A stretch of DNA of 36,877 bases. It comes from Actinomycetota bacterium (GTDB taxonomy: Bacteria; Actinomycetota; Actinomycetes; Streptosporangiales; Streptosporangiaceae). Numbering within the stretch: the first letter of the stretch is position 1; each line of letters opens with the position of its first letter. The position numbers and the translations under genes were made by a program. Below the pieces are notes generated by a model. It ran no database searches. It had not been told where the DNA came from and saw only the letters and a program-made list of their open reading frames with translations. Positions 1 through 36,877 of this stretch are shown one piece after another. The stretch is from the NCBI GenBank assembly GCA_027306495.1, contig DAHUZQ010000163.1:1-36877 (forward strand), read 5' to 3'.

Positions 1-920
1 AGCCAACGGGCGCGGGCGGGCGGCCGGCGGCCGCGGCAGGCACCACGGCCGCCGGCCCGGGGCCTGTGCGGGTGCTGGTGCGTGTCACCACCGGTGTCGA
101 GGCGTCCACTCATGAGTTCGTCGCGACCGCCCACGACGATCAGAAGTTCGGGTTCTCGCTCGCCTCGGGCGCGGCCGACGAAGCGGTCCGCCGGGTGCTC
201 GCCGCCCCCGGGCTGGAGCTTGCCGGGCTGCACTCCCACATCGGATCGCAGATCTTCGACACCGCCGGATTCGAGGTGGCCGCGCAACGGGTGCTGGGCC
301 TGGCGGTGCGCATCCGGGACGAGCACGCAGTGCAGATCGGCGAACTGAACCTGGGCGGCGGCATCGGCATTGCCTACACCTGCGAGGACGACCCGGCCGA
401 CATCGAGGTGGTGGCGCAGGGCATCCGCGAGATCGTGCGCGCCCAGTGCGCGGCCGCCGGACTGCCCGTGCCCCGGCTGACCGTGGAACCCGGCCGGGCG
501 ATCGCCGGGCCGGGGACCGTTACCCTGTACGAAGTCGGAACGGTCAAGGACGTGGACGGCCTGCGCAGCTACGTCAGCGTGGACGGCGGGATGAGCGACA
601 ACATCCGCACCGCGCTGTACGGGTCCGACTACACCTGTGTGCTGGCCTCCCGCGCGTCCTGCGCGCCACCGATGCTGTCCCGGCTGGTCGGCAGGCACTG
701 CGAGAGTGGGGACATCGTCGTCCGGGACGTTTACCTGCCGGCCGACATCGCGCCGGGCGACCTGGTCGCGGTCGCGGCCACAGGTGCCTACTGCCGCTCG
801 ATGGCGAGCAACTACAACCACGTCCCCCGGCCGCCCGTCGTCGCGGTCCGCGATGGGGCCGCGCGGGTGATGCTGCGGCGGGAGACCATGGCCGACCTGC
901 TGGCCCTGGATGAAGGATGA
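1..920 (+). CDS. lysA: Diaminopimelate decarboxylase, 5'-truncated by window edge
   Basis: PLP enzyme that decarboxylates meso-diaminopimelate to L-lysine, the last step of lysine synthesis. The reading frame is open from position 3, so the true start lies outside the window; the GTG at 66 is internal. Visible alanine-racemase-fold motifs, in order: [10 protein letters not shown], the phosphate-binding glycine run [22 protein letters not shown], the CESGD motif carrying the catalytic cysteine, and [14 protein letters not shown] near the end. Positions 3-65 encode a low-complexity Ala/Gly/Pro stretch just before VRVLVRVT, which looks like an expanded variable loop. It is first in a co-directional run with hom, thrC and thrB, so lysine and threonine branches share one transcription unit. 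Family assignment is secure; only the N-terminal part is missing. Confidence 0.96.
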
Positions 921-939
921 GCCGGGAGGGAGTCGGCGG

Positions 940-2229
940 GTGCGGACACTGAAGGTGGCGCTGCTCGGCTGCGGGGTGGTCGGCTCGCAGGTCTACCGGC
1001 TGCTGGCCGAGCAGGCCGACGACCTCGCCGCCCGGATCGGGGCGCCGCTGGAGGTCGCCGGGGTCGCGGTCCGCCGGCCCAGCCGCGCCCGCGCGGTCGA
1101 GATCGCTCCCGACCTGCTCACGCATGACGCGATGGCGCTGGTGACCCGCGCCGACGTGGACATCGTGGTGGAGGTCATCGGCGGCATCGAGCCCGCGCGT
1201 TCCCTGCTGGTGGCCGCGCTTTCGGCGGGCACACCGGTGGTGACCGCCAACAAGGCGCTGCTGGCCGAGGACGGGGCCGCGCTGCGGCGGGCCGCCCGGG
1301 CCGGCGGGGCGGACCTGTACTACGAGGCCGCTGTGGCCGGCGCCATCCCGTTGCTGCGCCCGCTGCGCGAGTCGCTGGCGGGGGACACGGTCCGCCGGGT
1401 GCTGGGCATCGTCAACGGCACCACCACCTACATCCTCGATCAGATGGACACCTGCGGATCCGGCTTCGGTGACGCGCTGGAGGAGGCGCAGGCGCTCGGC
1501 TACGCCGAAGCCGACCCCACCGCCGACATCGAGGGATTCGACGCGGCCGCAAAGGCCGCCATCCTCGCCGGGCTCGCGTTCCATACGACGGTCACCGCGG
1601 CCGATGTCTACCGGGAGGGGATCACCGGGGTCAGTGCGGCCGACATCGCCAGCGCCCGCACGCTGGGCCACGTGGTCAAGCTGCTCGCGATCTGTGAACG
1701 CACCGGCGGCGGGGTCTCGGTCCGGGTCCACCCGGCGATGATCCCCCGCACGCACCCGCTCGCGGGTGTCCGCGAGGCCTACAACGCGGTGTTCGTGGAG
1801 GCGGAGTCGGCGGGCAGGCTGATGTTCTACGGGGCGGGCGCCGGTGGCGTACCCACCGCGAGCGCGGTCCTGGGGGACATCGTCGCGGTCGCCCGCAACC
1901 GCCTGGCGGGCACTCGCGGGCCGGAGGCCACCACCTACGCGGACCTGCCGGCGCTGCCGATGGGCCAGGCGCAGACCCGCTACCACGTCGCGCTGGATGT
2001 CGCCGACAAGCCGGGCGTGCTCGCCAGGATCGCCGAGTCGTTCGCCCGCCATGAGGTCTCCATCAAGGCGGTCCGCCAGGAAGGGCGTGGCGACGACGCG
2101 CAACTGGTCATCGTCACCCATGCCGCCCCGGACGCGTGGCTCGCCGCCTGTGTCGCCGACCTCGGCGCCATGGATGTCGTCCGCGCGGTGGCCAGCGTCA
2201 TGCGGGTGGAGGGGGAGGGGGACGAATGA
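940..2229 (+). CDS. hom: Homoserine dehydrogenase
   Basis: Reduces aspartate semialdehyde to homoserine with NAD(P)H, the branch point to threonine and methionine. The protein is 429 residues. The N-terminal Rossmann motif is [13 protein letters not shown]; the middle holds [10 protein letters not shown] and [12 protein letters not shown] plus the substrate-site stretch [16 protein letters not shown]; the C-terminus is an ACT domain beginning [17 protein letters not shown], which in this family senses threonine. I chose GTG 940 because GGGAGGG lies 9 bases upstream and the N-terminus [12 protein letters not shown] is the family's usual one. An in-frame ATG at 910 would overlap lysA and lacks a ribosome site. 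Its stop overlaps the thrC start (ATGA), so translation is probably coupled. Confidence 0.97.
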
Positions 2230-3320
2230 CCATGCCCGTCGCCTCCGGGCACGACCGTGCCGCCCGTCTCCGCTGGCCGGGCCTGATCGGCCAGTACGGC
2301 AGCCGCCTGCCGGTTCCGGACGGCGTACCGGTGATCACGCTGGGGGAAGGGGCCACTGCGCTGCTTCCCGCGCCCGTGCTGTCCGAACTGTCCGGCTGCC
2401 AGGTGTATCTCAAGGTGGAAGGCGCCAACCCGACCGGGTCGTTCAAGGACCGGGGGATGACGGTGGCGGTCACCATGGCCGCCGCCCGCGGTGCGACGGC
2501 GGTGATCTGCGCGTCCACCGGCAACACCAGCGCGAGCGCCGCCGCCTACGCGGCCAGGGCCGGCCTCACCTGCGCGGTGCTCGTCCCGCGGGGCAAGATC
2601 GCGCTGGGCAAGCTCGCCCAGGCTCTCGTGCACGGGGCGAAGCTGCTGCAGGTGGACGGCAACTTCGACGACTGCCTGGAACTGGCACGCAAACTCGCCG
2701 TCGACTACCCGGTCGCGCTGGTCAATTCCGTCAACCCGGACCGGCTGCAGGGCCAGAAGACAGCCGCCTTCGAGATCGTGGAGGCACTCGGGGACGCCCC
2801 GGACGCGCACTTCCTGCCGGTCGGCAACGCCGGCAACATCAGCGCCTACTGGCTGGGCTACCGCGAGTACGCCCGCGACGGCCTGGCCACGCGGACGCCG
2901 AGGATGTTCGGCTACCAGGCGAGCGGAGCTTCGCCGATCGTGCGCGGGGAACCCGTGGCCGCCCCGCAGACGATCGCGACCGCCATCCGGATAGGCAACC
3001 CCGCCTCATGGCGGCTGGCCGAACGTGCCCGGGACGAATCGGGTGGGGTGATCGACTCGGTGACCGACCGGCAGATCCTGGCCAGCTACCGGCTGCTGGC
3101 CAGGCGGGAAGCGGTGTTCGGGGAACTCGCCTCGGCCGCCGGGGTGGCCGGGCTGCTGCAGGCGCGCGAGAATGGGCAGCTTGACGCCGGCTCCACGGTG
3201 GTCGCTACCATCACCGGCAACGGCCTGAAGGATCCGGACTGGGCGGTTTCGGCCGCCCCTGCCCCGGTCACGGTGCCCGTTGACTGCGGTGCCGCCGCCG
3301 CCGCACTGGGGCTCGCGTAA
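2226..3320 (+). CDS. thrC: Threonine synthase
   Basis: PLP-dependent enzyme that turns O-phosphohomoserine into threonine, the last step of the pathway. It has 364 residues, normal for the short actinobacterial type. The Schiff-base lysine is in [27 protein letters not shown] is the asparagine loop binding the cofactor ring, and [13 protein letters not shown] is the glycine-rich phosphate cup. The start ATG 2226 overlaps the hom stop by four bases, and the purine-rich GGAGGGGGAGGGGG end of hom serves as ribosome site. The frame is open further upstream to 2136, but that part is the shadow of the hom ACT domain. It is separated from thrB by 88 bases containing a hairpin. Confidence 0.97.
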
Positions 3321-3333
3321 GGGCAGCGGCCGG

Positions 3334-3363
3334 GTGCGGTCCGGCCGGCCCGGACGCCAGCAC
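3334..3363 (+). terminator. Hairpin between thrC and thrB
   Basis: Arms GTCCGG (3339-3344) and CCGGAC (3350-3355) enclose a 5-base loop, and an outer GTGC/GCAC pair (3334-3337/3360-3363) extends the stem across an internal loop. No T-run follows. It could be a weak terminator, an RNA processing site or a stabiliser of the upstream message; the sequence does not decide. Confidence 0.4.
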
Positions 3364-3408
3364 TGACGGTGCCGGGTGGCGCGAGGCTGGCCCGGCGAGG
3401 GGAGCGGT

Positions 3409-4422
3409 GTGAACTGGTCGCACGGCACGGTCCGGGTCCGCGTCCCGGCGACCAGCGCCAATCTGGGGCCGGGGTTCGACGCGCTGGGATTGGCCCTCGG
3501 GTTGCACGACACGGTGGAGGCACGGGTTACCGACAGCGGGCTGAGTATCGCGGTCACGGGTGAGGGCCGCCAGACCGCCGGCCACGGCGAAGACCACTTG
3601 GTGGTCCGGGCGATGCGCGCGGCGTTCGAGGCGATGGGTGGCCACCCGCCCGGGATCGGCGTGCGCTGTGACAACACCATCCCCCACCGCCGGGGCCTCG
3701 GATCGTCGGCGGCCGCGATCTGCTCTGGGCTGCTGGCCGCGCGGGCACTGGCGCAGGACGGCCGGGCACTGCTCAGCGATGCGTCGCTGCTCGCCCGCGC
3801 GGTGGAACTGGAAGGCCATCCCGACAATGTCGCGGCCTGTCTGGCCGGGGGGCTCACCATCGCCTGGCATGGACCGGCTGCGGTCCGGATGACCCGGCTG
3901 CCCGTTCTGGAACAGGTGTCGGCCGTGGTCTGCGTGCCCCCTGGTCAGCTCTCGACGCGGGCGGCGCGGCGCGCCCTGCCGGAAGTGGTGCCGCACGCTG
4001 ACGCGGCTGCCGATGCCGGGCGCGCCGCGCTGCTGGTCGCGGCGCTGACCACGGACCCACGATGGCTGTTCGACGCGACCGAGGATTACCTGCATCAGCG
4101 CTACCGGGCACCGGTGATGCCCGGGACGGCGGACCTGGTGGACCGGTTGCGACGGGCGGGCGCACCCGCCGTCGTCTCGGGCGCCGGCCCCAGCGTGCTG
4201 GTGTTCACCGGGGTGGGCGGGAGCGCCGGGCCGGCGGCGATAGGTTCAATCGCTGCGGAAACGGGTATCGCATGGCGTGTAACCCCCCTGGACGTGGACC
4301 GGCGCGGCGCTCTCGTTCAGCTTCCCCAGCCAGAGGTGCGCACGCCGGACAGCGCGCGGCAAGGACTTCCTTGGAGCCAGGTGCAGGGGCTGAGCGCGGG
4401 CTGCGCGGGATGGTCCCCGTGA
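3409..4422 (+). CDS. thrB: Homoserine kinase
   Basis: GHMP-family kinase that phosphorylates homoserine for ThrC. It has 337 residues from GTG 3409, preceded by GAGGGGAG at a good distance; an in-frame GTG at 3376 has no ribosome site. The N-terminus VRVRVPATSANLGPGFDALG is the GHMP opening motif, the ATP-binding motif 2 is PHRRGLGSSAAAI, and VVSGAGPSVLVF is motif 3 near the C-terminus. The last 40 or so residues are not a recognisable family motif and make this copy slightly longer than usual. The order lysA-hom-thrC-thrB-rho is the one I know from many high-GC actinobacteria. Confidence 0.96.
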   Translation: MNWSHGTVRVRVPATSANLGPGFDALGLALGLHDTVEARVTDSGLSIAVTGEGRQTAGHGEDHLVVRAMRAAFEAMGGHPPGIGVRCDNTIPHRRGLGSSAAAICSGLLAARALAQDGRALLSDASLLARAVELEGHPDNVAACLAGGLTIAWHGPAAVRMTRLPVLEQVSAVVCVPPGQLSTRAARRALPEVVPHADAAADAGRAALLVAALTTDPRWLFDATEDYLHQRYRAPVMPGTADLVDRLRRAGAPAVVSGAGPSVLVFTGVGGSAGPAAIGSIAAETGIAWRVTPLDVDRRGALVQLPQPEVRTPDSARQGLPWSQVQGLSAGCAGWSP

Positions 4423-4463
4423 CGCTGGCCGGCTTCCGCCGCGGCACACCGACCGTTTGTCGA

Positions 4464-4490
4464 GGGAATGCCGTGGGCTCGGATGGTGTT
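4464..4490 (+). promoter_or_regulatory. SigR-type promoter element upstream of rho
   Basis: GGGAAT at 4464-4469, exactly 18 bases, then GTT at 4488-4490. This is the spacing and sequence of the SigR (thiol-oxidative stress ECF sigma) consensus of Streptomyces, GGGAAT-N18-GTT. Transcription would start near 4500 and give a leader of about 380 bases. A vegetative extended -10 (TG-T-TAAGCT, 4487-4495) overlaps it, so both sigma factors might use the region; no good vegetative -35 is present. Confidence 0.5.
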
Positions 4491-4878
4491 AAGCTGGGTG
4501 TCGCATCAAGGGCCCCATCGTGTGGGCAGGTGCTTGTCCATCACTTGCTGTCAGGCCGGCCGCATGGTCGGATGTGGTTGGTGATTCCCCGCCAGTTCTC
4601 TGGAACCTCCCGTACCCTTCTCGCGGCGCAGTCGCGGGGCAGGCTCGGGGTGCCGGAGGCAGGCCGGAGATCCCGGCGAGCCGCCCTGGGCGGGGTGACC
4701 CGTTCCGTAGGTTCTTGCATGGCCACGGCAGTTGGGTTAGGCCAGCACAGGCCCGCCCCGTGCGCAGGTGGCTGGGCACGGCACCTGATGCACAACCTGG
4801 CCCGGCCAATTCCGCCGGGCCGCGAATCCGGGGCGCCCGGCCCTGTGGCCGGGACCCGAGCTCTGGGAAGGACCCCTC
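4491..4878 (+). other. Long untranslated leader of rho
   Basis: No credible gene lies between thrB and rho. Frames that stay open here have poor third-position G/C, unlike true genes of the window. The stretch is less G+C-rich than its surroundings and contains small hairpins (for example GCCAG-TTCT-CTGG near 4592) and a strong one at 4836-4853. A long leader in front of rho suits autogenous control of Rho by its own message, known in other bacteria; here that is inference. Confidence 0.45.
4836..4853 (+). promoter_or_regulatory. Hairpin just upstream of the rho ribosome site
   Basis: CCCGGCC (4836-4842), loop CTGT, GGCCGGG (4847-4853): a perfect 7-bp stem ending 12 bases before the GGGAAGGAC ribosome-binding stretch and 25 bases before the GTG start. 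It may shape access to the start site. Confidence 0.4.
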
Positions 4879-6852
4879 GTGAGCAGTGACTCCACCGAAC
4901 TCATCCCGCCCCCCGCGCCGGAACCGTCCAATGGTTCCGGCCGCGATGGCGGCCACGGCGGCCCGCAGGAAACCCCGAACGCCACGCGCGGCCCGGCTTC
5001 GCAGCGGGCGGGCGGTGCCAGCCGGACCGCGATGCCGGGCCAAAACAGGGATGAGACGGCGGTAGCCGGGCAGCAGACTGGTGGGCCCGTCGCGGGCCTG
5101 TCGGCGATGCTGCTGCCCGAACTGCAGCGGATGGCACAATCTCTTGGCATCACTGGTGTGGCGCGGATGCGCAAGAGCCAGTTGGTCGAGGTCATCCGGG
5201 ATCGGCAGAGCGGTGGTCAGACCGCCGTGCGCAGCAGCGATCAGGGCATTTCAGCCGACAAGTCAGGCCAGCGGGGGCCGTCCGCGGGAGCCGACGTTCC
5301 CCGCCACCGTGAGCAGGACGCTATGGAATCACAGATAACCAGTCAGCCAGCGGCCGCCGGCCCCGGGCACCACGATGGCGCGGATGGCCACCAGGGTGCG
5401 CGTCCCGTGAATGGCGGGATGGCCACCGGTGAGAACGGGGCGTCGGCGGAGGCGGGCGGCGACGCGCCCCGCGGGGACCGGCGGCGCCGTAACAACGGCA
5501 GGCGGGACGACCAGCCGCGGGGGGGTGACGCTGGGGAGCAGCGCCATGACGCCGGCGGTGGCAGCGGTCAGCGGGGCGGCCAGCAGAACGATTCCGCGGC
5601 TCGCGATGACGAGTTCGACGCGCGGGGCAACCGGCGTAACCGGGACCGGTTCCGCAGCCGCAACCGCCGCCGCGGTGAGCGCGCCACCGGTGGCGAGGCC
5701 GAACCCGTGGTCAGTGAGGACGACGTCCTCATCCCGATCGCCGGCATCCTCGACGTGCTCGACAATTACGCGTTCGTCCGGACGACCGGGTACCTGCCCG
5801 GGTCCAATGACGTCTACGTCTCGCTGTCGCAGGTCCGCAAGTACGGGCTCCGCAAGGGTGACGTGATCGAGGGCGCTGTCCGCCAGCCACGCGATGGCGA
5901 GCGCCGGGAGAAGTTCAACGCCCTGGTCCGGCTGGACAAGGTCAACGGTCTCGACCCCGAGCAGTCGCGGGCGCGGCCGGAGTTCGCCAAGCTGGTGCCG
6001 CTGTATCCGCAGGACCGGCTGCGGCTGGAAACCGACGCGGTCGTGCTGACGACCCGGATCATGGACCTGGTCAGCCCGATCGGCAAGGGCCAGCGCGGGC
6101 TCATCGTGTCGCCGCCCAAGGCCGGGAAGACGATGATCCTGCAGGCGATAGCGAACGCGATCACCAAGAACAACCCCGAATGCCACCTCATGGTCGTGCT
6201 CGTGGACGAGCGGCCGGAGGAGGTCACGGACATGCAGCGGACCGTCAAGGGTGAGGTGATCCACTCGACCTTCGACCGGCCCGCCGAGGACCACACCACG
6301 GTCGCGGAACTGGCCATCGAGCGGGCCAAGCGCCTGGTGGAGATGGGTCACGATGTGGTCGTGCTGCTGGACTCGATCACCCGGCTGGGCCGTGCCTACA
6401 ACCTCGCCGCGCCCGCCAGCGGCCGGATCATGTCCGGTGGTGTGGATTCCACGGCGCTCTATCCGCCCAAGCGTTTCTTCGGTGCTGCGCGCAACATCGA
6501 GCACGGCGGCTCACTCACGATACTGGCCACGGCCCTGATCGAGACCGGCTCGCGAGCGGACGAGGTCATCTTCGAGGAGTTCAAGGGCACCGGCAACATG
6601 GAACTGCGGCTGCGCCGCGAGCTTGCCGACAAGCGGATCTTCCCCGCGATCGACATCGACGCCTCCAGCACCCGCAAGGAGGAACTGCTGCTGACCCCCG
6701 AGGAGCTGAGGATCACCTGGCAGCTCCGGCGGGTGCTGCACGCACTGGAGCCGCAGCAGGCACTGGAAGCCCTGCTGGAGCGGATGAGGAGCACCAAGTC
6801 CAACGCCGAGTTCCTGCTCCAGGTCCAGAAGACGATGCCGGGATCCCAGTAA
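4879..6852 (+). CDS. rho: Transcription termination factor Rho
   Basis: Hexameric RNA-dependent ATPase that ends transcription. It has 657 residues against about 420 in E. coli; the excess is N-terminal. Residues about 74-115 ([19 protein letters not shown]) are the Rho_N helical domain. Residues about 116-270 are a low-complexity Arg/Gly/Asn/Asp/Gln-rich region, the RNA-binding insert of high-GC actinobacterial Rho. The cold-shock RNA-binding fold follows ([20 protein letters not shown]), then the Walker A SPPKAGKT near residues 411-418, Walker [16 protein letters not shown] near 493, and the R-loop region [17 protein letters not shown]. All catalytic elements look intact. Start GTG 4879 follows GGGAAGGAC. 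The gene appears monocistronic, with its own promoter element and a hairpin after the stop. Confidence 0.97.
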
Positions 6853-6854
6853 GG

Positions 6855-6901
6855 CCCCGGCGCGGAAGACCCGGCGGGTGGTGCGTAACCGCCGGCCGGG
6901 G
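6855..6901 (+). terminator. Terminator-like hairpin after rho
   Basis: Outer stem CCCCGG/CCGGGG (6855-6860/6896-6901) is stacked directly on an inner stem CCGGCGG/CCGCCGG (6871-6877/6889-6895), with a 10-base bulge on the left. No T-run follows, as is common in high-GC actinobacteria. Its right edge touches the -35 half of the rpmE promoter element. Confidence 0.5.
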
Positions 6902-6925
6902 AATCCCGGAGGGCCCGCGAGTGTT
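6899..6925 (+). promoter_or_regulatory. SigR-type promoter element upstream of rpmE
   Basis: GGGAAT at 6899-6904, exactly 18 bases, then GTT at 6923-6925, a full match to the Streptomyces SigR consensus. From memory, S. coelicolor rpmE is a known SigR target, which supports the reading. The start would lie near 6933, where a 6-bp inverted repeat CTGTCA-CAC-TGACAG (6933-6947) is found. Confidence 0.65.
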
Positions 6926-7030
6926 GTGGGCTCTGTCACACTGACAGTCACGACAAGGCGGTACCGGTTCACGGCTGGCCCGGAACGGACCAGGCGACCC
7001 GGCGACCAGCGAAGATGGGGAGCAGTAACA

Positions 7031-7252
7031 GTGAAGCCCGGAATTCATCCCGAGTACGTGACCACGACGGTCACATGCACCTGTGGCAGCACATTCACCA
7101 CACGATCGACCGCGGCCAACGGCGTCATCCACGCCGACGTCTGCTCGAATTGCCACCCCTTCTACACCGGCAAGCAGAAGATCCTCGACACCGGCGGACG
7201 GGTAGCCCGGTTCGAGCGCCGGTTCGGCAAGAAGGCCGCCGGCACCAAGTAG
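7031..7252 (+). CDS. rpmE: 50S ribosomal protein L31 (zinc-binding C+ form)
   Basis: Large-subunit ribosomal protein of 73 residues, normal length. The start GTG 7031 ([14 protein letters not shown]) follows GGGGAG. It keeps the zinc ligands: a CTC pair at residues 16-18 and a CSNC pair in [12 protein letters not shown], so it is the C+ form. The C-terminus is [11 protein letters not shown]. The frame stays open upstream to 6878, but that part has no ribosomal similarity. A zinc-thiolate protein under a SigR-type promoter makes sense, since thiol oxidation would release the metal. It is followed immediately by a strong terminator. Confidence 0.97.
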
Positions 7253-7258
7253 CACGTG

Positions 7259-7306
7259 ACGATCACCGCGCCGGGGCGGACTCATCGCCCCGGGTGCGGT
7301 GATCGT
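7259..7306 (+). terminator. Strong terminator after rpmE
   Basis: An 11-bp perfect outer stem (ACGATCACCGC at 7259-7269 with its complement at 7296-7306) continues into an 8-bp perfect inner stem (CCGGGGCG 7271-7278 with 7286-7293), separated by a tiny internal loop; the loop is GACTCAT. TTGCTTG follows. It separates rpmE from prfA. Confidence 0.8.
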
Positions 7307-7360
7307 TGCTTGTCGGCCGGCGCTGGCTGGCGGGAGGGACCAGGAGCGGAAGGGACAACG

Positions 7361-8437
7361 GTGTTCGAGCAACTGGAGGAGCTGGAGCGGGAGCACGCCG
7401 GGCTTGAGCGTGATCTCGGGGACGCCGCCGTGCTCGCCGACCCGGACCGGGCAAGGTCGCTCGGGCGCAGGTACGGGGAACTGACCCCGCTCGTGCAGGC
7501 CTACCAGGAGTGGCGGCAGACCTCCGCCGACGAGGCGACCGCGCGCGAACTCGCCGCCGAGGACGCCTCGTTCGCCGTGGAAGCCGAACAGTTCGCCCGG
7601 GCCCGCGCTGACCTCGAGGAGCGCCTGCACGCCCTGCTGGCGCCGCGTGACCCCAGCGACGCTAAGGACGTGATCCTGGAGGTCAAGGCAGGGGAGGGCG
7701 GCGAGGAGTCGGCCCTTTTCGCGGCGGACCTGTTGCGCATGTACCTGCGTTACGCCGAGCGGTCCGGCTGGAAGACCGAGATCATCGACGCCAACCTCAC
7801 CGGTCTCGGCGGCTACAAGGACGTGACCGTCGCCGTCAAGTCCCCCTCGGGCGCCCGGCCCGGCGCTGGCGTGTGGGCGCGCCTGAAGTACGAGGGCGGC
7901 GTCCACCGCGTGCAGCGCGTCCCGGTGACCGAGTCGCAGGGAAGGATCCACACCTCCGCGGCTGGAGTGCTGGTCATGCCGGAAGCCGATCCGGTCGAGG
8001 TCACCGTGGACCTGTCGGACCTGCGGATCGATGTGTTCCGGTCATCCGGTCCCGGCGGTCAGAGCGTGAACACCACCGACTCCGCGGTGCGGATCACCCA
8101 CCTGCCCACCGGCATCGTGGTTTCCTGCCAGAACGAAAAGAGCCAGTTGCAGAACAAGCAGCAGGCACTGCGCATCCTGCGGGCCCGGCTGCTCGCGCGG
8201 GCACAGCAGGAGGCCGACGCCCAGGCCTCCGCGGAACGCCGCAGCCAGGTGCGCACGGTCGACCGCTCGCAGCGGGTGCGGACATACAACTTCCCGGAAA
8301 ACCGGATCTCCGATCACCGGGCCGGCTACAAGGCCTACAACCTCGATCAGGTCCTCGACGGCGACCTGGACGCGGTGGTCGAGGCGCTGGTCGCTGCTGA
8401 CCGGTCGGGTGCGGTGGCCGCCGCGGACGGGGCATGA
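7361..8437 (+). CDS. prfA: Peptide chain release factor 1
   Basis: Reads UAA and UAG in the ribosomal A site and triggers peptide release. It is 358 residues, the usual RF1 length. Codon recognition is by the PxT tripeptide, here PVT at residues 188-190 in [17 protein letters not shown]2 would have SPF. The catalytic GGQ is at residues 232-234 ([17 protein letters not shown]). Start GTG 7361 ([19 protein letters not shown]) follows GGAAGG; the open frame extends upstream into the terminator and is not coding there. The stop overlaps the start of prmC, which encodes the methylase of the GGQ glutamine. Confidence 0.97.
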
Positions 8438-9300
8438 GCCTGCTGCTGGATGAGATCAGCATCGCGACGGCCCGGCTGGCCGAAGCGGGTGTCGATTCGC
8501 CGCGCACCGACGCCGAACTGATCGCGGCCCACGTGCACGGAGTGCGGCGCAGTGAGCTGGACTCGGTGCCGGACTCCAGGTTTGACCCGCGCTTTTGGGA
8601 CGAGATCGGCCGCCGGGCAGCGCGGGAGCCATTGCAGCACATCACGGGCCTGGCCTACTTCCGCTATCTGGAGCTCGAGGTGGGCCCCGGGGTCTTCGTG
8701 CCACGCCCGGAGACCGAGGTGATGACCGGCTGGGCGATCGAAGCCCTGCGCCGGATCGATGTCGCGGAGCCTGTGCTGGCCGATCTGGGCACCGGGTCCG
8801 GTGCGATCGCTCTCGCGATCGCTCAGGAGGTGCCCCGCGCCGTGGTGCACGCGGTGGAGGCGGATCCGCTGGCCCGGCAGTGGGCACAGCGCAACATCCT
8901 GCGCTGCGCGCAGGCGTCCCCGCACACGGGTGGCCGGGTGTTCCTGCATGCCGGAGAGTTCCGCTCCGCGCTCGCTGAGCTCGACCACACATTCGACCTG
9001 GTCATCAGTAACCCCCCGTACGTGCCGGTGGGCGCCACCCTGCCGCCCGAGGTCGGCGAGTACGACCCGTCAGCCGCGCTCTGGGGCGGTGGGGACGGGC
9101 TGGGCGCGGTCAGGGATGTGGAAGCGGCGGCGCGCCGTCTGCTGCGCCCGGGCGGCCTGGTCGCCGTGGAGCACGGCGCCCCGCAGGGGGCCGCCGTGTA
9201 CTGGATATTCGCCGAGGAGCGGGGCTGGCGGGGCACCCGCAACCACCGGGACCTGGCGGACCGGGACCGGTTCGTCACCGCGACCTGGCCCGGCCCGTGA
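8434..9300 (+). CDS. prmC: Release factor glutamine methyltransferase
   Basis: SAM-dependent N5-glutamine methylase that modifies the GGQ glutamine of release factors. It has 288 residues, normal. The N-terminal helical substrate domain covers about residues 1-90; the SAM-binding motif is [14 protein letters not shown]; the catalytic NPPY is at residues 193-196 ([15 protein letters not shown]). Start ATG 8434 overlaps the prfA stop (ATGA), so the two are translationally coupled. The stop codon lies in the loop of a 9-bp hairpin. Confidence 0.96.
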
Positions 9301-9311
9301 CTGGCCGGGCC
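9287..9311 (+). terminator. Hairpin around the prmC stop codon
   Basis: GGCCCGGCC (9287-9295), loop CGTGACT containing the prmC TGA, GGCCGGGCC (9303-9311): a perfect 9-bp stem with no T-run. It may attenuate read-through from prfA-prmC into tsaC. Confidence 0.5.
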
Positions 9312-9331
9312 ACCTCCGGCCCGTGACTGGC
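9290..9331 (+). repeat. Direct repeat at the prmC 3' end
   Basis: The 16-mer CCGGCCCGTGACTGGC occurs at 9290-9305 and again at 9316-9331, a 26-base period. The duplicated segment includes the prmC stop codon. It looks like a slippage duplication. Confidence 0.8.
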
Positions 9332-9367
9332 TCGGCGATACCCGCCGCGGTGAGAGGATGGGCAGCC

Positions 9368-10018
9368 ATGAGTGCGCGGTATGACTGCAGCGACCCGGCC
9401 CAGCGCGCGAGCGGCATCGGTGAGGCCGTCACGGTGCTGCGCAACGGGGGACTGGCCGTGATCCCCACCGACACCGTCTACGGGATCGCGGCGGACGCGT
9501 TCGCGCCGGCGGCGGTCACCGGCCTGCTCGCGGCCAAGGGCCGGGGCCGGCAGATGCCACCCCCGGTGCTCGTCGGCAGCGTCCGTGCGGCCGCCGCGCT
9601 GATCGAGGACATGGGCGCGGTCGGCAAGGACCTCATCGAGGAGTTCTGGCCGGGGGCACTCACCCTGGTGTTCCGCGCGAACCGCAGCCTGGTCTGGGAC
9701 CTCGGGGACACCAAAGGTACGGTCGCGATCCGCATGCCTCTCCAAGCGGTGACGCTCGCCGTTCTCAAGGAGACTGGCCCGCTGGCGGTGAGCAGCGCCA
9801 ACCTGTCCGGCCAGCCTGCCGCGACCACCGCCGAGCAGGCTCAGGCCGGGCTCGGGGAGTCGGTTGCCGTCTATCTCGACGACGGCCCGTGCCCCGGCGA
9901 CATCCCCTCCACGATCGTCGATCTCACCGGGTCCACCCCCCGGCTGCTGCGGGCGGGGGCGATCCCGGCCGATCGCATCCGCCGGGTAGCCAGCCTGCTC
10001 GGGGACGACGAGCCGTAA
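9368..10018 (+). CDS. tsaC: Threonylcarbamoyl-AMP synthase (TsaC/Sua5/YwlC family)
   Basis: Makes threonylcarbamoyl-AMP from threonine, bicarbonate and ATP for the t6A37 modification of ANN-decoding tRNAs. The 216-residue protein is a single YrdC domain without the extra C-terminal Sua5 domain. Recognisable parts are IPTDTVYGIAADAF, the KGRGRQMPPPVLV nucleotide-binding stretch, EFWPGALTLVF, VAIRMPLQ, and VSSANLSGQPA. Start ATG 9368 lies behind a weak AGAGG; a GAGGAT hexamer eight bases before the ATG could instead be a -10 of a leaderless message. In this family the gene often follows prmC, as here, giving a translation-fidelity cluster. The name ywlC or sua5 would be equally acceptable. Confidence 0.94.
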   Translation: MSARYDCSDPAQRASGIGEAVTVLRNGGLAVIPTDTVYGIAADAFAPAAVTGLLAAKGRGRQMPPPVLVGSVRAAAALIEDMGAVGKDLIEEFWPGALTLVFRANRSLVWDLGDTKGTVAIRMPLQAVTLAVLKETGPLAVSSANLSGQPAATTAEQAQAGLGESVAVYLDDGPCPGDIPSTIVDLTGSTPRLLRAGAIPADRIRRVASLLGDDEP

Positions 10019-10098
10019 CGCGGACTGTGGGTGATGGGCCCGCGCCCGCCTGTGGCGCAGAGGGCATGGACGTCGCGCCCCGTGGAGGACCGGTGCCT

Positions 10099-10157
10099 TA
10101 CAGTTGATGCTGATGCGCGCAGAACCCGCCCGGATCCCGGTCGCCCGCCATGAGTAG
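10099..10157 (+). promoter_or_regulatory. Putative leaderless uORF overlapping the wecA-like start
   Basis: TACAGT at 10099-10104 fits the actinobacterial -10 TANNNT. Eight bases later ATG 10113 opens a 14-codon frame (MRAEPARIPVARHE) ending with TAG 10155-10157, inside the first codons of the next gene (ATG 10150). That gene has no Shine-Dalgarno sequence, so it may be translated by re-initiation after this short frame. No -35 is recognisable. Confidence 0.35.
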
Positions 10158-11607
10158 TTACCTTCCTTACATTTTCTGCCTGCTGGCGGCGGCCGCGGTC
10201 ACCTATCTCCTCACCCCACTGGTGCGCAGGTTCGCCAGCGCCGTCGGGGCAAGCCACGCCGCGCGGGACCGTGATGTGCATGTGGTGCCGACCCCCCTGC
10301 TTGGCGGATTCGCCATGTATGGCGGGCTGGCGGTGGCCCTGCTGCTGGCCTCGCGGGTGCCCGCGCTGAGCACCGCGTTCGACGGCACCAACATCTTCAA
10401 GGGCCTGCTCATGGCTGGCGGGCTGCTGGTGATCATGGGGTTCGTGGACGACCGCTGGGGCATGGGCGTGTGGAGCAAGCTCGCCGGCCAGGTCGCGGCG
10501 GGGGTGATCCTGGTCTGGAGTGGCGCGGCCATCAACTGGCTGCCCAAGCCCGGTGGCAATTACATCGTCTTGTCGCAGGACGAGCAGACCGTCGTCACAA
10601 TCCTGGTCGTCGTCGCCACCATCAACGCGGTCAACTTCATCGATGGCCTCGACGGGCTCGCGGCTGGGGTGGTGGGGATCGGCGCGGCCGCGCTGTTCAT
10701 CTACTACTTCACGCTGGTCTCCAGGCTCGGGCTCGGCAACCAGGCCGCGCCCGCGCTGGTCTCGGCGATATTGGCGGGGGTCTGCCTGGGATTCCTGCCT
10801 CACAATTTCCATCCGGCCCGCATCTTCATGGGCGATACCGGCGCCATGCTGATCGGCCTGCTGCTGGCCTATGCCCCCATCTCCAGCCTGAGTTCGCTGG
10901 ATCCGGAGGCACTGACCCGCTACGGCACCGGCGCGGTGAACCGGTTCGGTGAGGTCCTGCCACTGCTGCTGCCGGCGGCCATCATGCTCATCCCGTACGC
11001 CGACTTGTTCATGGCGGTGTTCCGCCGGTCCCGGGCGGGCATGTCACCCTTCGCGCCGGATAAGAAGCATCTGCATCACCGACTGCTCAACATCGGGCAC
11101 TCGCACCGGACAACCGTCCTGATCATGTACTTGTGGGCGGCTCTGTTCGCTGGAAGTGTCGTCTGGCTGTCGATCGTGACCACTCCGGTCATCGTGCTGG
11201 CGGGCGTCTCCGCCGCCGCCATGCTCGGCCTGCTCCTGCTGTCGATGCCGAGGCTGCGGCCATGGGCGCGATCCGCGCCAGCGGAGGCCGGGCAGGTTTC
11301 GCCGTTCCCCGGCGTCACCCACCCCGCACCGGGCCCGCTGCCCGCTGTGCCCGGTGCCCTGCCCGCTGTGCCCGGTGCCCTGCCTGCGGAGCCTGTCACC
11401 CCGTCGCCGGCGGGGACCCTGTCGCCGGCCTCTCGCCAGGGAGAAGGACTCCCGGTCACTCAGGCCGCGCCCCCCGCCCCGAGCGACCCAGGACCGGACC
11501 GTCCGTGGGCGAGCGCCGTGGAGGTGGGCATGCCACGGCGCGGGGCGGAGACGCTGGCGCCGGGTGCTCCGGTCCCCCCCGGCCGCCGGGCCCGTTCCCG
11601 GCGCTGA
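10150..11607 (+). CDS. Undecaprenyl-phosphate GlcNAc-1-phosphate transferase-like (WecA/MraY superfamily)
   Basis: Polytopic membrane enzyme that moves a sugar-1-phosphate from a UDP-sugar to a polyprenyl phosphate, the first step of cell-wall polymer (arabinogalactan or teichoic-acid linkage unit) assembly. Of 485 residues, about the first 375 are a multi-helix membrane domain. Family motifs: an acidic pair in GFVDDRWGM, NAVNFIDGLDGLAAG, FMGDTGAM, and the histidine motif KKHLHHRLLNIGHSHR, typical of WecA/TagO rather than MraY. The last 110 residues are a Pro/Ala-rich tail with a 21-base duplication, presumably cytoplasmic and disordered. It sits between tsaC and the ATP synthase operon, its common place in actinobacteria. 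The exact sugar cannot be read from sequence; wecA, rfe and tagO are all used for relatives. Confidence 0.9.
   Translation: MSSYLPYIFCLLAAAAVTYLLTPLVRRFASAVGASHAARDRDVHVVPTPLLGGFAMYGGLAVALLLASRVPALSTAFDGTNIFKGLLMAGGLLVIMGFVDDRWGMGVWSKLAGQVAAGVILVWSGAAINWLPKPGGNYIVLSQDEQTVVTILVVVATINAVNFIDGLDGLAAGVVGIGAAALFIYYFTLVSRLGLGNQAAPALVSAILAGVCLGFLPHNFHPARIFMGDTGAMLIGLLLAYAPISSLSSLDPEALTRYGTGAVNRFGEVLPLLLPAAIMLIPYADLFMAVFRRSRAGMSPFAPDKKHLHHRLLNIGHSHRTTVLIMYLWAALFAGSVVWLSIVTTPVIVLAGVSAAAMLGLLLLSMPRLRPWARSAPAEAGQVSPFPGVTHPAPGPLPAVPGALPAVPGALPAEPVTPSPAGTLSPASRQGEGLPVTQAAPPAPSDPGPDRPWASAVEVGMPRRGAETLAPGAPVPPGRRARSRR
11338..11379 (+). repeat. 21-base tandem repeat in the transferase tail
   Basis: Two exact adjacent copies (11338-11358 and 11359-11379) encode LPAVPGA twice in the proline-rich C-terminal tail. 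Confidence 0.9.
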
Positions 11608-11640
11608 CCGGCTGGCAGTCGTTCCGCAGGGTGGTCACGT

Positions 11641-11718
11641 GGTCCGCCGGGCGGGCGCTCGCCGCCTGTGGCGCGGACCGGTCCGCCGGGCCCGCACTCG
11701 CCGCCCGTGGCGCGCACC
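11641..11718. repeat. Imperfect 39-base tandem repeat
   Basis: Two adjacent 39-base units (11641-11679, 11680-11718) differ at five positions, and a degenerate third copy begins at 11719. It lies downstream of the transferase stop, upstream of the atp operator. Confidence 0.85.
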
Positions 11719-11791
11719 GTTCCGCCGCGGCGGGGAGGCCCGGGCTGTACCCTTCCTGGGCGCCCAGCGGGTAAAGCGTGAACCAAGAAGC

Positions 11792-11809
11792 TTGTGATAT
11801 CTTTCACGA
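11792..11809. promoter_or_regulatory. Rex (redox) operator in front of the atp operon
   Basis: TTGTGATATCTTTCACGA matches the Rex operator consensus TTGTGAAnnnnTTCACAA at all but two specified positions. Rex is the NADH/NAD+ sensing repressor; from memory, in Streptomyces it controls cyd, nuo and the atpIBEFHAGDC operon. The site is 170 bases before the first atp gene in an otherwise gene-free leader, where an operator is expected. An overlapping longer CGTGAA/TTCACG repeat (11777-11808) shares the right half-site. Confidence 0.65.
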
Positions 11810-11979
11810 GCAGCCGCGCAAGGACAACAGGGGGCTCCGTGATACGTTTCGCTCACGCAGCGGTGCAGGCTCGCCGCTGCTGCGGCGCGACGGCTCTGGC
11901 CTGTCCGCGCCGCGCCTGTGATGACCGGCGATCGCCCGTCGTCCGTACCACCGTTTGAGCCCTCCCGGAGACTTGATAG

Positions 11980-12384
11980 ATGCTGGCTAGCTATGCCGTG
12001 GTGATGAGGCGTTCCGCCCTGATCACGGTGCCCGCCGCACTCGTGATGATCGTGTTGTCCACGATCATCGGCGGGACCCAGGGGCTGGTCGGAGCTGTGC
12101 TCGGAGCGGCACTGGTGGCCGTGTTCTTCGGGATCAGTGCGCTGGTGATCAGTTGGGCCGGGCGACGCAGCCCGCAGGCCGCCATGGTCGCCGCGATGGT
12201 CACCTACCTGGTGAAGATCCTCGCACTGCTGGTTCTGGTGGCCGAGTTCGCCGGCACGTCGGCCTTCAACGGCAAGCTTTTCGGCCTCACGGCAATCGTC
12301 TGCATCGTCGTCTGGAGCGCCGCCCAGGCGATCACGTCGATGCGGCTCAAGGTGCCCTACGTCGAGCCGGACGGGAAGCGGTGA
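11980..12384 (+). CDS. AtpI-like small membrane protein, ATP synthase operon
   Basis: Protein of 134 residues with four hydrophobic segments, at roughly residues 12-32, 37-60, 70-90 and 96-115, typical of ATP synthase subunit I-like proteins. These assist assembly or Mg2+ supply of the Fo c-ring in other bacteria. Start ATG 11980 is preceded by GGAGA. It is the first gene after the Rex-type operator and is followed by a second small membrane gene and atpB, all on one strand with short gaps. The conserved position supports the role more than any motif; sequence signatures in this family are weak. The C-terminal VPYVEPDGKR tail is probably cytoplasmic. Confidence 0.75.
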   Translation: MLASYAVVMRRSALITVPAALVMIVLSTIIGGTQGLVGAVLGAALVAVFFGISALVISWAGRRSPQAAMVAAMVTYLVKILALLVLVAEFAGTSAFNGKLFGLTAIVCIVVWSAAQAITSMRLKVPYVEPDGKR

Positions 12385-12436
12385 CGCGTGGGCCCCTATC
12401 TCCGACCGGACGACGGCGTGCGGCCCGGGGTGAGCC

Positions 12437-12718
12437 GTGCCCACGGACCGGGCTGGCCGGGCTGTGACCGGCTCTGCCGGCGGGACTCCGCCGCGACGTG
12501 GCAGCGACAGCCGGCGGCCCGGCGACGACGGGGCGGGCGCGGACAATCCGGGCTGGATCATCTTCGGGTACCTGCTGGCCGGTATGGCCGTCTACGGCGG
12601 GATCGGCTGGCTGATCGGCCGCTGGGCCGGCCACCAGTCCATCTTCCTGGCCCTCGGGATGGTGGTCGGGCTCAGCCTGGCGATCGCGCTGACCATCTTC
12701 CGCTACGGCAGGTCCTGA
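12437..12718 (+). CDS. AtpZ/AtpI-family protein
   Basis: Protein of 93 residues from GTG 12437; the in-frame GTG 12464 is an alternative. The first 38 residues are polar, Gly/Arg/Asp-rich and unstructured. Then come two membrane helices with glycine spacing, WIIFGYLLAGMAVYGGIGWL and a second from about residue 66 (SIFLALGMVVGLSLAIAL), the pattern of the AtpZ (F0F1-ATPase gene1-type) family, thought to act with AtpI as a small Mg2+/Ca2+ transporter or assembly factor for Fo. It precedes atpB by 48 bases. Family call rests on topology, glycine pattern and position. Confidence 0.75.
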   Translation: MPTDRAGRAVTGSAGGTPPRRGSDSRRPGDDGAGADNPGWIIFGYLLAGMAVYGGIGWLIGRWAGHQSIFLALGMVVGLSLAIALTIFRYGRS

Positions 12719-12766
12719 GCCTGCGTATGGGCCCGGCACGGGCCGGCGAGCTTGAAGGAGCCCGCA

Positions 12767-13588
12767 GTGAGTGACTCCCTGGTGACCGTCGCGCGCACAT
12801 GCACACCCCTGAATTCGCATTTGGGCAATGGGTGTGGCTACCCGGCGCCATCGCTGGAGAACTTCACCTTCAAGCCGATCTTCACGATCGGCAGCTTCGC
12901 TTTCACGAAGCCGATGCTGTTGGCGCTGGCGAGCACGCTGGTTGTGATCATCTTCTTCTGGGTGGCCTTCGCCAAGCCCAAGCTGGTGCCACGGGGCGTC
13001 CAGAACATCGGCGAACTCGGCGTCCTTTTCGTGCGCGACCAGATCCTGCGCCCATTCCTGGGCAAGAAGGGCGACGGTTACCTGCCGTTCCTGGTCTCCC
13101 TGTTCTTCTTCATCTGGATCATGAACATCTGGGAGATCATCCCGGTGGCGCAGTTCCCGGTGCCGGCCCGGATCAGCTTCGCCTGGATCCTGGTCGCGAT
13201 GGTATGGATCACCTACATGGCGTTGGGCATCGTCAAGCAGGGCCCGCTGAAGTTCCTGAAGAACATGGCCATCCCCGGCGAGGTGCCATGGTGGATCATG
13301 CCGCTGCTTGTGCCCGTCGAGCTTGCTTCCAACATCCTCCTACGCCCGTTCACCCTCGGCGTCCGGTTGTTCGCCAACATGTTCGCCGGCCACCTGCTGC
13401 TGTTGGTCTTCTACTCGGCCACCTGGTACCTGGCCGGGATCGGCATCGGCGCTGTTTACGCCGCGGGATCATTCGTGATGGTGCTGATCGTCACCGGTTT
13501 CGAGCTGCTGATCCAGTTCCTGCAGGCATTCATCTTCACGAGCCTGACCGCCACCTACATCGCGGGCTCACTCGAGGGCGCGCACTGA
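12767..13588 (+). CDS. atpB: ATP synthase Fo subunit a
   Basis: Membrane stator subunit that carries protons past the c-ring. It has 273 residues from GTG 12767, placed 6 bases after GAAGGAG; the TTG at 12752 lies before that ribosome site. Several hydrophobic helices are visible; the essential arginine is R200 in GVRLFANMFAGH (E. coli R210). The last helix is rich in aromatic and Gln residues (ELLIQFLQAFIFTSL), as in the family. A hairpin separates it from atpE. Confidence 0.97.
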   Translation: MSDSLVTVARTCTPLNSHLGNGCGYPAPSLENFTFKPIFTIGSFAFTKPMLLALASTLVVIIFFWVAFAKPKLVPRGVQNIGELGVLFVRDQILRPFLGKKGDGYLPFLVSLFFFIWIMNIWEIIPVAQFPVPARISFAWILVAMVWITYMALGIVKQGPLKFLKNMAIPGEVPWWIMPLLVPVELASNILLRPFTLGVRLFANMFAGHLLLLVFYSATWYLAGIGIGAVYAAGSFVMVLIVTGFELLIQFLQAFIFTSLTATYIAGSLEGAH

Positions 13589-13918
<330 letters not shown>

Positions 13919-13937
13919 CAATCCGGGGTTGAGCGCC

Positions 13938-14468
13938 ATGAGGTACCTAGCGGCGGAGAACCCGCTCCTGCCGACCACCATCGAACTGATCTTCGGCGCG
14001 GTCGCGTTCTTCATCGTCTTCGGATTGCTGGGCAAGGTCCTGCTGCCGAGGATCCAGAAGACCCTGGAGGAGCGCACCGACGCGATCGAGGGTGGCCTGC
14101 AGCGCGCCGACGAGGCGCAGGAACAGGCCAAGGAATTGCTGGAGCAGTACCGGGCGCAACTTGCCGAGGCCCGGCATGAGGCGGCCCGGCTGCGCGAGGA
14201 GGCTCGCGAGCAGGGAGCCCACATCATCGCGGAGATGCGCGAGCAGGCCAGCGCCGAGGCGCGGCGCCTCGTCGACGCGGCGCACGCGCAGATCGACGCC
14301 GACCGCGCGCAGGCGTTGCAGACCCTGCGGGCTGAGGTCGGAGCGCTTGCGGTGGACCTGGCCGGCCGGGTGGTCGGGGAGTCGCTGGCGGACGAAGCCC
14401 GCCAGCGACGGATTGTCGACCGGTTCCTGGCTGAGCTCGAGCAGCAGGCGGGAAGCGCGGCCCGGTGA
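13938..14468 (+). CDS. atpF: ATP synthase Fo subunit b
   Basis: Peripheral-stalk subunit of 176 residues from ATG 13938; an in-frame TTG at 13929 is possible. There is one N-terminal membrane helix (IELIFGAVAFFIVFGLLGKV) and then a long, charged, Ala/Glu/Arg-rich coiled coil over about residues 40-150, with VLLPRIQKTLEERTDAI as the family's characteristic start of the stalk. It lies directly after atpE and 60 bases before atpH. Confidence 0.95.
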   Translation: MRYLAAENPLLPTTIELIFGAVAFFIVFGLLGKVLLPRIQKTLEERTDAIEGGLQRADEAQEQAKELLEQYRAQLAEARHEAARLREEAREQGAHIIAEMREQASAEARRLVDAAHAQIDADRAQALQTLRAEVGALAVDLAGRVVGESLADEARQRRIVDRFLAELEQQAGSAAR

Positions 14469-14528
14469 TCAGCATCGCGACATCGTGCACCGCGTCGCCG
14501 TGGCGGGACGTCCTCGCTGGAGGTAGCC

Positions 14529-15341
14529 ATGCGCGGTGCTAGCCGGACGGCGATGGCGGATGCGCGGCAGGCGCTCTCGGAGATCGTCGGCAGTCCTGGT
14601 GCCGCCCCGGGCATCGGTGAGGAACTGTTCGCCGTGACCGGACTGCTCGACCGCGAGCCGGGCCTGCGGAGGGCGCTGACCGACGCGAGCGGGCCGGTGG
14701 CGGCCCGCCAGGGACTGGTCCGTGGCCTGCTCAGCGAGCACGTCTCGGCGCAGACCCTGGAACTGGTCGCCGGCATGAGCGCCAGCCGCTGGTCCGCTCC
14801 GCGTGATCTGGCGGACGCCTCCGAGCGCCTGGCTGTCATGGCCACCGCCGCGGCGGCGGAGGCTGGACGGCGGCTCGACGACCTCGAAGACGAGCTCTTC
14901 CGGTTCGGGCGGATCGTGAGCGGCTCGCCGGAACTGCGGGCTGCGCTGTCCAACCCACGGCTTGCGGCTGAGCGCAAGCGCGCCCTGCTGGACGCGCTGC
15001 TCTCCGGCCGGGTGACCCCGGAGGCGTTGCGGCTGATCAGCCAAGCCGCTGCCCATCCGCGAGGACGTAGCCTGGACGAAAGCCTGGATGAATACGCGGG
15101 GCTCGTGGCCGGCTGGCGCGAACGCCTGATCGCGCTGGTGCGGGTCGCCACAGAACTGACAGCGGGCCAGCGGGCGCGGTTGGCCACCGCGCTCGCCGCC
15201 ACATATGGCCATGACATCCATCTCAACGTGATGCTCGATCCCGAGGTGGTGGGCGGCCTGTCCGTCCAGGTCGGGGACGAGTTCATCGACGGGAGCGTGG
15301 CGAGCCGTCTGGCTGTGCTGCGCCGGAAGCTGGCGGCGTGA
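14529..15341 (+). CDS. atpH: ATP synthase F1 subunit delta
   Basis: Connects the peripheral stalk to the top of F1. The 270 residues are close to the actinobacterial length and longer than the 177 of E. coli, because of an N-terminal extension. The C-terminal part has the family signature region: LVRVATELTAGQRARLATAL, then NVMLDPEVVGGLSVQVGDE with FIDGSVASRL. Start ATG 14529 follows GGAGG. Confidence 0.95.
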   Translation: MRGASRTAMADARQALSEIVGSPGAAPGIGEELFAVTGLLDREPGLRRALTDASGPVAARQGLVRGLLSEHVSAQTLELVAGMSASRWSAPRDLADASERLAVMATAAAAEAGRRLDDLEDELFRFGRIVSGSPELRAALSNPRLAAERKRALLDALLSGRVTPEALRLISQAAAHPRGRSLDESLDEYAGLVAGWRERLIALVRVATELTAGQRARLATALAATYGHDIHLNVMLDPEVVGGLSVQVGDEFIDGSVASRLAVLRRKLAA

Positions 15342-15352
15342 CGAGGGGGTGG

Positions 15353-15366
15353 GCCCCCGCGGGGGC
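15353..15366 (+). promoter_or_regulatory. GC palindrome between atpH and atpA
   Basis: GCCCCCGCGGGGGC, a perfect 14-base palindrome, able to form a 5-bp stem with a CGCG loop, lies 12 bases after the atpH stop. It is probably an intra-operon RNA structure; no T-run follows. Confidence 0.4.
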
Positions 15367-15414
15367 ACAACCGATGATTGATCCAAGCATCCCGACGAGA
15401 AAGACGCGAGGACC

Positions 15415-17046
<1,632 letters not shown>

Positions 17047-17076
17047 CGGTCCGGGCAGGGCTGGAGACGAGAGAGC

Positions 17077-19457
<2,381 letters not shown>

Positions 19458-19470
19458 GCGGGGTGACGCG

Positions 19471-19884
19471 GTGACGCTGCGGGTTGAGTTGGTGGTTCCG
19501 GACGGCGAAGTCTGGTCCGGTCGCGCCCGGATGGTGAACGCCAAGACCCTCGACGGGGACCTGGGCATCCTGACCGGGCACCAGCCGGTGCTTGCCATCA
19601 TCGCCGAGGGGAGCCTGGTCCGGATCATCGATCCGGAGTCCGCCCCGGAACAGGATGCTGGACGGGAGGTCGTCGCCGCCATCAGCGCCGGCTTCCTCGC
19701 CGTTCGGGACGACCGGGTATCGATCCTGGCCCGGCAGGCACAGCTTGGTTCCAGCGTCGATGCCTCGGCGGTACGCGCTGACCTGAACGCCGCGCTGGAA
19801 TCGGCACAGGCCCCCGGAGAGCCGGAGTCTGCCGAGGTGAGGTACTCACGGGCGCTGCTGCGTGCCGCGGGCGACCGGTCCTGA
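19471..19884 (+). CDS. atpC: ATP synthase F1 subunit epsilon
   Basis: Rotor subunit that can inhibit ATP hydrolysis, 137 residues. The N-terminal beta-sandwich is recognisable: LRVELVVPDGEVWSGRARMV, DGDLGILTGHQPVLA and SAGFLAVRDDRVSILA. The C-terminal helical part is short and interrupted by APGEPES. Start GTG 19471 is 13 bases after the atpD stop with GAGCGGGG upstream. It closes the ATP synthase operon, though DUF2550 follows 21 bases later and may be co-transcribed. Confidence 0.95.
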   Translation: MTLRVELVVPDGEVWSGRARMVNAKTLDGDLGILTGHQPVLAIIAEGSLVRIIDPESAPEQDAGREVVAAISAGFLAVRDDRVSILARQAQLGSSVDASAVRADLNAALESAQAPGEPESAEVRYSRALLRAAGDRS

Positions 19885-19905
19885 CGAGGGCCGGCCGGGC
19901 CAGGG

Positions 19906-20352
19906 ATGGGCGCGAGGCTGGCGTTCGACGCGGCCTGGGTATTCGCTGGGTTCCTGGTCATCGTCGTCTTCGCTGCTGGTGGTATCGCGGTGCGGCGGAT
20001 GTTGCTCGACCGGGGCGGTGGCACCGTCGAATGCGGCCTGCGGCGCCCCGGTGACGCCTGGCGGCTGGGCGTGGCCGCCTACGGCTCTGACCAACTGCGC
20101 TGGTATAACGCGGTCGGAGTGCTGCTGACGCCGGAGGAGGTCCTGCAGCGCCGCTCGCTCTCTGTGACATCGCGGCGCAAGGCCGAACCGGCCGAGGAGG
20201 CACGGCTGGGGCGGGGGATGCTGATCGTCACCTGCCGGCACGGCGAGGATCACGACACGGTGGAGCTGGCGATGGGTGAAGCGGCTCTCACCGGCTTCCT
20301 CGCGTGGCTGGAAGCCGCCCCGCCGGGCGCCTACTACGGCTGGGCCGGCTGA
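19906..20352 (+). CDS. DUF2550 family membrane-anchored protein
   Basis: Protein of 148 residues: one N-terminal membrane helix (AAWVFAGFLVIVVFAAGGIA), then a cytoplasmic domain with FECGLR-like TVECGLRRPGDAWRLGVAAY, LRWYNAVGVLLTPEEVLQRR and a C-terminal YYGWAG. This matches the DUF2550 family as I remember it, nearly always found after atpC in actinobacteria; its function is not known to me. Start ATG 19906 follows AGGG, and the gap to atpC is only 21 bases, so it is probably the tail of the atp operon. Its 3' end is part of a 43-base imperfect tandem duplication. Confidence 0.85.
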   Translation: MGARLAFDAAWVFAGFLVIVVFAAGGIAVRRMLLDRGGGTVECGLRRPGDAWRLGVAAYGSDQLRWYNAVGVLLTPEEVLQRRSLSVTSRRKAEPAEEARLGRGMLIVTCRHGEDHDTVELAMGEAALTGFLAWLEAAPPGAYYGWAG

Positions 20353-20417
20353 GGCTCGCCGAGGGCCAGCGCTGTACTACGGCCGCGGCGGCTGAGACCG
20401 GCTGAGGGTCAGCGCTC
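20332..20417. repeat. 43-base imperfect tandem duplication across the DUF2550 stop
   Basis: Units 20332-20374 and 20375-20417 align without gaps with nine differences. Unit 1 encodes the last codons YYGWAG and stop of DUF2550; unit 2 retains a ghost YYGRGG-stop in the same phase and runs into the 3' end of the convergent cobalamin adenosyltransferase gene. Confidence 0.85.
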
Positions 20418-21005
20418 ACCGCCCGGCCGCCAGAGCACCTCACCGTGATCCGCGTTGGCCCGCCGCGCGAGGATGAACAGCAGATCCGAGAGCCGGTTCA
20501 GGTAGCGCACCGTGACAGGGTTGATCGAGTCCGGGTATGCCGCCAGCGCGGACCAGGCGGTGCGCTCGGCACGCCGGGCGATCGCGCGGGCGTTGTGCAG
20601 CAGGGCTGACCCGGGTGCGCCGCCGGGGAGGACGAAGCTGCGGAGCGTGGCCAGGTCCGCGTTCTGCTCGTCGCAGTCCCGTTCCAGCGCGGCCACGTAT
20701 TCGTGCGTTATCCGCAGCGGTGGGTAGGGCGGGTCCTCGCGGACCGGATTGCACAGGTCGGCGCCCACGTCGAAGAGTTCGTTCTGGATCCGGGTCAGCA
20801 GCGTGCCGATGTCCGGGGCCAGGCCGCCGAGTGCCAGTGCCATGCCGATAGCGCAATTCGCCTCGTCCACGTCGGCGTAGGCGGACAGGCGCGGGTCGGT
20901 CTTGTCGACCCTGCTCATGTCCCCCAGCGCGGTCGTCCCGTCATCGCCCGTGCGGGTATAGATCCGCGAGAGGACGACTGGCTTCTCCCTGCGGTCGTGT
21001 GGCAT
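20409..21005 (-). CDS. Cob(I)alamin adenosyltransferase, PduO type
   Basis: Transfers the adenosyl group of ATP to cob(I)alamin to make coenzyme B12. It has 198 residues. The ATP-binding N-terminal motif is YTRTGDDGTTALGD, the trimer core has RIQNELFDVGADL, and the C-terminal signature is YLNRLSDLLFILARRAN. The product is the cofactor of methylmalonyl-CoA mutase, whose partners Mce and MeaB are encoded further right. The ATG start has no ribosome site, but TAGCCT sits seven bases before it, so the message is probably leaderless. It converges with DUF2550. Named cobO, pduO or mmaB in different genomes; I leave the symbol blank. Confidence 0.94.
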   Translation of the reverse strand: MPHDRREKPVVLSRIYTRTGDDGTTALGDMSRVDKTDPRLSAYADVDEANCAIGMALALGGLAPDIGTLLTRIQNELFDVGADLCNPVREDPPYPPLRITHEYVAALERDCDEQNADLATLRSFVLPGGAPGSALLHNARAIARRAERTAWSALAAYPDSINPVTVRYLNRLSDLLFILARRANADHGEVLWRPGGER

Positions 21006-21012
21006 GGGGATC

Positions 21013-21018
21013 AGGCTA
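21013..21018 (-). promoter_or_regulatory. -10 box of the leaderless adenosyltransferase message
   Basis: On the minus strand TAGCCT (TANNNT), then seven bases (GATCCCC), then the ATG. The absence of any Shine-Dalgarno sequence supports a leaderless start. No -35 consensus is visible. Confidence 0.55.
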
Positions 21019-21177
21019 GCGCGCCGGCCCGCGCGCGCTTGCGGGGGCGCGCCCGGCTGAGTCTGGCCGGGAGTTGCGCCTGTTGCTGGTGAGACGGGAT
21101 AGATATTCGCGGCGTTTGGGGATTAGTGGGCCGACCTGCGGGTACCCAGATAATCACCACGGTGTGACATAGTGGGA

Positions 21178-21303
21178 CTACGGAGCGTAGCTGCCTGTTT
21201 CCCCGGCCCTCGCACCGGGTGACCGGCGGTATCGGGGGCCCGCCGGGACCGGGTGAGGGACAGCGTGGCGGGTGCGCCCCCCGGCGATAGCCGGGGGGCG
21301 CAC
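21178..21303 (+). ncRNA. Candidate structured RNA (leader or small RNA)
   Basis: Three consecutive hairpins: CTACG-GAG-CGTAG (21178-21190); an imperfect long stem with closing CCCTC/GAGGG (21207-21211/21255-21259) and apical CCGGCGG/CCGCCGG (21223-21229/21240-21246); then a perfect 14-bp terminator-like stem. A CATAGT hexamer preceded by TG (about 21168) could be the -10. It matches no riboswitch or small RNA I recognise; it could be the attenuator leader of the GMC gene or an independent small RNA. Evidence is structural only. Confidence 0.28.
21272..21303 (+). terminator. Perfect 14-bp hairpin with GATA loop
   Basis: GTGCGCCCCCCGGC (21272-21285), loop GATA, exact complement at 21290-21303. 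It is one of the strongest stems in the window, yet stands between two divergent genes, where no terminator is expected unless something is transcribed from inside the gap. No T-run follows. Confidence 0.6.
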
Positions 21304-21347
21304 GTCACGTCTGGGCCGGGGTGATCGAGTCGTGCCGGCGTGGGCGA

Positions 21348-21380
21348 CGGCTCAAGGCCGGCGCAAGACGCATTGAGCCG
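21348..21380. promoter_or_regulatory. Inverted repeat immediately upstream of the GMC gene
   Basis: CGGCTCAA (21348-21355) and TTGAGCCG (21373-21380), perfect 8-base arms with a 17-base spacer, ending two bases before ATG 21383 and 44 before the preferred GTG 21425. It could be an operator for a dimeric regulator or a hairpin of the leader. Confidence 0.4.
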
Positions 21381-21424
21381 GTATGGTTGTCGCCTACGCC
21401 CGCTCCGTGGTCCTTGAGGTGCCC

Positions 21425-23077
21425 GTGTACGACTATGTCATCATCGGCGCCGGCAGCGCCGGGTGCGTGCTGGCTGCGCGCCTTACTGAGAACCCGTCCA
21501 CCAGAGTGCTGCTGCTGGAGGCCGGGCCGCCCGATGACGCGGACGAGATCCACATCCCCGCGGCACTGAACATGATGTTCCAGAGCACCTATGACTGGAA
21601 CTTCCAGACGGTCCCGCAAGAGCGCGCGGACGGCCGGACGATCTACTGGCCGCGCGGGCGCCTGCTCGGCGGTTCCTCCTCCATCAACGCGATGATCTAT
21701 ATCCGTGGCGCCCGTCACGACTATGACACCTGGCGGGATGAATACGGGTGCGCCGGATGGGGCTACAACGACCTGATGCCCTACTTCCTGCGGGCGGAGG
21801 ACAACAGCCGGGGCGCGTCCCCCTACCACGGCGCGGGAGGGCCGCTCTCGGTTTCCGATCTGTCCTACCGGTCCGCGCTGACCAGGGCGTTCGTGGCGTC
21901 GGCTCAGGAGTGGGGGCTGCCCGCGAACGCGGACTTCAACGGTGCGAGCCAGGATGGCAGTGGCTTCTACCAGGTCACACAGCGGAACGGGGCACGGTGC
22001 TCCACGGCGGATGCCTACCTGCGCCCGGTGCTGGGCCGGCCGAACCTGACTGTGGTGACCGATGCCCTCGTCACCCAGATCGTCGTGGAAGGTGGCCGGG
22101 CCAGGGGCGTCCGCTATCTGCAGCGCGGAACCGAGGAACTCGCCCGGTCCGATGGTGAGATCATCCTGTCCGCTGGAGCCGTCGGCAGCCCGCACCTGCT
22201 GATGCTGTCGGGGGTCGGGCCCGCTGACCATCTCCGGGAGCACGGGATCGCGGTGCGCGTGGACAGTCCAGGCGTCGGTGCCAACCTGTCCGACCACCCC
22301 TTCGTGACCGTCATGTGGCACACACCACGCACTCGCGGGCTGTGGGAGGAGGCCGGGGCGAAGAACCTCATGCGGTGGCGGTACCGGCATTCCGGGCCGA
22401 TGACGTCGAACGTCGCCGAGGCCGGCGGCTTCAGCCGGACCCGGCCCTCCCTGCCGGCACCCGACCTGCAATGGCACGCGCTCGCGACCCCGTACCAGGC
22501 GCAGGGACTCGGGGACCCGGGCGTTCGCGCGTTCTCGCTCTTCGTCACGTTGGTGGATGTGGGCAGCCGGGGCCAGATCTGGCTCCGCAGTGCAGACCCC
22601 CGGCACAAGCCCGCCATCGACCCGGCCTACCTCAGCGATCCGACCGACATCGAACCGATGGTCGAGGGGGTCCGGATTGCCCGGGAATTCACCGGTGTCG
22701 GGCCGCTGAGCAAGCTGTGTGAGGGTGAATTGTCTCCCGGGCCACAGGTCCGCTCGGACGCCGAGGTGCGGTCGTTCATCCGGCGCGACATCGGGACGCT
22801 GTTCCACCCGGTCGGCACGTGCGCGATGGGCGGTAACTCGAAACTGGCGGCCAGCAAGCTCACCAGTGTCGTGGACCCGGACCTGCGTGTGCGGGGCGTG
22901 GAGGGCTTGCGGGTCGTCGATGCCTCCGTCATGCCGACCGTCCCGCGGGGCAATACCAACGCGCCGACCATCGCTATCGCGGAACGCGCCGCGGACATCA
23001 TCATCGGCCGTGCGCCGCTCGCGCCGATCGACCCGGTGCTGGCCAGCGACTCGATCCTGCCGGCCGAAATGACCTGA
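21425..23077 (+). CDS. GMC-family FAD-dependent alcohol/choline dehydrogenase-like oxidoreductase
   Basis: Flavoenzyme oxidising an alcohol to an aldehyde or ketone. It has 550 residues from GTG 21425 (MYDYVIIGAGSAGCVLAARL), which follows GAGG by six bases; an in-frame ATG at 21383 would add 14 non-family residues. FAD motif GAGSAG with LLLEAGPPDD; GMC signature 1 region GRLLGGSSSINAMIYIRG; signature 2 GAVGSPHLLMLSGVGP; C-terminal HPVGTCAMG with the catalytic histidine and VVDASVMPTVPRGNTNAPT. Substrate cannot be told; choline, polyethylene-glycol-type and other primary alcohols are all oxidised by relatives. A convergent aldehyde dehydrogenase gene suggests a two-step alcohol-to-acid route, although the two cannot share a promoter. 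Confidence 0.9.
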   Translation: MYDYVIIGAGSAGCVLAARLTENPSTRVLLLEAGPPDDADEIHIPAALNMMFQSTYDWNFQTVPQERADGRTIYWPRGRLLGGSSSINAMIYIRGARHDYDTWRDEYGCAGWGYNDLMPYFLRAEDNSRGASPYHGAGGPLSVSDLSYRSALTRAFVASAQEWGLPANADFNGASQDGSGFYQVTQRNGARCSTADAYLRPVLGRPNLTVVTDALVTQIVVEGGRARGVRYLQRGTEELARSDGEIILSAGAVGSPHLLMLSGVGPADHLREHGIAVRVDSPGVGANLSDHPFVTVMWHTPRTRGLWEEAGAKNLMRWRYRHSGPMTSNVAEAGGFSRTRPSLPAPDLQWHALATPYQAQGLGDPGVRAFSLFVTLVDVGSRGQIWLRSADPRHKPAIDPAYLSDPTDIEPMVEGVRIAREFTGVGPLSKLCEGELSPGPQVRSDAEVRSFIRRDIGTLFHPVGTCAMGGNSKLAASKLTSVVDPDLRVRGVEGLRVVDASVMPTVPRGNTNAPTIAIAERAADIIIGRAPLAPIDPVLASDSILPAEMT

Positions 23078-23081
23078 CCCG

Positions 23082-23096
23082 GCGGCCGTGGGCCGC
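23082..23096. terminator. Short hairpin between convergent GMC and aldehyde dehydrogenase genes
   Basis: GCGGCC-GTG-GGCCGC, a 6-bp perfect stem in the 30-base gap between two convergent stops; it can act in both directions. Confidence 0.45.
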
Positions 23097-23107
23097 GCGG
23101 CGGGCCG

Positions 23108-24619
23108 TCAGCGACGGTAGCGCCTGCCGTGGATGAGCGTGCCGAGCGCAAGTAGCTTGGAGACGTCCTTGTCGGTCCGGTTGAAGGTCGTCATGTTCAT
23201 CAGCGGCCGCATCCGCTGGCGGGTGATGGCCTTGGCCATGGTGAACTCGCGCAGCCCATCCGGGCCATGGATCCGGCCGAACCCCGAGTCCCCGGCGCCG
23301 CCGAAGGGGAGCGCCGGCACCGAGGCGAAGCCGATGACCGAGTTGATGGCGGTCATCCCGGCGCGCATCTGGCGGGCGGCGGCCATCGCCGTCTTTTTGC
23401 TGCCCGAGAAGACAGCCGAGCCCAGCGCATACCTGCTGGCGTTCGCCAGGGCGATGCCCTCTTCCAGATCGGCCACCTTGGTCACGGTCAGGATTGGGCC
23501 GAACGTTTCATCCTGCACCGCCATGCTGGTCTCGGGCACGTCCGTCAGGATGACCGGATCGACGTATGGCCGCCGGACACTCTGCATGCCTCCCAGCACC
23601 GCCCGCCCGCCGCGGGCCAAAGCGTCCGCGATGTGGTCCTCGACGATGTCCACCTGGCTTGTCATCGTCATCGGACCGTAGTGCGCCTCACGGTCGTCGC
23701 CAGCCCGCAGTTGGCTCATCCGCTCCGACAGCTTCTCCAGGAACGAGTGGTAGACATCCTGGACCACGTAGACGCGTTCGACGCCGATGCAGGTCTGCCC
23801 GGCGTTGGATGCCGCACCCCAGGCTGCGGCATCTGCCGCGGCGTCGAGGTCCGCGTCGGCCGCCACCAGGAATGCGTCCTTCCCACCGCATTCGGCGATG
23901 AGCGGTGTCAGGTTGTCGGCGCAGGCGGCCATCACTTTGCGTGCGGTCGCGCTCGAACCTGTAAAAGCGATCTTGTCCACGGTGCTGCGGGCGAGCGCCT
24001 CACCCGTCGGCCCCAGCCCGGTCACCAGTTGCAGCACCGGGTGCTCGGGGACGATGTCGGCGAACGCACTGACCAGCCAGCCGCCGACGGCGGGGGTGAA
24101 CTCACTCGGCTTGAAGACCACCGCGTTGCCGGCCGCCAGCGCGTAGGAGATGGATCCTATCGGTGTGAACACGGGGTAGTTCCATGGGCCGATCACCCCA
24201 ACCACCCCGAGCGGGGCGTACTCGCGCCAGGACGCCTGGTTCACGGCGACCAGGCCGCTGCGCACCCGGCGCGGCTCGAGTATCTTCCGGGCGTGGCGGG
24301 CAGCCCAGTCGATGTGCACCACGGCGAGGAAGATCTCCAGCTTGGCATCCGCGAGTGGCTTGCCGGTCTCGATGTGGACCAGTTCGGCCAGGCGGCCGAT
24401 GTAGCGGATGATGTGTGATTTCCAGGCCAGCAACCGCCGCTGCCGTTCTTTCCAGCCCAGGCCGCCCCACCACGCCGCGGCCTCGCGGGCACGCGCCACG
24501 GCCGCGTCGACGTCGGCCCTGCTGTTGACCGGGAACGTGCCGATCGGCTCACCGGTCGCCGGATTGAGCGACTCGAACGTCTCCGCCAGGGCCTGGCCCT
24601 GAGCCCACACCGTGTTCAT
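23108..24619 (-). CDS. NAD(P)-dependent aldehyde dehydrogenase, succinate-semialdehyde dehydrogenase-like
   Basis: Oxidises an aldehyde to the acid. It has 503 residues from the ATG ending at 24619, which has GAGG six bases upstream; a GTG at 24628 adds three residues. Catalytic set: N147 in GPWNYPVFTP, K170 in VVFKPSE, E243 in AECGGKDAF and nucleophile C277 in NAGQTCIGVERVYV. The C-terminus carries LPFGGAGDSGFGRIHG. The sequence type resembles actinobacterial succinic semialdehyde dehydrogenases (GabD2-like), but substrate is uncertain. It converges on the GMC oxidoreductase. Confidence 0.92.
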   Translation of the reverse strand: MNTVWAQGQALAETFESLNPATGEPIGTFPVNSRADVDAAVARAREAAAWWGGLGWKERQRRLLAWKSHIIRYIGRLAELVHIETGKPLADAKLEIFLAVVHIDWAARHARKILEPRRVRSGLVAVNQASWREYAPLGVVGVIGPWNYPVFTPIGSISYALAAGNAVVFKPSEFTPAVGGWLVSAFADIVPEHPVLQLVTGLGPTGEALARSTVDKIAFTGSSATARKVMAACADNLTPLIAECGGKDAFLVAADADLDAAADAAAWGAASNAGQTCIGVERVYVVQDVYHSFLEKLSERMSQLRAGDDREAHYGPMTMTSQVDIVEDHIADALARGGRAVLGGMQSVRRPYVDPVILTDVPETSMAVQDETFGPILTVTKVADLEEGIALANASRYALGSAVFSGSKKTAMAAARQMRAGMTAINSVIGFASVPALPFGGAGDSGFGRIHGPDGLREFTMAKAITRQRMRPLMNMTTFNRTDKDVSKLLALGTLIHGRRYRR

Positions 24620-24705
24620 GATCCTCACCCTGCCGTGGTATCCAGGCGCGCCCCCGAGTCAGTAAACCACCGACAGGCTCACCCCCGATAGCGTTGGGGC
24701 CGGAC

Positions 24706-24731
24706 GGAACCGCCGGAGGTGCCGGCGTTCC
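24706..24731 (+). promoter_or_regulatory. ECF-like GGAAC-N16-GTT element or hairpin before the reductase gene
   Basis: GGAAC (24706-24710), 16 bases, GTT (24727-24729) is the general shape of an ECF sigma promoter, and its predicted start would be about 12 bases before GTG 24750. The same bases form a hairpin: GGAAC-(C)-GCCGG pairs with CCGGC-GTTCC around loop AGGTG. The two readings compete. Confidence 0.3.
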
Positions 24732-24749
24732 GGTCAGCGGAGCCGCGAA

Positions 24750-25601
24750 GTGCCGGAACGACCATATGTGCTGCTCAGTTGCGCTGTATCGGTGGACGGG
24801 TGCCTGGACGCGCCGGGGCCGAGCAGGCTCGTGCTGTCCAGCGGCCAGGACCTGGACCGGGTGGACGGAGAACGGGCCGCCGCGGATGCGGTCATGGTCG
24901 GAGCCGGGACGATCCGGCGCGACGATCCGGGGCTGCTGGTCCGGTCTCCCGCGCTGCGCGCGGCGCGGGCGGCCCGGGGTCTGTGCCCGCACCCGGCGCG
25001 GGTGACCCTGACCGCCAGCGGTGACCTCGATGCGGGTGCCCGGTTCTTCGCCCCCGGGCCGGAGGAGGCGGGGGAGTCCGGGCCAGCGGAGCCCGGGCCG
25101 GGAGGGCCAGCGGAGCCCGGGCCGGGAGAGCCAGCGGAGCCCCCCCGGGGTGAGCCGGGGGGGCGGGCACCGGCAGGGCCGGGGCGGGCTGCCCCGGACC
25201 GGCCGCCGGCGGCGGAGGGCGGCCTGCGGCGTTACGTCTACTGCCCCGCTCGGGTGGCGCCCCGGCTGGCCTCGCGGCTGGCTGGGCTGGCTCTGGTCAC
25301 CGGGCTGCCGGAGCCGCTGCGGCTCGATTCGGTCCTTGCCGATCTGGCTGCTCGCGGGATCGCGCGCCTCCTGGTGGAAGGCGGCGCGAACCTCGGCGGG
25401 GAATTTTTGACCGGCGGACTGGTCGATGAGTTGCACCTGGTGATCGCGCCGTTCTTTGTGGGGGACCCGGCTGCGCCCCGGTTCGCGCCACCCGCTCGCT
25501 ACCCGAACGGTCCGCACCGGCCGATGACTTTGGCCGAGGTCCGGCGACTGGGCGAAGTGGTGCTGCTGCGCTACCTGTTCAGTGGTGGCGGCGGTGCCTG
25601 A
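24750..25601 (+). CDS. Pyrimidine reductase family protein (RibD C-terminal-like)
   Basis: DHFR-like NADPH-dependent reductase related to the reductase half of RibD, which reduces the ribosylamino-pyrimidine in riboflavin synthesis. It has 283 residues. N-terminal VLLSCAVSVDGCLD; AAADAVMVGAGTIRRDDPGLLVR is the cofactor region with the conserved GAGT-RxDDP; the C-terminal LLVEGGANLGGEFL and DELHLVIAPFFVGD are hallmark motifs. Between about residues 100 and 155 a Gly/Pro/Glu/Ala linker made of a 24-base tandem repeat interrupts the fold. The deaminase domain is encoded by the next gene, five bases on, so the usual RibD fusion is split and its order reversed. Start GTG 24750 has no clear ribosome site. 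Role in riboflavin or another reduced pyrimidine or pterin is unproven. Confidence 0.88.
   Translation: MPERPYVLLSCAVSVDGCLDAPGPSRLVLSSGQDLDRVDGERAAADAVMVGAGTIRRDDPGLLVRSPALRAARAARGLCPHPARVTLTASGDLDAGARFFAPGPEEAGESGPAEPGPGGPAEPGPGEPAEPPRGEPGGRAPAGPGRAAPDRPPAAEGGLRRYVYCPARVAPRLASRLAGLALVTGLPEPLRLDSVLADLAARGIARLLVEGGANLGGEFLTGGLVDELHLVIAPFFVGDPAAPRFAPPARYPNGPHRPMTLAEVRRLGEVVLLRYLFSGGGGA
25081..25143 (+). repeat. 24-base tandem repeat in the reductase linker
   Basis: Two exact copies (25081-25104, 25105-25128) and a partial third encode the octapeptide GPAEPGPG in tandem. A recent in-frame expansion inside a surface loop is likely. Confidence 0.9.
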
Positions 25602-25606
25602 ATCGG

Positions 25607-26125
25607 GTGGTGAGCCGGCCGCACCCCGGCTGGGTGTGCCGGGCGAGGGAACTGTCGACCACGGCGGACCGGCGCTGGCTGGAGTTCACCATCGGCCTGT
25701 CCCGCCGGTGCCCACCCTCCCGGACCGCCTTCTCCGTCGGCGCGGTCGTCGTCGCCGATGACGGAGTGGCGCTGGCGACCGGCTATTCACGCGAAACAAG
25801 CCCGCATGACCACGCTGAAGAGGCGGCCCTCGGCAAGCTCCCCGCGTGTGACCCGCGGCTGGCGGCGGCTACTGTCTACAGTTCGCTGGAGCCGTGCCGG
25901 TCGCGTGCATCGCGCCCCACGCCGTGCGCACAACTGATCCTGGACGCCGGGATACGCCGGGTGGTGATCGCCTGGCTCGAACCGCCGGTGTTCGCTCCCG
26001 GGGGCGGGGCCGCACTGCTGCGGGAGGCGGGCATCAGCGTGATCGAGGTGCCGGACCTCGCGGCGCAGGCGCGTGCCGTGAACGCTGACGTGCTGAGCGG
26101 CACTGACGGGCCGTCAGCGGGCTAG
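25607..26125 (+). CDS. Riboflavin/dCMP-type zinc deaminase domain protein
   Basis: Cytidine-deaminase-fold protein of 172 residues. Zinc site: HAEEAAL supplies the histidine and catalytic glutamate; the two cysteines are in PCRSRASRPTPC. This PCxxxxxxxxC spacing is the RibD deaminase type. Start GTG 25607 is the most upstream and lies five bases after the reductase stop; GTG 25634 is also possible, since family similarity begins near STTADRRWLEF. With the preceding reductase it makes up a RibD-like pair on two polypeptides. Its 3' end overlaps the convergent CbiX-like gene by 12 bases. Confidence 0.87.
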   Translation: MVSRPHPGWVCRARELSTTADRRWLEFTIGLSRRCPPSRTAFSVGAVVVADDGVALATGYSRETSPHDHAEEAALGKLPACDPRLAAATVYSSLEPCRSRASRPTPCAQLILDAGIRRVVIAWLEPPVFAPGGGAALLREAGISVIEVPDLAAQARAVNADVLSGTDGPSAG

Positions 26126-26968
26126 CTCCGCCAGCCTTGGATCCTCCAGCGCCGCCCCGTAGCGCATGGCCACCAGGCGCCCAATCGTGGGGTGTCCGCC
26201 CAGCGGCGCGGCGCACACGGCGCCGACCTCAGCAGCGACCGCTTCCAGCGCCTGCGCCGGGAACTCCGGGCCGATGATGCACGGGGCGAGTGCCACCCGC
26301 CGGACCCGCGCCGCCCGCAACCGGTCGGCGGCCTCGGCCACGCTCGCCGGGTCATCGAGGCATGCCTGGGCGACGGGCAGCGCCAGCCGGGAAGCCAGCA
26401 GGACCGCGGCCACCCCGGCGGCCTGCACCGCCTCCGCTCCGCCCGAGGCGGCGACGATGAAGCCGTCCGCCTCGCTGACGATGCTGAGCCTGCCAACCCG
26501 CGCGCTGCGGGCCAGGCCGGCTTCGGCCAGGCGAACATGAAGTGCCTCGGCGAGCATGGGGTGGGGGCCCAGATGGCTCGCGATGAGCGCCTCCACCGGA
26601 GCCACCGATGCGACCTTGGCCAGTTCCGCGTCCACCTGCGGGTGAGGCGCGGTCAGCAGTGGGACCACCACGGCCCAGGCCATGCCTGGCTGCCTGGCCA
26701 GGTCCTCCAGGACCTCGGTCAGTGGCTGCGACGTTCCCGCCAGGTAACCCGCGTGGACGCCGATGCCGGGGCAGGAGGCCGCGGCACTGTCCGCGATGGC
26801 CTCCACGACCGCGGCACTCGCCGCGCTGGCTTCCCCGGGAACGGCCATGACCAGGGCAGGCGCCTCCGGCGGCAGCGACAGCTGATGCGGGCTGGAGTGG
26901 CGTCCGGTGCGCTGATAGCGGGACCTGCGGACCGGCAGCACCGGGGGGGACTCGTCGACAGCACCCAT
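26114..26968 (-). CDS. CbiX/SirB-like sirohydrochlorin chelatase-family protein, active site degenerate
   Basis: Protein of 284 residues with two CbiX-like halves. Intact members insert Co2+ or Fe2+ into sirohydrochlorin using a histidine in a GHGS motif at the start of the fold and a second histidine about 65 residues later. Here the first motif is replaced by AVPGEAS (residues 42-48), while H109 in VVPLLTAPHPQVD and the HLGPHPMLAEAL stretch remain. The second half has VAASGGAEA in place of a GHGS-like motif and keeps PLGGHPTIGRLVAMRY. The first 30 residues are basic and unstructured. So the fold is conserved but chelation is doubtful; a scaffold or regulatory role is possible. The start has TAGGAT eight bases before it and a 33-base palindrome just upstream. 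Confidence 0.8.
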   Translation of the reverse strand: MGAVDESPPVLPVRRSRYQRTGRHSSPHQLSLPPEAPALVMAVPGEASAASAAVVEAIADSAAASCPGIGVHAGYLAGTSQPLTEVLEDLARQPGMAWAVVVPLLTAPHPQVDAELAKVASVAPVEALIASHLGPHPMLAEALHVRLAEAGLARSARVGRLSIVSEADGFIVAASGGAEAVQAAGVAAVLLASRLALPVAQACLDDPASVAEAADRLRAARVRRVALAPCIIGPEFPAQALEAVAAEVGAVCAAPLGGHPTIGRLVAMRYGAALEDPRLAELAR

Positions 26969-26976
26969 AGGAGGGC

Positions 26977-26982
26977 ATCCTA
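26977..26982 (-). promoter_or_regulatory. -10 box of the CbiX-like gene
   Basis: On the minus strand TAGGAT, then eight bases, then ATG; no Shine-Dalgarno. The expected -35 position (about 27000-27006) falls inside the palindrome at 26992-27024. Confidence 0.5.
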
Positions 26983-26991
26983 ACCAGGCGC

Positions 26992-27024
26992 GCAGTCATA
27001 TGCAGGAACAACGCATATGACTGC
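26992..27024. promoter_or_regulatory. Perfect 12-bp inverted repeat, probable operator
   Basis: GCAGTCATATGC (26992-27003), spacer AGGAACAAC, GCATATGACTGC (27013-27024). The arms are perfect and A/T-rich against a G/C-rich background. It overlaps the -35 zone of the CbiX-like promoter, ten bases upstream of its -10, as an operator for a dimeric repressor would. As RNA it would be a strong hairpin, so a terminator for minus-strand transcripts from nucS is the alternative, but it is 300 bases from nucS and has no T-run. Confidence 0.6.
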
Positions 27025-27125
27025 CACAGTTTCGTGTCCAAAAGCCGGCACAAGAGCCCCCATCACCGTGATCCTGCAAGAATTCCGGCGAGTGCAGCCA
27101 GGCGTCCCGGAAACTTCCCGGCGTC

Positions 27126-27272
27126 ATGCTCGCAGGTGTGGCCTGCCCGGCCCCGGCTGCCTGTGAAGCCGTGGGCAACGACGGGAACAGGGCCGTGGCC
27201 CTCCGGTACCTGCGGGACCGCGACCGCTGGTCCGCGGCGGCCGTCGATCGACGCTGGACCGCACGACCGTGA
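27126..27272 (+). pseudogene. Possible remnant of a Cys-rich beta-propeller-like repeat protein
   Basis: A 48-codon frame reads GVACPAPAACEAVGNDG, then VALRYLRDRDRWSAA. This resembles one unit of the large secreted actinobacterial repeat proteins whose units run GVSC....C.AVG...AL...W. The frame is open back to a TGA near 27070 and lacks a ribosome site and further repeats, so it looks like a decayed fragment. Chance similarity cannot be excluded at this length. Confidence 0.35.
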
Positions 27273-27274
27273 CG

Positions 27275-27315
27275 GCCCGCCCGGCGCGAGCCCGCCCGGC
27301 GCGAGCCCGCCCGGC
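27275..27315. repeat. 15-base tandem repeat downstream of nucS
   Basis: GCCCGCCCGGCGCGA twice exactly (27275-27289, 27290-27304) plus 11 bases of a third copy, ending seven bases from the nucS stop. Confidence 0.9.
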
Positions 27316-27321
27316 TGGGGT

Positions 27322-28068
27322 TCAGAAGAGGGTCAGTTCGTCACGCGGCAGCCCGCGCATCGCGTCGTAATCGAGGACCACGCACCGGATGCCACGATCC
27401 TCGGCGAGCGTGCGTGCCTGTGGCCGGAACGACTGGGCGGCGAGCACACCATGCACCGGGGCCAGCAACGGGTCCCGGTTCAGCAGTTCCAGGTAGCGGG
27501 TCAGCTGCTCCACCGCGTCTATCCCGGCCACCCGCTTGATCTCGACCGCGACGTGGGCCGCGCGGGGGCCCGGGGTACCGGGACCCTGGGCCGGCGGGTC
27601 ATCGCCGACTGCATCGGTGCCTTCCTGGCCGACCTCCACACTGACCCCGGCGCCGTCCCGGCACATCAGGTCAACCGGGCCGATCGCGGTGGGGAATTCG
27701 CGCCTGACCAGCCGCCAGCCCTGGCCGAGCAGATGCACCTGCCCGGCCAGCAGTTCCTGGAGGTGTGCCTCGACGCCATCCTTGACCAGGCCGGGATCGA
27801 CACCGAGGTCATGGCTTGAGTCGTGGAGTATCTCCTCCAGGGTGATGCGAAGCTCCTCACCCGTTTTGCCGATGACCCGCCAGGCACCCGGGGATTCTTC
27901 GAGCCGGCACGGCGGCGACATCCAGTTCAGCGGCTTGTAGCTGCCGCCATCGCTGTGGATGAGCACCGACCCGTCGGCCTTCACGATGAGCAACCGCAGC
28001 GCGCTCGGCAGATGGGCGCTCAGCCGTCCCACGTAATCCGCGCTGCACCGGGCGATCACTAGACGCAC
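27322..28068 (-). CDS. nucS: Mismatch-specific endonuclease NucS/EndoMS
   Basis: Replaces MutS-MutL mismatch repair in most actinobacteria by making double-strand cuts at mismatches. It has 248 residues; relatives I know have about 220-230. The N-terminal DNA-binding domain starts [16 protein letters not shown] and includes [14 protein letters not shown]. The C-terminal RecB-like nuclease has D133 in [10 protein letters not shown]176 and K178 in VAVEIKR, and [14 protein letters not shown]. Between D133 and E176 an extra Gly/Pro/Asp-rich linker of about 25-28 residues is inserted. The C-terminal DELTLF resembles the beta-clamp-binding tail of this family. The start is a GTG, with TAGGGT six bases before it, so the mRNA is probably leaderless. 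Confidence 0.95.
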
Positions 28069-28074
28069 GCCCCG

Positions 28075-28080
28075 ACCCTA
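28075..28080 (-). promoter_or_regulatory. -10 box of leaderless nucS
   Basis: On the minus strand TAGGGT, six bases (CGGGGC), GTG. It fits the TANNNT -10 of leaderless actinobacterial genes; no -35 consensus. Confidence 0.55.
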
Positions 28081-28205
28081 GCGGCTGGGGGCGTTCTTGA
28101 AGACGGCCCCGTCAGGTGTAGTGGAAGCGGATTCGGAGGATCACGGCGTCCTGGCTGGGCCCGGTGCCCGCGACGGCGAAGCGGCCCACCGGTGGAGCCG
28201 GGCTA

Positions 28206-28211
28206 TAGGGT
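28206..28211 (+). promoter_or_regulatory. -10 box of the leaderless 3-hydroxyacyl-CoA dehydrogenase gene
   Basis: TAGGGT, seven bases, ATG 28219. It is the same hexamer as at nucS, 125 bases away in the opposite direction, making a compact divergent promoter region. Confidence 0.55.
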
Positions 28212-28218
28212 CGCGGCC

Positions 28219-29775
28219 ATGGATATTCGCGAGGTGGGTGTGATCGGCCTCGGAACGATGGGGGCCGGCATCGCCGAGGTCGTCGCGCGCGCCGGACTCA
28301 CAGTGACCGCCGTGGAGGCCGATCCGCAGGCACTGGAGCGCGGCATGCGGACGCTGGCCGGTTCGCTGGATCGCGCGGTCGGCCGCGGCCGACTGCCCGA
28401 CGCGGACCGGCGTGAGATCAGCGCCCGGGTCACCCCGGCGGGGTCGGTCGCCGACCTGGCGAACGCCGACCTGGTGGTCGAAGTCGTGCCCGAGCGGATG
28501 GAGATCAAGCGGGAGGTCTTCGCCGAACTGGACCGTGTCTGCCGCCCTGACGCCATCCTCGCGACGAACACCTCTTCGCTCTCGGTGACCGCGATCGCAG
28601 CAGGCACGGCTCATCCGGAGCGCGTCCTCGGGATGCACTTCTTCAATCCCGCTCCGCTGATGCGGCTGGTCGAGGTGGTGACGACCGTGCTGACCGCCAC
28701 CCCAGCCGCGGCCGCGGTCACCGCGCTGGCGCAGCGGCTGGGAAAGCGGCCGGTCGCCGTGCCCGACCGCGCGGGATTCGTCGCGAACGCCCTCTTGCTG
28801 CCCTATCTCAACCACGCCGCCGCGCTCCTAAGCGACCATTACGCGACCCGCGAGGACATCGACACCGCGATGAAGGTTGGCGCCGGCCTGCCGATGGGGC
28901 CGCTCACGCTGGCGGATCTGATCGGCCTGGACACCTGCGTGTCGATCCTGGAGGTGCTGGCCGCCGAGTTCGGCGGCACCCGCCGCACGCCCGCGCCCCT
29001 GCTGCGGCGCCTCGCCGACGCCGGGCTGACCGGCCGCAAGAGCGGGCGCGGCTTCTACGACTACCCGGCACCGCCGGCCGAGCAGGCTCCAGCCGGGACC
29101 GCCCCTGGCTCGGTGGTGCTGGCCGGGACCGAAGCGGGCCGTGCGCCCGAACTGGCGGAACTGCTGGCGAAGGCCGGGGTCACCGTCCGCCCTGTGGCCA
29201 GTTTTGATGGGAACGAGCCTGCCGTGGCTGACCGGGCCGGTAGCGCACCGGCCCCGGGCGGGCCGGGCACTGCCGGGGGAGAGGCCCTGGCGCTCATCCT
29301 GGCCCGCCCCGGGGGGAGCGTGCTGCGCGCCGCACTTGCCGCGGGCACGCCCGCTGCGGCCGGCCTCCACCTGACCGGCACACTCGCCGAGGTGGTGGTG
29401 ACCGCGGCCACGCCGCCGCGAGCCGCCGAGCAGGCCGTCGCCCTCGTCCGCCGGGCGGGGCTGACCCCGGTCCGCTCACCGGACCGGGCGGGGCTGCTCG
29501 TCTCGGCGCTGCTCTACCCGCACCTGAACGATGCCGTCTGGATGCTCCAGCAGGGATATGCCAGCGCGGTTGACATCGATACCGCCATGACGCTCGGGTG
29601 CGGGTACCCACGAGGGCCGTTGCGGATGGCCGACGAGATAGGTGCTCAGCAGTTGTGCGCGGTGCTCGCCAGCATGTATGAGCAGACCGGCGACCCCTCC
29701 TTCGTCCCCGCCCAACTGCTGCGCGACTGCGCCAGCGCGGGCCTGACCCTGAGCCCACCGCGTGAAGGGCCCTGA
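28219..29775 (+). CDS. 3-hydroxyacyl-CoA (3-hydroxybutyryl-CoA) dehydrogenase, internally duplicated
   Basis: Oxidises L-3-hydroxyacyl-CoA with NAD+. Of 518 residues, about 1-185 form the NAD domain (VGVIGLGTMGAGIAEVVARA, ATNTSSLSVTAIA, GMHFFNPAPLMRLVEVV with the catalytic histidine), and about 186-285 the C-terminal 3HCDH domain (FVANALLLPYLNHA, ADLIGLDTCVSIL, GRKSGRGFYDY). Residues about 300-518 are a second, degenerate copy: a truncated Rossmann-like part without GxGxxG (VVLAGTEAGRAPELAELL) and a well-kept C domain (AGLLVSALLYPHLNDA, GYPRGPLRMADEIG). This double arrangement is known from actinobacterial PaaH-type dehydrogenases. Start ATG 28219 fits the family N-terminus MDIREVGVIG; the upstream open frame is not coding. 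Confidence 0.93.
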   Translation: MDIREVGVIGLGTMGAGIAEVVARAGLTVTAVEADPQALERGMRTLAGSLDRAVGRGRLPDADRREISARVTPAGSVADLANADLVVEVVPERMEIKREVFAELDRVCRPDAILATNTSSLSVTAIAAGTAHPERVLGMHFFNPAPLMRLVEVVTTVLTATPAAAAVTALAQRLGKRPVAVPDRAGFVANALLLPYLNHAAALLSDHYATREDIDTAMKVGAGLPMGPLTLADLIGLDTCVSILEVLAAEFGGTRRTPAPLLRRLADAGLTGRKSGRGFYDYPAPPAEQAPAGTAPGSVVLAGTEAGRAPELAELLAKAGVTVRPVASFDGNEPAVADRAGSAPAPGGPGTAGGEALALILARPGGSVLRAALAAGTPAAAGLHLTGTLAEVVVTAATPPRAAEQAVALVRRAGLTPVRSPDRAGLLVSALLYPHLNDAVWMLQQGYASAVDIDTAMTLGCGYPRGPLRMADEIGAQQLCAVLASMYEQTGDPSFVPAQLLRDCASAGLTLSPPREGP

Positions 29776-29860
29776 CGAGCAGCGGTCCGGCGGGCCCGAA
29801 GGAAACCACGGGAGTAGATGGGCGGTGGGCGCCCAGGGCCGCCGCCTGCCGCCCAGCCCG

Positions 29861-29890
29861 TGCCTTGAGTGGAACGGACCGCTCAAGGCA
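29861..29890 (+). terminator. Terminator-like hairpin after the dehydrogenase
   Basis: TGCCTTGAGTGG (29861-29872), loop AACGGA, CCGCTCAAGGCA (29879-29890): 12 base pairs with one T-G wobble. It separates the dehydrogenase from the next promoter, 25 bases on. Confidence 0.6.
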
Positions 29891-29914
29891 GCCTGAGACC
29901 GGGACGAGATGGCC

Positions 29915-29920
29915 TACAGT
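29915..29920 (+). promoter_or_regulatory. -10 box of the leaderless zinc-knuckle gene
   Basis: TACAGT, six bases, GTG 29927, with no Shine-Dalgarno. It supports GTG 29927 as both transcription and translation start. Confidence 0.5.
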
Positions 29921-29926
29921 ACGGGC

Positions 29927-30280
29927 GTGAGTCCTCGCCGAGCCCGGCGGCTGCCGCCCGGGATGCCGCGGCGGCCCCGTGGGGGAGTGCCGCCCCAGCG
30001 GCCGGGTGCGGAGGGCGGGAACGACGAGGATGGCGCGGCCCCGCGGCTCGGCCCGGAGCGGATCGAGCAGGGACCGGACGGGCAGGACTGGGTGGTCCGG
30101 CCCGTACCGGGCGCCGCGAGTGTGAAGACCTACCGGTGCCCGGGCTGTGACCAAGAGATCCCGCCCGGCATCGCGCATGTGGTGACGTGGCGGGCGGGCA
30201 CAGCCGACGCGGCCGGGCGGCGGCACTGGCACACGGGGTGCTGGGCCAGGCGGCTGCGGCCCTCCGGCCGCCGCCGGTAG
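29927..30280 (+). CDS. Small conserved actinobacterial zinc-knuckle protein
   Basis: Protein of 117 residues, often labelled an ATP/GTP-binding protein in actinobacterial genomes without good basis. The first 55 residues are Arg/Pro/Gly-rich and then acidic. A conserved core follows: GQDWVVRPVPGAASVKTYRCPGC with CPGCDQEIPPGIAHVV, then RRHWHTGCW, a likely C2HC zinc site (two Cys of CPGC plus a His and a Cys of HWHTGC). The tail is basic. Function unknown; it could bind nucleic acid through its basic ends. GTG 29927 is chosen because of the -10 box directly before it. It is followed within 60 bases by an alpha/beta hydrolase gene, the same pairing I recall in Streptomyces. Confidence 0.8.
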   Translation: MSPRRARRLPPGMPRRPRGGVPPQRPGAEGGNDEDGAAPRLGPERIEQGPDGQDWVVRPVPGAASVKTYRCPGCDQEIPPGIAHVVTWRAGTADAAGRRHWHTGCWARRLRPSGRRR

Positions 30281-30284
30281 ACGA

Positions 30285-30290
30285 TACGGT
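30285..30290 (+). promoter_or_regulatory. Possible -10 box before the alpha/beta hydrolase
   Basis: TACGGT lies just after the zinc-knuckle gene stop. The start would be near 30297, giving a 44-base leader. No -35 consensus is seen. Confidence 0.3.
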
Positions 30291-30340
30291 GGCGACCACG
30301 CTGGGCGCGGCCCACGCGGTGGCGGATCAGGCGAGGGACA

Positions 30341-31054
30341 GTGGCGGAGATCAGGGCGGCCACGGTGCTGCCGGCCCGGCGTGAGCCGGTAACGCTGGTG
30401 ACCGCTGACGGCCTGTCACTGGTCGGGGAGATCGCCGTTCCCGCCGAACGGCCGCCGGTGGCGACCCTGGTCTGCTTGCACCCGCTGCCCACCCACGGCG
30501 GGATGATGGACAGCCACCTACTGCGCAAGGCGGCCTACCGGCTTCCGGCGATGGCCGATCTGGCGGTGCTGCGCTTCAACACCCGCGGCACGCGGTCGGA
30601 GCGGGGCCGAAGCGAGGGCGAGTTCGGCGAAGGCGAGTCCGAGCGCTTGGACGTAGCCGCGGCGATCTCCTGGGCGGTGACGGCGGGGCTGCCGAAGCTG
30701 TGGCTGCTGGGCTGGTCGTTCGGGACCGAACTGGCCCTGCGCTGGGGTAACGACCCGGCCGTGACAGGGGCGATCCTGCTCTCACCGCCATTGCGCCGCG
30801 CTGGGGACGCCGATCTCGGCGCCTGGGCCTCCTCCGGTAAGCCGCTGGTCGTGCTGGTGCCCGAACTCGATGACTACCTGCGCCCGGAGCAGGCGCGCAC
30901 CCGGTTTGCGCAGGTGCCGCAGGCCGAACTGATCGCCGTGGACCGGGCCAAGCACCTGTGGGTCGGGGAGCCCTATGTCCGTATCGTGCTGAACGAGATC
31001 GTCCGGCGCCTCAACCCCGGCGCGTGGCCGCTCCCGACCGAATGGAAGGACTGA
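30341..31054 (+). CDS. Alpha/beta hydrolase
   Basis: Protein of 237 residues with the alpha/beta-hydrolase fold. CLHPLPTHGGMMDSH is the oxyanion-hole strand, LRFNTRGTRSERG the RG-loop, LLGWSFGTELALRW the nucleophile elbow (serine in GWSFG), an acidic residue in VLVPELDDYLRPEQ and a histidine in RAKHLWVGE complete the triad. It resembles the small YfhR/dienelactone-hydrolase-like group; substrate unknown. Start GTG 30341 follows GAGGGAC. It ends two bases before the SDR start, so the two form an operon. Confidence 0.85.
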   Translation: MAEIRAATVLPARREPVTLVTADGLSLVGEIAVPAERPPVATLVCLHPLPTHGGMMDSHLLRKAAYRLPAMADLAVLRFNTRGTRSERGRSEGEFGEGESERLDVAAAISWAVTAGLPKLWLLGWSFGTELALRWGNDPAVTGAILLSPPLRRAGDADLGAWASSGKPLVVLVPELDDYLRPEQARTRFAQVPQAELIAVDRAKHLWVGEPYVRIVLNEIVRRLNPGAWPLPTEWKD

Positions 31055-31056
31055 CA

Positions 31057-31821
31057 GTGACTGTCTTCGACCTCACCGGCCGCAAGGCTTTCATCACGGG
31101 CGCCTCGCGCGGCATCGGGCGGGAGATCGCCGTGGCCATGGCGCAGGCGGGTGCGGACGTCGCCCTCGTGGCGCGCACGGCCGAGGGCCTGGCCGCGACC
31201 GAGCACGCGGTGCTGGCCTGCGGCCGGGAGGCCTTCGTGATCCCGGCGGATGTGACCGACCAGGACGCGGTCGCGGTGGCCGCAGCCGGGGCGATCGACC
31301 GCCTCGGGCATGTGGACATCGTGGTCAACAACGCCGGCGGCTCGAACTTCATCGCCGCCGTGATGGACCTGCGGATGAGCGGCTGGGACAAACTGCTGCG
31401 GCTCAACCTGACCTCGGCCGTCTACGTGTGCCAGGCGTTCGGCCAGCACCTGATCGAGCGGGGCCAGGGCTCGGTCATCAACGTGGCGTCGGTGGCGGGC
31501 CTGATCTCCTCGCCGTTCCTGGCTCCGTACGGGGCTGCCAAGGCGGGCCTCATCTCACTGACCAAGACACTCGCGGTGGAGTGGGCGCCGCACGGCATCC
31601 GGGTGAACGCGCTGTGCCCCGGTTGGACCGCGACCGATCTCAACCGCAACTTGTGGGAGGACGAAGCCGCCAGCAAGGCGACGATCGCCAACGTGCCCAT
31701 GCGCCGCTGGGGCCGGCCGGAGGAGATGGCCGGGCCGGCTGTATTCCTGGCCAGCGACGCCGCTTCCTACATCACCGGGCAGGCGCTGGTCATCGACGGA
31801 GGCCAGACCACGGGCGGCTGA
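31057..31821 (+). CDS. Short-chain dehydrogenase/reductase (3-oxoacyl-ACP reductase-like)
   Basis: Classical SDR of 254 residues. Cofactor motif TGASRGIGREIAVAM; NNAGGSNF; catalytic serine in NVASVAGL and the YxxxK in PYGAAKAGLISL; then GIRVNALCPGWTATDLN and the C-terminal YITGQALVIDGGQTTGG. The basic residue after the glycine motif region suggests NADP(H). Start GTG 31057 has GGAAGGA six bases upstream; an in-frame ATG at 31042 overlaps the hydrolase. Its substrate is probably a 3-oxoacyl thioester or a related alcohol, by family only. It ends at a very strong bidirectional terminator. Confidence 0.9.
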   Translation: MTVFDLTGRKAFITGASRGIGREIAVAMAQAGADVALVARTAEGLAATEHAVLACGREAFVIPADVTDQDAVAVAAAGAIDRLGHVDIVVNNAGGSNFIAAVMDLRMSGWDKLLRLNLTSAVYVCQAFGQHLIERGQGSVINVASVAGLISSPFLAPYGAAKAGLISLTKTLAVEWAPHGIRVNALCPGWTATDLNRNLWEDEAASKATIANVPMRRWGRPEEMAGPAVFLASDAASYITGQALVIDGGQTTGG

Positions 31822-31827
31822 TCTGGC

Positions 31828-31880
31828 TCGGATGTGGGTGGGGGCCGGCGCGAAGCGCGCCGGCCCCCACCCACATCCGA
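31828..31880. terminator. Bidirectional terminator with a perfect 25-bp stem
   Basis: Arms 31828-31852 and 31856-31880 are exact complements, with only AAG between. It lies six bases from each of two convergent stop codons and must stop transcription from both the SDR and the Scy-like gene. No T-run on either side. Confidence 0.85.
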
Positions 31881-31886
31881 AGCGTC

Positions 31887-33260
31887 CTACTCAGTCCACC
31901 AGTCCTCGTCGTTGCCGTTGGCCGAGGTCTTGGCCGGGACCGTACCCTTCGCACCCGCTGACGCGGGCGCGGCGGACGGGGCCGGCGCGGGCGCTGGCCG
32001 CGACTCCGACTGCGGGGCCGGCGCGGGCGGGGGCACCGGTGAGGGCGCCGCGGTGACCGCGCGCGGCCCGATCCCGACGGCTGGCCGGCCCCCGCCCGGC
32101 TTGAGCGCGTCGGCCAGGCCCGGCATGGACGTGCCGAGCAACTGGCTGATCTGGGCCAAGTGGCTGGAGATGCTCTCCTTCTGCTTGGTCAGGTCGTCGA
32201 CTTCGCGCTGAGCGGCGGCCCGGTGACGCTCGATCTCGCTCTTGGCGTCCGACAGAAGCTGGTCCGACTGCGCCTTCGCCTGGGTGACGAGCTGATCGGC
32301 GCTCTTCTTGGCACTGGCGACCGTCTGCTTGGCGTGCTGGTCGGCGTCGCGGCGGGTCTGCTCAGCCTGGGCGCTGGCCTTGCTGGCCCGCTGCTCGGCC
32401 GTGGCGGCCCGCTGCTCCGCTTCGGTGACCAGCTTCTGGGTGGCCGCCTGGGCCGCCGCCAGCCGTTCAGCTTCCTGGCGCTCGGCCTCTTCGCGGCGGG
32501 AGGCGATCTGGATCTCGAACTCCGCCTCGGCCTGTGCGCGCTGCGCCTCGCTCTCCTCGTAGATGCGCTGAGCCTGGCTGCGCATCTCGTCGGCCTGGCG
32601 CTTGGAGGTGGTGAGGATCTCATCCCGCTCGCGCTTGGCGGAAGCCTTGAGCTGGGCCACTTCGCGCTCGGTGGTGGTACGGAGCTTGGCGATCTCCCGT
32701 TCCGCCGCGGCGCGCTTCTCCGCAACCTCGTGATCGGCCATGGCGCGGAGCTTGGCGACCTCACGCTCGGTGGTGGAGGTCAGCTCGTCGGACTCGCGCC
32801 GGGCGGAGGTCCGGATGGAGTCCGCCTCCCGCTCGGCGGACGAACGCTGGTCGTCGGTCTCCCGCTTGGCGGTGACCCGCAGTTCGGCCGCCTCGTTCTC
32901 GGCGGCGGCGCGCAGTTCGGCGGCCTCCACCTTCGCTGCGGCGTGCAGTTCGTTGGCCGCGGACCGGGACTCCTGCACGATCTCCGTGGCCTGCTCCTCG
33001 GCGAGGCGCAGCAACTGCTCGATCCGGGAACCCAGCCCGGCGTAGGTGGGGCGTTCCTGCTCGCGAAGCTGACGGTGGGCCTCGGTCAGTTCGAGTTCCC
33101 TGGCCTGCAGTGTGTCGCGGTACTGGCGGACCTCGTCGTCGAGTTGCTTCAGTACCACGTCCACCTGATGCTGGTCGTACCCGCGCATCACCCTGGCGAA
33201 GTCACGGGTAGGCGCGTCTTCGAAGAAGTTGCTGAGCTGTGCGTCGATTTCAGGCTGCAT
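31887..33260 (-). CDS. DivIVA/Scy-like coiled-coil polarity protein
   Basis: Protein of 457 residues. Residues about 13-46 (FEDAPTRDFARVMRGYDQ) are a DivIVA-like N-terminal segment. A heptad coiled coil follows to about 100, then twelve uninterrupted 11-residue repeats (106-237), then further coiled coil to about 370, a Pro/Ala-rich region and the conserved acidic end NDEDWWTE. Position beside mce, thiolase and meaB matches Streptomyces scy, whose product organises the hyphal tip with DivIVA and FilP; that protein exceeds 1,200 residues, so this is a much shorter version. Older annotations call the family cellulose-binding. Start ATG has AGGA upstream; a TACGCT at 33396-33401 (minus strand) may be the -10. 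Confidence 0.88.
   Translation of the reverse strand: MQPEIDAQLSNFFEDAPTRDFARVMRGYDQHQVDVVLKQLDDEVRQYRDTLQARELELTEAHRQLREQERPTYAGLGSRIEQLLRLAEEQATEIVQESRSAANELHAAAKVEAAELRAAAENEAAELRVTAKRETDDQRSSAEREADSIRTSARRESDELTSTTEREVAKLRAMADHEVAEKRAAAEREIAKLRTTTEREVAQLKASAKRERDEILTTSKRQADEMRSQAQRIYEESEAQRAQAEAEFEIQIASRREEAERQEAERLAAAQAATQKLVTEAEQRAATAEQRASKASAQAEQTRRDADQHAKQTVASAKKSADQLVTQAKAQSDQLLSDAKSEIERHRAAAQREVDDLTKQKESISSHLAQISQLLGTSMPGLADALKPGGGRPAVGIGPRAVTAAPSPVPPPAPAPQSESRPAPAPAPSAAPASAGAKGTVPAKTSANGNDEDWWTE
32550..32945 (-). repeat. Twelve 33-base (11-residue) repeats in the Scy-like gene
   Basis: Residues 106-237 divide exactly into 12 units of 11, such as RAAAENEAAEL, RSSAEREADSI, RAAAEREIAKL and RTTTEREVAQL. 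Most have the pattern Rxx-[AT]-xRE-xx-x-L. This hendecad repeat gives a right-handed or straight coiled coil, as described for Scy and FilP. Confidence 0.9.
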
Positions 33261-33557
33261 GTTGGCTTAATCCTGGTAGACGGGGATGTGCGGGGGATTC
33301 GGGCAAGCGCCCACGTACGGTCCCCCGGACTAGCCGCCTCACCCGGCGACGGTTGCCTGGGGGAGCACGGTTCAGCCGCTCGCCCGGTGCCTGGCAGCGT
33401 ACTCTCCCCGGCCCGCCCGCGATGGTGCTTCAGGGTTGAGAGTGGCCCAGATACCCATGAATGCACTGCGATCGGTGCCAGCCGGGCCAATGGGAAGCGC
33501 GCCTCGCGCCCGCCGGCCGGGCTGGGCGGGGACGTGCGGGCGCTGTCGCCGCCCAGG
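33261..33557. other. Intergenic region upstream of the Scy-like gene
   Basis: No gene is visible in these 297 bases. They must hold the promoter of the Scy-like gene (minus strand; TACGCT at 33396-33401 is the best -10 candidate) and the end of the mce transcript; a weak CCCGCC/GGCGGG hairpin at 33509-33530 could terminate it. Confidence 0.4.
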
Positions 33558-33980
33558 TCAGGCGCGGGGTACCTGCACGAGTTCGGTGAGCACTCCGCCG
33601 AGATCGGCCGGGTGGAGGAAGGCCACCGAAGCTCCCATCGAACCGTGCCGGGGCCGGGCGTCGATGAGCCGGACTCCCTGACCGGCGATCCGGGCGAGTT
33701 CTCCGGCGATGTCGCTCACCCCGTAGCCGATGTGGTGAATGCCCTCACCCCGGCGGGCGAGGAACTTCCCGACCGGCGTGTCGGCATGCAGTGGCTCGAG
33801 CAACTGGATCCAGGACGCGCCGCCGGGCGCCTGGCTCACAGCCAGCATGGCCTCCCGCACGCCTTGCTCCTGGACCACCTCCCGGCTGAACACCCGCAGG
33901 TCGAACACCGACTCGTAGAAGGCGATCGTGGCATCCAGGTCACGGCAGGCGATCCCCACGTGATCGATCCGGTCCAGCAT
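33558..33980 (-). CDS. mce: Methylmalonyl-CoA epimerase
   Basis: Interconverts (2S)- and (2R)-methylmalonyl-CoA in propionyl-CoA metabolism. It has 140 residues, a single vicinal-oxygen-chelate domain, from the ATG ending at 33980, preceded by GGAAGG; frames open further upstream are not coding. Metal ligands are visible: the histidine of IDHVGIA, the histidine pair in GIHHIGYGVSD, and the glutamate in LTELVQVP at the C-terminus. It is divergent from the thiolase and meaB genes. Together with meaB and the cobalamin adenosyltransferase it supports a B12-dependent methylmalonyl-CoA mutase elsewhere in the genome. Confidence 0.94.
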   Translation of the reverse strand: MLDRIDHVGIACRDLDATIAFYESVFDLRVFSREVVQEQGVREAMLAVSQAPGGASWIQLLEPLHADTPVGKFLARRGEGIHHIGYGVSDIAGELARIAGQGVRLIDARPRHGSMGASVAFLHPADLGGVLTELVQVPRA

Positions 33981-34053
33981 CGCTGCCTTCCTCCGCGTGA
34001 TCATGACCGCCCGGTAGCACCGGCTTACCTCGGCTTCCCGGGCACTCTCTCGG

Positions 34054-34059
34054 TATCGT
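34054..34059 (+). promoter_or_regulatory. Possible -10 box of thiolase-meaB
   Basis: TATCGT, giving a start near 34066 and a leader of about 76 bases to ATG 34142, which has its own GGAGG. No matching -35. Confidence 0.35.
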
Positions 34060-34141
34060 GGCAGATGTCCGGCCCCGATCGGCGGCCGGGCCACAGCGGC
34101 CCGCCCGGGCAACATCCGGGCGGCTGGCAGCGGAGGCGACC

Positions 34142-35332
34142 ATGGCGGAAGCGGTCATCACCGGCGGCGCGCGGACGGCGGTGGGCCGCCTGCTCGGCTC
34201 GCTCAAGGACTTCTCCGCGGCTGACCTCGGCGGTATCGCGATCAAGGCGGCGCTGGAGCGCTCGGGCCTGGCCGGGCACGATGTCGGCTACGTCATCATG
34301 GGCCAGGTGCTCCAGGCGGGGGCCGGCCAGATCCCGTCCCGCCAGGCGGCGGTAGCGGCCGGGATCCCGATGACCGTTCCCTCGATCACCATCAACAAGG
34401 TGTGCCTGTCCGGCCTGGAAGCGATCGCGCTCGCCGCGACGCTCATCAGGGCGGGCGAGTTCGACATCGTGGTGGCCGGCGGCATGGAATCGATGACCGG
34501 GGCCCCGCACCTGCTCCCGAGCCTGCGCGCGGGCCACAAGTACGGCGCGGTGCAGATGCTGGACGCCATGGCCCACGACGGTCTCACCGACCCCTTCGAT
34601 CACATCCCGATGGGCGAACTGACCGACAAGCGCAACGCCCAACTCGGTATCGGCCGGGCCGAGCAGGACGAGTTCGCGGCGCTCTCGCATCAGCGCGCGG
34701 CTACCGCGATCAAGGACGGGCTGTTCGCCGGCGAGATCGTGCCAGTGCCGGTCCCGCAGCGGCGGGGAGACCCAGTCCTGTTCGACACCGACGAGGGGGT
34801 CCGGGCCGACACGACCGCGCAGTCGCTGGCCAAGCTGCGCCCGGCATTCGGGCCGGACGGCACGATCACCGCCGGGTCCGCGTCCCAGATCTCCGACGGC
34901 GCGGCCGCCGTTGTCGTCGCCTCCGCCGAGGTGGCGGCGGCGCGCGGACTGCCCGTTCTCGCCTCGGTCGGCGCGCACGGCAATGTTGCCGGGCCGGACA
35001 ACTCGCTGCAGTCCCAGCCGTCGCGGGCGATCGGGCAGGCCCTGGCCAAGGCGGGGCTGAGCGTGGCCGACCTGGATCTGCTCGAGATCAACGAGGCCTT
35101 CGCCTCGGTGGTGCTGCAATCCATGCGCGACCTGGGTGTGGGACCCGGCAAGGTCAACGTCAACGGTGGGGCGATCGCGATGGGCCACCCGATCGGCGCC
35201 TCCGGCGCCCGTATCGCGCTGCACCTGGTGCACGAACTGCGCCGCCGGGGCGGCGGCCTCGGCGCGGCGGGCCTGTGCGGCGGTGGTGGGCAGGGCAGCG
35301 CCCTGCTGCTGCGCGTGCCGGCGCGTGACTGA
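34142..35332 (+). CDS. Acetyl-CoA C-acetyltransferase (thiolase)
   Basis: Condenses two acetyl-CoA to acetoacetyl-CoA or cleaves it. It has 396 residues. The acylated cysteine is C88 in [13 protein letters not shown]; the C-terminal active-site parts are [19 protein letters not shown] (histidine) and [13 protein letters not shown] (second cysteine), all intact. The biosynthetic-type length and the NEAF motif ([13 protein letters not shown]) fit the AtoB/PhaA group. Start ATG 34142 follows GGAGG; the frame open upstream is not coding. meaB starts eight bases after its stop. Confidence 0.95.
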
Positions 35333-35340
35333 CCACGGCC

Positions 35341-36375
35341 GTGGCCTCAACCCGATCCGCCGGAATGGAGGCGCCCGCGCCGGGTGCCGGTGACGGCCGC
35401 AGTGGCAGTGACGGCCCGGGCACGCGGATCGAGGATGGTATCGAACGGGCGCGTGGCGGTGATGCGCGTGCCCTGGCCCGCCTGGTCTCCCTGGTCGAGA
35501 ACGGCAACGCCCAGCTGAGGCCGGTGATGAAGGCACTGGCTCCGCTCACCGGCCGGGCCCGGGTGGTGGGCCTGACCGGCGCGCCGGGAGTCGGCAAGTC
35601 CACGGTGACCGGCGCGCTCGTGCGTGCCTACCGGGACCGGGGCCTGCGGGTCGGCGTGCTGGCCGTGGACCCGACCTCGCCGTTCAGCGGGGGAGCGCTG
35701 CTCGGGGACCGGGTCCGGATGCAGGATCACGCGACCGATACGGGGGTATTCATCCGGTCCATGGCCAGCCGTGGCCACCTGGGCGGGCTGTCGGCCGCCA
35801 CGCCGCAGGCGCTGCGGGTGCTGGACGCCGCCGGGTTCGACGTGGTGCTCATCGAGACGGTGGGGGTGGGCCAGGCGGAAGTGGAGGTCGCCTCGCTGGC
35901 CGACACCACGTTGGTGCTGGTCGCGCCCGGCATGGGTGATTCCATCCAGGCGGCCAAAGCGGGCATCCTCGAGGTCGCCGACATCTACGTGGTCAACAAG
36001 GCCGATAGGCCGGGTGTCCAGGAGACCGTCCGGGATCTGCGGACCATGATCGCGATGGCGCAGCGCGGCGAGAATGACTGGAAGCCCCCGATCGTGACAA
36101 CGACCGCCATGACCGGCGAGGGCGTGGACGAGCTGACCAGGCGCCTGGACGCCCACGGGGCCTGGCTCGATTCCTGCGGCGAGCGGGACCGCCGGCGGCG
36201 GGAGCGCGCCCGCGAGGAGATCGCCGCCATCGCGCTGGCGGAACTGCGGCGGCGGTTGGGGGCACTGCCGGGTGACGACCGGCTCGGTGAGCTGGCCGGC
36301 CGCGTCGCGGCCGGCCAGCTTGACCCCTACACAGCCGCCGACGAACTCATCGCCGGCATACGATCAGCCTCCTGA
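35341..36375 (+). CDS. meaB: Methylmalonyl-CoA mutase-associated GTPase MeaB (ArgK family)
   Basis: G3E P-loop GTPase that guards methylmalonyl-CoA mutase and gates delivery of adenosylcobalamin. It has 344 residues. Walker A GAPGVGKST is at residues 80-88; VDPTSPFSGGALLGDRVRM, the metal-binding and base motifs IETVGVGQAEVEVA and VVNKADRPG follow; a C-terminal helical dimerisation arm (about 275-344) ends the protein. Start GTG 35341, eight bases after the thiolase stop, has no good ribosome site, so coupling to the thiolase is likely; the first 30 residues are a low-complexity extension. Confidence 0.95.
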   Translation: MASTRSAGMEAPAPGAGDGRSGSDGPGTRIEDGIERARGGDARALARLVSLVENGNAQLRPVMKALAPLTGRARVVGLTGAPGVGKSTVTGALVRAYRDRGLRVGVLAVDPTSPFSGGALLGDRVRMQDHATDTGVFIRSMASRGHLGGLSAATPQALRVLDAAGFDVVLIETVGVGQAEVEVASLADTTLVLVAPGMGDSIQAAKAGILEVADIYVVNKADRPGVQETVRDLRTMIAMAQRGENDWKPPIVTTTAMTGEGVDELTRRLDAHGAWLDSCGERDRRRRERAREEIAAIALAELRRRLGALPGDDRLGELAGRVAAGQLDPYTAADELIAGIRSAS

Positions 36376-36417
36376 TTTCCCCGATGAGTTCTCAGTGCGG
36401 GAGAGGTCGACCCTGAC

Positions 36418-36877
36418 ATGACGACGACGCACATTCTTGAAACGGCCGAGTCGGACATCGCCTACGACATCCACGGCCCGCTGCCCACCGCCGACGGGCG
36501 GCCCCCGCTGTTCATGATCGGCCAGCCCATGGACGCCAGCGGCTTCGCGACGTTGGCATCGCACTTTCCCGACCGAACAGTCGTCACCTATGACCCGCGC
36601 GGCATCCGCCGCAGTGTCCGCAAAGACGGCCGGGCCGACCATGTGCCCACGGTCCAGGCCGGTGATGTGCACGCCGTCATCGCGGCACTGGGTGCCGGCC
36701 CGGTGGAGATGTTCGCGAGCAGTGGCGGCGCGGTGACCGCGCTCGCGCTCGTGGCGGCCCACCTGGGCGATGTGACCACGCTGGTGGCCCATGAGCCCCC
36801 GCTCATCCCCGTGCTCCCCGACGCCGCGGCTGCCGAGCGCGCCCAGGCCGGGTTCGTGGACACCTACCGGGCGAAGG
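36418..36877 (+). CDS. Alpha/beta hydrolase, 3'-truncated by window edge
   Basis: A frame opens at ATG 36418, behind GGGAGAGG, and is uninterrupted to the end of the window (153 codons). PPLFMIGQPMDASGFATLA is the oxyanion region, VVTYDPRGIRRS the strand with the RG pair, and EMFASSGGAVTALALV the nucleophile elbow, where the first glycine of GxSxG is alanine (ASSGG). VAHEPPLIPVLPD follows, a common stretch of this hydrolase group. Substrate unknown. It is 42 bases after meaB and may be co-transcribed. Confidence 0.82.
   Translation, partial: MTTTHILETAESDIAYDIHGPLPTADGRPPLFMIGQPMDASGFATLASHFPDRTVVTYDPRGIRRSVRKDGRADHVPTVQAGDVHAVIAALGAGPVEMFASSGGAVTALALVAAHLGDVTTLVAHEPPLIPVLPDAAAAERAQAGFVDTYRAK

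Follow-up and report, generated by a model that had tools for sequence, protein, structure and literature searches.

Operators of dimeric regulators (TetR, GntR, ArsR, Fur-like and others) combine perfect two-fold symmetry, A/T-rich arms and a promoter-proximal position. Perfect hairpin stems can also be created in a single event by replication template switching (PMC8794818). In this study, we analyzed a dyad that shares the three operator features and lies upstream of a cbiX-like gene in a 36,877-nucleotide stretch of actinobacterial DNA (Streptosporangiaceae, contig DAHUZQ010000163.1), hereafter the window. A literature search on the control of cbiX in Actinobacteria returned nothing directly on point among titles and abstract openings. 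The dyad, if it serves anything, is most likely a lineage-specific control site, and the reading that it arose neutrally has to be weighed against this throughout.

The dyad spans positions 26992-27024 and reads GCAGTCATATGC-N9-GCATATGACTGC in plus-strand letters. Its arms, GCAGTCATATGC at 26992-27003 and GCATATGACTGC at 27013-27024, are perfect over 12 bases, and the 9-base spacer at 27004-27012 is AGGAACAAC (GTTGTTCCT on the minus strand). No gene model covers these positions. The G+C contents of the arms and of the whole window were 50% and 70.7%, respectively. The palindrome and its contrast in composition had been described in an earlier note on this DNA, and the letters agree with that description exactly. 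The window contains four further inverted repeats with arms of at least 12 bases, all of them G/C-rich; the dyad is the joint fourth longest perfect inverted repeat and has the highest A/T content among those with arms of this length. In a set of 11,880 windows simulated with a first-order Markov model at the same composition (arms of at least 12 bases and spacers of 3-20 counted), the mean number of inverted repeats was 0.26 per window, and just 0.13% of the windows had one whose arm contained 6 or more A/T. The dyad is beyond chance at about 1e-3 per window, a level that is not overwhelming once the choice of the most striking feature is allowed for. Elsewhere in the window, a perfect inverted repeat (31828-31880; arms of 25 bp, loop of 3 bases) lies between convergent genes ending at 31821 and 31887, and is probably a bidirectional terminator.

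The cbiX-like gene (Pfam CbiX, E 2.7e-10) is located at 26114-26968 on the minus strand, with its ATG at 26968. The next gene upstream is nucS (27322-28068, minus strand; mismatch endonuclease, NCBIfam equivalog NucS), and nucS, cbiX and a riboflavin-type deaminase gene occur in the same order in the nearest relatives compared, G029 (60% protein identity) and G095 (56%). The gap between nucS and cbiX is 353 bp here, against about 130 bp and 200 bp in G029 and G095, respectively. By the stop-side end of nucS, at 27278-27318, this gap, which exceeds those of the nearest relatives by 150-220 bp, holds tandem GC-rich copies (gcccgcccggcgcga). The ATG is kept in these relatives together with its context ATGGG(C/T)GCTG, and the last 25 bases before it are alike across the three gaps: GGTTAGGATGCCCTCCT-ATG, GGTTACGATGCGCTGTT-ATG and CGTTAGCATGCGCTGCT-ATG. 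A -10-like TA[GC][GC]AT stands 8 bases ahead of the ATG at identical spacing in all three genomes, as TAGGAT (26977-26982, minus strand) here, TACGAT in G029 and TAGCAT in G095. Because the nearest syntenic orthologues keep both the ATG and this element, we consider cbiX to be probably leaderless, with its transcript starting at 26968 and its predicted -10 hexamer at 26977-26982. Several more distant relatives have TAGAAT or TAGCAT a few bases ahead of a GTG. Leaderless genes with TANNNT elements have reportedly been described in a related actinobacterial group (PMC3898074).

Relative to this start, the arms extend from -24 to -35 and from -45 to -56, and the dyad is centred at -40. The promoter-adjacent placement claimed earlier thus stands, since the dyad lies directly upstream of a conserved promoter-like element of a CbiX-domain gene. 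The statement that it covers the -35 holds for its position, but no sigma-70-type -35/-10 pair scored in the cbiX promoter region. Because the dyad is upstream of the predicted transcript, an RNA role in the cbiX mRNA is unlikely. The dyad might instead act as a hairpin in a read-through transcript of the nucS strand, for 3' end protection or termination. In favour of this, the gene upstream, nucS, is on that strand, and the minus-strand RNA folds with a 13-pair stem (81 nt, -36.9 kcal/mol, z -4.1), where the z-score is not independent evidence because any perfect palindrome folds well. However, the dyad is about 300 nt beyond the nucS stop, a U-tract terminator is absent on both strands, and the G+C-rich stem followed by a T run that marks an intrinsic terminator was not found at the dyad. 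Nor was there an Rfam match at the palindrome that would make it a known structured RNA, the single sub-threshold match falling elsewhere (26450-26480), and no such hairpin lies downstream of nucS in G029 or G095. We regard this RNA hairpin as unlikely.

The dyad is single-copy. At up to 3 mismatches, no second copy was found in the genome for the 24 arm bases or for a relaxed 18-base core; as the completeness of the assembly is about 91%, another site may be absent from it. Only one other exact half-site exists in the genome, within a long coding ORF, and the six half-sites with 1 mismatch are unpaired, in number close to the approximately six estimated by our own arithmetic from G+C content. 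Among 343 family genomes searched with 3 or fewer mismatches allowed over the 24 arm bases, only the window itself matched, and the other 342 lacked the dyad. It was also absent upstream of the orthologues examined, including the syntenic promoters of G029 and G095. From -72 to -23, the three nearest orthologues are no more alike than shuffled sequence; only TTGT(C/T)C, part of the spacer here, is found again in the G029 and G095 promoters, at a nearly equal distance. Homology of the left arm to these two promoters, suspected from GCAGT and TTGT, was no better than in shuffles and was dropped. A protein scan of a contig database yielded no close cbiX relatives, and the relatives used came from a genome search. 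Viral contigs gave no match, and a plasmid BLAST of the intergenic region gave scattered short matches only.

The search for half-sites brought out a dispersed family of 51-bp hairpins, ATGATCACGGAATCC-(centre variable, often TGTCAG...CTGACA)-GGATTCCGTGATCAT. This genome, G000, carries about 12 complete copies (contigs C9, C12, C23/C144, C33, C54, C83, C116, C133, C198, C213, C224 and C227), where those on C23 and C144 are probably one site at contig ends. Seven exact-arm copies were found in G029 and one in G084, whereas the 340 remaining family genomes had none, nor did the remainder of a class sample of 395 genomes. The family appears REP-like. The dyad could be taken for one copy of a dispersed (REP/MITE-like) repeat, perhaps descended from this family, since CAGTCATATGC occurs in the loop of 2 of the approximately 12 copies. 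However, the loop varies among copies, the outer hairpin arms (ATGATCACGGAATC) are absent at the dyad, the dyad lacks the multiple genome copies of such a repeat, and the count of 1-mismatch half-sites fits base composition. This origin is largely refuted and hardly credible.

A wider search of 84,980 species genomes for AGTCATATGC-N9-GCATATGACT returned 23 exact matches, where our own chance estimate is well under one. A widespread operator was considered from these matches and rejected on translation: at least 22 (loci L085-L098 and L100-L107) encode FQSYA(L/V/I)(Y/F/W)PHMT. We take this peptide to be the Q-loop found in ABC ATPases of the MalK/UgpC type. Its QSYA and HMT codons are reverse complements of each other and stand exactly 9 bases apart, and this is why the CUT1 Q-loop coding DNA shares the motif with the dyad. 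The minus strand of the window reads LWQSYALFLHMTA (QSYALFLHMT) in one frame, compared with QSYALFPHMT in the Q-loop. The dyad could be a relic of such an ATPase gene; spacing and reading frame are identical to those of the Q-loop, and the spacer also codes A-L-F. The likeness holds few independent letters, because an arm coding QSYA makes HMT automatic by symmetry. Against a relic, there is no homology past the 10 residues of the Q-loop decamer, the frame is closed just upstream, Pfam and PDB gave no match, and no ABC gene is among the plasmid DNA matches listed. The Q-loop matches are coding sequence, whereas the dyad is intergenic and has no flanking homology. We hold a relic to be very improbable and treat the likeness as coincidence. 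The 23rd match, in Sphingobium fluviale (L099, near 7896), is an intergenic perfect palindrome with extended arms, AGAGTCATATGCGC-ATTTA-GCGCATATGACTCT. It lies about 140 bp upstream of a unit of two genes, whose products resemble a periplasmic adaptor and an RND pump, presumably an efflux operon. The palindrome is a plausible candidate operator there, and chance or an unrelated operator would roughly account for a single such match. These results indicate a trap: exact matches to a candidate operator can stem from a self-complementary coding motif, and palindrome searches may return CUT1 Q-loop codons (QSYA xxx HMT) as a false operator.

What then produced an isolated palindrome in this lineage? 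Replication template switching (quasi-palindrome correction) could have made a neutral perfect inverted repeat in a single step, with no dedicated protein. The dyad is unique in the genome and absent in the nearest syntenic relatives, its surroundings look unconstrained apart from the short spacer TTGT, and a one-step functionless origin accounts equally well for its uniqueness, perfection and lineage restriction. On the other side, its location is exactly promoter-proximal, and no quasi-palindromic ancestor appears in a comparison set that includes no congeneric species. We treat this neutral origin as a serious possibility, though one that we would not expect to be right. The site of a single-target regulator is slightly favoured over it.

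Because the dyad, lying upstream of a probably leaderless promoter, can act on cbiX only as DNA, the functional reading that comes most naturally is a dimeric regulator. Our tentative reading, held at somewhat less than even confidence, is that the dyad, if functional at all, would be bound by a dimeric protein that has essentially no other target, at a site centred about 40 bp ahead of the start of the probably leaderless cbiX. We infer both the binding and the sign of its effect on cbiX. A repressor could block RNA polymerase at -35, and an activator could work from a class II position on a promoter with no recognisable -35. The earlier note had proposed a repressor operator. Its promoter-proximal position stands, but a centre at -40 with no -35 box equally fits a class II activator, and the operator itself was not borne out: the half-site search gave one other exact half-site, within a coding ORF, the full motif is unique up to 3 mismatches, and it is absent from the 342 family genomes and from both syntenic orthologous promoters, the last being an outcome that the earlier note itself had named as one that would refute its proposal. 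Because the dyad is the sole copy in the genome at up to 3 mismatches, neither a regulon nor a regulator gene under its own control is visible. The flanks are nucS and riboflavin-type genes, so that no regulator gene adjoins, as had been said before. The lack of a second site, an adjacent regulator and conservation argues against an established regulator. That a dedicated single-target regulator encoded elsewhere controls this CbiX-type chelatase gene through a recently evolved operator of this lineage is quite improbable in our estimate. The dyad may be functionally neutral, and at best it would be a one-off, lineage-specific control site. If a regulator does bind it, the dyad would cleanly exemplify an operator that has newly arisen at a leaderless promoter, and it would reveal how a tetrapyrrole-chelatase gene is controlled.

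Compared with the operators of dimeric regulators, the dyad has the two-fold symmetric site near a promoter, but it stands without an adjacent or autoregulated regulator, further genome sites or conservation upstream of orthologues, and the searches used here matched it to no specific known motif. It differs from template-switch hairpins in that the genomes compared, none congeneric, show no imperfect ancestor for it. It resembles them in being a perfect, isolated and lineage-restricted inverted repeat.
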